Of a stretch of DNA of 64,000 nucleotides, positions 1-64,000 are shown one piece after another (within the stretch, counting starts at the first letter, position 1; every line of letters starts with the position of its first letter). Source of the DNA: Pseudanabaena sp. FACHB-1998 (lineage in GTDB: Bacteria > Cyanobacteriota > Cyanobacteriia > Pseudanabaenales > Pseudanabaenaceae). The stretch lies in NCBI RefSeq assembly GCF_014696355.1, contig NZ_JACJQA010000003.1:186001-250000 (forward strand). The letters are read 5' to 3'. The notes beneath the pieces are model-generated. The model was not told where the DNA came from. It saw only the letters and a program-made list of their open reading frames with translations, and did no database searches. Made by a program: the position numbers and the translations under genes.

Positions 1-136
1 CCTGTTTGCCCCCTGCATGGAAGATTTGCTTAGCGATCGCCTCTGCGCGATCGCCTGATAATCGCACAATGCCCACACTGCCCTGTTGTGGGGAAATCGC
101 CGTAGCGATCGCCGCGATCGTGTCAGATAGACTCAT
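1..136 (-). CDS. mnmE: tRNA modification GTPase MnmE (TrmE), N-terminal part
   Basis: The reverse strand reads from an ATG at 136 into [20 protein letters not shown] and then [18 protein letters not shown], the opening strand-helix of the MnmE/TrmE N-terminal formyl-tetrahydrofolate-binding domain. The protein works with MnmG to install carboxymethylaminomethyl groups at U34 of certain tRNAs. Only about 45 codons lie in the window; the rest, including the G domain, runs off the left edge. The match over this stretch is close, so the family call is firm although the gene is partial. Confidence 0.85.
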
Positions 137-679
137 TCGTAATATTTATAAAATTGGAATGGATTAAGATTGAGAAAACATTATAGCAGTCCTAAATGAT
201 TAGGACTTAAGCAATGGCAACGAAATTTATAGCAAATCAAGAAATGGCTACGCCATTTCTTGATTTGAAAACCTTGCTAGGTTTGGTTTTTAATTCAAGA
301 AAGTGTTGTCACATTTTCGTGAATTACCAGTACTGGGTTTCGATTAGAGGTGTAAGTCTTAATCATTTATAAATTTTGGGGTTTGTGGAAACTTACCCTC
401 ATCGGGCTGTGACTCTACAAACCATAGAGGATTACTCTCTACACAAGGCTAACTTTGGTAAATTTTTTGCTAAAGCTTAGCTAATAAGATTTACAATAGA
501 ATCAAAGTATAATGAAGTTTGATATAGCTAATTAATAGACTAAAAGTTTAAAAAAATCAGTATTCCTTGCGTAATGATTTTATCTGTTTGGGGGATTCTT
601 TCAGTTTTTAGACTCACTTTTAATTTATTAGTTCTTTGTCAATTTTTTAGAACAGTTTTGAAATTGGGTCTTTCACGCT
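137..679. other. Intergenic region with hairpin and diverged repeat
   Basis: No gene is seen between mnmE and the hybrid kinase. The stretch is AT-rich in its right half and must hold both divergent promoters. It contains the hairpin at 234-266. The segment at about 267-345 (accttgctaggtttggtttt, then a long T/A tract and a cattttcgtgaa element) is closely similar to 5654-5712, so this is a dispersed intergenic repeat. Confidence 0.5.
234..266. repeat. Perfect 15-bp-arm hairpin
   Basis: Arms at 234-248 and 252-266 pair perfectly around a TAC loop (core atggctacgccat). The same core recurs at 8796-8826, and a reversed form sits near 5625-5640. It lies between two divergently transcribed genes, so it is not an obvious terminator for either. 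Confidence 0.8.
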
Positions 680-3600
680 ATGCGAACATTTAATAATGGT
701 GATTTGCCCACTTACCCAGATCAGGGTACAAAGAACTCTCGCATCCACTCCTCTTTGACTCCTAGCAAAAAGAAAAGAGTTAATCAAAAAGCATCGGCAA
801 ATACCAACAAGGCATCTTTAAGGCTACATCAAGCTATTTTAGATAGTGCTAATTGTTCAATTATTGCCACTACAGTTGATGGCGTAATCTGTGCTTTTAA
901 TGCAACTGCGGAGCGCTGGTTAGGCTATTCTGCCTCCGAAATGATTGATAAACAGACCCCCGCTTGTTTTCACGATCCCCTAGAAATACAGCAAAAGGCG
1001 ATCGCTTTGACTGAAGAGCTAGGAATACCCATAGATGTTGGTTTTGAAGTATTTGTAGCAAAAGCCAAAAGAGGAGATTTAGAAGAGCAGGAGTGGAATT
1101 ATATTCGGAAAGATGGATCGAGATTTCCTGTCATGCTTTCTATTTCGGCACTGCGAGATACGGACAATCGGATCTCAGGTTTTTTAGGCATCGCTAATGA
1201 TATTACTAAGCGTAAACAATCTGAAGCCGAATTACATAACACCTTACGGGAGTTAGCTTTTCAGAAATTTGCTCTCGATCAAGCCGCGATCGTAGCGGTG
1301 ACTGATTTAAATGGCTATATTACCTATGCCAATAGTAAGTTTTGTGAAATATCTGGATACAGCCAAGAGGAAATATTAGGCAAAGATCATCGAATGCTTA
1401 ATTCTGCATTTCATGCTCCAGAATTTTTTGATAATCTTTGGGAAACTATTTCTAGTGGAAAGGTCTGGCGAGGAGAAATTCGGAATAAGACTAAGGATGG
1501 CAAGTTTTATTGGACTGATAGCACTATTATTCCCCTTGTCGGCGAGGATGGCTTGCCAACTAAGTATTTAGCAATTCGCTTTGATATTAGCGATCGCAAA
1601 AAGGTTGAAGAGACTCTACTTTTACAAGAAAGAGCGATCGCCGCCAGTCACAATGGAATTGTGATTACCGATCATCGTCTTCTCAATAATCCCATTGTGT
1701 TTGTTAATCCCGCCTTTGAAAAAATCACTGGCTATTCCGAGATTGATGTCGTCGGAAAAAATTGCCGATTCTTGCAAGGAAACGATATTTTTCAACCCGA
1801 AAAAGAAATCATCCGTACGGCCATTCAGTCAGGAACATCTTGCACTGTAGTTATGCGTAACTATCGCAAAGATGGCACTTTGTTTTGGAATGAATTGAAT
1901 ATCTCGCCCATATTTTCCGATGATGGTTTAGTAAGCCATTTTATTGGGATTCAAACGGATATTACCGAACGAAAAGAAGCGGAAAAAGACTTAAAAAGAC
2001 AGATGCGTCTGACGGTTCTGCTCAATCGCATTACCGACGAAATCCGTCAAAGCCTTGATGTGGATAGTATTTTTCAGACTGCGGCTCGACAAATTCAATT
2101 GGCTTTTCATGCTAGTCGCTGTTTGATTTATAAACTGGAATATATCAAAGATGCTGCTCCCAAAACTACTCCTACAACCAAAAATATTTCTAATCAGATC
2201 CATATCTCGCTAATGTCCGAACAATTAGCTGAAAAGATTTTCTCAGTTAAAGAGATTGAATTGCCATTACTAAATAGTACTTTTGGTCAGAGGATTTCTT
2301 CGCAAGATCAAGCTATAGCCATTAAAAATGTCTATGTAGAGACTGAGTTAGAGCAGTTTAGTGATTTATTCTATCGGATGCAATTGCGCTCTATGTTAGC
2401 AATTCGCACTTCATCCCACGGATTAACCAATGGTATTATTCTATTACATCACTGCAATACTTTCCATGAATGGACAATCGAAGAGAAAGAATTACTGGAA
2501 TCCGTTGCAAAACAGGTAAGTATTGCTCTATCTCAAGCGCATTTATTGATTCAAGAAAAGCGCCAAAGAGAACAGTTAATTAAGCAAAATGCTGAATTAG
2601 AAGAAGCCAAAATTATTGCGGAAGCGGCTAATCGCTCTAAGAGTGACTTTTTGGCAACGATGAGTCATGAGATTCGCACCCCGATGAATGCGGTAATTGG
2701 CATGACGGGAGTTTTACTAGATACCAAACTAACCAAAGAGCAACGTGAATTTGTCGAAATCGCGCGTAATGCTGGTGATACTCTGCTAACGATCATTAAT
2801 GATATTTTGGATTTTTCTAAAATTGAATCAGGACATTTAGAGCTAGAAGAACAAACCTTTGATTTGAGAACCTGCCTCGAGGATACAATCGAGTTACTTT
2901 CAGCAAAAGCGATTGAGAAAAAAATTGATCTAGGTTATTTAATTCATCCCAATGTTGATGTATTGATCGTCGGGGATATGACTCGTTTGCGCCAAGTCTT
3001 AGCTAACTTAATCGGTAATGCGGTCAAATTTACCAGCCGTGGCTCGGTGAATATTTCGGTTACGCAGTTACAAGATCTCTGCTATGCCCATTGCGATCTT
3101 TATAATCATCATCAAGAAGATAATTTATTGCGAATCTTACAGTTTGCGGTCAAAGATACGGGAGTAGGCATCCCTAGCGATCGCCTCTATCGTTTATTTC
3201 AACCCTTTAGCCAAGTCGATGCTTCTACAACTAGGCAATATGGAGGCACGGGGCTGGGGTTAGCGATTAGCAAGCGTCTGTGCGAGTTGATGGGGGGATC
3301 GATGTGGGTGCATAGCAATGTTAACCAAGGCTCTACTTTTTATTTCACAATCACTGTTCCTATCAATAAATGGGATACCGAGGAACTTACCCATGCTGGC
3401 AATAATGCAAATTTATCGCGCCCATTGCAATACACCCAAGCTAGCCAAATTAGTCGGATTTCCATCGATCGCAGCTTGGAGCAGCAAGGATATGCCTTCG
3501 ATCCCCGCATGGCGAGAAATCATCCTTTAAGGATTTTGCTGGCTGAAGATAATGTGGTTAATCAAAAAGTTGCCATTCATATTTTGCAACGCATGGGCTA

Positions 3601-4270
3601 TCGGGCGGACATTGCTGCTAATGGACTAGAGGTACTAACCGCACTCTCCCAGCAAACCTACGATCTCATATTTATGGATATGCAAATGCCTGAAATGGAT
3701 GGGCTGGTTGCCACCCGACAAATTCATCAAAATTGGCTCAATGGGACGCTGACTAATAAACCAAGAATAGTGGCGATGACCGCAAATGCCATGCAAGGCG
3801 ATCGCGAAATTTGTTTATCCTCAGGTATGGATGATTATTTGAGTAAACCCATTCGTCCAGCCGAGCTTGTCAGGGTATTATGGGAATGTCAGCCAATTGC
3901 TTCAAATATATCTGTGAAAATATCATCAATTAATATCAACACTTTGCATGAAGTTGTTAACGATATTGGCGGTGAAGATCCAGAGTTCTTATCTGAACTT
4001 ATTGATAGTTATCTTGATAATACGCAATCACTCCTCCAAGAGTTATATACTAGCCTTGCTGAGCCTGACTTCGAGCGACTGCTTCGGACAGCTCACTCCT
4101 TAAAATCTAGTAGTAGCGTAATCGGCGCTGACGATCTCGCAAGTTTGTGTCGAGAGTTGGAAGCGTATCTAAGAAATAATCATCGTGAGGATTTAGATAT
4201 AAAAATTAATAAAATTGCTGATGAATATGCAACTGTAAAAACTGAGTTAGAGCATCAAAAATATGGTTAA
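680..4270 (+). CDS. LOV/PAS hybrid sensor histidine kinase with REC and HPt
   Basis: This 1196-residue phosphorelay kinase has three PAS domains (about 48-178, 193-308, 317-432), a GAF-like region (about 445-620), a coiled linker, HisKA with H663 in MSHEIRTPMN, an HATPase domain with DTGVG and GGTGLGLAI, a receiver domain with D1000 in FMDMQMPE, and an HPt domain with H1139 in TAHSLKS. The third PAS carries GKNCRFLQG (C362), N394 in NYRKDG, N404 in FWN and Q425 in FIGIQ, the residues that bind FMN and form the cysteinyl adduct in LOV domains, so blue-light sensing is inferred. No transmembrane segment is evident, so it is likely cytosolic. A GGDEF response regulator follows 66 nt downstream and is the probable partner. 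The start was taken at the first ATG; the first 45 residues are low-complexity. Confidence 0.93.
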   Translation: MRTFNNGDLPTYPDQGTKNSRIHSSLTPSKKKRVNQKASANTNKASLRLHQAILDSANCSIIATTVDGVICAFNATAERWLGYSASEMIDKQTPACFHDPLEIQQKAIALTEELGIPIDVGFEVFVAKAKRGDLEEQEWNYIRKDGSRFPVMLSISALRDTDNRISGFLGIANDITKRKQSEAELHNTLRELAFQKFALDQAAIVAVTDLNGYITYANSKFCEISGYSQEEILGKDHRMLNSAFHAPEFFDNLWETISSGKVWRGEIRNKTKDGKFYWTDSTIIPLVGEDGLPTKYLAIRFDISDRKKVEETLLLQERAIAASHNGIVITDHRLLNNPIVFVNPAFEKITGYSEIDVVGKNCRFLQGNDIFQPEKEIIRTAIQSGTSCTVVMRNYRKDGTLFWNELNISPIFSDDGLVSHFIGIQTDITERKEAEKDLKRQMRLTVLLNRITDEIRQSLDVDSIFQTAARQIQLAFHASRCLIYKLEYIKDAAPKTTPTTKNISNQIHISLMSEQLAEKIFSVKEIELPLLNSTFGQRISSQDQAIAIKNVYVETELEQFSDLFYRMQLRSMLAIRTSSHGLTNGIILLHHCNTFHEWTIEEKELLESVAKQVSIALSQAHLLIQEKRQREQLIKQNAELEEAKIIAEAANRSKSDFLATMSHEIRTPMNAVIGMTGVLLDTKLTKEQREFVEIARNAGDTLLTIINDILDFSKIESGHLELEEQTFDLRTCLEDTIELLSAKAIEKKIDLGYLIHPNVDVLIVGDMTRLRQVLANLIGNAVKFTSRGSVNISVTQLQDLCYAHCDLYNHHQEDNLLRILQFAVKDTGVGIPSDRLYRLFQPFSQVDASTTRQYGGTGLGLAISKRLCELMGGSMWVHSNVNQGSTFYFTITVPINKWDTEELTHAGNNANLSRPLQYTQASQISRISIDRSLEQQGYAFDPRMARNHPLRILLAEDNVVNQKVAIHILQRMGYRADIAANGLEVLTALSQQTYDLIFMDMQMPEMDGLVATRQIHQNWLNGTLTNKPRIVAMTANAMQGDREICLSSGMDDYLSKPIRPAELVRVLWECQPIASNISVKISSININTLHEVVNDIGGEDPEFLSELIDSYLDNTQSLLQELYTSLAEPDFERLLRTAHSLKSSSSVIGADDLASLCRELEAYLRNNHREDLDIKINKIADEYATVKTELEHQKYG

Positions 4271-4336
4271 ATCCTCATTTGCTCTCTTTTGATTTCCTCC
4301 CAACTCTAATCCTGTCCAGTCCTGTCTAGTTATGTA

Positions 4337-5377
4337 ATGACAACCGACGATACCAGCGATCGCAATAAGCATCCAATCTCTGAACTAAATATCTCACCCC
4401 CAGACGTAACATTTACAAAGTCTCCTTTGATTCTCGTGGTTGATGACGATTTGTTCATGCGTAAAATTTTGGTGCGCTATTTAGAACGGGAAAACTATCG
4501 TGTAGTTGAGGCGGCTAACGGGATGGAGGCGTTAAAGCTTTATCAAGATCTAGAGCCAGATATGATTTTGTTAGATGCGTTGATGCCTGTGCTGGATGGT
4601 TTTGAGTGCTGTTCGAGATTGCAGAAATTACCTAATGGTGACCATACGCCTGTTTTGATTATTACGGCTCTCGAAGATCGCGAATCGGTGGATCGCGCCT
4701 ATGAGGTGGGCGCTTCGGATTATGTGACTAAGCCGATCCACTGGGCGGTATTACGTCAAAGGGTGCGCCGCTTGCTAGAACAAGCCAATTTGCGCCAACA
4801 ACTAGAAGCCGCAAATCAACAACTAGCTTTTGTGGTCAAGGAATTGCAAAGATTAGTTTCTATTGATGGGCTAACTCAGGTAGCTAATCGTCGCTGTCTG
4901 GATGAATATCTCGATCAAGAATGTCGGCGATCGCTGAGGGAGCAGATTCCGATTTCTTTGGTGTTATGCGATATCGACTTTTTTAAAAACTATAACGATA
5001 ACTACGGTCACCAAGAAGGCGATCGCTGTTTGCAAGAAGTAGCGCAAGCCATCAGCAGAGCCACGAATCGTCCTGCGGATCTAGTAGCTCGTTATGGGGG
5101 AGAAGAATTTGCGATCGTCTTACCAAATACGGATGAAGAAGGGGGAATGAATGTGGCTTTAAGAGCCACAGAAATCGTGCGATCGCTCCAGTTAATCCAT
5201 GAGCATTCTAAAGTTTCGGATTTTGTAACGATTAGCTGTGGGGTTGCCACGCTTACCCCTTGGCAAAATTTGCTAGCTCAAGCTAACCATTTGTTAAAAG
5301 CCGCCGATCGCGCTTTATATACCGCTAAAGGTGAGGGGAGAAATTGCGTTAGGCAAACTGATGTGATTGGCGATTAA
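4337..5377 (+). CDS. Response regulator with GGDEF domain (diguanylate cyclase)
   Basis: An N-terminal receiver domain (about 30-147) has DDD near 36-38, phospho-acceptor D80 in LLDALMP and K132 in TKP. A short coiled linker leads to a GGDEF domain (about 172-343). The active loop reads RYGGEEF with GGEEF at 254-258, so catalysis of two GTP to c-di-GMP is expected. R245-P-A-D248 lies five residues upstream and matches the RxxD product-inhibition I-site. The gene follows the hybrid kinase on the same strand with a short gap, suggesting co-transcription and phosphotransfer from that kinase; both are inferences. Confidence 0.93.
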
Positions 5378-5408
5378 AAGCACGGGCACTTTGCGCTCAA
5401 CTCCCAAT

Positions 5409-5456
5409 CAGGAAATTTTTAAAAGGCTTGCTTGCAAGCTTTTTAAAAATTTCCTG
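5409..5456. terminator. Hairpin downstream of GGDEF gene
   Basis: An inverted repeat with arms beginning caggaaatttttaaaa closes around ggcttgcttgcaagc about 30 nt after the stop codon. It probably terminates the kinase/cyclase transcript. The T-tract is inside the arms, not after them, so intrinsic termination is uncertain. Confidence 0.5.
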
Positions 5457-5717
5457 TGGTTTGGTTGTTTGGTAATTACAGCAAGGGAAAACCGCGATAA
5501 CTTTCTTGGCAACTTATGGTACGGTCATACCTGATTGCTATCATTTTCTGAAAGTATTGCAAAGAAACCCTTTCACAAAAATATTTTGATGTATATCTAT
5601 AAGTCAGCAATGTAATACCAAAATTAAAAATAGCGTAGCCATTTTTAGTTAAAAAACCTTACTGGGTTTGGTTTTTAATTCATAAAAGTGTGATTATACT
5701 TTCGTGAACTGGTATTC

Positions 5718-5750
5718 ATAGAGTTGTCGAGCTTCGCGCCACAACTCTAT
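5718..5750. repeat. Hairpin upstream of CbiC-like gene
   Basis: An inverted repeat with atagagttgt and acaactctat arms surrounds cgagcttcgcgcc. It belongs to the same GCTTCGC-loop family that fills other gaps. An in-frame TTG inside it could extend the downstream reading frame, but that start would be made of repeat sequence. Confidence 0.6.
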
Positions 5751-5813
5751 TTAAGGGCTTCTACATCTATAACTCAAATAGTCAAACTCAAGTTAAATAT
5801 TTTGCATAATCCT

Positions 5814-6428
5814 ATGGAATGGCACATTACGGACGCACAGAGCTTAGCAATCATCGATAACGAAATTGGCGAACATTCCCTCACACCTGCTGAATATGAA
5901 ATAGTGCGTCAGGTAATCTATGCAACTGCTGACTTTGAGTATAAAAGTCTGGTCAGATTTTCGGAGCAAGCATTACAAGCAGGAGCTACCGCCCTAGCCA
6001 ACCGAGCCACGATTATTGTCGATGTGCCAACGGTGCAAGCAGCGATTTTTCCGAATATCAGTGATACCTTTGTTAATCCTATTTACTGCGCGGTAGAAGC
6101 GATTACTCGTCCCCAAAAGGGTAAAACTCAAGCAGCTTGGGGGATCGAAACCTTGGCAAAGCGCTATCCTGAAGCAATTTTTGTAATAGGCGAGTCTCAG
6201 ACGGCTCTGGCGACTCTGGTGGATTTGATTGAATTGGAGGATGTAAAGCCCGCCTTGGTAATTGGTACGCCTGCGGGTTTTATTGATACGGATGTGATTA
6301 AGTCGCGTTTAAATGATTCGCTGATTCCCCATATTCGCGTGGATGGTCGTAAGGGCAATGCGATCGCTGCCGCCGCCATATTTAATTCCTTAATCAATTT
6401 GTCGTGGCAAGCCTACGGCAATAAATAA
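5814..6428 (+). CDS. Cobalt-precorrin-8 / precorrin-8X methylmutase-like protein
   Basis: This 204-residue protein matches the CbiC/CobH family, which moves the C-11 methyl group to C-12 in corrin-ring (vitamin B12) synthesis. The start is the ATG at 5814 (MEWHITDAQSLAIIDNEIG); a TTG 90 nt upstream lies in a palindromic repeat and is unlikely. Family features seen are TPAEYEIVRQ, the RATIIVDVPTVQAAI strand, the VIGTPAGFID loop and a C-terminal GRKGNAIAAAAIFNSL helix. The position where characterised family members have the catalytic histidine reads RQVIYATADFEY, apparently with tyrosine. It stands alone, not in a cob cluster. Confidence 0.85.
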   Translation: MEWHITDAQSLAIIDNEIGEHSLTPAEYEIVRQVIYATADFEYKSLVRFSEQALQAGATALANRATIIVDVPTVQAAIFPNISDTFVNPIYCAVEAITRPQKGKTQAAWGIETLAKRYPEAIFVIGESQTALATLVDLIELEDVKPALVIGTPAGFIDTDVIKSRLNDSLIPHIRVDGRKGNAIAAAAIFNSLINLSWQAYGNK

Positions 6429-6439
6429 TCCAAAGCCCC

Positions 6440-6476
6440 AAAGCGAGTTGCGGCGCGAAGTGCCGCAACTCGCTTT
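6440..6476. terminator. Hairpin between convergent genes
   Basis: Perfect 15-bp arms (aaagcgagttgcggc and its complement) flank a gcgaagt loop, just after the CbiC-like stop and before the end of the convergent pentapeptide gene. The position suits a bidirectional terminator. The arm sequence nearly matches the hairpin at 29821-29873. Confidence 0.6.
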
Positions 6477-6494
6477 TGAGCGCAAAGCGCAATA

Positions 6495-7226
6495 TCAAGA
6501 CCAGATAATTCCTGATAAATTTGCCTCTTGAGTCTGCATACCATCAGTAACCGCATCCGCCAGCTTGGACTTACTCAAATTAGCCTTATAAAAATTGACA
6601 CGGCTGAGGTCGGAGCCTTGGAGATTGGCGCTAGTTAAGTCACACTCGCTAAAATCTGCATCACAAAGACTTGCCCCATACAAACTCGCAAAGGTTAAAT
6701 CCGCCTCCGATAATGTTGCTTTACAAAGATTTGCCCCATTTAGACTCGAGCGGCTTAGATCGGCTCGTTGCAAAATACTTTCATTGAGATTTGCGCCAAA
6801 TAATCTGGCATCTCTTAGCACCGCTTCACTAAGATCCGCCCGATTTAACTTTGCTTTGCCTAAGTTAGCCCCATTTAACTTAGCGCGAGGCAATTTCGCT
6901 TTACTCAATATAGCTTTATACAAATTTACGCCATACAGCTTTGCTTCACTCAGATTTGCTTCACTCAGATCCGCCTCTCCTAGATCTGCGCCACTAAAAT
7001 TTGTGCCAATGAGGGTGGCGCGATAGAGCTTAGTGCCATTCAGATCGGAGCCGTTGAGCTTGGCATTACTTAGATTTGCACCATAAAGACTTGCTTCACT
7101 GAGATTTGCGCCACTTAGATCAGCATTGCTTAGATCAATGCCATTCATATCGGTTTTACAGAGATTAATTCCCGCAAAGTTCCGCCGACCTGCGTAGTAG
7201 CTATTGATTAGTTCACTAATTTCCAT
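6495..7226 (-). CDS. Pentapeptide-repeat protein
   Basis: The 243-residue product is almost entirely A(D/N)LXX pentapeptide repeats from about residue 20 to 230 (for example ADLSGANLSEASLYGANLSN), which fold into a right-handed quadrilateral beta-helix. There is no signal peptide or membrane segment, so it is probably soluble. Pentapeptide proteins are very common in cyanobacteria and most have no known function; some mimic DNA. It lies 50 nt downstream of gvpG on the same strand, so the two may be co-transcribed. The opposite strand also has a long open frame, an artefact of the repeated codons. Confidence 0.85.
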   Translation of the reverse strand: MEISELINSYYAGRRNFAGINLCKTDMNGIDLSNADLSGANLSEASLYGANLSNAKLNGSDLNGTKLYRATLIGTNFSGADLGEADLSEANLSEAKLYGVNLYKAILSKAKLPRAKLNGANLGKAKLNRADLSEAVLRDARLFGANLNESILQRADLSRSSLNGANLCKATLSEADLTFASLYGASLCDADFSECDLTSANLQGSDLSRVNFYKANLSKSKLADAVTDGMQTQEANLSGIIWS

Positions 7227-7276
7227 GAGTTTTGAGATCGATAATTGAACAAGAGAAATAAAGATGCTGTGTATCT

Positions 7277-7504
7277 TTATTTCTCTTGTTCATCCAATTC
7301 TGCTTCCATTGCCTCTAAAATCTCCTGCTCTTGAGCTACAAAATCCTCTTCACTAATATCTCCAAGATCGAAGCGTAATTGTAATGTGGTGAGCCGCTTT
7401 TGCAGATTTTCTTGTTTTTCTAATTCGGTGGTAGCCCGTTCTTCGATTTGTTCTGCAATCCAGACTAAACCGTCGAGAGGTGCTGTCAGTAGTTGCCATA
7501 CCAT
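7277..7504 (-). CDS. gvpG: Gas vesicle protein GvpG
   Basis: This small acidic, helical protein of 75 residues matches GvpG. It has the hydrophobic start MVWQLLTAPLDGLVWIAEQI, then ERATTELEKQE, a leucine-rich helix and the DISEEDFVAQE segment, ending in a Glu-rich tail. GvpG is a minor or assembly factor for gas vesicles. It is at the short end of the family range. No gvpA, gvpN, gvpF/L or other gas-vesicle gene lies nearby, so it is separated from the usual cluster. The downstream gene is a pentapeptide protein. Confidence 0.75.
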   Translation of the reverse strand: MVWQLLTAPLDGLVWIAEQIEERATTELEKQENLQKRLTTLQLRFDLGDISEEDFVAQEQEILEAMEAELDEQEK

Positions 7505-7681
7505 AGGAAAATATACTCTCAGTTATGAAATTTATACCAGTAAGCTAAGTTGCGGCGCTTTGTGCCACAACTTACATCTTGGGGATTTTGATTTGTCTTA
7601 GCTAATTCTTGCATTGCTATAATTGTGAAATTTAGGATGTTTTGTGAATTAGGCATCCTAAAATATGAAACTCGTAACCTT

Positions 7682-8794
7682 ATGCTAAACCTTGCCTATC
7701 AATACGGGGTACGTCCCCTTTTATTTTCACTTGATCCCGAAGCAGCTCATCATTTAGCGATCGCTACTTGTCGGCAAATTAGTGAATCATCAATACTCCA
7801 ATCGATCGCGAAGTCTATCTTTTACTATAGCGATTCTCGGCTAGAACAAACTTTATGGAACTTAAAATTTGACAATCCTGTGGGCTTAGCGGCCGGGTTT
7901 GATAAAAATGCGGAAGCGATCGGGGCATGGGAAAATTTAGGTTTTGGTTTTGCGGAAGTGGGGACTATTACCGCCAAGGGACAGTCAGGCAACCCCCAAC
8001 CCCGCTTATTTCGCTTACCAAGCGATCGCGCCGTCTTAAATCGCATGGGCTTTAACAATCGGGGCGCGGCAACAACTGCGATCGATCTGCAAAATTATTT
8101 AGCAAATCATCGGCTGAATATTCCCCTTGGGATTAATCTTGGCAAATCAAAAGTAACGGAACTTGCCGACGCAAAATTTGACTATGCCGAAAGCCTGCGA
8201 TCGCTCTATGAGTTTGGTGATTACTTTGTCGTTAATGTGAGTTCACCGAATACCCCTAATTTACGTGATTTGCAAGCCACTGAGCAGTTATGCGGCATTC
8301 TGGCGGAGCTAAAACCCATTAATACCGCCAACAAACCCATTCTGGTTAAAATTGCCCCTGACTTGAATGATGCGGATATTATCGAGGTGGTTAAAGCTAG
8401 TCAGTCCTACGGTGTCGCAGGAATCATCGCCACGAATACAACGATTTCGCGCCAAAATCTCACGACTACGCATTTATCGATGACGGGTAAACCTGTGACA
8501 GAAGAGGCGGGCGGTATCAGTGGTCAGCCTGTACGCGATCGCTCCTTAGCGGCGATTAACTTGATTTGGCAAGCCACCAATGGCAGCTTACCAATTATCG
8601 GCGTGGGCGGCATTTTCACCGCCGAGGATGCTTGGCAAAAGATTACGGCTGGTGCGGCGATCGTGCAGGTTTATACAGGCTTAATCTATGAGGGACCTTT
8701 AGTCATTAAGCAAATTCTGCAAGGTTTAGTCGCTAAGCTCGAAGCTCACGGTTTAGAAAATATCCAACAAGCGATCGGCTTAGCGCATCGCTAA
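7682..8794 (+). CDS. pyrD: Dihydroorotate dehydrogenase (quinone), class 2
   Basis: This 370-residue enzyme oxidises dihydroorotate to orotate in pyrimidine synthesis using FMN and a membrane quinone. Class 2 features are the N-terminal helical quinone-tunnel extension (LAYQYGVRPLLFSLDPEAAH), GLAAGFDKNAEAI, the FMN loop, the VSSPNTPNLRDLQ segment with the catalytic serine, IATNTT, and the C-terminal GVGGIFTAEDAW phosphate-binding loop. The ATG at 7682 fits homologues best; an in-frame GTG at 7625 would add 19 residues that do not look like the family. Single gene, flanked by hairpins. Confidence 0.95.
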   Translation: MLNLAYQYGVRPLLFSLDPEAAHHLAIATCRQISESSILQSIAKSIFYYSDSRLEQTLWNLKFDNPVGLAAGFDKNAEAIGAWENLGFGFAEVGTITAKGQSGNPQPRLFRLPSDRAVLNRMGFNNRGAATTAIDLQNYLANHRLNIPLGINLGKSKVTELADAKFDYAESLRSLYEFGDYFVVNVSSPNTPNLRDLQATEQLCGILAELKPINTANKPILVKIAPDLNDADIIEVVKASQSYGVAGIIATNTTISRQNLTTTHLSMTGKPVTEEAGGISGQPVRDRSLAAINLIWQATNGSLPIIGVGGIFTAEDAWQKITAGAAIVQVYTGLIYEGPLVIKQILQGLVAKLEAHGLENIQQAIGLAHR

Positions 8795-8795
8795 A

Positions 8796-8826
8796 AAGCA
8801 GAAAATGGCTACGCCATTTTCTGCTT
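8796..8826. terminator. Hairpin after pyrD
   Basis: Perfect 14-bp arms (aagcagaaaatggc) flank a TAC loop directly after the pyrD stop. The loop and inner arm match the hairpin at 234-266. Its last bases overlap the start of the 38-bp palindrome that follows. Confidence 0.65.
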
Positions 8827-8901
8827 ACTTAAAACCCAGAAATATTTTTGAAAGCGGCGCTTTGCGCCGCTTTCAAAAATATTTCTGGGTTTTAAGTAAG
8901 C
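8823..8901. repeat. Perfect 38-bp-arm inverted repeat
   Basis: Arms at 8823-8860 and 8864-8901 are exact reverse complements around a TTT loop, giving a 79-nt palindrome. It follows the pyrD hairpin and is itself followed by a short cgctgtattacagcg palindrome. A transcript would form a very stable stem. It is far longer than needed for an intrinsic terminator and has no trailing T-run. Confidence 0.9.
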
Positions 8902-9016
8902 GCAAAGCGCTGTATTACAGCGCTTCGCATCTTAGAAAATTTGATTAGTGTTAACGCTCGCCTTATGATACTAAGAACAGCACCACAGCAAGAATTCGAT
9001 AGAGAGATCGAGATTA

Positions 9017-10237
9017 ATGACTGCCGAAGCAATACATAGCAAGTCTGAGCATGAGCCAAGTAGCCCAAAGGACTGGTCATGGAAATTTTGGCAAGTAGTG
9101 CCACTTTATCCCTATGGACAAAGACGCACAATTCGACAAGAAATCGTCAAAGATCAAATTTGGACATTTGAGCAACTTCAAGGAATTTTTTATGTAGTTG
9201 TACCCATTCGGATGACGGTGGTGAAATTGGAAGCAGGAGGACTGCTGGTATACGCTCCTGTTGCACCAACGCCCGAATGTATTCGCCTTGTTAACGAGCT
9301 AGTTGCGGAGCATGGCGATGTTAAATACATCATCTTGCCGACGGTCTCAGGCATTGAGCATAAAGTATTTGTGGGGCCATTTGCGCGACAGTTTCCTCAA
9401 GCTCAGGTTTATGTCTCTCCCCATCAATGGAGTTTTCCGTTCAATTTGCCTCTAAGTTGGTTGGGACTGCCTTGGGGGCGCACCCATCTTTTGCCGTCCG
9501 ATTCCTCTCACGCTCCCTTTGCGGATCAGTTTGACTATGCAATTCTGGGTTCCATTGAGTTAGGCTTAGGGAAGTTTGCCGAAGTTGCCCTTTTAGATAA
9601 GCGATCGCAAACTTTGCTAGTCACCGATACAATCGTATCCATTACCGAATATCCTCCCGAAATCCTCCAAATCGATCCCTATCCTTTGCTGTTTCACGCT
9701 AGAGACAGCGCCGCCGAGCCGATCGCCGATACGCCCGTTAATCGCATTCGTGGTTGGCAAAGAACCTGTCTATTTCTCTTCTATTTCCGTCCGCGAGTTT
9801 TGGAAACTGTCTCTTTAGTCCAGTCATTACTCGATATTACCAAGGCTCCAGAGCGATCGCGCAAAGCATTCTTTGGGCTATTTCCCTTTCGATGGAGAGA
9901 AGATTGGTATCAATCCTTTGAAGTGTTGCGCGGTAATGGCAGAATTTTTGTTGCTCCCATTCTCCAAACCCTAATTCTCAATCGTGATCCTCAATCGGTG
10001 ATTCAATGGGCTAATAAAGTAGCAAGTTGGAACTTTAAGCGCATTATTCCTTGTCATTTTGACAATGCGATCGCCGCTACACCCAATGATTTTCGTCAAG
10101 CCTTTAGCTTTTTAGAAAAGGATTCTCAATTTAAGACTACTTCTAGTCTACCCGAAGAGGATTTTACAGTTCTCAATCAAATTAACAATCTTTTACAAAG
10201 CAATCGCATCATTTTTAAAGCAAAGGAAAAAGTCTAA
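9017..10237 (+). CDS. DUF4336 family protein
   Basis: The 406-residue protein resembles the DUF4336 family of cyanobacteria and plants, distant relatives of the metallo-beta-lactamase fold. Recognisable parts are the YPYGQRRTIRQEIV opening, PIRMTVVKLEAGGLLVYAP (strand pair), VKYIILPTVSGIEHKVFVGP, HQWSFPFNLPLSWLGLPW and a late IIPCHFDNAIAATPNDFRQA. Histidines are present but the classical HxHxDH motif is not. No signal peptide is seen. Function is unknown. It starts at an ATG and is a single gene. Confidence 0.8.
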   Translation: MTAEAIHSKSEHEPSSPKDWSWKFWQVVPLYPYGQRRTIRQEIVKDQIWTFEQLQGIFYVVVPIRMTVVKLEAGGLLVYAPVAPTPECIRLVNELVAEHGDVKYIILPTVSGIEHKVFVGPFARQFPQAQVYVSPHQWSFPFNLPLSWLGLPWGRTHLLPSDSSHAPFADQFDYAILGSIELGLGKFAEVALLDKRSQTLLVTDTIVSITEYPPEILQIDPYPLLFHARDSAAEPIADTPVNRIRGWQRTCLFLFYFRPRVLETVSLVQSLLDITKAPERSRKAFFGLFPFRWREDWYQSFEVLRGNGRIFVAPILQTLILNRDPQSVIQWANKVASWNFKRIIPCHFDNAIAATPNDFRQAFSFLEKDSQFKTTSSLPEEDFTVLNQINNLLQSNRIIFKAKEKV

Positions 10238-10330
10238 GCGATGTAGCTATCACACGAATCATCTCAATCACATAACATTTATGCACTTTTGATCTACAGA
10301 GCTTTGTACGTTTGATTAGATAATCGAGAT

Positions 10331-10582
10331 TTACGGATTTTCAGATTTCATTGATAACTGGTCGTCTAATTGTGATGAGTTTTGCTTAATTAATCGCATT
10401 AGCAATCTTAGTCCTTCATTGACTGATTCCGAATTTGGAAATAATTTAGCAACATCAGGATCTAGGGTGACGGTGACAGCGCTTTTCTTTCTTCCCTGAC
10501 CACAAGCAACAACGGTCATTTGAGTAAAATCATATTCAGGAAGTAAATCATCTTCCATCTCAATCTCAAAGTTCTGATTCAT
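10331..10582 (-). CDS. Small antitoxin-like protein with C-terminal LxxL(I/M) helix
   Basis: The likely start is the ATG at 10582 (MNQNFEIEMEDDLLPEYDFT), giving 83 residues; its ATG overlaps the TGA of the truncated PemK/MazF remnant. An earlier in-frame ATG would use toxin-derived sequence. The protein has an acidic start and a C-terminal TLDPDVAKLFPNSESVNEGL segment, a pattern common in small cyanobacterial antitoxin-like proteins with a ribbon-helix-helix style end. No partner toxin follows. Function is inferred only from size, composition and neighbourhood. Confidence 0.6.
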   Translation of the reverse strand: MNQNFEIEMEDDLLPEYDFTQMTVVACGQGRKKSAVTVTLDPDVAKLFPNSESVNEGLRLLMRLIKQNSSQLDDQLSMKSENP

Positions 10583-10674
10583 ATACGTGAAGATAAGACG
10601 ACTGCGGGGCGACATTTGATACCAGTAACAGCAGGAAAATCAACGGTCACTATATCGCCAGATTGAACTTTCAC
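10579..10674 (-). pseudogene. Truncated PemK/MazF toxin remnant
   Basis: From a GTG at 10674 the frame reads VKVQSGDIVTVDFPAVTGIK then CRPAVVLSSRI and stops after 31 residues. This is the N-terminal strand block of PemK/MazF RNase toxins, normally about 110 residues. The GTG overlaps the TGA of the upstream antitoxin-like gene (GTGA), a typical coupled toxin-antitoxin junction. The remaining two-thirds of the toxin is missing and sequence of an unrelated small gene begins at the break, so a deletion fused two loci. It is too short to be active. Confidence 0.75.
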
Positions 10675-10895
10675 TCAGTTATCTCCTCTTCTTCAAACAA
10701 AGCAGTCACCGCATATTGCATAGAAAAAGCAGCTAAGTCTAGTTGATCCTGCTCTGTCCAAGTGTCGCTATTATCAATAACAGCAACGTCTTGTTTGACT
10801 AAGCCATTGAGAATCAGTGTCGCTAACTGTAGTCTCTCAGTTGGTGGAAGGCTTGAAATAATCTGTGTATAGATTTCCTGAACAGCTTTTGGCAT
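10671..10895 (-). CDS. Antitoxin-like protein upstream of truncated PemK/MazF
   Basis: A 74-residue acidic protein (MPKAVQEIYTQIISSLPPTE, then RLQLATLILNGL) ends in EEEEITE. Its stop overlaps the GTG of the PemK/MazF remnant by four bases, the arrangement of a coupled antitoxin-toxin pair. Similar small proteins precede MazF-type toxins in cyanobacteria. With its toxin truncated it is probably an orphan antitoxin. No helix-turn-helix is obvious. Confidence 0.65.
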   Translation of the reverse strand: MPKAVQEIYTQIISSLPPTERLQLATLILNGLVKQDVAVIDNSDTWTEQDQLDLAAFSMQYAVTALFEEEEITE

Positions 10896-10931
10896 AAGAC
10901 ATTATTAAAAGACTACATATATTCTAATTCG

Positions 10932-11035
10932 CGATAGCCCCCAACCCAAAATCAACAAACAGCGATCACCTTTTCATCTCCTCAACACAAAAGGGATCGC
11001 CACTAATCAAAATTAACTAGCGATCGCCTGTTTTC
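10932..11035. repeat. Diverged HIP1-containing intergenic repeat
   Basis: The stretch (gcgatagcccccaacccaaa, then gcgatcacc, ctcaacacaaaaggg, gatcgccactaatcaaaa) is a diverged copy of the 61-bp units at 11668-11790. It lies between two small minus-strand genes. Confidence 0.5.
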
Positions 11036-11039
11036 TGGG

Positions 11040-11246
11040 TTAATATCCACGATTGGGTTTACAGTCGGAAAAACTTATTGCTTCTGTATCCAAAAAACTA
11101 GCGATCGCCATTTCAATGGTTGCTTCAATTGGATAATCTATTTCTTTGGCACGAGCAATAATTGCTGATCTAATTCTCTCAGGTAGAAGTTTTAAAATAA
11201 CTTCTGCATCTTTAGATGAGATTCGCTCTACCATTTCTACTTGCAT
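11040..11246 (-). CDS. Hypothetical small protein, RHH/antitoxin-like
   Basis: From the ATG at 11246 this is a 68-residue protein (MQVEMVERISSKDAEVILKL). It contains LLPERIRSAIIARAKEIDYP followed by IEATIEMAIASFLD, two helices of the kind seen in small DNA-binding antitoxins, and a CKPNRGY tail. An earlier ATG at 11276 would overlap the GIY-YIG gene by 23 nt. It lies just downstream of that gene on the same strand, so co-transcription is likely. The family was not recognised. Confidence 0.55.
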   Translation of the reverse strand: MQVEMVERISSKDAEVILKLLPERIRSAIIARAKEIDYPIEATIEMAIASFLDTEAISFSDCKPNRGY

Positions 11247-11253
11247 AAATTTA

Positions 11254-11637
11254 CTACTCCATTGGGATTTGGACATTGTAGGGTGGCTCAGTAGCTCGAA
11301 GAATTATTGCCTCTAGCTCCAATAGTAACGCAGGATTCTGGGAATATGGGATTATTTGTACAGCAATACGCACATCTTCATCTTTGTATTTATCAAGCCA
11401 TGCCCACAGAAAAGCTTTATGCCCACCTTTAAAACGACTCCTTAAACTTTTAGTTTTGCCAATGTAAAGCAAACCTTCATACTTGTGTCTGATTGCATAA
11501 ATGCCAGGGAGATTAGGAATATTGCTAAAATCGCGATCTAATGACTGGCATTCTTCAAAGGGAGTGAAAGCGATCGCATCTAAGATACTTTTGGCTTGTT
11601 TTTGTATTTCAGATTCGCTCATTGGCATAGAAATCAA
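11254..11637 (-). CDS. GIY-YIG nuclease domain protein
   Basis: A compact 127-residue protein with GIY at 45-47, YIG at 58-60 (LLYIGKTKSLRSRF), conserved arginines at 66 and 68 and a glutamate in LELEAIIL near 107-109, followed by PPYNV. These are the catalytic landmarks of GIY-YIG endonucleases (UvrC and homing-nuclease type). It consists of little more than the nuclease domain and lacks a DNA-binding extension. It sits among small accessory genes, with a possible antitoxin-like gene immediately downstream. Its role could be in mobility or defence, but that is a guess. Confidence 0.8.
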   Translation of the reverse strand: MISMPMSESEIQKQAKSILDAIAFTPFEECQSLDRDFSNIPNLPGIYAIRHKYEGLLYIGKTKSLRSRFKGGHKAFLWAWLDKYKDEDVRIAVQIIPYSQNPALLLELEAIILRATEPPYNVQIPME

Positions 11638-11667
11638 TTTTGAATAATGTGCTGACTATTTTAACCT

Positions 11668-11790
11668 GCGATCGCTCCTCCCTTTCTCCACAGCAAAGCG
11701 ATCGCCCCTAACCAAATATCAACAATTAGAGATCGCTCCTCCCTCTCTTCACCACAAAGCGATCGCACCCAATCAAATAAGAGTATTTAG
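11668..11790. repeat. Two tandem 61-bp HIP1-containing units
   Basis: Units beginning at 11668 and 11729 share the order (g)(a/c)gatcgctcctccct, ct-rich stretch, cacaaagcgatcgc, then ccaa-caaat. The start-to-start distance is 61 bp. A third diverged copy is at 10932-11035. This is a noncoding intergenic repeat built around GCGATCGC. Confidence 0.65.
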
Positions 11791-11824
11791 GGTTGCTCGT
11801 ATAACCTCATCACTAACTAAATTA

Positions 11825-13141
11825 CTAATAAGGTAGCCCAACGTCTAAATAACTAGAAGAGATTAAATTGTTATTCACTAGTATTGATTCGACTGTTTTT
11901 TCACTCACATTGAAGTGTGCAGAAGCGTTTTCTATAGCTGATTGCGAGTAGTCATTATCTAAATAAGCCTGTAAGCTACTGAGAGGACAAAGAAATTCAG
12001 CAGCAAAAGCACGCTGATACTTCTGCCTTGAAGTTCTAAGATCTGTGCTGGCAAGCCAAGATGTACCCTTATTACCATAGAGTAAATAGTCGCCAAGAAG
12101 TCTGGCTAGTTCAAATCTCTTTGCAGTTGGATGTGGTTTTCTGGGGTGAAAATGAAGTTCACCATTATCTAATGGGACTGCAACTGAGATATGTTGTCTG
12201 TTAGGAGGATTCCAATGTTCATACTCAGACTCCTGTAAACCAAGTAGTTCGCACAGTTTGCCGTTAGACATCGGTTCCTCTCCAATGTCAATAGCTTCAC
12301 GTGTGCGGATTGCCAGATCGTTCGCTCGCTGCCAAGGTGCATTTGGAATTTCTTGATCAAAAGAATGGTCAAGCAAAATATTGGGCTTTCCTCTCAGCCC
12401 TGATGAATCACTAATTAGATCTGTGATTGCACTGAGTGGCTCTTCTTTTGAATCCTTGCCACAAGTGGGGGCTAGTTCTGAAAGTGTTTTCATGCCCATT
12501 CGCTTGCCAAGGTTAAGAGCAGATTGGACAATGGCTTCAGGACACTCATCAGGATCAAAACCCAATTCGGCTTCACAACGTCGGTAATTCGTTGCATTTA
12601 TATCAGAACGTTCTTCTTTAACTTCCTCCCAAAGGTTAGACAACGATGTATCGTAAACTGAAGTTGCATTGAGACGACTTATGACAGAGTCAATAAATGT
12701 CTCTGCTATGTGATCAAATTCAAGAAAGTTGACTGAGACTGGAAAATCAAGACTATTTATGTATCTAACAGACTGTTTATCAGCCGCGTTAGATGAGGTA
12801 GACCATAGCTGTATTGATTCTGTATCTGAAGCAAATATTACCCTTGGCCAAATAAACCCTTGGTTGGCAGCAGTGAGTTCATGCGCCATCCTCCAGTCAA
12901 CCGATGGCTTGTTTCCAGTAGGTGGGAGAGGCTCAAAAAGCAACCTCCACCATGAGGATGCTATCCACATAGCCATAGGATAAGCAGAAACTAAAACAGA
13001 ATCATCAATTTTTTGAGTCCAAATATTCTCGTTCTGAGTAAGATTTACGCCTCCTGCTCGTAATGTAAACTTACCCATAGTTTGTTGGATTTCGGGCGAA
13101 TCGTACCCACTTATCAGCCATTCAAAATTAGGACTTAGCAT
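11825..13141 (-). CDS. Large protein with degenerate ImmA/IrrE-like C-terminal domain
   Basis: The ATG at 13141 was chosen because AAAGGAG lies just upstream, giving 438 residues. The N-terminal half (about 1-170) has a conserved-looking block with SAYPMAMWIASSWWRLLFEP and DWRMAHELTAA. The C-terminal third resembles ImmA/IrrE metallopeptidases: RFELARLLGDYLL (about 342-354) aligns with the usual RFxLAHExGH helix, FAAEFLCP (about 379) matches their FAxELLxP, and HFNVSEKTVESIL is the final helix pair. The HExxH zinc residues are replaced, so it is probably not a protease. The upstream gene overlaps it by 14 nt, so the two form a coupled module of unknown function. Confidence 0.65.
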   Translation of the reverse strand: MLSPNFEWLISGYDSPEIQQTMGKFTLRAGGVNLTQNENIWTQKIDDSVLVSAYPMAMWIASSWWRLLFEPLPPTGNKPSVDWRMAHELTAANQGFIWPRVIFASDTESIQLWSTSSNAADKQSVRYINSLDFPVSVNFLEFDHIAETFIDSVISRLNATSVYDTSLSNLWEEVKEERSDINATNYRRCEAELGFDPDECPEAIVQSALNLGKRMGMKTLSELAPTCGKDSKEEPLSAITDLISDSSGLRGKPNILLDHSFDQEIPNAPWQRANDLAIRTREAIDIGEEPMSNGKLCELLGLQESEYEHWNPPNRQHISVAVPLDNGELHFHPRKPHPTAKRFELARLLGDYLLYGNKGTSWLASTDLRTSRQKYQRAFAAEFLCPLSSLQAYLDNDYSQSAIENASAHFNVSEKTVESILVNNNLISSSYLDVGLPY

Positions 13142-13613
13142 ATTTACTCCTTTCACTCCATGCAGCAATTACTTTGGCGCAAAAAGGATCTTCTCTTTGC
13201 ATAGGATATCCGTGGTAAGAACCTGTTTCAGATGAATCAATCTGTGCTTCTAGTGGAGTCCCATCATCCATAACTGACCAAATGTTTTTAGGCCACTGCC
13301 CCTCAAAACGATCACTAACCAAGCCATTCTTCAAACCTTTCTGTAGCAGTTCTAGAGCTTCTTTTCTAGTAAAGACTTTAACAGAGTCACAAAGAGATTT
13401 ACCTGCTCTAGGACAACTAGGCGGGATGAGTTTAAAATCGCCTGGATTTTTCTTGTGTTCAGCGTTTCCACCATACTTAGCCTTTAAAGAAAGGTCTGAA
13501 AGCTGTTTAAAGTCACATTCGTTGATCTCAAGCATTCTACGTTTGGGGTTGAACTTATTGTTTCGCGGTTTCATGACTACAAAAAGGGGCGTTTGCCCGT
13601 AACATATTTCCAT
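13128..13613 (-). CDS. Conserved hypothetical protein partnered with ImmA/IrrE-like gene
   Basis: A 161-residue basic protein with YGGNAEHKKNPGDF near 47-60, PPSCPRAGKSLCD, a helical FTRKEALELLQKGLKNGLVS region and the terminal motif WPKNIWSVMDDGTPLEAQ followed by SYHGYPM. These blocks look like a widespread but unnamed bacterial family; the cysteines and histidines could bind a metal or a nucleic acid, though that is speculative. Its end overlaps the start of the ImmA/IrrE-like gene by 14 nt, indicating translational coupling. The start is the ATG at 13613. Confidence 0.65.
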   Translation of the reverse strand: MEICYGQTPLFVVMKPRNNKFNPKRRMLEINECDFKQLSDLSLKAKYGGNAEHKKNPGDFKLIPPSCPRAGKSLCDSVKVFTRKEALELLQKGLKNGLVSDRFEGQWPKNIWSVMDDGTPLEAQIDSSETGSYHGYPMQREDPFCAKVIAAWSERSKYAKS

Positions 13614-13773
13614 ATTTCATACAGACAGCAGATGCATTTTGAGTTTTGTGTGGTTTTGGCTGCATATCTCTACAAATTTGCTCTAGCTCATAACTTCATC
13701 ATAAATTCTGTACAAATAGAACTAATTATATTAGTTGCCGCAAAGTCAATTCCACCTTATTGCTTATAAATTT

Positions 13774-14001
13774 TTATATTGAATGTCTAATTTTTACAAA
13801 AGTTTGTAATTTCAGTGATTGATAGTACGAGTAAGGAGCATCACCAGAAAGTAAATCATCATCTTCCACTTCCTGCATCAACTTAGCCAAACCAAAATTT
13901 TCTAAGATTTCTTTGATTTGATTATATATAGCTATAGGGATTTGCACCGCAACAGGACGGTGCTGCTCATCAAAAACATATTGCTTTGGGATATCAAGCA
14001 T
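13774..14001 (-). CDS. Orphan antitoxin-like protein
   Basis: A 75-residue protein (MLDIPKQYVFDEQHRPVAVQ, then IPIAIYNQIKEILENFGLAK) resembles a common cyanobacterial antitoxin family that pairs with RelE/ParE toxins. The body ends with a DDDLLSGDAPYSYYQSLK stretch. The last residues (LQTFVKIRHSI) do not look like the family, and no RelE/ParE frame follows in the 160 nt before the next gene. The toxin therefore seems lost and the C-terminus altered. Confidence 0.6.
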   Translation of the reverse strand: MLDIPKQYVFDEQHRPVAVQIPIAIYNQIKEILENFGLAKLMQEVEDDDLLSGDAPYSYYQSLKLQTFVKIRHSI

Positions 14002-14155
14002 CAGTAAACTACCTCAATATTCTTGTCATATACTAGCACTAGCCATTTTGTACGTGAATGCAAATACTATTGCGACCTATTGCGACATTTTTATAAAAAT
14101 ATGCTTGTTTTGTTACAATGCAAGAATATCCTACGCAATGGGGTGATATTTAGCC

Positions 14156-14341
14156 ATGGCTAAAAAATCTAAAGAAAGCGGCTTAAATAGCTCAGTCGCA
14201 AACAAAACTGCAAAGAAAAAAGCTTTGAGTCGGAAAAAAAAGGTTGAGGCATCCAAAAAAGCTAATCAGGCAATGATGAGGGCTTGGAAATTGATCTCAC
14301 AGAGAAGCTTTAATAGCCCAAATGCCAAAGATCACATTTGA
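14156..14341 (+). CDS. Lysine-rich antitoxin-like protein upstream of PIN toxin
   Basis: A 61-residue, very basic protein (MAKKSKESGLNSSVANKTAK; further Lys-rich helix to residue 40) overlaps the PIN-domain gene by 20 nt. Position, size and overlap fit an antitoxin of a PIN (VapC-like) pair, although most VapB proteins are less basic. The family was not recognised. Confidence 0.55.
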   Translation: MAKKSKESGLNSSVANKTAKKKALSRKKKVEASKKANQAMMRAWKLISQRSFNSPNAKDHI

Positions 14342-14760
14342 CACAAATATTTTCATATCTCGAAAATATGCTCAACTGCCAGACAGTTTCTATATGTCGG
14401 TTGTCGTGCTTCAAGAGCTTGTTGTAGGGGCGCATGATGATAGTGAACTGAAAGCTTTAAATATTGCGCGGCGAGAGTAATGAAAAATCGGGAAAGCTAT
14501 TAGTTCCAACAGCAGAAGATTGGTGGCTTGTAGGGAAAGTTATTTATGCTTTGCAAAAAGGATTAAAGTCCCGTACAGGTGGACTAACGCCCAAAATGTC
14601 TGTCGATCAAAAATATCGTATAACCCATGATGTTTTGATCGCGAGAACCGCAAAGAGAGCAGGAGTAACTGTGGTTACAGATAACATCAAGGATTTTGAA
14701 GCTATTCAGAAATTTTGCAATGTAAGGTTTATGAATGGAGATGATTATTTTTTTAGATAA
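14322..14760 (+). pseudogene. Frameshifted PIN-domain (VapC-like) toxin
   Basis: The first frame (14322-14480) reads MPKITFDTNIFISRKYAQLP to NIARRE and stops at TAA. The next frame continues EKSGKLLVPTAEDWWLVGKV to the end at 14760. Together they make a full PIN domain of about 145 residues with D7 in FDTNIF, E32 in LQELVVG, and the late acidic HDVLIARTAKRAG and TDNIKDF residues. GAGTAATGAAAAATCG at 14475-14490 becomes a continuous GAG-TAT-GAA frame if one A at 14479/14480 is removed, so a single-base insertion explains the break. PIN toxins cleave RNA. A sequencing error cannot be excluded. Confidence 0.8.
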
Positions 14761-14793
14761 CAAAAAAGCCCCGCAATGCGGGGCTTTTTTGTT
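14759..14793. terminator. Bidirectional terminator between PIN gene and rbcS
   Basis: Perfect 16-bp arms (aacaaaaaagccccgc) flank an AAT loop. The stem has a GC-rich core and T-tracts on both sides. It lies between the convergent PIN gene and rbcS, as expected for a shared intrinsic terminator. Confidence 0.85.
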
Positions 14794-14802
14794 TGTTAAA
14801 GC

Positions 14803-15138
14803 TTAGTAACGAGCGCTGTTAGGCTTGTGTACGATGAAGCTTTGGACTTGGCACTGCTTGATGTTGTCGAAAGCAACAACACGAATGAAGCTACCAGGAT
14901 AGCTAGAGCGGCAAGCTTGCACTTCGCTCAAAACTTCTTGAGGAGTTCTGGCGTTGAACAAGGGCAACTTCCAAAGAGTCCAATAGTGGATTGCAGGATC
15001 GGAATCTTCGTTAAATTCGATCGCAGGATAGAAACCTTGCTTCAAGGTGTACTCGATTTGACGAGTGATTTGAGCATCGCTCAAAGGGGGAAGGTAAGAA
15101 AGAGTTTCGTAGTGACGCTCTTTAGGTAAAGTTTGCAT
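14803..15138 (-). CDS. rbcS: RubisCO small subunit
   Basis: A 111-residue form IB small subunit: [20 protein letters not shown] opening, [25 protein letters not shown] and the C-terminal [17 protein letters not shown]. It assembles with RbcL into the L8S8 holoenzyme in the carboxysome. It is the last gene of the rbcL-rbcX-rbcS cluster, 27 nt after rbcX. An intrinsic terminator follows. Confidence 0.97.
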
Positions 15139-15165
15139 TATTTCCTCGCGATTGAAATTATATTG

Positions 15166-15657
15166 CTATTGATTTTGTTGGGTGGGAGCGCGATCGCCTT
15201 CAACAACTGGATCTAGATCTGAATCTGACACAACTTCTAAAGGAACTTCGAGATTAGTTTCAGAACTAGCTTCTAAACTAGGTTCTAAATTCTCACATTC
15301 TGCATATCCTTCCGAAGCTGGCACATTCATGATGTGTTCAAAGTGTTGACGACGAAGCTGCATATTTGATTGTTGGATTCCAGTACGAGTCATTTCTGGC
15401 AAAAAATCTAAAATCTCATTCGCTAGATGTTCTCGCACCGTCATTACTCTAAAAGCCATTTCTTGGTGAACTGCGAACAGATCTTTGATATAAAGTTCGC
15501 CATTTTGGAGTCTTTCGCGCGTCGAGAACTGATTAAACCAGAGAGCTTTTAACCTATCAGTTTCTTCCAATTGCTCGGCAATCGTCTTTACAGCTTCAAA
15601 TGTCAAAAAATTTATTAACATTTTGGCGGTGGACTTAGTACTGCGCTTGATATCCAT
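15166..15657 (-). CDS. rbcX: RubisCO assembly chaperone RbcX
   Basis: RbcX is the dimeric chaperone that clamps the RbcL C-terminal peptide during RubisCO assembly. The ATG at 15657 (MDIKRSTKSTAKMLINFLTF) gives 163 residues; an in-frame upstream start would lie inside a hairpin. The four-helix core runs to about residue 115 (DLFAVHQEMAFRVMTVREHL, ILDFLPEMTRTGIQQSNMQL, RRQHFEHIM). A C-terminal acidic Ser/Glu-rich tail of about 45 residues extends beyond the core. It is located between rbcL and rbcS. Confidence 0.93.
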   Translation of the reverse strand: MDIKRSTKSTAKMLINFLTFEAVKTIAEQLEETDRLKALWFNQFSTRERLQNGELYIKDLFAVHQEMAFRVMTVREHLANEILDFLPEMTRTGIQQSNMQLRRQHFEHIMNVPASEGYAECENLEPSLEASSETNLEVPLEVVSDSDLDPVVEGDRAPTQQNQ

Positions 15658-15680
15658 AGGCTCACTTAACCAAGATTTCT

Positions 15681-15715
15681 TAATATAGTGTTTCGCAATG
15701 CGAAACACTATATTA
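15681..15715. repeat. Perfect hairpin between rbcL and rbcX
   Basis: 17-bp arms (taatatagtgtttcgca) pair around a single A in the 72-nt gap between rbcL and rbcX. It may act as a processing or attenuation element that lowers rbcX/rbcS expression relative to rbcL, or stabilise the rbcL 3' end. This is inference from position. Confidence 0.7.
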
Positions 15716-15729
15716 ATGGAGCTAATTGA

Positions 15730-17160
15730 TTAGAGGGTATCCATTGCTTCAAACTCGAACTTGATTTCCTTCCAAAGTTCAAGAGCAGCATTCAATTCAG
15801 GAGACCAACGACCAGCTTCACGAAGGATGTCGCCACCTTCACGCATCATGTCGCGACCTTCGTTACGAGCTTGTACGCAAGCTTCGAGCGCAACGCGGTT
15901 AGCGGTTGCACCAGGAGCAGCACCCCAAGGATGTCCCAAAGTACCACCACCGAACTGTAAGCAAGAATCATCGCCGAAGATTTCAACGAGCGCAGGCATG
16001 TGCCATACGTGGATACCACCCGAAGCAACGGGAAGTACACCAGGCATAGAAGCCCAATCTTGAGTGAAGTAGATACCACGATCGCGATCGAGTTCGATGT
16101 GGTCTTCACGCATTAGGTCAACAAAGCCCATGGTGATGCCCTTTTCGCCTTCGAGCTTACCAACAACGGTTCCAGAGTGGAGGTGATCACCACCAGACAT
16201 ACGCAAGCACTTAGCCAAAACGCGGAAGTGAATCCCGTGGGTCTTTTGACGGTCAATAACTGCGTGCATAGCGCGGTGAATGTGCAACAGCAAGCCATTG
16301 TCACGGCAGTACTTAGCAAGAGTGGTGTTAGCTGTGAAGCCACCAGTCAAGAAGTCATGCATGATGATCGGAGTTTTGATTTCCTTAGCGAAGGCTGCAC
16401 GTTCCATCATTTGCTCACAAGTAGGAGCAGTAACGTTCAAGTAGTGACCCTTGATTTCGCCAGTTTCAGCTTGAGCTTTTTCGATTGCTTCTTGTACAAA
16501 CAGGAAGCGATCGCGCCAGCGCATGAAAGGTTGAGAGTTGATGTTTTCGTCGTCTTTGGTGAAGTCCAAACCGCCGCGTAGACATTCGTATACTGCACGA
16601 CCGTAGTTCTTAGCAGACAAGCCCAATTTAGGCTTAATGGTACAACCCAATAGAGGACGACCGTACTTGTTCAACTTGTCGCGCTCAACTTGGATACCGT
16701 GAGGAGGTCCTTGGAAAGTCTTCAAGTAAGCAATAGGCACACGGATGTCTTCTAGACGAAGTGCGCGAAGAGCCTTGAAACCAAATACGTTACCAACCAA
16801 TGAGGTGAGCAAGTTGGTTACAGAACCTTCCTCGAACAAGTCAAGAGGATAAGCGATGTAAGCAATATATTGATTATCTTCGTTAGGTACTGGTTCGACA
16901 TCATAGCAACGACCTTTGTAGCGATCGAGGTCGGTCAACAAGTCTGTCCATACAGTAGTCCATGTACCTGTAGAAGATTCTGCGGCAACTGCTGCTGCTG
17001 CTTCTTCTGGAGGTACGCCTGGTTGAGGCACGAAGCGGAAAGCGGCGAGAAGGTCAGTATCTCTGGGGGTGTAGTCGGGGGTATAGTACTTTAGTTTATA
17101 GTCCTGAACACCTGCGTCGTACCCAGCCTTGGCTTTAGACTGTGTTTTTGAGTAAGACAT
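15730..17160 (-). CDS. rbcL: RubisCO large subunit, form IB
   Basis: A 476-residue large subunit with all landmarks: [78 protein letters not shown] with the carbamylated lysine, [31 protein letters not shown], the loop-6 segment, and [15 protein letters not shown]. It fixes CO2 onto ribulose 1,5-bisphosphate. The start has a strong AAGGAG site seven bases upstream. It is the first gene of the rbcL-rbcX-rbcS cluster with an 880-nt leader before the next gene. Confidence 0.98.
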
Positions 17161-18043
17161 TAATATCTCCTTACTAGAGTTAAATTGAGAATCGTTTAAA
17201 TTTCCACCATCCGTCCAATGGCAGTTTGCTCCCGTGAGAGTGCGTCAGGCAAAATCATGCCTCAAGACTCAAAACGATGATTGACAGTAATCAAGACTAA
17301 AAGGCAAGCTGCGGAACTGAAAAATTTTCTGGGTTCTGTGCGTCACTGAGTCTTAAAACTGGGTTGCCCGCAAACTGCACGGGGCGCTGCAAAAAAACTG
17401 GAAGAGTCAGAGTTCAAAAAATCAAATCAAAAAGTTAAATCGAAAAATTAAATCAAAAATTAGCTCTCTAATTGGCTTTTTGTTAGCTGCCTCTTTGGTG
17501 GAATATTTTTTGCTTTATATAAGTTAATCCTATCAGGAATTCTTCGTGTGAAGTCCTTGAGCGATGTCTTTAATTTAAACATAAAGTGCGTATCTACATT
17601 TACTTTTTTTGAAAATTTTTTTGAGTAAAGCACCATTTTTGCTTATAAATTCATATAAAAAATTTATATCACTCTAATAAGTTAGATATATCCCCTGATA
17701 CTTGTTTATACAGTTTTTTTTGAGTTGATTAAGCTTAAAGCTTGCTATATCAAGCTTTGCCCGATGAAATTGGCAATGAGTTTATATTAAGAAAAATGCG
17801 TGGATATTATTCAATTTTTGCGATCGCCCGATACATATTGATACTAAAAGCGATAGGAATGGGTAGAGATTTTAACAATATTAAATCAATATTAGAAATC
17901 CTAATCACTCAGATATAAATACAAAATCAATCTATTTTGTTCGGACATTATTATTAACATAGTTGTTAAATTGTCTAGAGTATTTGTACTCATAGTCACG
18001 AAGAGAAGGGTGGTACAAAGCGCCGCCCTTCTCTTCAGCTAGG
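17161..18043. other. Long rbcL upstream region
   Basis: No coding sequence is recognised in this 883-nt AT-rich stretch, which holds the rbcL leader and promoter. An AAGGAG Shine-Dalgarno lies next to the rbcL ATG. An ATTAG/CTAAT inverted repeat is at 17459-17472. A hairpin at about 18000-18036 (gaagagaaggg arms) sits at the end of the neighbouring DUF1350 gene and probably terminates it. Confidence 0.6.
17459..17472. promoter_or_regulatory. Possible LysR-type (RbcR-like) operator upstream of rbcL
   Basis: ATTAG-CTCT-CTAAT is a perfect inverted repeat about 300 nt upstream of the rbcL start. RbcR/LysR-type regulators of cyanobacterial carbon genes bind ATTA-type inverted repeats; as I recall, the RbcR consensus has one more base in the spacer. 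The match is therefore suggestive only. Confidence 0.35.
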
Positions 18044-18820
18044 TCAACGGGAAGCTTGGCGATTAAGCCATGAAATCAAGACTTGCTCTAGGGTTTGGTT
18101 GTTTTTGTGCATTTCTTGCTTGACCCATTGAGCGATCGCGTCAATCGCGGAGAAACTAGCCCCAGCTTTCCATTTGACATCAATGCCCATAGAGGTCAGG
18201 TGCGTACCTTCGAGGGTTTGTAAATTTACTGTTTTGGGAAATTTTTGCTTGAGGATCTCCGCGAGACTGGAAATCTCGTCGATATCGTCATCAATAAACT
18301 TGATGAGTAAATTGTGAGTAGTTTGGTAGTTTGCCCTAACTAGCTGCTCGGTTTCCTTGGGGGTAGGGGTAAACTCCATCGCTGACATTTCAGGGATAGT
18401 GCCTGAGAGTTCTTTAAAGAAAGGGATTGAGCGATCGGCGCTGTAGTTGTTGTAAGCAATATAAATATTGCCAGCACGGGTGGGTTTATACAGACTATTA
18501 ATTAATAGATGAATTTTGCAACCCATGCTATGTCCCATGCCAAACACGGGAAAATAATCCAGAAATAGTTTGCTGCGTGCCTTGCGAAAGGATGTATGAA
18601 CATCACGGGCAATTTGGCGATGGTCAAAGGTGTTATTGAGGAATGGGGTGGCGACGATCGCATAGTTATTTTGAGCAAGTTGCTCTAGCACGCGGCTATA
18701 GGCAACCTGTGGGGCAGCAGCAAAAAATGCACCACCAAGAAAGTGAATCACACCTTTGGGATTAGCTGGAGTCAATACCCAATTTTCTTCAACCTGCTTC
18801 CATTGCATTGGCTTAGCCAC
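18044..18820 (-). CDS. DUF1350 family protein (alpha/beta-hydrolase fold)
   Basis: A 258-residue protein of the cyanobacterial/plastid DUF1350 family. It starts MAKPMQWKQVEENWVL and has GVIHFLGGAFFAAAPQVAYS, a substrate-lid-like region, the nucleophile-elbow motif GMGHSMG near residues 95-101, and a late SAIDAIAQWVKQE helix. No signal peptide. A hydrolase or lipase role is inferred from the fold; the substrate is unknown. It is divergent from the BASS transporter 51 nt away, so the two may share a promoter region. Confidence 0.85.
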   Translation of the reverse strand: MAKPMQWKQVEENWVLTPANPKGVIHFLGGAFFAAAPQVAYSRVLEQLAQNNYAIVATPFLNNTFDHRQIARDVHTSFRKARSKLFLDYFPVFGMGHSMGCKIHLLINSLYKPTRAGNIYIAYNNYSADRSIPFFKELSGTIPEMSAMEFTPTPKETEQLVRANYQTTHNLLIKFIDDDIDEISSLAEILKQKFPKTVNLQTLEGTHLTSMGIDVKWKAGASFSAIDAIAQWVKQEMHKNNQTLEQVLISWLNRQASR

Positions 18821-18871
18821 TATTTGTGTTTTACACTTCTTTACATCTTCCTTATCTTAGTCAATTCACCC

Positions 18872-19735
18872 ATGGAATCAAATATTTTTACATCGCTGAT
18901 CTTGCCGATCGCCTTAGGAACGATGATGCTGGGTATGGGTTTATCCCTTGTGCCAGAGGACTTTCGTCGGGTGGGAAAATATCCGAAAGCGGTGGCAATC
19001 GGCTTGATCAGTCAATTGATTCTATTGCCACTCATTGGGTTGGCGATCGCTAAGCTTGTCCCCATGCAACCAGCGATCGCTACGGGTTTGATGATTCTGG
19101 CTTTATGTCCGGGGGGAGTTTCCTCAAACTTGGTCACATTTTTAGCGAAAGGGGATGTTGCGCTCAGTGTGACATTAACGGCTTTGAGTAGTTTGATTAC
19201 GATATTTACGATTCCTGTTTTTGCGAATCTGGCTAGCCAACATTTTTTTGGGCAAGGTGCGGCGGTTGAGTTGCCAATTGGCACGACAATTCTGCAAATT
19301 TTTGTGATTACATTTCTACCGATCGCGATCGGCATGAGTATTCGTCAATTTGCGCCTAACCTATCTGCAAAATTAGAAAAAGTAACCAGTGTTTCGGCAG
19401 CCGTATTATTGGCAGTAATTATTTTGTTGCTGATCATTAAAGAATGGAGCCGTCTGCCAGACTTTATTGTCCAAGTTGGGGTTGGCGTTTTGCTATTAAA
19501 TACGCTTTCGATGGCGACAGGATTCTATTTGAGCAAATTTTTTCAGCTTAACCCCAAGCAACAAATCTGTATCAGCATTGAAGTGGGTCTGCAAAATGGA
19601 ACTTTAGCGATCGCGATTACCGCAGGATTGCTCAATAATCCAGATATGGCGATTCCTGCGGCAATTTATAGCTTACTGATGTATGTAACGGGATTATTGG
19701 CGATCGGTTATGGTCGTAAATTGGCTGAAGAATAA
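18872..19735 (+). CDS. Bile acid:sodium symporter (BASS) family transporter
   Basis: The ATG at 18872 gives a 287-residue membrane protein with about nine hydrophobic helices. Typical BASS features are LGTMMLGMGLSLVPEDF in the first helices, CPGGVSSNLVTFLAKGDVAL (the conserved P-G-G-xxS-N unwound region) and EVGLQNGTLAIAI (the second crossover helix). BASS proteins carry bile acids, or pyruvate and other organic acids in plants and bacteria, with Na+. The substrate here is unknown. A longer upstream open frame has no family match and overlaps the divergent gene. Confidence 0.88.
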   Translation: MESNIFTSLILPIALGTMMLGMGLSLVPEDFRRVGKYPKAVAIGLISQLILLPLIGLAIAKLVPMQPAIATGLMILALCPGGVSSNLVTFLAKGDVALSVTLTALSSLITIFTIPVFANLASQHFFGQGAAVELPIGTTILQIFVITFLPIAIGMSIRQFAPNLSAKLEKVTSVSAAVLLAVIILLLIIKEWSRLPDFIVQVGVGVLLLNTLSMATGFYLSKFFQLNPKQQICISIEVGLQNGTLAIAITAGLLNNPDMAIPAAIYSLLMYVTGLLAIGYGRKLAEE

Positions 19736-19770
19736 AAAAAGAGACGGCGTAGCCGTCTCTTTTTTTATTC
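19730..19770. terminator. Shared terminator of convergent genes, containing both stop codons
   Basis: Perfect 19-bp arms (gaataaaaaaagagacggc) flank a GTA loop. The left arm contains the TAA stop of the BASS gene and the right arm the TAA stop of the DUF3611 gene. T-tracts on both sides fit a bidirectional intrinsic terminator. Confidence 0.85.
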
Positions 19771-20373
19771 GCGATTAGGCTTGTCAGTGGCGCGATTTAG
19801 CAGCCAGAGGGAGGTGACTAAGCCGACAAAGTGGGCAAAGATAATATTGAAACTGGCTTGAATAATCTGAAAGTCGAGGGGCTGAATGGTCAGGTTAAAA
19901 TTTCCTGCTCCTGCAAATACACCCTGTTGCGATCGCAGGGTGAGCGCTCCCACAATCGAAGCGGCTCCGATCAAAGTAATCAGCGTCCCCACTAGATTAA
20001 TGATGATGCCAATTTTGATTTGAAATACGGTTTGGCTTTTGGTGGGACGATCAGGCGATCGCAACTTGTTCGCCATTTGGGTATAACGAAAATTCCAAAA
20101 AATACTTGCACCAAGCACGGCAATCCCTGCCCAAGCAAAGCTTAAACCCGGCAGTGTCGCAGGGTTGCTATCTGCGCCTGAGGGTACATTGGTGGTGGGA
20201 GATTTTAAAAGGATCAGTTGTAATAACACCAGTGCCGAAACTACGCACAAAACAACCTGTGTCCAGAAGGAAGCCCAACCCCAGCGCCGAAATGCTAAAA
20301 CCACGCGCAGGACATTGGGCGAAACATCGCTGTTATCTTCTTCTTTTGGTGCGTTTTTGAGTTCTCTGGGCAT
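19765..20373 (-). CDS. DUF3611 family (Tic21/PIC1-like) membrane protein
   Basis: A 202-residue protein with four predicted membrane helices: FRRWGWASFWTQVVLCVVSA, LSFAWAGIAVLGASIFWNF, IGIIINLVGTLITLIGAASI and IIFAHFVGLVTSLWLLN. The RYTQMANKLRSPDRPTK loop between helices two and three is typical of the family. Plant Tic21/PIC1 in the chloroplast inner envelope, linked to protein import or iron transport, belongs to the same family. The cyanobacterial function is not established. Confidence 0.85.
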   Translation of the reverse strand: MPRELKNAPKEEDNSDVSPNVLRVVLAFRRWGWASFWTQVVLCVVSALVLLQLILLKSPTTNVPSGADSNPATLPGLSFAWAGIAVLGASIFWNFRYTQMANKLRSPDRPTKSQTVFQIKIGIIINLVGTLITLIGAASIVGALTLRSQQGVFAGAGNFNLTIQPLDFQIIQASFNIIFAHFVGLVTSLWLLNRATDKPNRE

Positions 20374-20487
20374 AGTTGATCCGAAATAAACGAATTTACT
20401 GTTTTTTGTTTAAATGGGACGCGAGCTTTGTCCGCGCTACATTTGCACGATGCGTTAGTTTTCCCTAAGTATATCAGGACGTAAAAC

Positions 20488-22200
20488 CTAAAAAGGAACA
20501 GAAATTCGTAAATGAATTAACTTTTGCGATCGCGGATGTCTGAACGTTAGCTCCTTGGCATGAAGATGTAGGCGATCGGTAGCAACCTGACAACCATAGA
20601 GGCGATCGCCTAAAATCGGCATTCCTAAACCACGGGGATCGACCGAGTGAACTCTCAATTGGTGAGTGCGTCCTGTTAAAGGCGTAAACTCGACGCGCGA
20701 ATAGTTCTGTTGATAGCCAATTAGGCGAAACTTGGTAACGCTCGGCTTACCTTTCTGAAAGTCCACCTGTTGACGGGGACGATTCTCAGGATTACCCCAT
20801 AGAGGGAGATCAATTACGCCTTCTTTGCGTTCAAGTTTGCCCGATAGTAGCGCCTCGTAGATTTTATGAATTTCTTTTTGTTGAAATTGAGCGCTTAAAT
20901 TGCGAAGAGTTTCTAAATCATGGGCAAATAATAAAATCCCTGAAGTTTGGCGATCGAGGCGATGGACTGGGTAAAGGAGAGAAGATTCCCCGAGAGTTTG
21001 CTGTAATCTACTTAGCGCACTGTCTTGAGTGTCGAGGTAGCGTCCGGGGATGGAGAGAAGCCCTGCGGGTTTAGCGATCGCCAGTATGCATTTGTCATCA
21101 TAAATAATTTGAAAATGTTGCGAAGCAACATTTTCAAGGACAGAAAGATTTTGAGAATGTTGCTTCGCAACATTCTCAAAAGAAAGGGGGGCTGGTGGAG
21201 ATCTCCTCCCCGACAACAGAAATCCCATTAAGGGTTGACATCGCTCCACACAAGCACCATAAAACTCACCTTGAATTTTGTAACCGTCGAGAGATGGTTT
21301 TCCCCACCAGAATTCAGCCATTGCTAAGGGCTTAAGATTATGATTCGCCGCATAATCTAATAATTTGGGAGCGCAACAATCTCCCATTCCTGTTGGCATT
21401 GCGCCTTCGGTGATTAATTCCCGTAGCGATCGCGTTTCTCCTGCGAAATTGGTTAATACATAAGCCCTGTGCATCTGGGTTTGCAAAGTCCGCGATAACT
21501 CGCGACGTTGAGTTTTGAGAATTTGCATTTTACAATCAGCAGCCTTAATTACTTCTAGCAGAGGTAAAAGAACTTGATCGCGATCGCGTTTAAAATTTCG
21601 CCTTGCCATCTTTTCCCTTTGACTTTCTCCCTCTAATTCTTTGAGAGCAAGTTCTAATTCTGTACCTGTGAAGGCGGCTAACAATTGCGATCGCTTAGCT
21701 TGTCTTGCTTGTTTAAAAACTTGATGGCGATCGCGCAAAACTTGTAATTGGAAAGCATATTCTTGAAATTTTTGTTCATACTCTAAACGTTCAGGAATCT
21801 CGCTTAGTTCAATTAATTCTTGTTTAATTAGGGCTAATTGATTTAAGGTAATGGATTCTGCGATGGCGACTTTTTCACGACCTGCGATCGGGGGAATCCA
21901 TCCGTCCAGATGACTTTTGCCATTTAATAAGCCCGAAAAAGCCTTGAGAACCAACTTCTCTCCTATTTCCGATTCTGCTAGCAATACCCCATACATTTTT
22001 CCTTCCATTCCTGAAAAGACTTCGGTTGAGCAAGGCTCAACTGAAGTCTTTTCATAATCTTTTTCCAGTTCTTGCATTAACTGGCGGGCGATCGCCTCGA
22101 TCTCTAAAGTGCGCGGCAGCCGAAACAAATCACCACTATAGGGACAAATCCCTTCATACCAATAGTTAACCGTTTGATTATCCTCTGAGGCAAGTATCAT
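20488..22200 (-). CDS. RluA-family pseudouridine synthase with long N-terminal region
   Basis: A 570-residue protein. The C-terminal 220 residues form an RluA-type catalytic domain: CILAIAKPAGLLSIPGR, the catalytic-aspartate motif HRLDRQTSGILLFA, FQQKEIHKIYEALLSG, EFTPLTGRTHQLRVH and LGDRLYG. The N-terminal 330 residues include a coiled coil (about 105-230) and a conserved cyanobacterial region (EGAMPTGMGDCCAPKLLDYA). It isomerises uridine in rRNA or tRNA; the target is unknown. The linker between the halves is encoded by two palindromic repeats (21109-21137, 21149-21181) that resemble the intergenic hairpins. Confidence 0.88.
   Translation of the reverse strand: MILASEDNQTVNYWYEGICPYSGDLFRLPRTLEIEAIARQLMQELEKDYEKTSVEPCSTEVFSGMEGKMYGVLLAESEIGEKLVLKAFSGLLNGKSHLDGWIPPIAGREKVAIAESITLNQLALIKQELIELSEIPERLEYEQKFQEYAFQLQVLRDRHQVFKQARQAKRSQLLAAFTGTELELALKELEGESQREKMARRNFKRDRDQVLLPLLEVIKAADCKMQILKTQRRELSRTLQTQMHRAYVLTNFAGETRSLRELITEGAMPTGMGDCCAPKLLDYAANHNLKPLAMAEFWWGKPSLDGYKIQGEFYGACVERCQPLMGFLLSGRRSPPAPLSFENVAKQHSQNLSVLENVASQHFQIIYDDKCILAIAKPAGLLSIPGRYLDTQDSALSRLQQTLGESSLLYPVHRLDRQTSGILLFAHDLETLRNLSAQFQQKEIHKIYEALLSGKLERKEGVIDLPLWGNPENRPRQQVDFQKGKPSVTKFRLIGYQQNYSRVEFTPLTGRTHQLRVHSVDPRGLGMPILGDRLYGCQVATDRLHLHAKELTFRHPRSQKLIHLRISVPF
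21109..21137. repeat. Palindromic repeat inside RluA-like gene, copy 1
   Basis: Perfect 13-bp arms (ttgaaaatgttgc) with a GAA loop lie within the coding frame, in the interdomain linker. It encodes part of ENVASQHFQ. The structure matches the hairpins otherwise restricted to intergenic gaps. Confidence 0.8.
21149..21181. repeat. Palindromic repeat inside RluA-like gene, copy 2
   Basis: Perfect 15-bp arms (ttttgagaatgttgc) with a TTC loop. The arms are one base different from copy 1, in inverted loop orientation. It encodes SFENVAKQHSQN in the linker. Confidence 0.8.
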
Positions 22201-22216
22201 AGCAGAAGTATCATAT

Positions 22217-22257
22217 AGTTAAGGAGTGGCGGCGCTTCGCGCCGCCACTCCTTAACT
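22217..22257. repeat. Hairpin between divergent RluA-like and selO genes
   Basis: Perfect 19-bp arms (agttaaggagtggcggcgc) flank a TTC loop in the 68-nt gap between two divergent starts. It cannot be a terminator for either gene, and would occupy the selO leader. Confidence 0.75.
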
Positions 22258-22268
22258 TATAAATCCTT

Positions 22269-23762
22269 ATGAGTCACCCTAGCAACCCCTTTCTGAAACT
22301 CAATTACGAACCTGTGATCGAATCCCTAGCGGACTATCATGATGTTGTGTCTGCTGCTGAATTTCCGCTTCATAAATTACGCTGGCGTAATGATGATATT
22401 TTGCCAACGTTAGGGCTTGAAGCCTCTCAGGTGAGCGATGATGACTTTATCGAAGCCTTTGGACATTTTCAAGCGGTGCGACCATTTTTAGCCCTGCGCT
22501 ATCATGGCTATCAATTTGGTGAGTATAACCATCAACTGGGTGACGGACGCGGCTTTATCTATGGACAAGTGCGCGGAATTGATGGAGAACTCTACGATTT
22601 TGGGACAAAAGGATCAGGTCGAACTCCCTACTCACGGACTGCGGATGGTCGGCTCACGCTCAAGGGTGGTGTGCGCGAAATTATCGCTTCCGAAGCTTTA
22701 CATCGCATGGGTGTAAAAACTTCCCGTTGTCTGAGCCTTGTTGAGACTGGTGAAGATCTGTGGCGAGGGGATGAACCATCGCCAACTCGCTCCTCGGTAA
22801 TGGTGCGCTTTTCGCGATCGCATATTCGTTTTGGCACATTTGAGCGTTTGCGTTGGATTGGTAGCCCTGACCTCACCCGCAAACTGCTAGATCATGTTCT
22901 CCAAATTTATTATCCCCATCTCGTTAGGATAGAGACTTGCGACGCTTCGCGTCACAAGTCTCCAACATCAGATCAAGAAGTAAATAAAGATGTTCAAGCA
23001 CAGCAAGATCAAAAATTCTATTTAGAACTAGTGGAACGAGTGGCAAGGCTTTGCGCTCAATGGATGGCGGTAGGTTTCTGCCATGCGGTTCTCAATACCG
23101 ATAATATGTCGATTACAGGCGAAAGCTTTGATTATGGTCCTTTCGCCTTTATCCCTAGTTACGATCCGCGATTTACGGCGGCTTATTTTGACTATGCAGG
23201 TCGCTATAGCTACGCCAATCAACCTGCCGCTTGCTATTGGAACTTAGAAAAGTTGCAAGATCCTTTAAGCATGGTGATGGATAAAGATGATATGCAAGCT
23301 TCATTGCAAAAATTCAAAGATTTCTATCGAGTTGCCTATTGCGAAATGATGCTGAAGCGATTGGGATTTACTACACTTTCCAAGCCTGAAACTGAAGACT
23401 TAATTGGTGCAACCTTAGAGTTATTATCCAATGTGCAAGCGATCGGCTATAACCAATTTTTTGTAAAACTCCGTCAATCTTTCCAAACTGATTGGCGAGA
23501 AGATGCTAAAAATATTTTTGCCAATCACGATTGGGAAATTACAGAGGAACAATTGCCAATATTGGAAAAATGGCGCGAAGTTTATCATCAACTGCTGATC
23601 CGTCAACCGATCGCCGAGATGGCAAATGTCGCAAAGCAGCTTCAGCAAGCTAACCCAACAATTATTTTCTTGCGTCCCAAGATTGAGGAGTTATGGGAAA
23701 GAATTACTGTTGATGACGATTGGCAACCTTTTTATAAGGCGATCGCCCAACTAAAAGAGTAA
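22269..23762 (+). CDS. selO: SelO/YdiU family protein adenylyltransferase
   Basis: A 497-residue pseudokinase-fold AMPylator. Family motifs: PFLALRYHGYQFGEYNHQLG, GQVRGIDGELYDFGTKGSGR then TPYSRTADGRLTLKGGVREI (nucleotide binding), EALHRMGVKTSRCLSLVETG, and the active-site block FCHAVLNTDNMSITGESFDY followed by FIPSYDP. SelO transfers AMP to Ser/Thr/Tyr of proteins involved in redox balance. The protein carries an unusual insertion of about 30 residues (near 220-250) that contains a palindromic repeat at DNA level. Confidence 0.93.
   Translation: MSHPSNPFLKLNYEPVIESLADYHDVVSAAEFPLHKLRWRNDDILPTLGLEASQVSDDDFIEAFGHFQAVRPFLALRYHGYQFGEYNHQLGDGRGFIYGQVRGIDGELYDFGTKGSGRTPYSRTADGRLTLKGGVREIIASEALHRMGVKTSRCLSLVETGEDLWRGDEPSPTRSSVMVRFSRSHIRFGTFERLRWIGSPDLTRKLLDHVLQIYYPHLVRIETCDASRHKSPTSDQEVNKDVQAQQDQKFYLELVERVARLCAQWMAVGFCHAVLNTDNMSITGESFDYGPFAFIPSYDPRFTAAYFDYAGRYSYANQPAACYWNLEKLQDPLSMVMDKDDMQASLQKFKDFYRVAYCEMMLKRLGFTTLSKPETEDLIGATLELLSNVQAIGYNQFFVKLRQSFQTDWREDAKNIFANHDWEITEEQLPILEKWREVYHQLLIRQPIAEMANVAKQLQQANPTIIFLRPKIEELWERITVDDDWQPFYKAIAQLKE
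22932..22962. repeat. Palindromic repeat inside selO
   Basis: Arms gagacttg(c)gacgc and gcgtc(a)caagtctc surround a TTC loop with one mismatched pair. It lies in frame in selO and encodes ETCDASRHKSP within a nonconserved insertion. The GACGCTTCGCGTC core is the same type as the intergenic hairpins. Confidence 0.8.
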
Positions 23763-24164
23763 CTGTTAGGACTTCCGCATCGGGTAGATGTGGCGCAGGC
23801 TTCACTCGCGCCACATCTACCCAAAATCCAATAAATTCCTTAGCTTTGCATAAGTCCTAATATTTTAAGCTAAGCGCTATTTTGATGATTTCCTTTTCAT
23901 TACAGTTTCACCTCGCACGTTAACACCAATTTTTTCAGCTAAAAGACTCAATCATAATAGAAAGAATTGTGGACTATCCTATTGCCATCATTGCTCAATC
24001 TCTTGTTCAAGAATATCTAAAAGTTCCAATGAGCGTAACCCTCGCCCGAAAATAACCGCGATCGCCTAGATCTAATTCTTCAATAATCGTAAATGTAGCG
24101 ATCGCACTGCTGGAAATCAGTCAAGACTTAATATTTTCAAGATATTGGCTAGATACCATAATGA
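23763..24164. pseudogene. Decayed remnants upstream of 105-aa protein gene (copy A)
   Basis: No intact gene. An imperfect hairpin lies at about 23780-23822. On the minus strand 23985-24045 reads RGLRSLELLDILEQEIEQ and a stop, the end of an unknown gene. It is followed by 23920-23965, a broken copy of the start of the small frame at 24548-24712 (LLAEKIGVNVRGETV, out of frame with its ATG). Similar pieces recur at about 24875-24925, so a two-gene unit was duplicated and lost. Confidence 0.45.
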
Positions 24165-24482
24165 TTATTGTCTGTTTGGTTGTAAAACCTGCAAACGCTC
24201 TTGAACAGATTGCCAAAGCTCATAAAAAACACTCCATTCAAAATAATCCATATCATCACCTAAACTGCCTTCGTTAAATCTTTGATAGAAAGTATCCGAA
24301 GCCATATGATATTGAAGTTCGTATGCTTGCCACTTAGTTTGTAGTTCAGAAGCTTGTTTAAGATTATTAGCTCGCTCTAGCTCAATGATTTTATTAAGAG
24401 AACGATCAATTAAATTACTGCGATATCCCTGTCGATAAAGTAATTCTAGAATTTGTAAAGGTTCAAGAGTTGGTGAGATCAT
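24165..24482 (-). CDS. Hypothetical helical protein
   Basis: A 105-residue, largely helical acidic protein (MISPTLEPLQILELLYRQGY, then a LIDRSLNKIIELERANNLKQ heptad-like stretch and FYQRFNEGSLGDDMDYFEWS). It resembles small antitoxin-like proteins found in cyanobacterial accessory regions. It sits between two decayed copies of another small module. No function can be assigned. Confidence 0.6.
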   Translation of the reverse strand: MISPTLEPLQILELLYRQGYRSNLIDRSLNKIIELERANNLKQASELQTKWQAYELQYHMASDTFYQRFNEGSLGDDMDYFEWSVFYELWQSVQERLQVLQPNRQ

Positions 24483-25375
24483 ACTTTTACACCCTATTTC
24501 TCAAAAATAACCACAGGTAGCAGATATAAGATATCAAATATAAATCGTCAATAGTATAGCGACGATTCCAAAGGATTAGCTGCTATCACCAAAATCCTGA
24601 CGAGATCGCCTGCTTTCTCTAGCCGTTCCGCAATCCCAATATTGAGGTTCCGCACATTTACCGTTCCGCCTTGCACGTTAATACTAATTTTTTCAGACAA
24701 GAGATGGATCATAATATTAAAACTGACGAACGATCTTATTATTGTCAGATTTTGGTTGTATTACAAGTATTTGTGTAATTGGCAAAGCTAAAATCTAATT
24801 GATGCATAAATAGCTTTGCCATCAAAAATCATTAATAACCAGCTTTAAATTTCGGCTTTATCCAAGTAATCAAATCTCAACCCCTTGTTCAAGAATATCT
24901 AAAAGCTCTTAAATGTTAGCATGTAACCAGAATCGCCTTATTACTACCATTAATGCGATCGCGCTAGATTTTGATTGTTACTGGTCTAACAAATAAACCG
25001 ATATATTCTTTTTAAAACTCTATAAGTCCATTTGCTAGGTAAATTAAATGGATAGATACATCAGCATAATAAAAAACGATATCAAGATAAGATAACTCTT
25101 CTAAACATTGCGGGAGAATTATCCTATTTTAATTTTATGCTTAAATACTGCCAATTTACTTAATCAATCAATTATTACCTAGAATCTTGGATAATATTTA
25201 TTTTGATAGAGTGACTCAAACTTATGGCGCTAAGAAATTTTCTCTAGATGATAACTGGGTGCAATTACTGTTAAGTTAGAGATCTAATCAAAAAGTTAGC
25301 TAAAAAATTTGACGAATCTTGCAATTATCTTACATACTGAAATACAATTATTAATTGTAAAATTGTTAGAAAAAA
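24483..25375. other. Degenerate accessory region
   Basis: An AT-rich 890-nt stretch. It contains the small frame at 24548-24712, a fragment at about 24875-24925 that repeats the ttgttcaagaatatctaaaa segment of 23990-24040, and a plus-strand open tail at about 25193-25278 (RILDNIYFDRVTQTYGAKKF ending WVQLLLS stop) that looks like the C-terminus of a lost gene. The cyAbrB promoter must lie in the last 100 nt. Confidence 0.5.
24548..24712 (-). pseudogene. Short frame, probable gene remnant (copy B)
   Basis: An ATG frame of 54 residues (MIHLLSEKISINVQGGTVNV to AANPLESSLYY). It has an in-frame start and regular codon use but ends abruptly. A second, frame-broken copy of its first 15 codons lies at 23920-23965. 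The late RILVIAANP string recalls the first strand of some cyanobacterial effector domains, a weak resemblance. Confidence 0.45.
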
Positions 25376-25756
25376 ATGGCAAAAATTAAACAACCAGTCC
25401 AACTCTCAGGCGACGCATTATTACAGAAAGTTAAAGAGTTAGAACATCTATCTAAAGAAGAAAAAGCTAAAGCTTGTGGTTATGCAACCATTACCAAAAA
25501 TAACCAAGCTCGTGTTAACTTGATGAAGTTTTATAATGCTTTGATGGAAGCGGATGGTGTAGAACTTGAATCGAAAGGTAGTGGCAAAGGTGGACGTAGT
25601 GCGAGTTATCGCGTCAGTGTCCAAAAGAATGGCAATTTATTAATTGGTTCGGCTTATACACAACTTATGGGTCTAAAGGCTGGGGATGAGTTAGAAATTC
25701 GTCTGGGTCGTAAACATATTCATTTACGTCAAGTTGGTGCTGATGACGAAGAATAA
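25376..25756 (+). CDS. cyAbrB2-type AbrB family transcriptional regulator
   Basis: A 126-residue DNA-binding protein of the cyanobacterial AbrB family, which controls nitrogen, carbon and hydrogenase genes. The N-terminal region (KVKELEHLSKEEKAKACGYA, then TITKNNQARVNLMKFYNAL) and the C-terminal AbrB-like domain (ASYRVSVQKNGNLLIGSAYT and LKAGDELEIRLGRKHIHLRQ) match the cyAbrB2 branch (Synechocystis Sll0822) better than cyAbrB1. A single gene with its own terminator, convergent with recF. Confidence 0.9.
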   Translation: MAKIKQPVQLSGDALLQKVKELEHLSKEEKAKACGYATITKNNQARVNLMKFYNALMEADGVELESKGSGKGGRSASYRVSVQKNGNLLIGSAYTQLMGLKAGDELEIRLGRKHIHLRQVGADDEE

Positions 25757-25772
25757 ATAGAAATAAAAAACA

Positions 25773-25806
25773 AAAAAACAAGCTTAATACTGACAGCTTG
25801 TTTTTT
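25773..25806. terminator. Terminator between cyAbrB2 and recF
   Basis: Perfect 12-bp arms (aaaaaacaagct) with a 10-nt loop and T-tracts on both strands lie between convergent genes. Confidence 0.8.
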
Positions 25807-25811
25807 GCTTT

Positions 25812-26942
25812 TTAAGATGAAATTTTACCATTTTCTACTTGAAAAATTCGGGCTGAATTAAGCCACTGAGCATCAAACGATCCCAAATGAGTAGTTGTAA
25901 TTATTGTTTGTACGCGATCGCCGATCGCATTTAAGAGATGATCTTGACGATGGAGATCGAGTTCGGCGAGTACATCATCTAATAGTAATAAAGGCGGCTC
26001 TCCAATTACGGATTCTAGCAACTCTAACTCAGCAAGTTTGAGGGCAAGCACTAGAGTTCTTTGCTGTCCTTGAGACCCATACTCTCGTGCAGGTGTAGCA
26101 TTAATTGTTAGGGATACTTCATCGCGATGGGGACCAATTAAGCTAGTACCTTGATGTTGCTCAATGATGTTTTTTTGTAAAATCGCCTCAAAAAAAGCTT
26201 GCTGAATATTTTCAACTGGATCTGTTGGCGAAAAAATAAACTTGGGAACATAGGTGATTTCTAAATATTCACTGCCACCACTAATTGCTTGATGCCACGT
26301 ACGTGCAATGGGAGTTATTCGTTCTAATAAACGCGATCGCCGCCTGATTAATCTTGTTCCAGTAGTAACTAGTTGAGCATCCCAAAGCGCCATTTGTTGG
26401 GGTTCGTATTGTACCTGTCCCTGTTTGATAGACTTAAGCAACGCATTTCTTTGGCGTAAAACTTGATTATATTGTTGTAAAAGATTGATATAAATTGGTT
26501 CTAGTTGAATGAGAACTGTGTCTAACCAATTGCGCCGACTGTCAGGACTACCGCGCACTAGGTCTAAATCTAGACTAGAAAACATGACTGCATTTAAATT
26601 CCCTAAAAAATCCAAATGTCTTGCTTGATTTACTCCATTTACATTTAAAGTCCTTTTGCCGCTAGCCCGCAACCGCATTAATAACTCAATGGGATAACTT
26701 TCTGGCGATCGCGATCGTTGATAAATTGCGTTAATCTCGGCGAGCGTTTCGCCGCTTTTGACCAGATCACGATCTTTACTAACTCGATGCGATCGCAGGG
26801 TTGCTAATAGCAAAACCGCTTCGAGCAAGTTGGATTTGCCTTGGGCATTGTTACCGACAATTACAGTTTTTGGGGCTGAGAAGGTTACTTCTTGATCGAT
26901 GTAGTTGCGAAACTGCTTGATATGGAGAGATTTAAGATACAT
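25812..26942 (-). CDS. recF: DNA replication and repair protein RecF
   Basis: A 376-residue SMC-like ATPase that loads RecA at gaps. Walker A is GNNAQGKSNLLEA near residue 30-42, followed by LRSHR; the ABC signature appears as YGSQGQQRTLVLALKLAEL and Walker B as PPLLLLDDVLAELD, then TTTHL. The start MYLKSLHIKQFRNY is typical. Length is normal. It stands alone, not next to dnaA/dnaN. Confidence 0.95.
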   Translation of the reverse strand: MYLKSLHIKQFRNYIDQEVTFSAPKTVIVGNNAQGKSNLLEAVLLLATLRSHRVSKDRDLVKSGETLAEINAIYQRSRSPESYPIELLMRLRASGKRTLNVNGVNQARHLDFLGNLNAVMFSSLDLDLVRGSPDSRRNWLDTVLIQLEPIYINLLQQYNQVLRQRNALLKSIKQGQVQYEPQQMALWDAQLVTTGTRLIRRRSRLLERITPIARTWHQAISGGSEYLEITYVPKFIFSPTDPVENIQQAFFEAILQKNIIEQHQGTSLIGPHRDEVSLTINATPAREYGSQGQQRTLVLALKLAELELLESVIGEPPLLLLDDVLAELDLHRQDHLLNAIGDRVQTIITTTHLGSFDAQWLNSARIFQVENGKISS

Positions 26943-27071
26943 TCATGCAGATGATGCTATTGGCAGAATTTCTAGGATAAAGCTTTTTTTCAAAATTGCA
27001 GCGCTAATTTCTATTAACTTTACTCTTGACCTTAATTATTAGGATTTACGCAAAGCTAACGAATTTATTGG

Positions 27072-27122
27072 GCATTGAGTAGATGTAGCGCGGGCTTCGC
27101 CCGCGCTACATCTACTCAATGC
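27072..27122. repeat. Perfect 24-bp-arm hairpin
   Basis: Arms beginning gcattgagtagatgtagc flank a TTC loop in a gap between divergent genes. The gtagatgtagcg portion resembles 23784-23820. Confidence 0.85.
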
Positions 27123-27128
27123 GTAAGT

Positions 27129-27175
27129 AACCCAAACCTGTGGCGCACGCTCTGCGTGCGCCACAGGTTTGGGTT
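27129..27175. repeat. Perfect 22-bp-arm hairpin
   Basis: Arms beginning aacccaaacctgtggcgc flank a TCT loop, seven bases after the preceding hairpin. Confidence 0.85.
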
Positions 27176-27316
27176 TTTAAACTTATCGAATAAAAGACGC
27201 GGCACAAATTGCTGCATCTTTTATTTGATGTTGTTATTAATTTTCTTAGTTGATTTTTTAGGATTTTTTATAACTGCGTTAGATTAACTTCAGTTCTGGA
27301 AAGTGGGGTATTACAG

Positions 27317-29332
27317 GTGAAAAAACTAACTAAAATTCAGGATAATTGTCAAAGCTTTGGGAAGCAAATTTGGCAGCGATCGCTATTAACGGGTGCAGCA
27401 ATCGCCATGCTAGGCACTGCCTCCTTATCAATTAGCCATAATCAAGAAGCGGCGATCGCTCAGCAAATTTCCCAAGAAATCAGTCGCACAGGCAATCAAA
27501 AAGATTCTATACAAAACCAGTCGCCACCAATCCAAGCAATGCAAGTTGCTGGCTTAAATCTCCCATTTTTTGTATGGGTAATTGGCGGCGTGGTGATTAT
27601 CTTTATTTTTCTGCCCCAGATGGGCTGGATCTTAGGATTAATCGTCATCGGTGAACGTGAAGTAGGAATCGTAGTTAAGAAGTTCTCTTTTAAAGGTGAT
27701 TTACCCCCTGGACAATTAGTCGCCCTCAATGGTGAAGCGGGTTATCAAGCAGATACCCTCGCCCCTGGGTGGTATTTTGGCTACTATCCTTGGCAATATG
27801 GAATTCGCAAGGAAGCTGTAATTGTGATTCCCCAAGGGGAAATCGGGCTGATTATTGCCAATGATGGCAAATCTATTCCCCCCGATCGCATTCTTGGCAA
27901 AACTGTACCCTGTGACAACTTCCAAAATGCTAGACAGTTTCTCCTAGCAGGTGGCGAAAAGGGAAGACAAATCGGTATTTTAACCGCAGGAACCTATCGA
28001 ATTAATACGGCTTTATTTTCGATTATTACCTCCACCAATGCCGATCAGAATGGGATGTCACCTGCGGAATTAAAGCTTTGTTCGATCGCTTCCGAGAAGG
28101 TCGGAATTGTCACAACTTTAGACGGAATTCCCATTGAAGCAGGGGCGATCGCGGGAGCCATTATTCCCGAACATGACAACTTCCAAAATGCTCAATTATT
28201 TATCGATGGGGGTGGTCGGCGGGGATTGCAGGAGCAAGTCATTCTCTCTGGTTCTTGGAATCTCAATCCTTGGTTTGCCCAAGTCGAACAGGTAAAAATG
28301 ACAGAGATTCCCATTGGCTATGTGGGTGTCGTCATTTCCTTTGTGGGCGGCGCTCAGGATGATGTCAGTGGTGCGTTATTTACCCATGGACATTTAGTTA
28401 ATGTCGGTGATAAAGGAGTATGGATTGAGCCACTTTACCCCGGTAAACATCCACTTAATACCCACATTATGAAAGTGGAACTAGTTCCCACTACGAATAT
28501 TGTATTGAACTTTAGCGATCGCATTGAAGAACATGGCTATGACTCCAAACTCCGCGCCTTAAATGTGCGTTCTATCGATGGATTTGCCTTTAATCTGGAA
28601 GTTGCTCAAATCATTCATGTTGGTTCACTCGACGCGCCAAGGGTGATTTCTCGCGTTGGCTCTATGCAAAATCTTGTCGATCATGTTTTACGCCCGACCG
28701 TGGGTAATTATTTCCGCAATTCCGCCCAAGCTTATACAGTGTTAGATTTTCTGATCGCCCGTAGCGATCGCCAAGCCGAAGCTGCCGATTTTATCCGCGC
28801 CGCCATGCAATCCTATGATGTGCAAGCGGTAGACACCTTGCTCGGTCAGATCGAACCACCCGAAACCCTGATGCAAACCCTCACCGATCGCAAAATCGCC
28901 GAAGAACAGCGCAAAACCTATGAAGTCCAGCGAATTTCTCAAACGCAACGCCAAGAACTAGTCCGCGAAACTTCCCTCGCGGATATCCAAAGAGAAATAG
29001 TCACTGCCGAGCAAGGCGTGCGAATTGCCGAACTGCAAGCGAATGCCAAGGTCAAAGAAGCCAGTGGCGAAGCGGAAGCAATTCGGGTAACGGGTGAAGC
29101 CAAAGCCGATGCCTATCGCGCTGGGGTCAATGCATTGGGCGGTAATTCCTATGTGGCTCTGCAATTGATGCAAACCATCGGTGAAAGTCAGGTACGCGTT
29201 GTGCCAGATGTCGCGGTCAATAGTGGCGATCGCGGTTCAGGTTTGCTGGATGGTGTATTGGGAATGTTGCTTTGGAATCAAAATAAGGAATCAAAAGTAG
29301 AAAAAGTAGACAACTCCCATCATTTGCCTTAA
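27317..29332 (+). CDS. SPFH/Band-7 (flotillin-like) membrane protein
   Basis: A 671-residue protein starting at GTG with a basic N-terminus and first hydrophobic stretch (SLLTGAAIAMLGTASLSI), a second helix (FFVWVIGGVVIIFIFLP), then an SPFH domain beginning VIGEREVGIVVKKF. The C-terminal part (about 540-610) is a charged coiled coil typical of flotillins (EQRKTYEVQRISQTQRQELV and EASGEAEAIRVTGEAKADAY). Flotillin-type proteins scaffold membrane microdomains. The order of a long linker with repeated FQNAR/FQNAQ segments before the classical SPFH core is notable. A single gene with a terminator after it. Confidence 0.85.
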   Translation: MKKLTKIQDNCQSFGKQIWQRSLLTGAAIAMLGTASLSISHNQEAAIAQQISQEISRTGNQKDSIQNQSPPIQAMQVAGLNLPFFVWVIGGVVIIFIFLPQMGWILGLIVIGEREVGIVVKKFSFKGDLPPGQLVALNGEAGYQADTLAPGWYFGYYPWQYGIRKEAVIVIPQGEIGLIIANDGKSIPPDRILGKTVPCDNFQNARQFLLAGGEKGRQIGILTAGTYRINTALFSIITSTNADQNGMSPAELKLCSIASEKVGIVTTLDGIPIEAGAIAGAIIPEHDNFQNAQLFIDGGGRRGLQEQVILSGSWNLNPWFAQVEQVKMTEIPIGYVGVVISFVGGAQDDVSGALFTHGHLVNVGDKGVWIEPLYPGKHPLNTHIMKVELVPTTNIVLNFSDRIEEHGYDSKLRALNVRSIDGFAFNLEVAQIIHVGSLDAPRVISRVGSMQNLVDHVLRPTVGNYFRNSAQAYTVLDFLIARSDRQAEAADFIRAAMQSYDVQAVDTLLGQIEPPETLMQTLTDRKIAEEQRKTYEVQRISQTQRQELVRETSLADIQREIVTAEQGVRIAELQANAKVKEASGEAEAIRVTGEAKADAYRAGVNALGGNSYVALQLMQTIGESQVRVVPDVAVNSGDRGSGLLDGVLGMLLWNQNKESKVEKVDNSHHLP

Positions 29333-29334
29333 CC

Positions 29335-29377
29335 AAAAAATAGTGGTGAGAGACGATGTCTCTCACCACTATTTTTT
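29335..29377. terminator. Terminator after SPFH gene
   Basis: Perfect 19-bp arms (aaaaaatagtggtgagaga) with a 5-nt loop and a T-tract directly after the stop codon. Confidence 0.85.
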
Positions 29378-29417
29378 TTCAAAGAAGATGGCGACGCTTT
29401 GTGTCGCCATCCTCTTC

Positions 29418-29606
29418 TTAAGTAATACATTGGGCGATCGCCTTAAAATTTGTTGCGGGGGCGATCGCGGGGATATCTATTTCTGAAAAGTAAGCCGAAT
29501 ATAAACTACAAGCCGACCACTTTCCCTGAACTGGCACGGTTAATAAACTGCAATAACCACCATTTCTACCTATTGGCGTATAACTTTTGCAAAATCGGCA
29601 ATTCAT
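29418..29606 (-). CDS. Small cysteine-rich conserved protein
   Basis: From the ATG at 29606 the frame gives 62 residues: MNCRFCKSYTPIGRNGGYCS, then LLTVPVQGKWSACSLYSAYF. The CxxC, a third cysteine in GGYC and a fourth in SAC look like a metal-binding set. The same pattern is common in small cyanobacterial proteins. A GTG two codons upstream is an alternative start. An imperfect hairpin (29383-29418) overlaps its end. Function unknown. Confidence 0.65.
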   Translation of the reverse strand: MNCRFCKSYTPIGRNGGYCSLLTVPVQGKWSACSLYSAYFSEIDIPAIAPATNFKAIAQCIT

Positions 29607-29612
29607 ATTCAC

Positions 29613-30010
29613 ATCTAATAACCAGATTATTCGCCAGATTAAGCGTATATCTTCATATTTATTGACCTCTACTTCAGTGATAAGTTGCTGAATTTATTGT
29701 GATCACGATCGCAGCAAATTTTACAGAGAGAAGGGCAGCCCTTTGCCCTGTCCTTCTCTGGTAGAGTTTTGATACAAGAGACAGTAGTTATATAGCAATG
29801 TAAGTTTTGTTTAGGACATAAAACCCAAAAAGCGAGTTGCGGCGCGAAGCGCCGCAACTCGCTTTTTGGGTTTTGGTTTGTACTGGCTAACTCTTGCTTT
29901 GCTATACTTAGTAGCCTAACCAACACAAAGACCCAAACCAATCAATAAAAGCATTGCTAAAAGCTATAATTACCAAATTGACAAAATATTTTGAATAGTC
30001 TAGGTAGTCA
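29613..30010. other. Intergenic region with two hairpins
   Basis: No gene supported. Contains an imperfect hairpin at about 29724-29762 (agagaaggg...cccttctct type) and the perfect hairpin at 29821-29873. The NAD kinase promoter should lie in the last 100 nt. Confidence 0.5.
29821..29873. repeat. Perfect 25-bp-arm hairpin
   Basis: Arms beginning aaacccaaaaagcgagttgc flank a GAA loop, between divergent genes. The inner arm is nearly identical to the hairpin at 6440-6476. Confidence 0.9.
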
Positions 30011-30934
30011 TTGAGCGTGCCAAAAGTCGGTATTGTCTATAACGACGCAAAACCTGTCGCTGAGCGTGTGGCGTTGGATATGAAATTGTGGCTCGAAAAG
30101 CGCAATATCCAGACTGTCATGGCGACAGGACAAGGAGGCATTTTGGGGTATGGAAAACCCGATGCTCCCGTTTGTCACACCCAGATCGAAAGCTTAGTAC
30201 CTTTGGGTTTCGATCAAGATTTAATGTTTGTAGTTGCTTTGGGGGGAGACGGTACGGTGTTATCCGCCTGCCGTCAAATCGCTCCTCTAGTTTTACCTTT
30301 GTTAAATGTCAACACAGGGCATATGGGTTTTTTGACCGAAACCTATCTCACGGATTGGGAAGAAGCTCTTAGCCAAATCCTTGAAGGTCAATATGTGGTC
30401 GAGCAGCGATCGATGATGACCGTGCGGGTCTACGACAACCAAGGATTATTGTGGGAAGCCCTATCGCTTAATGAGATGGTGTTGCACCGCGAACCCTTGA
30501 CTAGTATGTGTCATTTTGAAGTGCGAATTGGTCATCATTTGCCTGTGGATATTGCGGCGGATGGCGTGATTATTTCTACTCCCACAGGCTCCACAGCCTA
30601 TGCACTCTCCGCAGGGGGGCCTGTCATTGAGCCGGGAATTCCTGTGTTTCAGCTTATTCCCATTTGCGCCCATTCGATGGCTTCACGGGCTTTAGTATTT
30701 GCTAATACTGAGACTGTGACTGTAACTCCCGCTAATCGTCATCGCTTGGTGCTGGTAGTAGATGGTAATGCTGGCTGTTATGTCTATCCAGATTATCGAG
30801 TGGAGGTAGAGCGATCGCCATATCCTGCAAGATTCATTCGTTTACAAAAAGGTGAATTCTTTAAGGTCTTGCGTGAAAAACTGGGCTGGGGTCTGCCACA
30901 TATTTCCAAACCAACTTCTGAAGAATTAAAGTAA
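30011..30934 (+). CDS. nadK: NAD kinase
   Basis: A 307-residue kinase that makes NADP from NAD and ATP. The GGDGT motif is at about 78-82 ([15 protein letters not shown]), followed by [10 protein letters not shown], the NE/D motif LNEMVLHR, and the glycine-rich [17 protein letters not shown]. Frame starts at TTG (30011), with GTG at 30017 as an equally good start. Cyanobacteria usually carry two NAD kinases; this looks like the longer-insert type ([14 protein letters not shown] loop). Confidence 0.93.
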
Positions 30935-30986
30935 TTTGCACGCAAAGCTTGCAAATTAAGACGGCTATACAAATTCGCAATAAGTA

Positions 30987-31022
30987 TATTTGAGAGCCGC
31001 ACTAAAGTGCGGCTCTCAAATA
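30987..31022. terminator. Hairpin between nadK and pentapeptide gene
   Basis: Perfect 16-bp arms (tatttgagagccgcac) with a TAAA loop about 50 nt after nadK. Confidence 0.6.
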
Positions 31023-31060
31023 AAATAAACTCAACGCATATTGGCATATTTAGGGGCGCT

Positions 31061-31819
31061 ATGAGTCAAGGGCTGAACTTTGCAAACCAAGATTTACGCG
31101 ATCGCTCTTTTCAAGGCAAAAACCTGATTGGTGCTGACTTTAGTGGTGCAGACCTACGGGGGTGTAATTTTTGTCGCTCTCAATTGAAATCTGCTAATTT
31201 TGCCAATGTTTTAACAGGTCGAAGTCCACGTCAAACGATCTTGGCGGGGATGACATCCTTTGTGATGGCATTTTTGTTTGCGGGGACAGCGATGATTGCT
31301 TCTATTTTGCTCATCACATTTAGCTTGGCTTTTATCTTTGGCTCCCAGATTATTAATCTCGACACTGTCTACTGGGTAGCGATTATTGTAATTGTGGTGT
31401 TTGCGGTGGGTTTTGCAACTACGTTTACGGGTAGCTTTGAGATCGTGGGGGTGAGAGGTATTTTTGCGGCAATTCCGATTTCTCTAATTACGGCATTTGC
31501 TTCAGGTTTTTTCGGCTCTACTTTTGCCAAACTTTTAGTTTCTGGGGCTTTTAAGGCGATCGCTAATTCTTTAAAGGCTAATAGTTGGACGGCTCTACTA
31601 ACTTTTTTAGCGATCGAGCCATTACAAATTTTTGGCAGTCTTTATTTATTTCGCCTAACTATTAATATGGCAAGGGCTAATATAGGCACTAAATTTCAAT
31701 ATGCAGATTTAACTAAAGCCTCCTTTCATCAGGCAACTTTAGTAAGTTGCGATTTTTCCAACGCAGTGATGAATGATGTGAATTGGGAACAAGCACAGAT
31801 CATAAAATGCAAGTTATAA
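31061..31819 (+). CDS. Membrane protein with split pentapeptide repeats
   Basis: The ATG at 31061 gives 252 residues. Pentapeptide repeats flank a membrane domain: N-terminal LNFANQDLRDRSFQGKNLIG to SANFANV (about 3-50), then four or more hydrophobic helices (TSFVMAFLFAGTAMIASILL; VYWVAIIVIVVFAVGFATTF; IFAAIPISLITAFASGFFGS; AIEPLQIFGSLYLFRL), then FQYADLTKASFHQATLVSCD and NAVMNDVNWEQAQI. Such pentapeptide-TM-pentapeptide proteins are frequent in cyanobacteria and of unknown role. An in-frame ATG at 31007 lies in a hairpin and was not used. Confidence 0.8.
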   Translation: MSQGLNFANQDLRDRSFQGKNLIGADFSGADLRGCNFCRSQLKSANFANVLTGRSPRQTILAGMTSFVMAFLFAGTAMIASILLITFSLAFIFGSQIINLDTVYWVAIIVIVVFAVGFATTFTGSFEIVGVRGIFAAIPISLITAFASGFFGSTFAKLLVSGAFKAIANSLKANSWTALLTFLAIEPLQIFGSLYLFRLTINMARANIGTKFQYADLTKASFHQATLVSCDFSNAVMNDVNWEQAQIIKCKL

Positions 31820-31855
31820 AAAAGGCTTCGCTTGGCGAAGCTTTTTTTATAACTT
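31811..31855. terminator. Hairpin over pentapeptide stop
   Basis: 21-bp arms with one mismatch (aagttataaaaaa then ggcttcgc) include the stop codon and end in a T-tract. Confidence 0.75.
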
Positions 31856-31860
31856 GCCAC

Positions 31861-31899
31861 ATAAAAAAGAAGGGACGCAAAGCGTCTCTTCTTTTTTAT
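31861..31899. terminator. Hairpin over pdhA stop
   Basis: 18-bp arms (ataaaaaagaagggacgc, with a mismatch) and an AAA loop overlap the pdhA stop codon. Together with the preceding hairpin it separates the convergent genes. Confidence 0.75.
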
Positions 31900-32924
31900 T
31901 CGTCTTCAGCAAACTGATAGCGGAATAGATCTTTAGGATCTGGCTCAGGAGATGCTTCGGCAAAGCGAACACATTCTTCAACCACATCGCGAATTTTCTT
32001 GTCGATCGCCTTTAATTGGCTTTCCTCTACCACACCATGTTCAATCAGGGTGCTAGCAAAAATTTTAATCGGATCACGACCAAACCACTTGTCTTTGTCT
32101 TCCTTGCTGCGTAGCTCATCGGGGTCAGCGAGAGAGTGACCTCTAAAGCGATAGGTCATACATTCTAAAACCGTAGGACCTTCACCCGCACGGGCGCGAC
32201 GAACTGCCTCTTGAGTACGTTCACGTACTGCCAAAACATCCATCCCATCGACTTCATACCCCGGCATTCCAAAAGCTTCAGCTTTCTTGTGAATCCGTAC
32301 ATCCGAGGTGGCGCGATGGTGCTTCATCCCGATCGCCCAATCATTATTTTCAATGACAAAAATAATCGGCAATTTCCACAAAGCCGCCATGTTTAAGGTT
32401 TCGTAAAATTGACCATTGTTGCTTGCGCCATCGCCAAAGAAACAAGCCGTCACTTGGTCAGCATTGGGATCTTTCATTACTTCACGGCGATACTTCGACT
32501 GAAAAGCCGCTCCCGCCGCCACAGGAATCCCCTCTGCGACGAAGGCATAGCCGCCTAAAAAGTTATTCTTTGCGGAGAAAATATGCATAGAGCCGCCCCG
32601 ACCCTTACTACATCCTGTCTCTTTGCCAAATAGCTCAGCCATGACTTCATTTGCCGTAACGCCAGCGCTCAAAGCATGGACGTGATCGCGGTAGGTGCTG
32701 CATACATAGTCATCGGGACGCATCGCTTTAATCACGCCAGAGGCTACAGCTTCTTGACCGTTGTACAAATGCACAAACCCAAACATTCTTCCGCGATAAT
32801 ACATTTCCGCGCACTTGTCCTCAAAAGTACGCCCCAACACCATGTCTTCATAGACAACTAAGGCTTCGTCTGGGGTGATATTCAGTGCAGAGGTCGCAAC
32901 ATTCGCAACAGTGTCTTGAGGCAT
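31896..32924 (-). CDS. pdhA: Pyruvate dehydrogenase E1 component, alpha subunit
   Basis: A 342-residue thiamine-diphosphate enzyme subunit that decarboxylates pyruvate for acetyl-CoA. Motifs: [53 protein letters not shown]-type SKGRGGSMH, the ThDP motif [20 protein letters not shown], and the phosphorylation-loop-like [16 protein letters not shown]. Length is standard. Single gene, as usual in cyanobacteria where pdhB is elsewhere. Confidence 0.96.
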
Positions 32925-33012
32925 CGATTCAATACTTTGCTAATCGTTAAATTTTTCTTTTGTTAGTCTAGCAGTCAATGCCCCTTGAGGTACAGACTTA
33001 TAGCGATCGCGA

Positions 33013-33594
33013 TTACTCAAAAATCTGAGCTAGGGGGCAAGCGAATTCTGGCAACAATGGTGAAGTGAGAGTATCACTTTCAAATAAAGTCATCGCTAAT
33101 TTGAGAACGCCATTTTCACGCCGATAGATTTTAATTTGCTTAGCTCGCCAATCCGCTATCCAATATTCCAATACTCCCTGAGATGAATAGAGCTTTAACT
33201 TCACTTCGCGATCGCGCCTTTCATTTTCTGTTCCTGAAGAAAGTACTTCGATCGCAATATCAGGCGCACCGAGTAGATGTCCAGCAGTATCAATCAAAGC
33301 TTCATATTTTTCTTTACTGATCCACAGCACATCAGGGATCACATCATCCTTATTGCCAAAGATTACACCTGCCCCCATAGACACATATCCTAATCCTGTT
33401 TTTGTTGACCAATCTTTTAGCTCAAAACAAAAGTTAATACAGGTAGCTTGATGTTTCCAATGAGGCGCTCTCGTCACGAAAAGTTCTCCATTAATAATTT
33501 CATAACGGTTACCATTGTCTGGTAATAGCTCTAGGTCGGCGCTTGTCCAAAGAAGCTGACCTTCAGTTTCGGGTGTAATAATCGCTGGAGTCAT
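33013..33594 (-). CDS. Uma2 family (DUF820) putative endonuclease
   Basis: A 193-residue PD-(D/E)XK-fold protein of the very large cyanobacterial Uma2 group. Motifs: DLELLPDNGNRYEIINGELF with the conserved Glu, the DVIPDVLWISKEKYEAL segment with the PDV motif, GAPDIAIEVLSSGTENERRD, then YSSQGVLEYWIADWRAKQIK. Such genes multiply across cyanobacterial genomes and their function is unclear. ATG start. Confidence 0.9.
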   Translation of the reverse strand: MTPAIITPETEGQLLWTSADLELLPDNGNRYEIINGELFVTRAPHWKHQATCINFCFELKDWSTKTGLGYVSMGAGVIFGNKDDVIPDVLWISKEKYEALIDTAGHLLGAPDIAIEVLSSGTENERRDREVKLKLYSSQGVLEYWIADWRAKQIKIYRRENGVLKLAMTLFESDTLTSPLLPEFACPLAQIFE

Positions 33595-33962
33595 GATGTT
33601 TTCCTAAGCAGAGCGATAAGGTGATTATAGCAATCATCCTCTTTTGTCAGAATTTGGATTGAGATAGATTTCGTAGGGGCAGAGCATTCCCGCACAGACT
33701 TATAAATTCTCAGATTCCCTTGATTTGGGAATGCTCTGCCCAATACCTAGCAACGCAGGGACAATTTATCGGTGAAAGCGAAGAGGGTTGAGCATTTGCA
33801 AATTGCAACTGTGGTGATGAGTTGAAAGATTGTGGCGCAAATGCTCAACCCCTACAGGGATATGCCTCGTATTGAGAAAAATTCGATCGCCTAATGGCGA
33901 ATGGGATATCAAAAGAAAAAGAGCAAATGGTTAAATTCATAAAGAGAAAAAATACACAGTCC
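33595..33962. other. Intergenic region with nested inverted repeats
   Basis: No gene. ggcagagcattccc (about 33680) and gggaatgctctgcc (about 33726) form one large stem-loop. gttgagcatttgc (about 33787) and gcaaatgctcaac (about 33837) form another, with gtaggggcagag/acccctac ends in opposite orientation. These look like a compound noncoding element or a miniature inverted-repeat element. Confidence 0.5.
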
Positions 33963-35744
33963 TTACGAGAAAGAATTAAAAATAAGACGAAACCCAACAC
34001 CTCTGTTATGACCACGTGCGTAGTGCCTACCCCGATACGCAGACCGACAACCGATCGCATAGTCGCCCCAAGAACCACCTCTCTGTAGATAGTAATTGTT
34101 ATTATTATCCATATTTAATTCGCCCCAAGCTTGATTTCCTTGCTTCTTGAGATTTTCTGGCTTATCTGCATAGCTATCATGCCATTCATCCAAACACCAT
34201 TCCCTGACATTGCCGTGCATTTGATAAATGCCCCAAGCGTTCGGCTGAAAACTATTCACATTTACCGTTACTTGTCGATATTCGCCCTTAGGTGCATCCC
34301 CATAGGGATAATTTCCCTCGTAGTTAACTTGATCGGTCGTAATATTGTTACCGAAGGCAAAAGGCGTAGTCGTACCTGCACGACAGGCATATTCCCATTC
34401 TGCCTCAGTGGGCAGCCTTACCTCCCTTCCTGTCTTTTGTTGCACCCTCTCACAGAATGCCATAGCCTCATGCCATGACACACCGACAACGGGCTGCAAA
34501 TCACCCTGAAACTTTTGGTCTTTATTTGCTGAGCCTTTAGTTTGCATCACCGCTTGCCATTGGGCATTAGTGACTGCATATTTCCCAATCAGAAATTCCT
34601 TTAACTGCACCTGATGAATTGGCTTCTCAGAGTCATACTCCTCGCTCCCCATCATAAATTTCCCTGCGGGAACCTTGACTAATTCCAGTGTTACGCCATT
34701 GCCAAGATCGATAGTTAAAGGTTTGCTCTCATTAACTTTTTGACCCTCTTCAACTGTTCTCGCATTTACTTGTCGCATCGACATTTCTGGACTATTCGCC
34801 ACAACAGAAGCGAGAGACTCGGATACCTGTTGATTAGCTGAAAATCGCGCTTCGACGATCCGCTCAATTTGCTCGATCGCCTCATGGTTTGCGCCATCTA
34901 CCGCCAAAATTTGCATCCATAAACGTTTAGCAACATCCCATTTGCCGTTACTAAAAGCTTGGTAAGCATCGCCTCTAAGCCCCATGAGATCGGTTTTGTC
35001 CGCATATTTCGGCATCAAAATCAAATTCTCCTTCTCCGTCGGATCAAGCAGCATACGCGGAGTCTGTTTAGTTTTTGCTAACTCAGGCACGCGATGTTTG
35101 AGATAAATATTTAGCTTTGCTGCCGTCGCACAGCGCCCTTGCACACCCAAACCCTCAACCAAAGCATAGGTAAATGCCCCATGTTTAAGCTCTTCTATTT
35201 CATAAGAATATTCTGTAGGACTGCAAGCCGCAATACTAATCACATCGGCAATTTTGGCAATTTGCTCCGTTTCGCGTCCAATGCCCTCACCCGATCGCGT
35301 CGTCCCATTGCGCCTCACCTGATTGCGACAAGCATCCAGCGCCAAAATCACATTTCCCGCACCACTAAGTCGCAAGTTTTGGATGACCCGATTGACCGAA
35401 ATGCCCGTGTCCGCAACATTATCAGGATCGCCATCGCTCGGCATCAGATAGTCAATGCCATCGTTACCTAAAATCCCATGCCCCGCAAAAAAGAACCAAA
35501 AATTATCACCATCTCGTAGAGGTTTGTTCGCAAGTCCATTAAATACCCTCAGCAAATTATTACGAAAAGGCTTAGTCGTCCTGCCCTCAAAATCTGGCGA
35601 ATCATCGGAAAAATAGAAAATGCGATCAAACTTTGCCTCATTTCCTAAAAAATTACAAATATGCAGCGCGTCATTCTTTGCATACTTCAAAGGATGCAAA
35701 AACTCATATTGATTTACCCCGATCGCGATCGCCCAATTTGCCAC
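33963..35744 (-). CDS. Caspase-like peptidase (C14) fused to formylglycine-enzyme-like domain
   Basis: A 593-residue protein from a GTG start. Residues 1-245 form a caspase/orthocaspase p20-like domain: WAIAIGVNQYEFLHPLKYAK, H89 in FFFAGHG and C139 in LALDACRNQ make the dyad, followed by SIAACSPTEYSYEIEELKHG. A helical linker (about 250-345) leads to a SUMF1/FGE-sulfatase domain (about 352-592): VPAGKFMMGSEEYDSEKPIH, LPTEAEWEYACRAG, NAWGIYQMHGNVREWCLDEW, RGGSW and GVGFRLIF. The catalytic Cys pair of true FGEs is not seen, so this part may bind ligands. It is last in a tight operon after a Pepco-like protein and a GTPase, with a 5-nt gap. Confidence 0.9.
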   Translation of the reverse strand: MANWAIAIGVNQYEFLHPLKYAKNDALHICNFLGNEAKFDRIFYFSDDSPDFEGRTTKPFRNNLLRVFNGLANKPLRDGDNFWFFFAGHGILGNDGIDYLMPSDGDPDNVADTGISVNRVIQNLRLSGAGNVILALDACRNQVRRNGTTRSGEGIGRETEQIAKIADVISIAACSPTEYSYEIEELKHGAFTYALVEGLGVQGRCATAAKLNIYLKHRVPELAKTKQTPRMLLDPTEKENLILMPKYADKTDLMGLRGDAYQAFSNGKWDVAKRLWMQILAVDGANHEAIEQIERIVEARFSANQQVSESLASVVANSPEMSMRQVNARTVEEGQKVNESKPLTIDLGNGVTLELVKVPAGKFMMGSEEYDSEKPIHQVQLKEFLIGKYAVTNAQWQAVMQTKGSANKDQKFQGDLQPVVGVSWHEAMAFCERVQQKTGREVRLPTEAEWEYACRAGTTTPFAFGNNITTDQVNYEGNYPYGDAPKGEYRQVTVNVNSFQPNAWGIYQMHGNVREWCLDEWHDSYADKPENLKKQGNQAWGELNMDNNNNYYLQRGGSWGDYAIGCRSAYRGRHYARGHNRGVGFRLIFNSFS

Positions 35745-35749
35745 AAGTC

Positions 35750-36130
35750 TTATTCTCCCTTCTCACGAGTAAATTTAAGCTTAATTGCACTTTTACCGTT
35801 AGCCTTAGCACCGCTACCGATTAGACGGATTTCGCCCTCAGCACCAATCTCTACTGACAACTCAATTTCAGTAAGATTCATTCCCGATGTCTTTTTTGCC
35901 TCCTTTTCGGCACTGCTAAAAATCCGTCCTACCATCTGCAAAAACCCTGACATCTTGGCTTCAAGTTCGGCAACACTCAAGGTTTTTTCATGCTTGGCTG
36001 AATTTTTATTTGGCTGATCCTCATTAAACCAACCTCTTGGGTTGCCCCCCGAAGTTTCCTCAGGTTGAGGTTCTTGATCGTAGGGTTCAACAGCGATCGT
36101 AATCATTTCGTAACTAGTATCTTGAGTCAT
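35750..36130 (-). CDS. Small Pepco/Trypco-like protein of caspase operon
   Basis: A 126-residue protein with a disordered, acidic first 45 residues, a helix with TLSVAELEAKMSGFLQMVGR, and a C-terminal beta-rich GMNLTEIELSVEIGAEGEIR block ending KANGKSAIKLKFTREK. The layout resembles the small peptidase-co-occurring domains (Pepco, Trypco1/2) found next to caspases and trypsin-like proteases in bacterial conflict systems; the exact family is uncertain. It lies 16 nt after the GTPase gene and 5 nt before the caspase gene, so all three are surely co-transcribed. Confidence 0.65.
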   Translation of the reverse strand: MTQDTSYEMITIAVEPYDQEPQPEETSGGNPRGWFNEDQPNKNSAKHEKTLSVAELEAKMSGFLQMVGRIFSSAEKEAKKTSGMNLTEIELSVEIGAEGEIRLIGSGAKANGKSAIKLKFTREKGE

Positions 36131-36146
36131 TGCTGTTCCTGCTGTA

Positions 36147-37583
36147 TCAAACTTTTCTCAACCTTCTCAGGTCAATTTTAGCGCGGAGTTCATCTTTAAT
36201 TCTTGCCAAGATTGAATCCTCGTCAATGGTTTCTAAAATTCTTTTAACCACAGCTTTGGGACCATCGGCTCCCCACGATGCACCATTGGCGAGATATTCC
36301 TTAGTGACTAATCCCAGCGCATAGGTTGAGAAACCTGCCACACCTGCTTGGGCGATCGCCACTGATACATAGCCACCCAAGGTCGCGCCGCCTGTGACGG
36401 GCGCAGCAATACCCAATAAGCTTTTGAGGGAACTTAAGCCGAAGGTCGCCAGAAATTCACTTGCGCCGATGCCCCCCATCCCGATCGCAATTTTTTGCAT
36501 CAGGGAAATTGCGCCACGATTACTCATATTGATCCCATAGAGTTTGGATAGCGCCACGATCATTGATACATCGATGATGGCGCTAGTAATTACATCTACT
36601 ACCGTGAAGGGATTAACGGCGATCGCTACGGCTTGAGTAATCACACAATTCCAGATAATGCGATTGGCTTGGCGATCGCGCACAAACATTTTGCGTTGAA
36701 CGACTCGCTCCTGCACCATATCGGCAAATAGCATCGTATTTAGAGCGATTAAAGATTTGCCCTCGCGATCAAGTACTTCTAAGATTTTTAGCTTTAAATC
36801 ATCAATCTGGGGCTTGCCATTCACTAACTCCGCCTCGAAGGAGCCATCGGGCTGACGCACAGCCTTAGCCACTAAAGGAGAAGCAGCGGTCATCACAATT
36901 TCATCTTGAGTTAATAGCTCTTTAACGCGATCGTCGCGAATTTTGGCATAAATTGCTAAGCGATCTTCGGGCGGATATTGGTCGATTTTATTAAATACCA
37001 GCAAAATCGGTTTACTAGCGCCCCGTAGTTCCGAAAGAGCATCATATTCAACCTTGGTGATATCTCCCGCCACAATAAATAGGATTAAATCTGCTTGCTG
37101 AGCAATGCGCTTCGCCAGTTCGGCACGTCCCTCGCCATCCACTTCATCAATGCCGGGGGTATCGATTAATTCAATGCGGGCTTCCCCTCGTCCTTGAAAT
37201 GAGGCTCTGAGAATGGTGCGATCGCCATTGGATTGCATTGCCTCACGCGAGATCTGCCATTCGGCAGCTTGCCTACTTGTCGTGACCCCATGCAAAGGTC
37301 CAGTTTCGAAGACTTGCCCTCCCATCAGGGCATTCAAGACCGACGACTTGCCACGCCCCACCATCCCAAATACGGCTATTTGCAAAACTTGACGCTCTAA
37401 CTTATCCAGCATTAGCTGAAGTTCTTCTAGTTCTTCTTCTAGTCCTCGGCGTTCTCTTTCCGATAAATCTAGGTTTGCCACAATATCGCGTAAGGTGCGC
37501 TGTGCTTGGCGATAATTTAACTCCTCAAAGATTTCATCAAAGCTGAGGAAATTTTCATCTTGTGGCATAACTTTGCGAGACAT
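36147..37583 (-). CDS. Dynamin/Era-like GTPase with DUF697-type C-terminus
   Basis: A 478-residue P-loop GTPase. After a coiled N-terminus (about 20-65) come G1 GMVGRGKS (73-80), a threonine-bearing G2 region (GVTTSRQ near 99-105), G3 DTPGIDEV (141-148) and G4 NKID (198-201). The second half (about 315-440) is hydrophobic and glycine/alanine rich (AVAIAVNPFTVVDVITSAII; GGIGASEFLATFGLSSL), typical of DUF697 membrane-associated GTPases. A charged end reads KDELRAKIDLRRLRKV. It is first in the GTPase-Pepco-caspase operon. A GTPase switch controlling the protease is inferred. Confidence 0.88.
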   Translation of the reverse strand: MSRKVMPQDENFLSFDEIFEELNYRQAQRTLRDIVANLDLSERERRGLEEELEELQLMLDKLERQVLQIAVFGMVGRGKSSVLNALMGGQVFETGPLHGVTTSRQAAEWQISREAMQSNGDRTILRASFQGRGEARIELIDTPGIDEVDGEGRAELAKRIAQQADLILFIVAGDITKVEYDALSELRGASKPILLVFNKIDQYPPEDRLAIYAKIRDDRVKELLTQDEIVMTAASPLVAKAVRQPDGSFEAELVNGKPQIDDLKLKILEVLDREGKSLIALNTMLFADMVQERVVQRKMFVRDRQANRIIWNCVITQAVAIAVNPFTVVDVITSAIIDVSMIVALSKLYGINMSNRGAISLMQKIAIGMGGIGASEFLATFGLSSLKSLLGIAAPVTGGATLGGYVSVAIAQAGVAGFSTYALGLVTKEYLANGASWGADGPKAVVKRILETIDEDSILARIKDELRAKIDLRRLRKV

Positions 37584-37642
37584 GACTTTGCATAACTATA
37601 TTTAATTGTAAATTTAATTGTGAAGAACTAGAGCCGTCGCTC

Positions 37643-37703
37643 CTTGATCTCAAATTACCAGAAGAGAAGCGCTGACTTTCTCTTCTGGTAATTTGAGATC
37701 AAG
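37643..37703. repeat. Perfect 25-bp-arm hairpin between divergent genes
   Basis: Arms beginning cttgatctcaaattacca flank an 11-nt loop, in the gap between the GTPase operon and tic22 starts. It lies about 60 nt upstream of the GTPase start, close enough to affect its promoter. Confidence 0.8.
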
Positions 37704-37841
37704 AGCATTTATTGTTGCAGTATGTTTTATAGGAACTATACTTATGGTATTTAAGTCGTAGAAGATAACAATTCACTGTTACTTGTGTCTCCCTTAACTT
37801 TCCCAAACAAACTCAATAAGCATATTGTAGCTAGGAGAAAT

Positions 37842-38684
37842 ATGTCCGTATTTAAGTCGTTGGTTAATCTAGCAGCCACCGCAGGTGTCGCAGTGGCGAT
37901 CGCTGTTAGTCCCATATTTACTCTCAAGGCTGAGGCTCTAACTGAGGCGCAAGTTTTAGAGCGGTTGGGGAGCATTCCTATTTTCACCATTACTGATGAT
38001 AAGGGTTCGCCGCTCTTGGGTGCGATCCCACAACAACCTAATGCTAAGCCTGATGATAGTCAGCTTTTATTCTTCTTCCTTGGTCCTGACGAAGCTCAAC
38101 AAATGCTCACTCAGGTACAAAAGTCTAATCCTGATGTTGGTAAAAAAGCCCAGATCATCGTCCGTTCCATGAACGATGCTTACCAAGTGATTCGCCAAAA
38201 CAAGGATAAAAAGGTTGTCTTTCAATTTATCCCTAGCAAATCTAGTATTGATTCCGCTAGAACTATCTTGAGTTCTCAAGGCATTGCGGCGGACAAGGTT
38301 CCTAATGTGCCTGTATTCTTTGCGATCGGTGGTCAAACTAATAATCAAGGCTTATTGACGATGAGCATTGACCAAAATGGAAAGAAGGAGCAAGTCGTTC
38401 CATTTTTTCTAGACAAATCGGATTTGCAAAGTTTATTAGACCGAGCAAGCAAGGATCAGCCTGATGTTGCCAAAGCAACCAAGATTCAAGTTGCTTCCTT
38501 GTTTCAAGTTCTAGACTCGATGGTGTCTAAAGATAATAAGCCCAATCCTGAAGTTGAAAGATTTCAGTTTGTCCCTTCGCGTACTTCCTTTGAGTATATT
38601 CTCAAAAATAGTAAGCAATCTACTACCCCTCAGCTAGCGCCAAGTAATGCACCTAAAGTACCTGCACCTGCTCAGAAAAAGTAA
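37842..38684 (+). CDS. Tic22-like periplasmic protein
   Basis: The ATG at 37842, with AGGAG nearby, gives 280 residues. A signal peptide precedes the mature part (MSVFKSLVNLAATAGVAVAI then an AEA cleavage region). The body has two Tic22 repeats: IPIFTITDDKGSPLL and LLFFFLGPDEAQQMLTQVQK; NVPVFFAIGGQTNNQGLLTM and VVPFFLDKSDLQSLLDRASK. A Pro/Ala-rich tail ends it. Cyanobacterial Tic22 acts in the periplasm in outer-membrane biogenesis; plastid Tic22 supports protein import. Confidence 0.9.
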   Translation: MSVFKSLVNLAATAGVAVAIAVSPIFTLKAEALTEAQVLERLGSIPIFTITDDKGSPLLGAIPQQPNAKPDDSQLLFFFLGPDEAQQMLTQVQKSNPDVGKKAQIIVRSMNDAYQVIRQNKDKKVVFQFIPSKSSIDSARTILSSQGIAADKVPNVPVFFAIGGQTNNQGLLTMSIDQNGKKEQVVPFFLDKSDLQSLLDRASKDQPDVAKATKIQVASLFQVLDSMVSKDNKPNPEVERFQFVPSRTSFEYILKNSKQSTTPQLAPSNAPKVPAPAQKK

Positions 38685-38689
38685 TGAAT

Positions 38690-38716
38690 TAATAAATGGC
38701 AATGCCATTTATTAAA
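38690..38716. repeat. Short palindrome after tic22
   Basis: The sequence ttaataaatggc/gccatttattaa forms a near-perfect stem with an AAT loop just after the stop codon. Confidence 0.6.
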
Positions 38717-38723
38717 TTTATCT

Positions 38724-38768
38724 ATAGAAACAAGAAATCCTCGCAATGCGAGGATTTCTTGTTTCTAT
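38724..38768. terminator. Terminator between convergent tic22 and nucleotidyltransferase genes
   Basis: Perfect 21-bp arms (atagaaacaagaaatcctcg) flank an AAT loop; the right end touches the stop of the minus-strand gene. Confidence 0.8.
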
Positions 38769-39866
38769 TTAAAGAGAAAGATATGCCTTGATAATCTCCA
38801 TCTGTTTTTCTTCAATCAGTTTTTGATCTGGATACTTAGGAAGTTTAGTATTTTCCATTGCGATCGCCAGTTGGGTTGTTAGTCCATCAACCTCTGCAAT
38901 CAAAGCGTCATAGGATATTTCACCATTGCGAATTTGCCGAATAAATTGAGCATCGCCTGTAATTTCGCGATTAGGAATAACGCCCTCACCATTCAAGATC
39001 TCGATTCCAGACTTGAGCAAGCGATAGCAATGACCAGAATGCTTGCTGTCGTAGCCCACCTTTTCTTCGATCGCCGCCCGTTTGGAATTGCGATTTTTAC
39101 GCCATGACTGAAAAGCTTCGTACTCTTGCAATGCTTGGCGATAGGTTTGTGTATTGTGCAGTAAGGTCACAAAATCGTTGGTTGATCTGGTGTAGTACTG
39201 CACTGCTGGCAACAATTCTTGGGCTAACGGATATTGCTTCAGTAGCCCCTTATAGTCCACATGAGTTAACAACTCGGTTGCAACTTCACTATATTGACTC
39301 GCATCTTTAATGAGGATGTAGAGAAATTCCAGAAAAGCATTTAACTGCTCTTTGCGGAGTGGATTTTCTGATAGTCCATAGTCTTGAGGATTTGGAGGCG
39401 ATGAGAAAAAATTGGGGTCTTCTTTATATCGCAACAACCATTTTCTGTGGGTTTGCACTTTTTTAATTTGCGCTTGAGCGTATCCAGAATAACTGTAAAA
39501 GACTTTCTGGCTCAAAAAAGCATCGCGTATTTCAATTAAAGATTCGCCAAAACTGGTCAGAACGAGATATTCGCAGCGGTCTATCCATAGCAATTCAAGG
39601 ATGTTCGGATTGTTGAGTGTTGCCAAATGACAGAACTTTTTGATGTTATAGATATTGCTGTCAGTATTGGTTAATTCTGGATATAAGCAGGTTGGCTCAA
39701 TAAACCTATCTAGTTGCTCGAAATTTTGTGTGCCAATGAAATAAGGAAGTGTGGGAATACAAATTCCCTTGTAATCATAATCGCTATCTTCGTTATGAAC
39801 TCGATACAGCCTAGAACCAGTCAAGGTCAATAGAATTGTTCTTGTCTCAACTTCAATTCTCTTCAT
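38769..39866 (-). CDS. Predicted nucleotidyltransferase (COG3541/YcgL type)
   Basis: A 365-residue protein with a Pol-beta-type nucleotidyltransferase core at the N-terminus: LTLTGSRLYRVHNEDSDYDY, giving the GS...DxD metal-binding motif, followed by KGICIP. Later blocks KKFCHLATLNNPNILELLWI and KHSGHCYRLLKSGIEILNGE match the family often found in phage-like and RNA-repair contexts. AGGAGGTAATT precedes the ATG. It lies 9 nt after a broken PIN-like gene. A piece of its 5' end is duplicated at 44757-44873. Confidence 0.85.
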   Translation of the reverse strand: MKRIEVETRTILLTLTGSRLYRVHNEDSDYDYKGICIPTLPYFIGTQNFEQLDRFIEPTCLYPELTNTDSNIYNIKKFCHLATLNNPNILELLWIDRCEYLVLTSFGESLIEIRDAFLSQKVFYSYSGYAQAQIKKVQTHRKWLLRYKEDPNFFSSPPNPQDYGLSENPLRKEQLNAFLEFLYILIKDASQYSEVATELLTHVDYKGLLKQYPLAQELLPAVQYYTRSTNDFVTLLHNTQTYRQALQEYEAFQSWRKNRNSKRAAIEEKVGYDSKHSGHCYRLLKSGIEILNGEGVIPNREITGDAQFIRQIRNGEISYDALIAEVDGLTTQLAIAMENTKLPKYPDQKLIEEKQMEIIKAYLSL

Positions 39867-39875
39867 AATTACCTC

Positions 39876-40130
39876 CTAAAATAGTTCTGGACAAAGAAAG
39901 TCAAGTTTAACTCCATGTTCTGCAAGGGCTTGTTTGGGATTGTACCAGTCAGAGTCAACAGCATTAGCGATCGCGGGTTTAGCATGATGAGTTAGAGCAA
40001 CTGCTACAAATTTGCGATCGGATGGATCGAATTTTTGAAGAGATGGGGATTTTGGAAACTCGGCAAAATCATTTTCGCCAATTCTCGTAATCGCAACTCT
40101 TTCGCACCGTTGCGTGGCTTGATGTGTCAA
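39876..40130 (-). pseudogene. C-terminal fragment of PIN-like domain protein
   Basis: An open frame (LTHQATQRCERVAITRIGEN then DFAEFPKSPSLQKFDPSDRK, FVAVALTHHAKPAI, NAVDSDW and LDFLCPELF) resembles the second half of a PIN-like family protein with DRKFVAVA and NAVDSDW motifs. The frame extends a few codons upstream (AGDAFLKWV) without a good start and then meets a stop, and the N-terminal acidic residues are missing. So the gene is truncated. The nucleotidyltransferase follows after 9 nt and may have been its operon partner. Confidence 0.65.
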
Positions 40131-40138
40131 AACCCATT

Positions 40139-40321
40139 TCAGAAATGCGTCACCTGCATGAGGTGATCATCGAAATTAGGCACACGATTTCTATAAACAT
40201 CGGTCACTGACCGACACGGATTATCACCTGCTGAATCAAGATTCCTAAACCCTTTATCCCATCGGACATAATCACTACACAGGTTGAGGGCAATGCATAA
40301 TTGCGGTTCCGCCGCACTACT
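40139..40321 (-). pseudogene. Unidentified open segment, probable gene remnant
   Basis: A second minus-strand frame reads LCIALNLCSDYVRWDKGFRN then LDSAGDNPCRSVTDVYRNRV, ending in HLMQVTHF and a stop. It has no good start codon and is bounded upstream by a stop. The composition looks protein-like, but the family was not recognised. It overlaps the 5' end of the broken PIN-like frame in another phase. Confidence 0.35.
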
Positions 40322-40427
40322 TTAGTATCGAAGCTACCCATAGAGAATTTTCTGGGTTGGCTAGTGGGTAAAACGTGTCATGAAACCCTAAAGTAAATTT
40401 CAGTAGTGATGCTATAAGCGCCAGTTA

Positions 40428-40775
40428 ATGCCAATTAATTTGTTAGAAGCCTTTGTCCTTGCGGTGATACTTTGTGGCTTTTTGGGGATTATTCTCAAAA
40501 AGAATTTAATCATGAAAGTAATCTCAATGGATGTAATGAGTAGTGGGGTAATTGCCTATTTTGTGGTGATTGCTGCCCGTCAAGGCGTATTTACGCCGAT
40601 CCTTGGGGATATACCAAGGACTAATTATGCTGACCCTGTGCCACAGGCGGTGATCTTGACGGCAATCGTGATTGGCTTTTCGATTCAGGCGCTGATGTTA
40701 GTCGGGGTGATCAAGTTATCCCGAAACAATCCCACTCTAGAAATCCACGAGATCGAGAAGAGTGACCTTGTATGA
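40428..40775 (+). CDS. Mrp-type antiporter subunit MrpC (NuoK-like)
   Basis: A 115-residue protein with three membrane helices: LEAFVLAVILCGFLGIILKK, VISMDVMSSGVIAYFVVIAA and AVILTAIVIGFSIQALMLVG. It matches MrpC/MnhC, related to NuoK, in Na+(K+)/H+ antiporters. Its stop overlaps the MrpD start (ATGA). It is the first gene of a seven-gene operon. Confidence 0.88.
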   Translation: MPINLLEAFVLAVILCGFLGIILKKNLIMKVISMDVMSSGVIAYFVVIAARQGVFTPILGDIPRTNYADPVPQAVILTAIVIGFSIQALMLVGVIKLSRNNPTLEIHEIEKSDLV

Positions 40776-42214
40776 CCACCCTAACTTTAATCTGGATTGT
40801 CTTGCCATTTATGGTGGGATTTATTATTTATCTACTGCCCAAGGGCGATCGCTATTTGGCGTTAATGGGGGCAGTCGCCTCAGCGCTGTATGTGATTCCA
40901 TTGTTTATCCAGCAAACTCCAATCAATTTACAATTGCTCGATAACTTTGGTGTGACCTTGACTCTTGATCCCTTGGCAGGATTTTTTATCTTGACCAATG
41001 CTCTAGTCACGGCGGCGGTGATTATTTACTGCTGGCATAGCGATCGCACCGCCTTTTTTTATGCTCAAGTCATATTGCTACATGGCAGTATCAATGCGGC
41101 TTTTGCCTGCTCCGACTTCATCAGTTTATATGTAGCTCTAGAAGTAATTAGCATCGCCAGCTTTTTATTGATTGCCTATCCCCGTAGCGATCGCTCGATC
41201 TGGATTGGTTTGCGCTATTTGTTTGTTAGCAATATCGCCATGTTGTTTTATTTAATTGGCGCAGTACTGGTTTACAAGGCAAATCACTCGTTTACCTTTA
41301 TTGGATTGCGTGGCGCACTTCCTGAAGCGATCGCCTTAATCTTTTTAGGACTATTGGCAAAGGGTGGTATTTTTGTGTCAGGACTATGGTTACCATTGAC
41401 CCATGCGGAATCTGAGTCGCCAGTGTCGGCGCTGATGTCGGGGGTGGTTGTCAAGGCGGGAGTTTTACCATTGTTGCGATGCGCCCTATTGATCGAAGAA
41501 CTTGATCCGATCGTACGGCTCTTTGGGGTCAGTACTGCGTTATTAGGTGTGACCTTTGCCGTATTTGAAAAAGATACTAAACGTCTATTAGCATTTTCAA
41601 CGGTTTCCCAAGTTGGATTTATTTTAGCTGCACCTGCCGTTGGTGGATTCTATGCTCTGACTCATGGCTTAGTTAAGTCATCTTTATTTTTGACTGTGAG
41701 TAAATTGCCTAGCCGCAATTTTAGGGAATTAGAAAAACAGTTAATGCCTCGAAATATCTGGATTGCTCTTGTAATAGCAAGTTTTTCGATTTCTGGATTT
41801 CCATTATTGGGTGGATTTGGGGCAAAAATATTAACCCTTAAAAATGTTTTGTCTTGGCAAGATGTGGGGATGAGTGTGGCGGCAATTGGTACAGCGATTT
41901 CCTTTGCCAAGTTTATTTTCTTACCCCATCAACCAGAAATTGAGGCTCATCCTTCAAAAAATCAAACTTCCTATTGGGTGGCAATCTCGATTTTATTAGG
42001 CGGACTAGTTATCGCAAACATTGTCTACTATGAAGCCTATACTCTGGAAAATGCCATTAAACCTCTGGTAACGATCGCGATCGGTTGGATAGCCTATTGG
42101 CTCATTTTCCGCCGTGCATCCGTTAATTTACCCGTCTTATTTGAAAAGTTTGAGAACCTAATCGGCTGCATGGGACTGATGTTAGTTTTACTGTTCTGGA
42201 TGGCAATTGCATGA
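40772..42214 (+). CDS. Mrp-type antiporter subunit MrpD (NuoN/L-like)
   Basis: A 480-residue proton-translocating subunit with about 14 hydrophobic helices. Features are SFLLIAYPRSDRSIWIGLRY, the LAKGGIFVSGLWLPLTHAES helix with a key lysine, SALMSGVVVKAGVLPLLR, and KRLLAFSTVSQVGFILAAPA. These are the signature of the NADH-dehydrogenase ND2/4/5 family. Its stop overlaps MrpE by four bases. Confidence 0.9.
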   Translation: MTTLTLIWIVLPFMVGFIIYLLPKGDRYLALMGAVASALYVIPLFIQQTPINLQLLDNFGVTLTLDPLAGFFILTNALVTAAVIIYCWHSDRTAFFYAQVILLHGSINAAFACSDFISLYVALEVISIASFLLIAYPRSDRSIWIGLRYLFVSNIAMLFYLIGAVLVYKANHSFTFIGLRGALPEAIALIFLGLLAKGGIFVSGLWLPLTHAESESPVSALMSGVVVKAGVLPLLRCALLIEELDPIVRLFGVSTALLGVTFAVFEKDTKRLLAFSTVSQVGFILAAPAVGGFYALTHGLVKSSLFLTVSKLPSRNFRELEKQLMPRNIWIALVIASFSISGFPLLGGFGAKILTLKNVLSWQDVGMSVAAIGTAISFAKFIFLPHQPEIEAHPSKNQTSYWVAISILLGGLVIANIVYYEAYTLENAIKPLVTIAIGWIAYWLIFRRASVNLPVLFEKFENLIGCMGLMLVLLFWMAIA

Positions 42215-42603
42215 TTGGACAATTTATTTTAAGAATCGTGATTTGGTTTTTACTAACCGCAAATTTTAGTATTACCAATATCATCATCGGTTTGATTGTT
42301 TCCCTGCTAATGCCGTATTACCGATCAGAAAACGTTCGCTTTAAAGATGTTTTACAGAGCCTCGTTAGGATTATTAAGGCAGTGCCACAATCCTATATCG
42401 AATCGATCCAGATGATCTGTCAACCTCACAAACACGAAGAAGTATTGCTCGAAAAAGCCAAACTTCACCGATCAGCAGCATTAGTTTTCTTGGACATTTT
42501 CCTAATCACCTATACCCCCAAAACCATTGTTCTCAGACATCACGAAGAAGGCTGGTATGTGGTGCATCATGTGATCAAACGCCAGAAGAGGTCAAACCCA
42601 TGA
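42211..42603 (+). CDS. Mrp-type antiporter subunit MrpE
   Basis: A 130-residue protein (MIGQFILRIVIWFLLTANFS) with N-terminal membrane helices and a cytoplasmic part ending ITYTPKTIVLRHHEEGWYVV. It matches the MrpE/MnhE family. It is ATGA-coupled to MrpD and MrpF. Confidence 0.85.
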   Translation: MIGQFILRIVIWFLLTANFSITNIIIGLIVSLLMPYYRSENVRFKDVLQSLVRIIKAVPQSYIESIQMICQPHKHEEVLLEKAKLHRSAALVFLDIFLITYTPKTIVLRHHEEGWYVVHHVIKRQKRSNP

Positions 42604-42884
42604 ATATTGATTTATCAACCAAGGCTGTATTAAATTTTGCTGTCGGTGCGATGGTTGTCGCTATGGTGATTCCGCTATATCAAGCTTGGAAACACAACGA
42701 TAATATTTGGGAAATCATGCTTGCTTTTTCCAGTATTGCCGCCAAATCCTCAGTGCTGATTTTAGCGATCGCGATCTTACGAGATGATTGGATGATCGGT
42801 GTAGTTGGCGTGATTATTTTGAGTGTTGGCAATGCTGGCTTTATGCTCCTAGCCCATATCATCAGACGCACAGGAGAAGTATAA
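42600..42884 (+). CDS. Mrp-type antiporter subunit MrpF
   Basis: A 94-residue three-helix membrane protein (VLNFAVGAMVVAMVIPLYQA, SSVLILAIAILRDDWMIGVV, GVIILSVGNAGFMLLAHIIR), in MrpF position and size. It is ATGA-coupled to MrpE. Confidence 0.8.
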   Translation: MNIDLSTKAVLNFAVGAMVVAMVIPLYQAWKHNDNIWEIMLAFSSIAAKSSVLILAIAILRDDWMIGVVGVIILSVGNAGFMLLAHIIRRTGEV

Positions 42885-42886
42885 CC

Positions 42887-43174
42887 GTGGCAATCTTCAT
42901 AAATATTCTTAGCTATATTTGTATTTTTGGTGGATTAGTGTTTTGGTTTTGGGGAACTGTGGCTCTCCTGACAAAGCGATCGGTTCTTTTTAAGCTCCAT
43001 AGTCTATCGGTATCCGACACCATTGGCTCGATCGCGATCGTCTTTGGCTTGATACTACTCCGCCCCAAGGAATTACCATTACTAATTCTTGCGATTATTT
43101 CCTTAGCCCTATGGAATACGATGCTGTGCTACGTGATGGCTTACTGCTCTAGCAGTACAAGAAGTAATAAATAG
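42887..43174 (+). CDS. Mrp-type antiporter subunit MrpG
   Basis: A GTG start two bases after the mrpF stop gives 95 residues: VAIFINILSYICIFGGLVFW, FKLHSLSVSDTIGSIAIVFG and LPLLILAIISLALWNTMLCY. The LH...SDTIG motif is typical of MrpG/MnhG. A longer frame in this phase would overlap mrpF and was rejected. Confidence 0.85.
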   Translation: MAIFINILSYICIFGGLVFWFWGTVALLTKRSVLFKLHSLSVSDTIGSIAIVFGLILLRPKELPLLILAIISLALWNTMLCYVMAYCSSSTRSNK

Positions 43175-43217
43175 CCTTTAAAAATTCAATAAGCAAATAA
43201 AAGAGGTAAAGAGGTAA

Positions 43218-43898
43218 ATGAACAGTAGTTATGATGGTTATGTCTATGCGATCGCCGTACTGTTACCCATATCAGCAGCAATGTTAGTATCTCAAACTAA
43301 TCCCTACAATGCCCTAGTCATACGCGGCATTTTGGGGGCATTATCAGCGCTAGTCTATACGATTTTGGGAGCGGCAGATGTGGCTCTGACTGAGGCGCTA
43401 GTCGGTGCTTTTTTAGCCACAATGCTCTATGCAGTTGCCGTGCGCTCTTCTTTAGTTTTGCGCTTAGGTGTGGTTGAATCAGTTGCGATCGCCCACAATT
43501 TAGAAGAAGAAGAATTAAATAAACTCAATCTTCCCTTTGAACAGCTAAATCAACAATTGGAGCAACCTGAGCAGAATCGTGATCCAGTTCCTAACTCTGA
43601 TTTAAAAAAGCTGATCGATGTTCTCAAAAGCACTTTCAGTAAGTACTATATGCGGGTTGAGCTAGTTCCCTATTCAAACGAAGCAGAACTAGAACAAGCT
43701 CTAACTGATAAAATTGTCCATGCTACCCTACATAATTCAGAACATCAAGATGCGGAATATCAAGAAGGTGTGAAATCCAACTTTTACCAAATCAAAATCC
43801 GTCTGCATCGTCTCTATGAGATTATGCTAACCAATCCAGTTTTAGCAAATGTCCAGTTGATTTATACCAATGCCGCAAATGGAATTGCCATTTCCTAG
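43218..43898 (+). CDS. DUF4040 protein, MrpA C-terminal-like subunit
   Basis: A 226-residue protein. Three N-terminal helices (VYAIAVLLPISAAMLVSQTN, RGILGALSALVYTILGAADV, ALVGAFLATMLYAVAVRS) match the DUF4040/MbhD domain, the C-terminal part of MrpA. A soluble, Glu/Gln-rich C-terminal region (about 100-226) is extra. In this operon MrpA appears split, and the large NuoL-like half is absent here. Confidence 0.8.
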   Translation: MNSSYDGYVYAIAVLLPISAAMLVSQTNPYNALVIRGILGALSALVYTILGAADVALTEALVGAFLATMLYAVAVRSSLVLRLGVVESVAIAHNLEEEELNKLNLPFEQLNQQLEQPEQNRDPVPNSDLKKLIDVLKSTFSKYYMRVELVPYSNEAELEQALTDKIVHATLHNSEHQDAEYQEGVKSNFYQIKIRLHRLYEIMLTNPVLANVQLIYTNAANGIAIS

Positions 43899-44012
43899 AG
43901 AGCTTTGCGCTCAAGTCAAATAAACTTTTAAATAAACTTTTACAAGTATTGCGAAGTAGCGCCTTTAAAAATTTATTTGTGATTCAACGATAAGAAACCT
44001 TTGAAATAGATT

Positions 44013-44672
44013 ATGAAATGGATTTATATAGTTGCTGGCATTGCTTTTTTTGTGAAAATGCTTTTTTTGTCTAACCCAGCCCCTAGCCTGCCGTTCTCGA
44101 TTGTCGAGGTGATCGCTCAAGATAGTGGGGTTAGTAATGTAGTTTCAGGAATCATTTTTCGCAATCGACTGTATGACACCATTTTTGAAGTGATTGTCTT
44201 CACGATCGCCATCATGGGTGCAAATTTCTTGCTTGCCAATGAGAAACCATTTACGCGAATTTATCAATTTACCGATCAAACTTCGATTGTCCTTGCCCAT
44301 CTGGGCGCTACTATTGCTGCTCTAGTAGCGATCGAGTTGGCAATTCGTGGACATCTTAGCCCAGGGGGAGGCTTTGCGGCAGGTGTGGCAGGTGGAACGG
44401 CGATCGGCTTAATCGCCATTACTTCACCTCCAGAAAGACTGCAAAGCCTCTATAAACGCTGGCATGCCGCCACTTGGGAAAAGATCTCAGTACTGATTTT
44501 TATTATTCTGTCAGTAATTACTCTTTCAGGGTTAGAACTACCCTACGGACAAATGGGCGATCTATTTAGTGGCGGCATTATCCCAATTCTGAATATATTG
44601 GTGGCAATTAAGGTGGCGCTAGGCTCATGGTCAGTTGTTTTAGCCTTCATTCGCTATCGAGGTTTATTGTAA
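44013..44672 (+). CDS. MrpB/MnhB-like subunit
   Basis: A 219-residue membrane protein. The first part (to about 90) resembles the MbhE-like end of MrpA. The second is MnhB: HLGATIAALVAIELAIRGHL, the conserved SPGGGFAAGVAGG, VLIFIILSVITLSGLELPYG and GGIIPILNILVAIKVALGSW. It closes the operon after a 114-nt gap. Confidence 0.85.
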   Translation: MKWIYIVAGIAFFVKMLFLSNPAPSLPFSIVEVIAQDSGVSNVVSGIIFRNRLYDTIFEVIVFTIAIMGANFLLANEKPFTRIYQFTDQTSIVLAHLGATIAALVAIELAIRGHLSPGGGFAAGVAGGTAIGLIAITSPPERLQSLYKRWHAATWEKISVLIFIILSVITLSGLELPYGQMGDLFSGGIIPILNILVAIKVALGSWSVVLAFIRYRGLL

Positions 44673-44756
44673 ATAACTAGTGAAATTTGTTCTTCTCGGA
44701 ATTACTGGCATTGGTTCAGTCTAATTGGTAGCCTGAAACCGTTACAATACAAGCCG

Positions 44757-44873
44757 TTAACAGAGAATGCGAAGTTGAAGTAGTTCCTTACAAGTTAAAC
44801 CTTTTTGGAGAATATCAAGAGCGACAGCAGGAACTTTTCGCATGGTTCTTGCCTCAACTTCAATTCTCTTCAT
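44757..44873 (-). pseudogene. Duplicated 5' fragment of nucleotidyltransferase gene
   Basis: A 38-codon frame begins MKRIEVEARTMRKVPAVALD and stops. Its first ten codons and the preceding AATT are nearly identical in DNA to the start of the COG3541 gene at 39866 (MKRIEVETRT). The sequences diverge after that. It is a small duplicated piece of that gene now joined to other sequence, about 5 kb away and in the same orientation. Confidence 0.6.
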
Positions 44874-44900
44874 AATTTTCTCTTGATCAATATCCCAAGT

Positions 44901-46265
44901 TTATGATTTTTTAAGAAAGGCGATCGCCTCTACGTGAGATGTTTGCGGGAAAAAGTCGATTGGTTGAATGCGGGTGAGTTGATAGCGATCGCCTTCGCAT
45001 AATAGTTTTAAATCTCTGGCTTGAGTGGCGGGATTGCAACTGACATAGACGAGATGGGCGGGAGGATTTTCGCGCAAAAAGTTAATTACTGAGGGTTCGC
45101 AACCTTTACGGGGAGGATCGAGAATGACGATATCGGGTTGTAGATTGAGAGTGCTAATTAATTCTTCGACCTTGCCCGTGTGGAATACTACGTTATCAAT
45201 GCCATTAAGGTCAGCGTTGAGTTTGCCTTGGGCGGTTGCCTGTGGCTGGATTTCGATCGCGATCGCCTGTTTGACTTGTTCAGCTAGGGGTAAAGCGATC
45301 GTGCCAATGCCAGCATAGGCATCTAAGAGAACTTCTGTTCCTTCTAGTTGCAATTCTGATTCGATAATGTTGAGCATCTTCTCTGCTTGCTCTGTATAAA
45401 CCTGAAAGAAGGTATCACCACGCAAACGGAAAGTTAGACCCGCAAACTTTTCTAGGAGATAGTCCTTCCCAGCAATGCAACGGCTATCACGACCAAAAAT
45501 GGCGTTGGTTTTATCAGGATTGCAATTGAGGATTACGCCTACTACCTTGTCGTAACGCTCTAGCCATGTCTGGGCAAATACTCCCAAATTCGGTACATCC
45601 CAATCACGGGTAACAATCGTAATCAATATCTCGCCCGTATGCCGGCCAATACGAAGCCCTAAATGGCGCAGCAAGCCTGTGTGGGTTGTCTCGTCATAGA
45701 TTTCCCAACATTGGTTATGGATATCCATTTTGAGTTCGGCAAGCATCGGATCGAGGCGTTCATCTTGGGCTGGGCATTGATTGAGATTGACAATTTTATG
45801 ACTTCCCTTTTGGTAATAGCCTGCTTTGAGATTGCCATCGCGACCTGTGGCGAGGGGATAGGTCACTTTATTGCGATAGTGGAGGCTCTCTTTTGCGCCA
45901 ACGATTGGGGAGATTAATTCTTCTAAAAGGTCAGCATCAAAGCCGCCAATTCTTTGCATCGCCTGTAGGACAAGATTTTGCTTGGTTCTCAATTGGGCGG
46001 GATAGCTGACCGATTGCCACTGACAACCGCCGCATTTATCAGCAACGATGCAGCTAGGGCGAACGCGATCGCGAGAGGGTGTGAGAATTTTTTCAATACT
46101 TGCGTGGGCAAAATTTTTCTTGACAAATTCAATTTTGGCAACAATCTGATCGTCAGGGACAGTGTTAGGCACAAAGATGGCAATATTTTCATAACGTCCC
46201 ACCCCATCGCCGCTATCGGCAAGATCATCGATGGTGAGCGTAATTTTTTGTCCCTGTAATAGCAT
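44901..46265 (-). CDS. 23S rRNA (uracil-5-)-methyltransferase, RumA/RlmD type
   Basis: A 454-residue SAM-dependent RNA m5U methyltransferase. A TRAM domain (about 1-60) is followed by the [4Fe-4S] cysteines C72, C78 and C81 (SCIVADKCGGCQW) plus a later cysteine near 168. The catalytic domain has YAGIGTIALPLA (SAM loop), ILDPPRKGCE and VYVSCNPATQARDL with the nucleophilic cysteine. Targets in relatives are U1939 or U747 of 23S rRNA; which one applies is not known. Confidence 0.92.
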   Translation of the reverse strand: MLLQGQKITLTIDDLADSGDGVGRYENIAIFVPNTVPDDQIVAKIEFVKKNFAHASIEKILTPSRDRVRPSCIVADKCGGCQWQSVSYPAQLRTKQNLVLQAMQRIGGFDADLLEELISPIVGAKESLHYRNKVTYPLATGRDGNLKAGYYQKGSHKIVNLNQCPAQDERLDPMLAELKMDIHNQCWEIYDETTHTGLLRHLGLRIGRHTGEILITIVTRDWDVPNLGVFAQTWLERYDKVVGVILNCNPDKTNAIFGRDSRCIAGKDYLLEKFAGLTFRLRGDTFFQVYTEQAEKMLNIIESELQLEGTEVLLDAYAGIGTIALPLAEQVKQAIAIEIQPQATAQGKLNADLNGIDNVVFHTGKVEELISTLNLQPDIVILDPPRKGCEPSVINFLRENPPAHLVYVSCNPATQARDLKLLCEGDRYQLTRIQPIDFFPQTSHVEAIAFLKKS

Positions 46266-46283
46266 TGTTTATCCTAAGAAAAT

Positions 46284-46790
46284 TTAATCTGTACCTGCCC
46301 ACGTCCAAGTGGGATTACCATCTTTGACTTCGTTTTTGAGAATGACAGGTGTAAGCCTATTTGCATCATACATCCCCGTCATGTCTAAAATCAGATAAGC
46401 ATTGCCTTTTGTAAAGCGCATTCGGATGTAGGAATGACTTTGAAAGGGTTCATTATTCTTTGTAGCAATCCCTGCGGAAGCGACACAGTTTCGATATTTT
46501 TGTTGGAGTTTGGCGACCCAAATGACGCTGAATTGATCGGTGGATGCAATTTTAAACTCTCTGGTCAGCCAACCCATTTGCGCCTTGCCATCAATAGTAT
46601 AGCCGCCTTCATAATAGGGGCGAGATTGTTCAGTGACGGTGATTTCGGTGGGACAGATCGGGAAGGCATCTTGAGGATTTAGGGGATATACCTTCAGGGT
46701 CACGGAACCCGCAAGGGCTGTATTGGCAAAATTCAGGATCGCTGTTTGGGCGATCGCTAAGCCCATCAAAAACGTAACTTTTCTAAACAT
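46284..46790 (-). CDS. Secreted hypothetical protein
   Basis: The ATG at 46790 gives 168 residues with a signal peptide (MFRKVTFLMGLAIAQTAILN then ANTALA|GSV). The mature part is beta-rich (SVTLKVYPLNPQDAFPICPT, YYEGGYTIDGKAQMGWLTRE, SYIRMRFTKGNAYLILDMTG) with two cysteines. It looks like a conserved cyanobacterial periplasmic protein. No function is recognised. Confidence 0.7.
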   Translation of the reverse strand: MFRKVTFLMGLAIAQTAILNFANTALAGSVTLKVYPLNPQDAFPICPTEITVTEQSRPYYEGGYTIDGKAQMGWLTREFKIASTDQFSVIWVAKLQQKYRNCVASAGIATKNNEPFQSHSYIRMRFTKGNAYLILDMTGMYDANRLTPVILKNEVKDGNPTWTWAGTD

Positions 46791-46837
46791 GATTTTCTCG
46801 TTATAGAATTTAAACAACCTAAATTATTGTTTATATA

Positions 46838-46871
46838 AGTGAGCAAATGAGCATAAGCTCATTTGCTCACT
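46838..46871. repeat. Hairpin between divergent genes
   Basis: Perfect 15-bp arms (agtgagcaaatgagc) with an ATAA loop lie 24 nt upstream of the GNAT-TrhO gene, within its probable leader. Confidence 0.75.
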
Positions 46872-46894
46872 TCTCCATCACTTGATTGAAGACT

Positions 46895-48070
46895 ATGTTA
46901 ATTCGATTGTTCCAAAGCCAAGATAGCGATCGCATCGCCCAGTTATTCCATGATACTGTGCGCGAGGTGAATATTCGTGATTACTCACCCTCACAGGTAA
47001 GAGCATGGGCTCCCGATGACCTCTATTTCACCAACTGGACAGAAGACTGTACGAATAGCTTCACCTATGTTGCCGAAGAAGAATCGGAAATCATCGGCTT
47101 TGCTCAGTTAGAAGCCAATGGTCACATTGACTGCTTCTTTTGTCATAAGGATTATCAGCGCTGTGGTGTGGGAACTCGGCTATATCGCGCCATTGAAGCA
47201 AAGGCTCTAGAATTAAAAATTGATCGCTTATTTGTGGAAGTGAGCATTACTGCGAGAGCATTTTTTAAAAGTCGTGGCTTTAAGGTGGTGAAGGAGCAGC
47301 AAGTTGCTTGTCGTGGCGAAAAGTTAACTAATTTTGTAATGGACAAGTCTCTTACAAAATATCTTGAGAAGCCTGAGCATTTTGTGGTGGCGACCTTCTA
47401 CCATTTTGCTGATTTAGCTGATTATCGAGAAATGCGATCGCCTATTACAGATTTATGCGATCGCCATGACCTGAAGGGTGTAATTTTATTAGCGTCAGAG
47501 GGGATTAACTCCACCATTGCAGGTAGTCGAGAAGGGATTGATGCTCTCTTAAGTTATCTGCGTTCCGATCCACGGTTGCATAATTTGGAGCATAAGGAAA
47601 CTTACTGCGAGGTGAGTCCCTACAACAAGGTACGAGTAAGGCTCAAAAAGGAACTTGTAAAATTTGGCGTGACAGGGATCGATCCTAGTAAAGAGGTGGG
47701 AACCTATGTCGATCCCAAGGATTGGAATCAGTTAATTGCCGATCCTGAAGTGATCGTTATTGATACTCGCAATATTTACGAAGTAAAATTTGGCACTTTT
47801 AAAGGGGCGATCGATCCAAATATTGATTTTTTTCATGAATTCCCCAAATATGTTGAGGAGAATTTAGGTACTAATAAACAGCAAAAAATTGCCATGTTCT
47901 GCACAGGTGGCATCCGTTGCGAGAAGGCTAGCGCCTATATGTTAGCTCAAGGCTTTGATGAGGTTTACCATCTCAAGGGAGGAATTCTCAAGTATTTAGC
48001 GGAAGTTCCCCCTGAAGAAAGTCTTTGGGAAGGCGAATGTTTTGTTTTTGACGATCGCATTGCCCTTTGA
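46895..48070 (+). CDS. GNAT acetyltransferase fused to TrhO tRNA uridine hydroxylase
   Basis: A 391-residue two-domain protein from the ATG at 46895. Residues 1-150 are a GNAT N-acetyltransferase: AQLFHDTVREVNIRDYSPSQ, IIGFAQLEANGHIDCFFCHK, acetyl-CoA loop QRCGVGTRLYRAIEAKA and ARAFFKSRGFKVV. After a short linker, residues 155-391 are a full-length TrhO/UPF0176 rhodanese-family protein: VVATFYHFADLADYREMRSP, GVILLASEGINSTIAGSREG, CEVSPYNKVRVRLKKELVKF, and the active-site CTGGIRCEKA. TrhO hydroxylates U34 of tRNA to ho5U using oxygen. The fusion is continuous with no frameshift sign. TrhO is normally a separate protein. Confidence 0.9.
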   Translation: MLIRLFQSQDSDRIAQLFHDTVREVNIRDYSPSQVRAWAPDDLYFTNWTEDCTNSFTYVAEEESEIIGFAQLEANGHIDCFFCHKDYQRCGVGTRLYRAIEAKALELKIDRLFVEVSITARAFFKSRGFKVVKEQQVACRGEKLTNFVMDKSLTKYLEKPEHFVVATFYHFADLADYREMRSPITDLCDRHDLKGVILLASEGINSTIAGSREGIDALLSYLRSDPRLHNLEHKETYCEVSPYNKVRVRLKKELVKFGVTGIDPSKEVGTYVDPKDWNQLIADPEVIVIDTRNIYEVKFGTFKGAIDPNIDFFHEFPKYVEENLGTNKQQKIAMFCTGGIRCEKASAYMLAQGFDEVYHLKGGILKYLAEVPPEESLWEGECFVFDDRIAL

Positions 48071-48103
48071 TACCAAAGCACAGAGATGATTTCAACTCTA
48101 CAC

Positions 48104-51100
48104 TTAACCCACTAACTGCACCATTGAGCCTTCTTCACCCTTCGATACCTCGATTAAAGTATTAAAGGCTTCCTTCATTTGCGGCATATGCGTAATGACG
48201 AGAATACACTCAAAATCTGGCGCGATCGCATTGATGGCACTAACAAGGCGATCGCATCCTAACTGGTCTTGACTGCCGAAACCTTCATCAATGATTAGGG
48301 TTTGGAGAGTGCTGCCTTTGCGCTGGGCAAGGACGCGGGAGAGGGCAAGACGCACTGCGAAGTTAATTCTAAAGGCTTCACCACCTGAATAGGTTTCGTA
48401 GGGTCTAGTTCCTTTGGTGTCGGCAATTTCAATGTCGAGGGTTTCGATGATGCGATCGCTTTTTTTGCCCGATTTTTGGGTGATGAATCGCACATTTAAT
48501 TGGCGATCGCTGAGTTGGGCGAGAATTTGATTGGCTTCCACTTCGATTTGGGGTAGGACATTTTCGAGCATCAGCGCTTGAATGCCATTCTTGCCAAAGG
48601 CTTGATAGAGTTCATTATGGATGCGTTGACGTTGACGGGCTGTTTCGATTTGAACAAGGGTTTCCTGTTCGCGTTGGTGGCTTTGCTCTAGTTGTTGTTG
48701 GGCTTGCTGAAGGCTACCGATTTGGGCGAGGAGAGAGTCCATTTGCGATCGCCAATTTTGCAAATTTTGTTTTAGCGCCTGAATTTCTTGAGCATGATCG
48801 CCATGCAAAGCTTGGACTTGAGCCTCTAATCCTATGATTTGAGTAGAAAGAGTTTGTAATTCCTGTTGATGATGGGTTTGGGCTTGTTGCAAATGGCTTA
48901 CCTGTTGCTGAAGTTCGGGATATTCCTGTTCGGCGCGAGTGAGTTCTTGATAGCGCAATAAGGATGGCGTGAGTTCTTGCTTTTGACTGCGAAGTTGTTG
49001 ATGGCGGTCAGGCTCATAGCCTAACTGAGTCAGAGTGCGATCGCATTGTTCGAGTTCGTGCTGAACTTCTAGATCAATCAGATTTTTAGTTAAGCGTTCC
49101 TGTAATTGATGAATCTTGGTTTGCAGATCGGGGATTTTTTGCGAGAGATTATCCGCTTGACGTTGCGCGTTTTTTAATTCCGATTGTTTGATTTCCGCCC
49201 AGCGCCATCGTTCCACATCTCCCCGCGCAAGGGCATGATTTTTTTCGTCATAGGCAAATTTATGAATATTCTTATCGATTAATTCCATTTCCTCCCATGC
49301 TTCACGCAAATAATTTTTAGTCCGCAAGCGATCGCCTAAATCTTGAATCTCGGCATCAATTAGCCCTAGCCTTTGCACTGCCTCAGATATAGCTTTCAAT
49401 CTTTCCTGCAAAGTTCCCTTGCGCTGAATCAAATCATTAAGGGGCGCGAGTTCTTTTTTAAGATTACGATATTCATCGCGCAAAACTTCAATTTCGCAAT
49501 TAGAAGCCGCCTGTTGCTCCTTCACCACCCAAATATCCGCTTGCAAATCGCGAGATTCTTGCTTGTGTTTTTTCTGGACTAACTGCCAGTGAGCTTCATC
49601 AAGGGGGCGATCGCATAAGGGACAGGGGGCATTCGGCACGGTTAAGTGACGCATTTTCGCTTCTAATTTTTTAAAAGCAGCTTCACTATCCGCTAAACGC
49701 GATTTTAATCTCTCCAAAAAATCCCGCCTCTCTAATCCCTTTTCATGGACGCGCTGTTGATAGACTTGCTTTTTTTGCAATGCCTCGATTTGGCGATCTA
49801 GCTCCTGAGCATGACCGAGCAAGCGATCGCGATCTTTCACCTGCAATTGCAACTGGTCACGTTTGGCAACTAATTCTTCTAACTTGGCGGTAAGTTTGGT
49901 TTCTTCACGTTCTAACTGATGTTTGAGGGTCTGATAGCGATGGACTAGGGGTGTAGATTGGGCATGGAGTCGATCAAATTCCTGCAAAACCGCCCTTGCT
50001 TTGTGTAATTCAGCGATCGCCCCTTCAATTTCCGTAGCTCGACTCCGAATCCCCTGTAACTCGCTTTCCTGCTGCACTAACGACTCTAGCTGCGCTTGAT
50101 AATGGCGTAGTTGCCCTTTCAGATCACTTTGCAGACTGGCAAGTTTATGACTAAATTCTCCTCGGCGATCGCTGATTTGTTGATACTTTTGCAATTTGCG
50201 ATCTAGTTCTGCCTCCTGCGCCGATAGCAATTGATAGCGTTCATAGTCTTGTAAAATTGGCGACCGCTGCAACAGATAGCCTTCTAACTGTTGCAATTGT
50301 TTTTGCTGATTGGTAAGTTGTCTTTCTATTTGAGCAAGATTACTTGCCAACGAATTTTGCTGCTGTTGCTGCCAAGTTAACTGTTGGGAAACGCTTGTAT
50401 ATTGCTTTTGTAAATCTTCTACGGTTTGTAATTGAGTGCGATCGCGGCTTTCCCATGCTTGCAACTCTGTTAACTGCGATCGCAAAGTTTCTAACTGCGG
50501 TGCGATTTCGGCTCCTGCTAAGATCTGTTCCTGCAAATGCGTTAATAAATTCTCTAAAATTGCCAACTCCGCCTTGCTGGTTCGCGCAATGTCCTTTGCC
50601 CTCTCCGCCAACTCGTCATACTGCGATAGCGCCAGCATATCCGCCAAAATCTGCTTGCGATCGCTCGGACGCTTCAGCATAAATTCATCGGCACGACCTT
50701 GGCGTAAATATGCCGAATTAACAAAAGTTTCGTAATCCATCTTGAGATGCGAAATGATTGTCTGCTGCGTGGATCGCACCTTGCGCTCCGTCAGAGATTT
50801 AAATTTCCCTTCGCTCTGCACCTGAAATTCTAAAGAGGTGGAACTATTGCGCGATCGGGTTCTGATTACTCGATAGACCTCACCACCAGCAATAAAGGTA
50901 AAGTCCACTTGAGTCTCCTTAGAACCCACATGAATTACATCATCTTCACTCGCCGCCCGACTGGCTCCCCACACTGCCCATGAAATGGCTTCTAATAAAG
51001 AGGATTTGCCCGCCCCATTCGCGCCACAAATGCAAGCAACATGTAGCCCACTAAAATCTAAGGCTAATTGTTGATAGCTCAAGAAATTTTTTAATCTTAA

Positions 51101-51115
51101 TTTCTGAGGGATCAT
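48104..51115 (-). CDS. sbcC: SbcC-like SMC-type exonuclease subunit
   Basis: A 1003-residue ATPase. The N-terminal head has MIPQKLRLKNFLSYQQLALD and Walker A CGANGAGKSSLLEAISWAVW, then the Q-loop RQGRADEFML. Two long coiled coils (about 170-480 and 520-830) flank a zinc hook CPLCDRPL near residue 500. The C-terminal head has the signature YSGGEAFRINFAVRLALSRV and Walker B LIIDEGFGSQD, then THM. SbcC acts with SbcD (Mre11 type) to process DNA ends and hairpins. No sbcD gene is next to it. Confidence 0.92.
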   Translation of the reverse strand: MIPQKLRLKNFLSYQQLALDFSGLHVACICGANGAGKSSLLEAISWAVWGASRAASEDDVIHVGSKETQVDFTFIAGGEVYRVIRTRSRNSSTSLEFQVQSEGKFKSLTERKVRSTQQTIISHLKMDYETFVNSAYLRQGRADEFMLKRPSDRKQILADMLALSQYDELAERAKDIARTSKAELAILENLLTHLQEQILAGAEIAPQLETLRSQLTELQAWESRDRTQLQTVEDLQKQYTSVSQQLTWQQQQQNSLASNLAQIERQLTNQQKQLQQLEGYLLQRSPILQDYERYQLLSAQEAELDRKLQKYQQISDRRGEFSHKLASLQSDLKGQLRHYQAQLESLVQQESELQGIRSRATEIEGAIAELHKARAVLQEFDRLHAQSTPLVHRYQTLKHQLEREETKLTAKLEELVAKRDQLQLQVKDRDRLLGHAQELDRQIEALQKKQVYQQRVHEKGLERRDFLERLKSRLADSEAAFKKLEAKMRHLTVPNAPCPLCDRPLDEAHWQLVQKKHKQESRDLQADIWVVKEQQAASNCEIEVLRDEYRNLKKELAPLNDLIQRKGTLQERLKAISEAVQRLGLIDAEIQDLGDRLRTKNYLREAWEEMELIDKNIHKFAYDEKNHALARGDVERWRWAEIKQSELKNAQRQADNLSQKIPDLQTKIHQLQERLTKNLIDLEVQHELEQCDRTLTQLGYEPDRHQQLRSQKQELTPSLLRYQELTRAEQEYPELQQQVSHLQQAQTHHQQELQTLSTQIIGLEAQVQALHGDHAQEIQALKQNLQNWRSQMDSLLAQIGSLQQAQQQLEQSHQREQETLVQIETARQRQRIHNELYQAFGKNGIQALMLENVLPQIEVEANQILAQLSDRQLNVRFITQKSGKKSDRIIETLDIEIADTKGTRPYETYSGGEAFRINFAVRLALSRVLAQRKGSTLQTLIIDEGFGSQDQLGCDRLVSAINAIAPDFECILVITHMPQMKEAFNTLIEVSKGEEGSMVQLVG

Positions 51116-51272
51116 TTTGATGTGACAGAATCCATCTTAAGCAGTTATACTAATTGTTATCTTATTATCATAATAATGTATTACCAACTTACTTGATAAG
51201 AAGACTTCTTTAATTAAACAATCCCTTAAATACTCAGAATCAATGTATTGCTGCTGACAAGATGAGAGAGTT

Positions 51273-51644
51273 ATGGAAATATGGGAACAAATTAGCCGCC
51301 AAAGAGTAAAGCACATCGTCGATAGCTATCAGTTAGATGGTGAAGACGATGAGTACTTCTATGAATATTTAGAAGATTTACTACAAGCCTACGCGCCGCC
51401 CCAAATCGAGCTAGCCCTTGTCGAAACTTTAGTTGAAAGTTGGCGCAATGTTCCGCTTCTACGGGGAGTTGTCTTTTTAGAGCGATCGCATGAAATTCTC
51501 AAGTCTTGGGAAACTAAAATCTTTGCCCCCAAAATTTCTCCTACCCATTTTCAACTGATTACAGGCTTAGATGCAACCCCCATCTTCGGCGCAGACAAAA
51601 CCCAGCATCCCAAGCAAGTATCCTCTCTTGCTTTCCCCACTTAG
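51273..51644 (+). CDS. Conserved cyanobacterial hypothetical protein
   Basis: A 123-residue acidic protein (MEIWEQISRQRVKHIVDSYQ, then LEDLLQAYAPPQIELALVET, SWRNVPLLRGVVFLERSHEI). It ends with a low-complexity tail after FQLITGLDATPIFG. The N-terminal helical domain looks conserved in cyanobacteria. No function is known. It stands alone and divergent from sbcC. Confidence 0.75.
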   Translation: MEIWEQISRQRVKHIVDSYQLDGEDDEYFYEYLEDLLQAYAPPQIELALVETLVESWRNVPLLRGVVFLERSHEILKSWETKIFAPKISPTHFQLITGLDATPIFGADKTQHPKQVSSLAFPT

Positions 51645-51732
51645 AATATGCGGGCAAGTACTGAAAAAGTACTGAAAACTTGTTTCGTCTTCAATTTTTA
51701 TCATAACAATACGATTTTTTGACTTAACCAAG

Positions 51733-52386
51733 TCATGAAGTTAGCAAATCAGAAAAATGCTTTCTTAAAGTTATTTCCACTTCTTTTTCCAGTTCTTGAA
51801 AAGCAGATAAATTTCTCAATGGCTCATAGTCTTCTATTTCCTCAGCTATTCTAACGCAATAGTTGGAAGGGATATTTACCCTTTTACCACGTCTATTTGG
51901 AAAACTAGCATCAGTTAGAAGCTTTTCTAGTCTTTCTTTAGGATCAGCTATTTTTTCGATTTCAGAAATCTTTGGCAAACTTAAATTCTGTCTACCACTG
52001 GGATTTCCTACTACTTTCCGAATTGCCTCCTCATTGAAAAGAAGCCAAGATTCAATCATTTTTATAGGAATCACGCATACAATTGGAGGCAATGTCTTTT
52101 TTATAAGCTTTTCTGCTTTGCGAATTTCCTTTGTACGAGTTTCGATAGGAGTTTCATCGGATTCAGCATCACGGTGAATAAACAAAATATTACAGGGGAA
52201 TAAATCCAAAGCGATCGCGATTTTATCTTGTAACCTCTTAGGAGGATTTCGTAAACTTCCTAGAATTGGCAACTGCGGCTGGATTCCAATTTTTACTCCT
52301 AAGTTTATTAAAAGCCAAGTCAGGATTGGTATTAAAGCATCATCGGTACGTCCATCTGCGATTAATGTATATTTAAAATCGTTCAT
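51733..52386 (-). CDS. TOPRIM-like partner protein of AAA ATPase
   Basis: A 217-residue protein coupled to the upstream ATPase by an ATGA overlap. The N-terminal part has a TOPRIM-like layout: LIADGRTDDALIPILTWLLI (position of the VEGxxD motif, with Asp in place of Glu) and, about 60 residues later, NILFIHRDAESDE (position of the DxD/DxE motif). A later VCVIPIKMIESWLLFNEEAI stretch resembles DUF4276/RloB-type proteins, and a charged helical end follows. ATPase plus TOPRIM-like pairs occur in OLD, PARIS and AbiL-type anti-phage systems, so a defence nuclease role is inferred. Confidence 0.6.
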   Translation of the reverse strand: MNDFKYTLIADGRTDDALIPILTWLLINLGVKIGIQPQLPILGSLRNPPKRLQDKIAIALDLFPCNILFIHRDAESDETPIETRTKEIRKAEKLIKKTLPPIVCVIPIKMIESWLLFNEEAIRKVVGNPSGRQNLSLPKISEIEKIADPKERLEKLLTDASFPNRRGKRVNIPSNYCVRIAEEIEDYEPLRNLSAFQELEKEVEITLRKHFSDLLTS

Positions 52387-53954
52387 AACTCTAGGATAGC
52401 CTCCGTAAATCCAGTGATATATGGCTGTATATCATCTCTATCAGCAACTCTAGATCTTTTCTTGGATTTAAGCTTAGGATTTCCACCATTATTATTGACA
52501 TCAATTTTTTCATTAGAAGCAACTGGATTAAGATAACCAAGTAGTCTACCTTTTGCGACAATATTTGTCGCCTCATCTTTAGTTCGCCAAGTATCATTTA
52601 AACAACTAAATCTAACCCCTTTATATCGTTTGTGATTATTAACTATCTCTTTTAACTCTGCAATAACAAGACTATCATCTGGAACTTGCAATACAACCGC
52701 AGGAGAATGGGTGTTAATTATAACTTGACGTAGGGGATTATCAATGTCAACTGGCTCATTAGCATCTGTAGCAATACTTTGTAAAAGCTTTAAAATTGCA
52801 GGTATTCTTTCAGGATGAATACCATTTTCAGGTTCTTCTAAACATAGCAAGCCTTGAGTTTCATGATCAAGATTTAGTACAGCTAAAGCAAGAAACCTTA
52901 AAGTCCCATCACTCAAGGCTCTAGCAGGATGGAATGTTCCATCCCGACCTTGAACCATTAAAGTTAAAAGCTGACGCTTTTCATCGCGATCAATACTTAC
53001 ACTCCTAACATCATGAATTAACTCAGAAAGAGTATTTGCAACTTGAGCATAAATTTGCTGCTCACTATCATCCAAAGATTCTCCAGTATTTAAGTTTTCT
53101 ATATCATTTGCAAGACGGTATAATGTAGCAGGAAGATGAGAACCATCCATACCTAATACTGTATCAGACATAAAATCATCTGATTCCCTTAGTGATGAAG
53201 GCTCAAGCTGTAGAATACGCCATGATTGCATCTCTCTTTTAGCCAATAATGCTGTTGGACTTTCTAACGCATTAGATTCTGAAAGAACAGTTCTTGGCAA
53301 GGTTTTTGCTAAAAATTTTCTTGATGTACCGACAGATCCTCCTTCGTCTCTACCACTACTACCACTATCTTGATGTACCTTTATCTTTCTATCATCATCA
53401 TATTTCTCTCCTTCAGTAGAAATAAATGGAACTCGACGTTGAGACTGAGATTCAAACCAAGAATTAATCCATTGTTTCGAGTAATCAAAAAGAAGATTTT
53501 CTTGTATATCGTATTTTTTAATTCTTACAAGCTCTTCCTTAAGAATTTCCAGTGTTCCTAATGATTTTGGAAATCTTTGTTCAGCACGATAAGCCACAAT
53601 TAATGTATAACGAAGAAAAGTACTACTTGCTTTTGCCCCCTGTCCTAGATCGTCTATACCCTGCTTAGGTATAAGCATCTCAGCTTCAAAACTCATTTCT
53701 GTATCGTATTCATCTCCTACTCGATGAAAAAGACTACGAATATCGGGATTCTTTCGACTTTTTTCATTTTCCTCTCGAATTGATCGGGCGGCTTCGATTA
53801 AAGAGCGATCGCTTAGAGCACTTAAAAACTGAATAGCATCAAAAAGATTGGACTTGCCTACCCCGTTAGCTCCAGCAATACAGGTAAACGGAGAAAATCG
53901 GATGTCTACATCCATGAGATTCTTAAAACCAGATACCTTTAAACGAGTAAGCAT
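52383..53954 (-). CDS. AAA/ABC-type ATPase of putative two-gene defence module
   Basis: The ATG at 53954 (MLTRLKVSGFKNLMDVDIRF) gives 523 residues; an in-frame TTG adds eight. Walker A is CIAGANGVGKSNLFDAIQFL, the ABC-like signature is ARALSDGTLRFLALAVLNL, Walker B is LCLEEPENGIHP, and the H-loop is VIINTHSP. This is the OLD/RecF-like SMC-type ATPase layout with a long inserted middle region (about 80-290). The C-terminus is Asn/Lys-rich (NNNGGNPKLKSKKRSR). The stop overlaps the TOPRIM-like gene. Base composition is more AT-rich than neighbours, which suggests acquisition. Confidence 0.8.
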   Translation of the reverse strand: MLTRLKVSGFKNLMDVDIRFSPFTCIAGANGVGKSNLFDAIQFLSALSDRSLIEAARSIREENEKSRKNPDIRSLFHRVGDEYDTEMSFEAEMLIPKQGIDDLGQGAKASSTFLRYTLIVAYRAEQRFPKSLGTLEILKEELVRIKKYDIQENLLFDYSKQWINSWFESQSQRRVPFISTEGEKYDDDRKIKVHQDSGSSGRDEGGSVGTSRKFLAKTLPRTVLSESNALESPTALLAKREMQSWRILQLEPSSLRESDDFMSDTVLGMDGSHLPATLYRLANDIENLNTGESLDDSEQQIYAQVANTLSELIHDVRSVSIDRDEKRQLLTLMVQGRDGTFHPARALSDGTLRFLALAVLNLDHETQGLLCLEEPENGIHPERIPAILKLLQSIATDANEPVDIDNPLRQVIINTHSPAVVLQVPDDSLVIAELKEIVNNHKRYKGVRFSCLNDTWRTKDEATNIVAKGRLLGYLNPVASNEKIDVNNNGGNPKLKSKKRSRVADRDDIQPYITGFTEAILEL

Positions 53955-54160
53955 AAATAGTTCCGTAGGGACAAGCAATAAGAGATTTTATTTCAATAGC
54001 GTCTTGATTGTTAGCTAAAACTTACCTAAGAATAGAAAGTTTGAGTGTTGTTGTCAGTAAATTACATTATATAAATAGCTTAGTCTATAATTAAGCTGAA
54101 ACTTAAAATTTCATTTCTTAAAACTTTTATATTTTCAAAACTTTTAAATAACCTGATCGC

Positions 54161-56206
54161 ATGGTATCTTCGCTGCCCCTAACCACAAACATCTCCTATA
54201 CTCCTATCACCTTTCCTCTTGCGGCTGTGGTCGGTCAAGAAGCGATTAAAACCGCTTTACTGCTTGCCGCGATCGATCCTGCGATCGGAGGGATTGCCCT
54301 CGCAGGTAGACGCGGTACAGCAAAATCTGTTCTCGCTCGTGGCATTCATGCCCTATTACCACCAATCGAAGTCGCGGTTGAATCCCTCAGCAATTGCGAT
54401 CCGACTAAGCCCGACACATGGGACGATGTGCTAGTCAAGGCGATGCAGGATAAAGATCTTAGTGAAGTTGCCACAAAAGTTATTCCCGCACCCTTTATCC
54501 AAATTCCCTTGGGAATTACTGAAGATCGATTAATTGGTTCGGTAGATGTGAGCCGTTCCGTGCGTGAAGGGCAGACGATATTTCAACCGGGGTTGTTAGC
54601 AGAAGCGCATCGTGGCGTTCTCTATATTGACGAAATTAATTTACTTGATCCGCAGATTTCTAATTTACTGCTTTCGGTTCTCTCCACAGGCTATAACCAA
54701 GTCGAACGCGAAGGAATTAGCTATCAACATCCCTGTCAACCTTTGCTGATTGCCACTTATAATCCAGAGGAAGGAGCGCTAAGTCAGCATTTAATGGATC
54801 GGATTGCGGTTAATCTGTCAGCCGATGGAGTTCTTTCCCTCGATCAGCGAGTGGAAGCTGTGGATATGGTGTTGGATTATGCCAATTCGCCTGAAGCTTT
54901 CTTACGTGGCTATGATGCCGATGTCGATGATTTGCGAACCCAGATTATTTTGGCGAGAGAATGGCTAAATGATGTGACTATCGCCAGAGCGCAAATGCAG
55001 TATCTGATTGCGGAAGCGATGCGGGGTGGTGTACAGGGACATCGTGCCGAGTTGTTTGCGGTGCGTGTAGCGAAGGCGGCGGCGGCTTTGGAAAGTCGCA
55101 CTCAAGTTAACGCCGATGATTTACGTCAGGCAGTGGAGTTGGTAATCGTACCGCGATCGCCTCTTTCTCCAGAACAACAGCAACAACAACCCGAACAGCA
55201 GCAACAGCAAGCACCACCACCGCCGCCCAATGATGATGGTGAACAGGAACAGGAGGATAATCAGGAAGATCAGGAACAGGAGCAAGAACAGGAAGATGAA
55301 TCTCCTGAAATTCCTGAAGAGTTTATCTTCGATCCTGAAGGTGTAATTCTCGATCCTGAAGTGCTATTTTTCGCGCAATCGATGCAAAAGCAAGGGCGAT
55401 CGGGTACGCGCAATGTCATCTATTCCCAAGAACGTGGGCGTTATATTAAGCCAGTTTTACCCCAAGGAAAGAGCGATCGCATTGCTGTTGATGCTACTCT
55501 CCGCGCTTCGGCTCCCTATCAAAAGGCGAGAAGATTGCGTCAACCCCATCGCAAGGTCATCGTTGAAAGTACCGATGTCAGAGCGAAAAAGTTAGCTCGT
55601 AAGGCGGGAGCATTAACAATTTTCTTAGTGGATGCGTCTGGTTCGATGGCACTCAATCGAATGCAATCGGCTAAGGGCGCGGCTTTGCGGATGCTTACTG
55701 ATAGTTATCAAAATCGTGACCAAATTTCCCTAATTCCTTTCCGAGGTGAAAAAGCCGATGTATTGTTACCACCAACCCGTTCCATTGAGGCAGCAAGGCG
55801 GCGTTTGGATACGATGCCCTGCGGTGGTGGTTCGCCATTGGCGCATGGTCTGACTCAAGCCGTGCGGGTGGGCTTGAATGCTCGTCAATCGGGTGATGTT
55901 GGCTCGGTCACGATTGTGGCGATTACTGATGGACGTGGCAATGTGCCACTAGCGCGATCGCAGGGTGAGCCAATTGATCCTGAAAATAAGCCTGATATCA
56001 AAGGTGAATTAATCGATATTTGTCGCAAGATTCGCGCCTTGAATATGGGGCTATTGGTAATTGATACGGAAAACAAATTTGTATCAACGGGTTTTGCCAA
56101 GGAACTTGCTGCCGCAGGTGGTGGCAAGTATTACCATTTGCCTAAGGCAACCGATCAAGCGATCGCGAATGTAGCACTTAGTGCGATCGCTGATTTGCGT
56201 AACTAA
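54161..56206 (+). CDS. chlD: Magnesium chelatase subunit D
   Basis: A 681-residue subunit of the Mg-chelatase that inserts Mg2+ into protoporphyrin IX for chlorophyll. The N-terminal AAA+ domain has [18 protein letters not shown], the P-loop-like [13 protein letters not shown] (49-61) and [21 protein letters not shown] Gln/Pro/Glu-rich linker (about 342-395) leads to a C-terminal von Willebrand A domain with the MIDAS motif [17 protein letters not shown] and [11 protein letters not shown]. Length and layout are standard for cyanobacterial ChlD. Its own terminator follows. Confidence 0.96.
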
Positions 56207-56240
56207 AAAAGAAAGGGCGCTTTGCGCCCTTTCTTTTTTA
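56204..56240. terminator. Terminator after chlD
   Basis: Perfect 17-bp arms (taaaaaagaaagggcgc) with a TTT loop overlap the stop codon and end in a T-tract. Confidence 0.85.
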
Positions 56241-56305
56241 TGGCTCAATTCCTATCTTTAAGCTTTATGATAATTAGAGATTAGACAATAGATTGCAAGT
56301 TAATT

Positions 56306-56959
56306 GTGACGCGCAAAAGAAAAATTGCAATATTGTTAGGTGTATTACTGGGGATTGCGGTGGCGATCGCTGGTTATTTTCTCTATTGCCCTAGTCCAAC
56401 TATCGGGCTATTTCCGCCTGCTCCAAGCGCTAAAACTCGGACGATTTATTTTATACAGCATGACTGGCATTCGGGCTTAGCATGGGCGCAACAAGACAAG
56501 GAAAACTTTGGGGTAGAAGCATGGAAGGATGCGCCATTTGTAGAAGTGGGATGGGGCGATCGCCAATTTTATTTTGCTGGTGATCAATCAATTCCTTCGA
56601 TGCTACGAGCAGCTTTCATTCCATCAGATAGCGTGATGCACGTAGCCAGTTTTGCCGAACCACCTGAGCAGTTTTTTAAATTCCCCGTTTTTAAAATTGA
56701 ATTATCAGAATTAGGATTTCAAAATTTATTTACCTACGTAAAGCAGACTTTTGCAGTGAATGAAAGGGGCGATCGCTTAGCAGCGATCGGTCAGGGGCAG
56801 TATGGTATAAGTAATTTTTATGCGGCAGTTCCCAAATACTTTTCGGCATTTAACTGCAACACATGGGCGGCTGAAGCTTTGCGCCAAGCAGGGGTTTCTA
56901 TCTGTCCTAATCGCGCTCTGTTAGCCAAAAATCTTGCCGAGCAACTAAAACACCAATAA
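56306..56959 (+). CDS. DUF2459 family protein
   Basis: A 217-residue protein from a GTG start. One N-terminal membrane helix (KIAILLGVLLGIAVAIAGYF) anchors it. The soluble part matches DUF2459: IYFIQHDWHSGLAWAQQ with conserved His, VEVGWGDRQFYF, and FNCNTWAAEALRQAG with a Cys. The Cys-His arrangement recalls papain-like folds, but no activity is known. Likely faces the periplasm. Confidence 0.8.
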   Translation: MTRKRKIAILLGVLLGIAVAIAGYFLYCPSPTIGLFPPAPSAKTRTIYFIQHDWHSGLAWAQQDKENFGVEAWKDAPFVEVGWGDRQFYFAGDQSIPSMLRAAFIPSDSVMHVASFAEPPEQFFKFPVFKIELSELGFQNLFTYVKQTFAVNERGDRLAAIGQGQYGISNFYAAVPKYFSAFNCNTWAAEALRQAGVSICPNRALLAKNLAEQLKHQ

Positions 56960-56989
56960 AGATATTGGCTTCGCCAATATCTTTATTGG
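56953..56989. terminator. Shared hairpin over two convergent stops
   Basis: Perfect 17-bp arms (ccaataaagatattggc) with a TTC loop contain the stop of the DUF2459 gene in one arm and the stop of the glycosyltransferase gene in the other. Confidence 0.75.
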
Positions 56990-58236
56990 AACTCCTGCAA
57001 CGCCGATCGCAATATTTCCGCAGTTTCGTAATTTTGTTGCTGCTCATGTAGTTGAATTGCTGTAGTAAAAGAGGTGATCGCCTCTGGAAAATATCCCACT
57101 TTCATCAGCACCACCCCCAAATTTTGATGAGCATCGGCATAGGTGGGTTCTAGGGAAATAGCCCTTTGATAGGAAGCGATCGCTTCGGTGAAACGTCCCG
57201 AAGTTTTAAGCGCAATTCCATAATTAAAATGACCTTGAGCAAAGTTAGGCGCAATTTGGGTCACCTTTTCAAAATAGGCGATCGCATCCTGCGGATTAAG
57301 CTCTTGATAGATATTTCCCAAGTTGAGATAAGCCGACAGTTTAACAAGATTAGGAACATCAAGATCTATTACTTGGGTATAAGCTTGTTTTGCTAATTCC
57401 CAATCCTTATTTTGTTGATAGGCAAGCCCTAAATGATAATAAATCTCACAGCGAGTTAAGTTCTGCTGCTCGCTATCATCCATTAATGACAAGCTCTTTT
57501 GTAATAGAGAAATACCAAAATAGCGATCGCTATCAGGATGATTGATATACAAAGCCCCTAATTTGTTGAGCATATAACTATCCTCAGGAAACTCGTCTAA
57601 ATGCTTGTGCATTAACCTTTGAGCAAACTCATACTTATGCCTTAGCTGAATTTCACTATCCCTATAGCCATAATGCCGTAAAACTGGAACTTCCACATTT
57701 AGAACTCGCCAATGTGGTTCTTTTGCTTGCAATGCAACCACCGATTGATCAATGGATTCATGATAGATTCCTGTAAAAGCAATCTCAGGAAGATTGCGAA
57801 ATAGGCGTAAAACCAGAGAATATGGCGCTTGCTTCGCCCCAATTTCTGATCGCATCAAATTTACGGCTAGGCAATCCGACTGTTGCATCACCTCTTGCAA
57901 AAGGGCGATCGCCCTTTGTTCTAAAACCTCATCCGCATCAATTACAAATATCCATTTCCCCTTAGCCTGTGAGATCGCATAGTTCCGAGCCTGTGCAAAA
58001 TCATCACACCACTCAAAATGCAAAACTCTCGCCTGAAATTTCTTAGCAATACTTATAGTGCGATCGCTCGAACCTGTATCCACGACAATAATTTCATCGG
58101 CAAGCGATCGTAAACTCCCTAAACATTGCGATAAGTGCTGTTCCTCATTTTTAACAATCAAACAAGCACTTACCTCAATTGCAACAGGCGATCGGGCAAA
58201 GGATCTGGATTTCTTATGATGCTTTTGGTTTGACAT
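56983..58236 (-). CDS. Family 2 glycosyltransferase with C-terminal TPR repeats
   Basis: A 417-residue protein. The GT-A domain (about 20-215) has SACLIVKNEEQHLSQCLGSL, DEIIVVDTGSSDRTISIAKK, FAQARNYAISQAKGKWIFVI and the DADE metal motif. The C-terminal half (about 225-410) is TPR repeats (YYHLGLAYQQNKDWELAKQA; AYLNLGNIYQELNPQDAIAY; AHQNLGVVLMKVGYFPEAI). This is a common cyanobacterial fusion; acceptor and sugar are unknown. Cytoplasmic. Confidence 0.9.
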   Translation of the reverse strand: MSNQKHHKKSRSFARSPVAIEVSACLIVKNEEQHLSQCLGSLRSLADEIIVVDTGSSDRTISIAKKFQARVLHFEWCDDFAQARNYAISQAKGKWIFVIDADEVLEQRAIALLQEVMQQSDCLAVNLMRSEIGAKQAPYSLVLRLFRNLPEIAFTGIYHESIDQSVVALQAKEPHWRVLNVEVPVLRHYGYRDSEIQLRHKYEFAQRLMHKHLDEFPEDSYMLNKLGALYINHPDSDRYFGISLLQKSLSLMDDSEQQNLTRCEIYYHLGLAYQQNKDWELAKQAYTQVIDLDVPNLVKLSAYLNLGNIYQELNPQDAIAYFEKVTQIAPNFAQGHFNYGIALKTSGRFTEAIASYQRAISLEPTYADAHQNLGVVLMKVGYFPEAITSFTTAIQLHEQQQNYETAEILRSALQEFQ

Positions 58237-58371
58237 GTACAGCTACTCCCTTCATAGTCAAGAATTAATGTTGCGGAGTTTTTCTTGCAACACCAGTTCT
58301 TGACCTTATTTTGCAAGCACCTATATGGGTTGAGTCTACCATTATCATCAAACAGTTGCATAAAAAATTCG

Positions 58372-58441
58372 GAAAACCTTGGATATCCCTGAAACCTTTA
58401 CCTTTACCTAGGTAAAGGTTTCAGGGATATCCAAGGTTTTC
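58372..58441. terminator. Perfect 31-bp-arm hairpin after pilin gene
   Basis: Arms beginning gaaaaccttggatatccctg flank an 8-nt loop (tttaccta) just downstream of the minus-strand pilin gene. Very stable; probably ends the pilin transcript. Confidence 0.7.
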
Positions 58442-58466
58442 TACATCACAAAGCTCGTTAATATAG

Positions 58467-59048
58467 CTATTGAAAAGACTTATAGAAGTTACTAGGACAA
58501 GATACAGTTGCAGTATTAACACTACCTGCTGTAGACAACACAATCTGACCAAGTTGACTAGAATCACAGACAAGAGCTGAAAACGATGCGCTTCCGCCCA
58601 CATCTATAATTCCTACCACGCTAACAAAAGCACGTAAAGTTCTTTCTCCAGCTTTAGGAATAGCAGAATTTGTAACGATTCTACTCAAATCTGAGGGGCT
58701 AGATGAAGCAATATTACCGTTAATATCACCTTGAATAGAAGAAAAGTCATAGTAAGTCGAAGAGCTAACTACACCAGCCCCCAAGCTATTAAGATCGGTA
58801 GTAAACGTCTTTTTTTCCATGTAATAGGCTTGTTGTAAACGGTTCACGGTTCCCACATAGGACTTAGCTTCCGCAGCTCTCGCTTTACTCACTTGATTCA
58901 AAAAAGATGGTAAAGCGATCGCTGCTAGTAAGCCAATGATAATAATAACTACTAGTAGCTCGATTAAGGTAAAGCCGTTATCATTATCCCTATTTGATAA
59001 CTTAGACAAATAAAATGACACAAGCTGAATAGAGGTTTTAGCGTTCAT
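58467..59048 (-). CDS. Type IV pilin-like protein
   Basis: A 193-residue prepilin. A 25-residue leader ends in Gly25, followed by the type III signal FTLIELLVVIIIIGLLAAIA with glutamate at mature position 5, then PSFLNQVSKARAAEAKSYVG typical of cyanobacterial PilA. The C-terminal part has two cysteines (ALVCDSS and VSCPSNFY) that may form the D-loop. The leader is longer than usual because of an extra 15-residue start. It stands alone with no pil genes nearby. Confidence 0.92.
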   Translation of the reverse strand: MNAKTSIQLVSFYLSKLSNRDNDNGFTLIELLVVIIIIGLLAAIALPSFLNQVSKARAAEAKSYVGTVNRLQQAYYMEKKTFTTDLNSLGAGVVSSSTYYDFSSIQGDINGNIASSSPSDLSRIVTNSAIPKAGERTLRAFVSVVGIIDVGGSASFSALVCDSSQLGQIVLSTAGSVNTATVSCPSNFYKSFQ

Positions 59049-59542
59049 TGTCTTGAAATCCCTAGGTAAATTGATGAGCTGATGCTCAGCAAATAGATGT
59101 GATTAATTCGTTGATTTTTGGCTGTGCGCTCACAAAATTTATAAAATTCCCCAAAGCAGCTTGGCAAAAGTTTTTACCAAGTTAAATGACCCGTGATATT
59201 TCTAGCCTTTTATCAACTTACCCAATTTCAAAGAAAATCAATCAAATCAACCAAGTTAATAACTATACCTTTTACATTAATTTGTAAACAGAAAAACCTT
59301 TATAAATTCGTTAAAAAGGTTATACCTAGATACTTCCAACGAATTTCTGTCTATATTGAGTGGAAAGATTGTATGAGATTTTTAATATCCCTGTGGTAGA
59401 TTGAAAATTGTTATACAGGAACTTAATCTGCCGTATTACACGTCATAAGGGCTTAAACAAAAAAGTATTTTTAGTGATTATTGGATTAGTTTAAGCAGAG
59501 GTTTATTCTAATCCAAAGATTATAAACAACGGATCAAGATTT
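59049..59542. other. AT-rich intergenic region upstream of pilin
   Basis: No supported gene. It contains the pilin promoter and leader on the minus strand and the promoter of the lipoprotein gene on the plus strand. An open frame of 68 codons at 59193-59399 has no family character and a low-complexity composition, so it is not called. Confidence 0.5.
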
Positions 59543-60613
59543 ATGTTGCAAACTCGACTTAGTTTAATAGCTACATTAACTAGCTTGATATTTTTGGGAT
59601 GTACGGGTCAGGAAGCGACAAATTCCACACCATCTCCCACTAGTTCACTGGCTACAACTTCTAAACCTACTAGTTCCTTATCTGAGTCTCCTCAATCAAC
59701 ACCAACAAATAGTAGCCCCTCTACAGCAAAGGCGATCGCTGTCGGTGATATTAAAGAAATCGAAGATAATAGCGTTTGCGGTAAAACCAAAGTGACCTAT
59801 GCCTATGGAGAAACCTCTAACTATCGTGTTTATATCTGTGCAGACACGAATGCTCCAGAGCGTCCTCGTTATTACATCAGCCGTAATAAGGATGGTAGTG
59901 GCGGTTTGGATATGGAAGCGATGAATTATAATCCCCAAAAATCTGGGGCAATTGAATTTAAAAATGATGGTTATTTGTATACCCTTGAATCTCCGACCAC
60001 TCAAAATCCTGAGCCTGTTTTGCGTGTTACCTTTCCGAATGGCAAGTTAAATGAAGAGCAGTTATTACGCTATCTGTCGAGAAGCAATAACTCTAGTAAT
60101 TCTAATAATGCGGATGCGACTGCGAGTAAGCCTAGTTCTTCAGCATTACAGTATGTATTACAAAATCGTGAAAGCTTAGGAATTTGTAAAGATAACTTCC
60201 GTGCAGAGGATGGTTCTAAAGCTATAGGTTCGAGGGAGTTTCAAATTTCTGAGAAGAAGTATTTGGTGCAAATTCAATGTTTCCTTGCTGCTTATCAGGG
60301 TTCTTTTGAATATGCGCTATGGATTGATGAATCACCTAAACCTCGTGTTATCCCTCTAGAATTTGATGGTTTTCAAGAATCCAAAGAGGGCGAGCCCCCT
60401 AAGCGGATCACCAGTAGATCGATCGCTGGTACTCCGAGATTTAATGTGCGATCGCAAACTATGACTAATTTCACGAAGTTTCGTGGAGTTGGTGATTGTG
60501 GGTCTTCGGCACTTTATAAGCTCGAAGGCGATCGCATGGTTTTGCAAGAGTTTCGGGCTAAGTATGCTTGCGATGGCAAGTATATTAAAGACTTCCCAAT
60601 TATTTATCCTTAG
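59543..60613 (+). CDS. Lipoprotein with DUF1176-like C-terminus
   Basis: A 356-residue protein with a lipoprotein signal (SLIATLTSLIFLGC, lipid Cys20) and a Ser/Thr/Pro-rich linker (about 22-65). A middle beta-rich domain (SVCGKTKVTYAYGETSNYRV, YICADTNAPERPRYY) follows. The C-terminal part has the DUF1176-like pattern FRGVGDCGSSALYKLEGDRM then VLQEFRAKYACDG. Probably anchored in the outer or plasma membrane facing the periplasm. Function unknown. Confidence 0.75.
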   Translation: MLQTRLSLIATLTSLIFLGCTGQEATNSTPSPTSSLATTSKPTSSLSESPQSTPTNSSPSTAKAIAVGDIKEIEDNSVCGKTKVTYAYGETSNYRVYICADTNAPERPRYYISRNKDGSGGLDMEAMNYNPQKSGAIEFKNDGYLYTLESPTTQNPEPVLRVTFPNGKLNEEQLLRYLSRSNNSSNSNNADATASKPSSSALQYVLQNRESLGICKDNFRAEDGSKAIGSREFQISEKKYLVQIQCFLAAYQGSFEYALWIDESPKPRVIPLEFDGFQESKEGEPPKRITSRSIAGTPRFNVRSQTMTNFTKFRGVGDCGSSALYKLEGDRMVLQEFRAKYACDGKYIKDFPIIYP

Positions 60614-60614
60614 T

Positions 60615-60661
60615 ATTAACCTTACGAAGTCGGTGCGAAGCCCCGACTTCGTAAGGTTAAT
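60615..60661. terminator. Hairpin after lipoprotein gene
   Basis: Perfect arms of 18-19 bp (attaaccttacgaagtcgg) with a GCGAAG-containing loop start at the stop codon of the gene. Confidence 0.7.
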
Positions 60662-60677
60662 CTAAGCATAATTACAA

Positions 60678-60730
60678 ACCAAAAACCGTAAAGTTGCGCC
60701 CCTACGGGGCGCAACTTTACGGTTTTTGGT
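60678..60730. terminator. Perfect 25-bp-arm hairpin
   Basis: Arms beginning accaaaaaccgtaaagttgc flank a TAC loop, between the convergent lipoprotein and histidine-kinase genes. It is 16 nt after the preceding hairpin. Confidence 0.75.
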
Positions 60731-60758
60731 AATTTATTTTGCCCAAGCACTCATAGTA

Positions 60759-61985
60759 TTAACTGATTGGCAGAGTAAACCAAAACCGTGAGCCGACATT
60801 TGGTTCACCAATTACGCCAATCTCCCCACCATGAGCTTGGACAATTTGACGGCAGATATATAGCCCTAAGCCAAGACTTAGCGATCGCCGATTGAGATTA
60901 GGTTGGGTCTTACCCTGTGCGTAAAGCTCAAAGAGATGTTCGCTCTGTTCGCGGGTCATTCCCACACCGTTATCTTCCACTTCGCATATCATCATATTCT
61001 GGGGACTAATCTGAGCCGAAATCTTCAGTTGAAGATTGGGTGGATTGTGTTTAATCGCGTTGGCAATCAGATTTTGAAAAACTCTGCAAATATAGACGGA
61101 ATCAATGGTTACCGTTGGCAAATTATCCGTAACATTAATGACAATTTCGGTTTCTTCCTTATCTAAAAGTCCTTGGAGATCATCGATCGCCGCTTGGATA
61201 ACTTCTCTAATCGCAATAGAGTGCTGACGAATTGTAATGCCATGCACATCATTAGTATGGGACTCTAGTAGGGAATTGATTAGGGCTAATTGGCGATTAC
61301 TGCTTTGGCGCATTCGCGCTAGGGTTGTACGGGGCAAGGGGACATTTGGTTCATGATCTGGGGATGTCGAGGACAAATGATCTAACACCATGAGCAGTCC
61401 TGTAACAGGATTGCGGAGATCATGGGAAACTGCATGAAGGAAAATCGTTAAGGCTTCTTCGGCACGCTTACGTTCGGATATTTCCGTTTGTAATTCAAGA
61501 TTTTGGAGTTCTATGGTTTGACGTTGCTTAGTGATCGTTAAATGGGTACGAATTCTGACTAAAACTTCTTCATGCTCAAAGGGCTTCGTCACATAGTCTA
61601 CGGCTCCTAACGACAAGCCCCGCACCTTATCCACTGTTTCCGATAGGGCGGTCATAAAAATAACGGGAATCTTAGCGGTTTCTCGATTAGCTTTTAGCCT
61701 TTGACAGGTTTCAAATCCATCAATTCCGGGCATCATTACATCTAGGAGAATTAAATCTGGCTTGACATAGCCAATCTGCTCGATCGCACTTTCTCCATCA
61801 GTGGCTACCAACACCCTCAGTCCCACATTTCGCAGCAAGTTGACCAATACACTTAAATTAGTGGGATTATCGTCTACGACTAGCACACAGCCTTCGAGCG
61901 CATGACAGAGGTTGGAGATGGCAGAAGTCTCCACTGTTGTCCTATCGATAGTCTGATCAATGAAATTTTGCAGGCGATCGCTCAT
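60759..61985 (-). CDS. Response regulator-histidine kinase (REC-HisKA-HATPase)
   Basis: A 408-residue protein with an N-terminal receiver domain (phospho-acceptor D82 in LLDVMMPGIDG; K in VTKPFEHEE), a coiled linker (TIELQNLELQTEISERKRAE), and a histidine-kinase core with H188 in HAVSHDLRNP. The ATPase domain has DNGVGMTREQ and SLGLGLYICRQIVQAHGG. The order REC-kinase suggests it receives a phosphate from another kinase and continues signalling. No sensor or membrane segment. A single gene. Confidence 0.93.
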   Translation of the reverse strand: MSDRLQNFIDQTIDRTTVETSAISNLCHALEGCVLVVDDNPTNLSVLVNLLRNVGLRVLVATDGESAIEQIGYVKPDLILLDVMMPGIDGFETCQRLKANRETAKIPVIFMTALSETVDKVRGLSLGAVDYVTKPFEHEEVLVRIRTHLTITKQRQTIELQNLELQTEISERKRAEEALTIFLHAVSHDLRNPVTGLLMVLDHLSSTSPDHEPNVPLPRTTLARMRQSSNRQLALINSLLESHTNDVHGITIRQHSIAIREVIQAAIDDLQGLLDKEETEIVINVTDNLPTVTIDSVYICRVFQNLIANAIKHNPPNLQLKISAQISPQNMMICEVEDNGVGMTREQSEHLFELYAQGKTQPNLNRRSLSLGLGLYICRQIVQAHGGEIGVIGEPNVGSRFWFTLPIS

Positions 61986-62100
61986 AAAGTTACGTAGCTA
62001 CTAACCTAGATTATGTCAGTTATGAAACTACTTGGGGATAGGGATTATTGCTGGATTGCAAGAATTTGTAATAATATGCTGTTTTTTACATGAACTCCAA

Positions 62101-62145
62101 GGAAGATGGTAGAAGGTTTGCAAAGCAAACCTTCTACCATCTTCC
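62101..62145. repeat. Perfect 21-bp-arm hairpin
   Basis: Arms beginning ggaagatggtagaaggtttg flank an AAA loop, between the divergent histidine-kinase and ispF genes. Confidence 0.85.
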
Positions 62146-62201
62146 TGACAGCGAAGCCCTTGGGTTTAAAATTGTAAATAGTTAAGCTCAACAAATCATC
62201 T

Positions 62202-62678
62202 ATGAATATTCGCATTGGCAATGGTTATGATCTGCATCGACTCGTTAGCGATCGCCGCCTGATTTTGGGCGGAGTTGAAATTCCCTACGAAAAAGGCTTA
62301 CTGGGTCATAGTGATGCTGATGTATTGACCCATGCGATTATGGATGCGATGTTGGGAGCGCTTGCCCTTGGCGATATTGGGCATTATTTCCCACCCTCTG
62401 ATCCCCAATGGGCAGGAGCCGATAGCATGATGTTATTGCAACAGGTGCAGGAATTAATCGGCGCACAGGGTTGGCGAGTGAATAATCTTGATGCGATGGT
62501 TATTGCGGAAGCCCCTAAGTTAAAGCCCCACATTAAAGCAATGCGCGATCGCCTAGCTCAAGCCCTGAATTTACCGATCGATTGCGTTAGCGTCAAGGCT
62601 ACGACTAATGAAGGGATGGATGCGATCGGTCAGAAAGAGGCGATCGCTGTTCATGCGGTAGTTTTATTGGTGAAATAG
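62202..62678 (+). CDS. ispF: 2-C-methyl-D-erythritol 2,4-cyclodiphosphate synthase
   Basis: A 158-residue MEP-pathway enzyme that cyclises CDP-ME 2-phosphate to MEcPP. Zinc ligands D10 and H12 (GNGYDLHRL) and H44 (HAIMDAM) are present, with the [10 protein letters not shown] motif, [19 protein letters not shown] and the C-terminal [20 protein letters not shown]. Standard length. A single gene. Confidence 0.97.
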
Positions 62679-62713
62679 TATAGCCAGCACTTCAGGCTGA
62701 CTATACTATTTCA
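62671..62713. terminator. Hairpin over ispF stop
   Basis: Arms tgaaatagtatag and ctatactatttca contain the ispF stop codon and close around an imperfect inner stem. Confidence 0.6.
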
Positions 62714-62748
62714 TGAGAATGGTTTCTAAATAAAGATAAGAAAAAAAA

Positions 62749-64000
62749 ATGGCGATCGGGAAAAGAAGTATGCAGAAACGAACTAGGGTCAAACAATGGA
62801 AAGCCGCCATCTTGCTGCTGATCATCGGCATGTGTTCACTGCTGCTTTGGGGTTGCTCAATTAAGTCCGAAGCCCTCAAAGATCGCCTAGTTGTTCCCTT
62901 AGATAGCGATATTAAAACCTTTAATCCGATTCTAGTTAATGATGCCTATAGTGGCATTGCGATGAGCTACACCCTCACAGGACTAATTGTCGAAAATCCC
63001 CTCACCAAACAATTAGAGCCAGAACTGGCAGAGAAATGGGAATTTCAGCAAGAAGGCAAACAACTTATTTTTACAATGCGTCCAGACCTCAAATGGTCAG
63101 ATGGTCAACCGCTTACCGTGGACGATGTCCTATTTACCTTTCAAGACATTATCTTTAACGAGAAGATTCCTTCAGGTAGTCGTGATGTATTAAGAATTGG
63201 GAAATCTCAAACCTTACCAAAGATTGAGAAGCTAGACGATCGCCGCATCTCCTTCTTCATGAGTGAACCTTTTGCCCCAGCCCTGCGGACTATTGGCGGC
63301 ACGAGTATTTTACCTAAACATGTTTTTGCTTCTACAGTCGTAGAAAATCCCAATGACAAAAAAATTAAATTCTTAGAAACATGGACACTCAATACGCCCG
63401 TTAATCAATTAGTTGGTAATGGCGCTTACATCATGCAGGAATACCGTCCTTCCGAAAGAATTATCTACCAGCCAAATCCCTACTATTGGAAAAAAGGAAC
63501 TCCTAAGATTGAAAAATTTGTGATGCAAGTTGTGGAATCTCCTGATACCGCCCTACTGCGGTTCCGTTCAGGGGATTTAGATATGTATCGGCTCCGAGGA
63601 GAGGACTATCAATTATTAAAGCGTTTTGAACAACGCGATCGCTACAAAATTTATAATGCTGGGCCCGCGACAGGTCAGTCCTTTATTATGTTTAACCTTA
63701 ATAAGGGACGAGATCCTAAAACCAATCAGCCCTTTGTCGATCCGATTAAATCGAAATGGTTTAACGATGTTAATTTTCGTCGAGCAGTCGCCCATGCCTT
63801 GAATCGGGAAGCAATGATTACGAATTTGTCCAGAGGATTAGCACAAACGCAAAACTCGCCCGTCTCTATTGGTAGTCCCTATTACCTTTCACCAGAGCAA
63901 GGGCTAAAAGCCTATGACTACCTGCCCGAAAAATCTAAGGAAATTTTATTGAAGGCTGGCTATAAATACAATTCTGAGCAGCAACTCCTTGATTCCGAAG
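62749..64000 (+). CDS. ABC transporter solute-binding lipoprotein (peptide type, SBP_bac_5), partial
   Basis: From the ATG at 62749 (or 62770) the frame is open to the right edge for at least 417 codons. A lipoprotein signal (WKAAILLLIIGMCSLLLWGC) is followed by a family-5 solute-binding domain: RLVVPLDSDIKTFNPILVND, SYTLTGLIVENPLTKQLEPE, LAEKWEF, MRPDLKWSDGQPLTVDDVLF, VGNGAYIMQEYRPSERI and FRRAVAHALNREAMI. Family members bind oligopeptides, nickel or related ligands for import. The ligand is unknown and the C-terminus lies outside the window. Confidence 0.92.
   Translation, partial: MAIGKRSMQKRTRVKQWKAAILLLIIGMCSLLLWGCSIKSEALKDRLVVPLDSDIKTFNPILVNDAYSGIAMSYTLTGLIVENPLTKQLEPELAEKWEFQQEGKQLIFTMRPDLKWSDGQPLTVDDVLFTFQDIIFNEKIPSGSRDVLRIGKSQTLPKIEKLDDRRISFFMSEPFAPALRTIGGTSILPKHVFASTVVENPNDKKIKFLETWTLNTPVNQLVGNGAYIMQEYRPSERIIYQPNPYYWKKGTPKIEKFVMQVVESPDTALLRFRSGDLDMYRLRGEDYQLLKRFEQRDRYKIYNAGPATGQSFIMFNLNKGRDPKTNQPFVDPIKSKWFNDVNFRRAVAHALNREAMITNLSRGLAQTQNSPVSIGSPYYLSPEQGLKAYDYLPEKSKEILLKAGYKYNSEQQLLDSE

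Follow-up and report, generated by a model that had tools for sequence, protein, structure and literature searches.

The question raised by this locus is why a gene for an RluA-like pseudouridine synthase carries perfect palindromes within its reading frame, that is, whether they were inserted there, are kept as an RNA structure or are renewed by a process acting on DNA. We consider it probable that perfect palindromes are maintained and inverted in the DNA itself, the most likely agent being template switching during replication, and that they are tolerated in disordered linkers. The window is the whole 64,000-nt stretch that was analysed, and the features discussed are collected in Table 1.

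Table 1. Position of the host gene, its palindromes and the related features
Feature	Position	Strand	Description	Basis
RluA-like pseudouridine synthase gene	20488..22200	-	570 aa; host of the palindromes	ORF and translation
PseudoU_synth_2 (PF00849) catalytic domain	20647..21084	-	residues 373-518, C-terminal part	profile match
Hairpin B	21109..21137	-	in frame, residues 355-364; 13-bp perfect arms; 3-nt loop, GAA on the + strand	
Hairpin A	21149..21181	-	in frame, residues 340-351; 15-bp perfect arms; 3-nt loop, TTC on the + strand	
Third hairpin	22012..22054	-	in frame, residues 49-63; 20-bp arms with 1 mismatch; 3-nt loop	
Probable remnant (tentative), left end of GC-rich palindromic repeat	21182..21209	-	AGATCCCCCCCAGCCCCCC...	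linker DNA comparison, judged by eye
Intergenic hairpin	22217..22257	.	perfect, of like build, immediately upstream of the RluA-like gene; 19-bp arms; loop TTC	
ctaA coding palindrome	L113 5922-5974 (G007) and L126 (G006)			

The product of the host gene had its best NCBIfam match in TIGR00005, of the RluA subfamily (181.8 bits, slightly below the cut-off of 192.7), and matched PF00849 with E = 1.3e-32. The initial annotation had described two palindromes, in frame and encoding the linker before the catalytic domain, and its coordinates, arms and loops were exact: hairpins A and B sit directly before the PF00849 domain. Both are real, but a third hairpin of the same gene had been missed. In the AlphaFold model of the protein, pLDDT was below 50 at residues 1-8, 54-63 and 334-360, and the last two of these stretches largely overlap the residues coded by the hairpins; according to this model, all three hairpins code largely for flexible, low-confidence protein segments.

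Hairpins were counted in a sample of 464 kb of the same genome and in about 1.3 Mb from the genus. The 464 kb contained 296 hairpins that reach this quality (score > = 12), whereas third-order Markov sequence yielded none, and therefore the hairpins of the RluA-like gene are not due to chance. Most of the 296 were intergenic (238) and only 9 lay inside ORFs, 3 of them in the RluA-like gene. The MinC and DUF72 genes also carry such in-ORF hairpins, as does a ClpB-like gene, in which the palindrome (L037 3878-3916) falls inside a long insert between the D2 AAA core and the D2-small domain. Loops in the genus were mostly 3 nt in length, with the core GC-NNN-GC. A 55-nt repeat of this type matched Pseudanabaena plasmids only, which points to Pseudanabaena as the probable genus. 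A palindrome family, TGAAAGTGTTGC-NNN-GCAACACTTTCA, was present in 68 copies in the genome under study and in 5-165 copies per genome in all the 26 genomes of the genus (in both cases with at most 3 mismatches, and with 0 copies in the control). The arms of the linker hairpins are one and two mirrored substitutions away from this 68-copy family, which bears out the earlier description of them as built like the intergenic hairpins. The stem of the third hairpin had no second copy within 3 mismatches in the genome under study, and other species showed indels at its site.

The genus had 2-8.5 hairpins per 10 kb vs 0-3 per 10 kb in other cyanobacteria, and two sister genera had no hairpins in the 20 kb examined in each. 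Intergenic hairpins were denser between convergent genes (4.1/kb) than between divergent ones (1.7/kb), and, given this excess, some of the intergenic copies may serve as terminators. The window also holds two perfect palindromes that are unusually long for a bacterial chromosome, with arms of 38 bp (8823-8901) and 32 bp (58372-58441).

An orthologue of the RluA-like gene was found in 26 of the 26 genomes of the genus. Hairpin B occupies the identical codons in 11 other species (hence 12 species in total), with stems that differ, and the alignment is gap-free and comprises 11 distinct sequences, since two of the 12 species are identical there. In this alignment 93.5% of the cells were paired (95.9% if only the inner 11 pairs are considered), vs 28-45% when the partner was slid by one to three columns. 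Both sides had changed in 10 of the 14 pairs, whereas shuffles gave a mean of 5.0 and reached as high a value in 2 cases out of 500. Several of these double changes are of transversion type (U-A/G-C), which is unreachable via G.U, and columns 17/39 show four Watson-Crick pair types. The linker stem had no other genomic copy in G011, G014, G016 and G018, the four other species searched, and therefore hairpin B is there by descent in place and not by re-insertion. On these alignments, hairpin B is ancestral, inherited from an ancestor common to several species.

Hairpin A and the third hairpin were seen, among the 26 genomes of the genus, only in this lineage. Units A and B align across both flanks and stem (their proteins read ENVAKQHSQNL and ENVASQHFQII), with one mirrored stem pair that differs and with the loop inverted; as judged from this likeness, hairpin A is most likely a tandem duplicate of B arisen in this lineage. 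Because the 15-bp arms of hairpin A are found unchanged in an intergenic hairpin of the same genome, at G000:C8:44055, A may also derive from conversion by, or insertion of, a member of the 68-copy family.

Hairpin B is missing or substituted in 13 other species. In six of them the linker of the RluA-like gene holds instead a GC-rich palindromic repeat, translated in frame as PLKKGGEE...LFKGDLGG, which has inverted ends and an inserted look; the remaining species of the genus have neither hairpin B nor this repeat. The GC-rich linkers are those of L004, L006, L007, L018, L019 and L027, with the ends AGATCCCCC/GGGGGATCT, and the stretch next to hairpin A (Table 1) is probably, though tentatively, a remnant of the same repeat. 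When the variable segments were left out of the gene tree, at least 6 changes of linker type were needed on it, even between close sisters. Outside the genus, three genomes of two families had other GC-rich palindromes in the linker and most had none. The linker of the RluA-like gene is thus a hot spot for palindromes.

The initial annotation had suggested a mobile or expanding element, comparable to the palindromic elements of Rickettsia, and had proposed to check whether the segment is absent from orthologues and whether its arms recur in the genome. Expansion is supported by the restriction of hairpin A and of the third hairpin to this lineage, and the arms do recur, as the family and as the intergenic match to A, in the genome under study. 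For hairpin B, on the other hand, mobility is contradicted: it lies at these codons in 11 other species as well, its stem recurs in none of the four searched, and it is ancestral there, which the annotation itself had named as evidence against its proposal.

We hold it unlikely, therefore, that a mobile palindromic element (RPE-, REP- or MITE-like) was inserted in frame in the linker, and for hairpin B we count this as refuted. The high-copy family, the exact match of the arms of A, the inserted look of the GC-rich repeat in the same linker and the repeated changes of linker type would fit such an element; besides the ancestry of B in the clade and its unique stems, it is opposed by a comparison of two genomes of the genus (G006 and G007), in which 258 kb with 93 orthologous hairpins showed no palindrome gained or lost, by the absence of the GTAG/CGTC tag, and by the 4 out of 26 genomes that have family copies yet gave no hit to an IS200/RAYT-type transposase. 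Precisely, in the search with PF01797, a profile with which RAYTs are counted together with IS200, there were 2 hits in the genome under study and none in G002, G009, G015 and G017, all with family copies. We rejected a REP of the GTAG/CGTC super-families, as the stem has no such tag at its foot, where the definition in PMC3733652 places it, and a transposase is not required, and we rejected recent transposition, as G006 and G007 show no palindrome indel. A repeated tag at G007:C1:1619001-1619131 and at seven other places, with many near-identical copies in G007 and partial ones in G006, is probably an insertion sequence.

G006 and G007 are 99.4% identical outside the hairpins (0.6% divergence). 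Of their 93 orthologous hairpins, 51 were identical, about 30 had an inverted loop (1-8 nt), about ten had one arm different and one or two had mirrored changes, these classes being partly overlapping. A two-state estimate put the flips of each hairpin at 0.53, which exceeds the substitution rate per site about 90-fold, a value that rests on a single pair of genomes known from assemblies and to which an assembly or library artefact may contribute. As a control, we compared E. coli MG1655 with SMS-3-5 (2.3% divergence), in which 0 of 17 loops were flipped vs 34 of 113 in the genus (Fisher P = 0.006), the control being small (157 kb, 17 hairpins). Flips and mirrored changes were seen also in other species, at syntenic intergenic sites. 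The hairpins were picked by score, which inflates the counts of mirrored changes, and the ratio of mirrored to single changes in family copies (137:30), being biased by this selection, has no value as proof.

A second coding palindrome was found in the CtaA/COX15 gene (PF02628) of both G006 and G007, perfect, with 23-bp arms and 53 bp in length. Its 7-nt loop is inverted between the two genomes, which turns TRS into TLR, with two amino acids changed (the proteins read LMDTRSVS and LMDTLRVS). The ctaA stem covaries across species, with 84.5% of cells paired vs 23-53% in the slid controls. Other species have palindromes or quasi-palindromes at this site, and, because most of them show no change in length, the palindrome was probably perfected in place.

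Hairpin B, syntenic intergenic sites and ctaA thus all showed substitutions that are mirrored between the two arms. Under template switching, the nascent strand would fold back or switch strand at the palindrome during replication. If one arm were copied from its partner, a mutation would come to stand on both arms, giving mirrored substitutions and perfect stems; if the switch took place within the arms, the loop would be inverted. Where a palindrome lies in a flexible segment, such as the RluA-like linker or the ctaA loop, the paired amino-acid changes would be tolerated and the frame would survive. From these patterns, template switching would be the agent rather than another process of DNA inversion. 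Between G006 and G007, none of the 12 hairpins with arms > = 25 bp was flipped, vs 30 of 80 with arms of 10-24 bp; simple template switching does not predict this, and the observation therefore argues against it.

Site-specific or nuclease-driven inversion, in which an enzyme, e.g. canonical SbcCD, would open the hairpins and rejoin them inverted (a micro-inverton), seems to us still less likely than insertion of a mobile element. The very high flip rate would suit it, and so would a second SbcD-type nuclease, found above the cut-off in 6 of the 6 genus members sampled and not in two sister genera, the extra gene adjoining an SbcC-like gene in one genome (G022); but E. coli, which has SbcCD, showed no flips, and the correlation with SbcD comes from one clade. 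The second nuclease gene is at G000:C41:45209-45970 (L305 5804-7024, - strand) and at G022:C1:201874-202635 (L307 6469-7635, - strand), and most other cyanobacteria have a single SbcD-type nuclease above the cut-off. Loss of SbcCD as the cause of the abundance of palindromes was rejected, as an additional SbcD homologue is present in the genus. It is possible, though we rate it low, that a hyperactive and possibly enzyme-driven loop inversion keeps hundreds of intergenic and a few intragenic hairpins flipping, with reversible protein variants in the population. In that equally doubtful case they would be micro-invertons of 1-8 nt, with Ala-Lys/Ala-Ser in the RluA-like linker and Thr-Arg-Ser/Thr-Leu-Arg in CtaA.

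Least likely of all is a functional mRNA hairpin (a pause between domains, RNA processing or autoregulation by the pseudouridine synthase) with compensatory mutations under selection at the RNA level: the position and the pairing of hairpin B are conserved and covary in 12 species and the host gene product works on RNA, but the loops are freely inverted, with roughly even use of the two orientations on the sense strand, the unrelated ctaA and intergenic copies act alike, 13 other species lack or have substituted the hairpin, and numerous double changes are of transversion type. Moreover, codirectional intergenic hairpins had as many G.T as A.C mismatches on their sense strand (48 vs 48), and in both coding hairpins together the two counts were close (13 vs 16), a test that is weakened, though not removed, by the fact that a flip converts G.T into A.C. 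We rejected RNA-level selection on the basis of this test and of the near-equal loop orientations, and we infer that the palindromes are not under selection for a role in the RluA-like gene.

Maintenance and inversion by template switching have precedents. In coding DNA of Saccharomyces cerevisiae, template switching homogenises arms and inverts spacers, GAA/TTC flips included (Abraham and Hazkani-Covo 2021, PMC8604942). There, as here, short inverted repeats in coding DNA have their arms perfected with the frame kept and amino acids altered, and spacers of 2-5 nt are inverted as the loops are here. Unlike in yeast, the genome is here bacterial and filled with palindromes at the density given above, about a third of the loops are different between genomes only 0.6% apart, and a coding palindrome has lasted across a dozen species. 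A template-switch origin and maintenance of hairpins has been argued for RNA genes (Monttinen and Loytynoja 2022, PMC8794818), where compensatory changes and loop inversions are likewise attributed to copying at the DNA level, whereas the hairpins considered here are in protein-coding and intergenic DNA and give no sign of RNA selection. The genes of Nematomorpha mitochondria also have perfect inverted repeats in coding sequence, with template switching proposed (PMC6649704); unlike the hairpins here, those palindromes are mitochondrial, reach 284 bp and lie in conserved regions. In invertons too (e.g. PMC11892184), DNA flanked by inverted repeats is inverted reversibly, whereas here the inverted part is 1-8 nt and a switching role is putative.

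In PMC3733652, Rickettsia palindromic elements and intragenic REPs are reported from flexible linkers, also in pseudouridine synthase genes, and these share with our case in-frame palindromes in flexible parts of unrelated proteins. They are inserted copies of tagged families, whereas hairpin B is ancestral and untagged and has no second copy in any of the four other genomes searched. Among open-licence papers we found no description of this genus, or of any bacterial genome, at such intensity; the mechanism thus appears to be already known from yeast coding DNA and its genus-wide bacterial intensity to be undescribed in the papers searched.

Covarying stems are usually considered as proof of a functional RNA, and here there is strong covariation with no sign of RNA selection. 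As both coding and intergenic palindromes covary in this way, a mutation process alone can therefore yield covariation, and hundreds of natural replicates of this are available in each Pseudanabaena genome. If our reading is true, it would be a bacterium whose protein linkers are rewritten repeatedly by template switching, several residues each time, and in which the rate and the enzymes of template switching at palindromes would become measurable.
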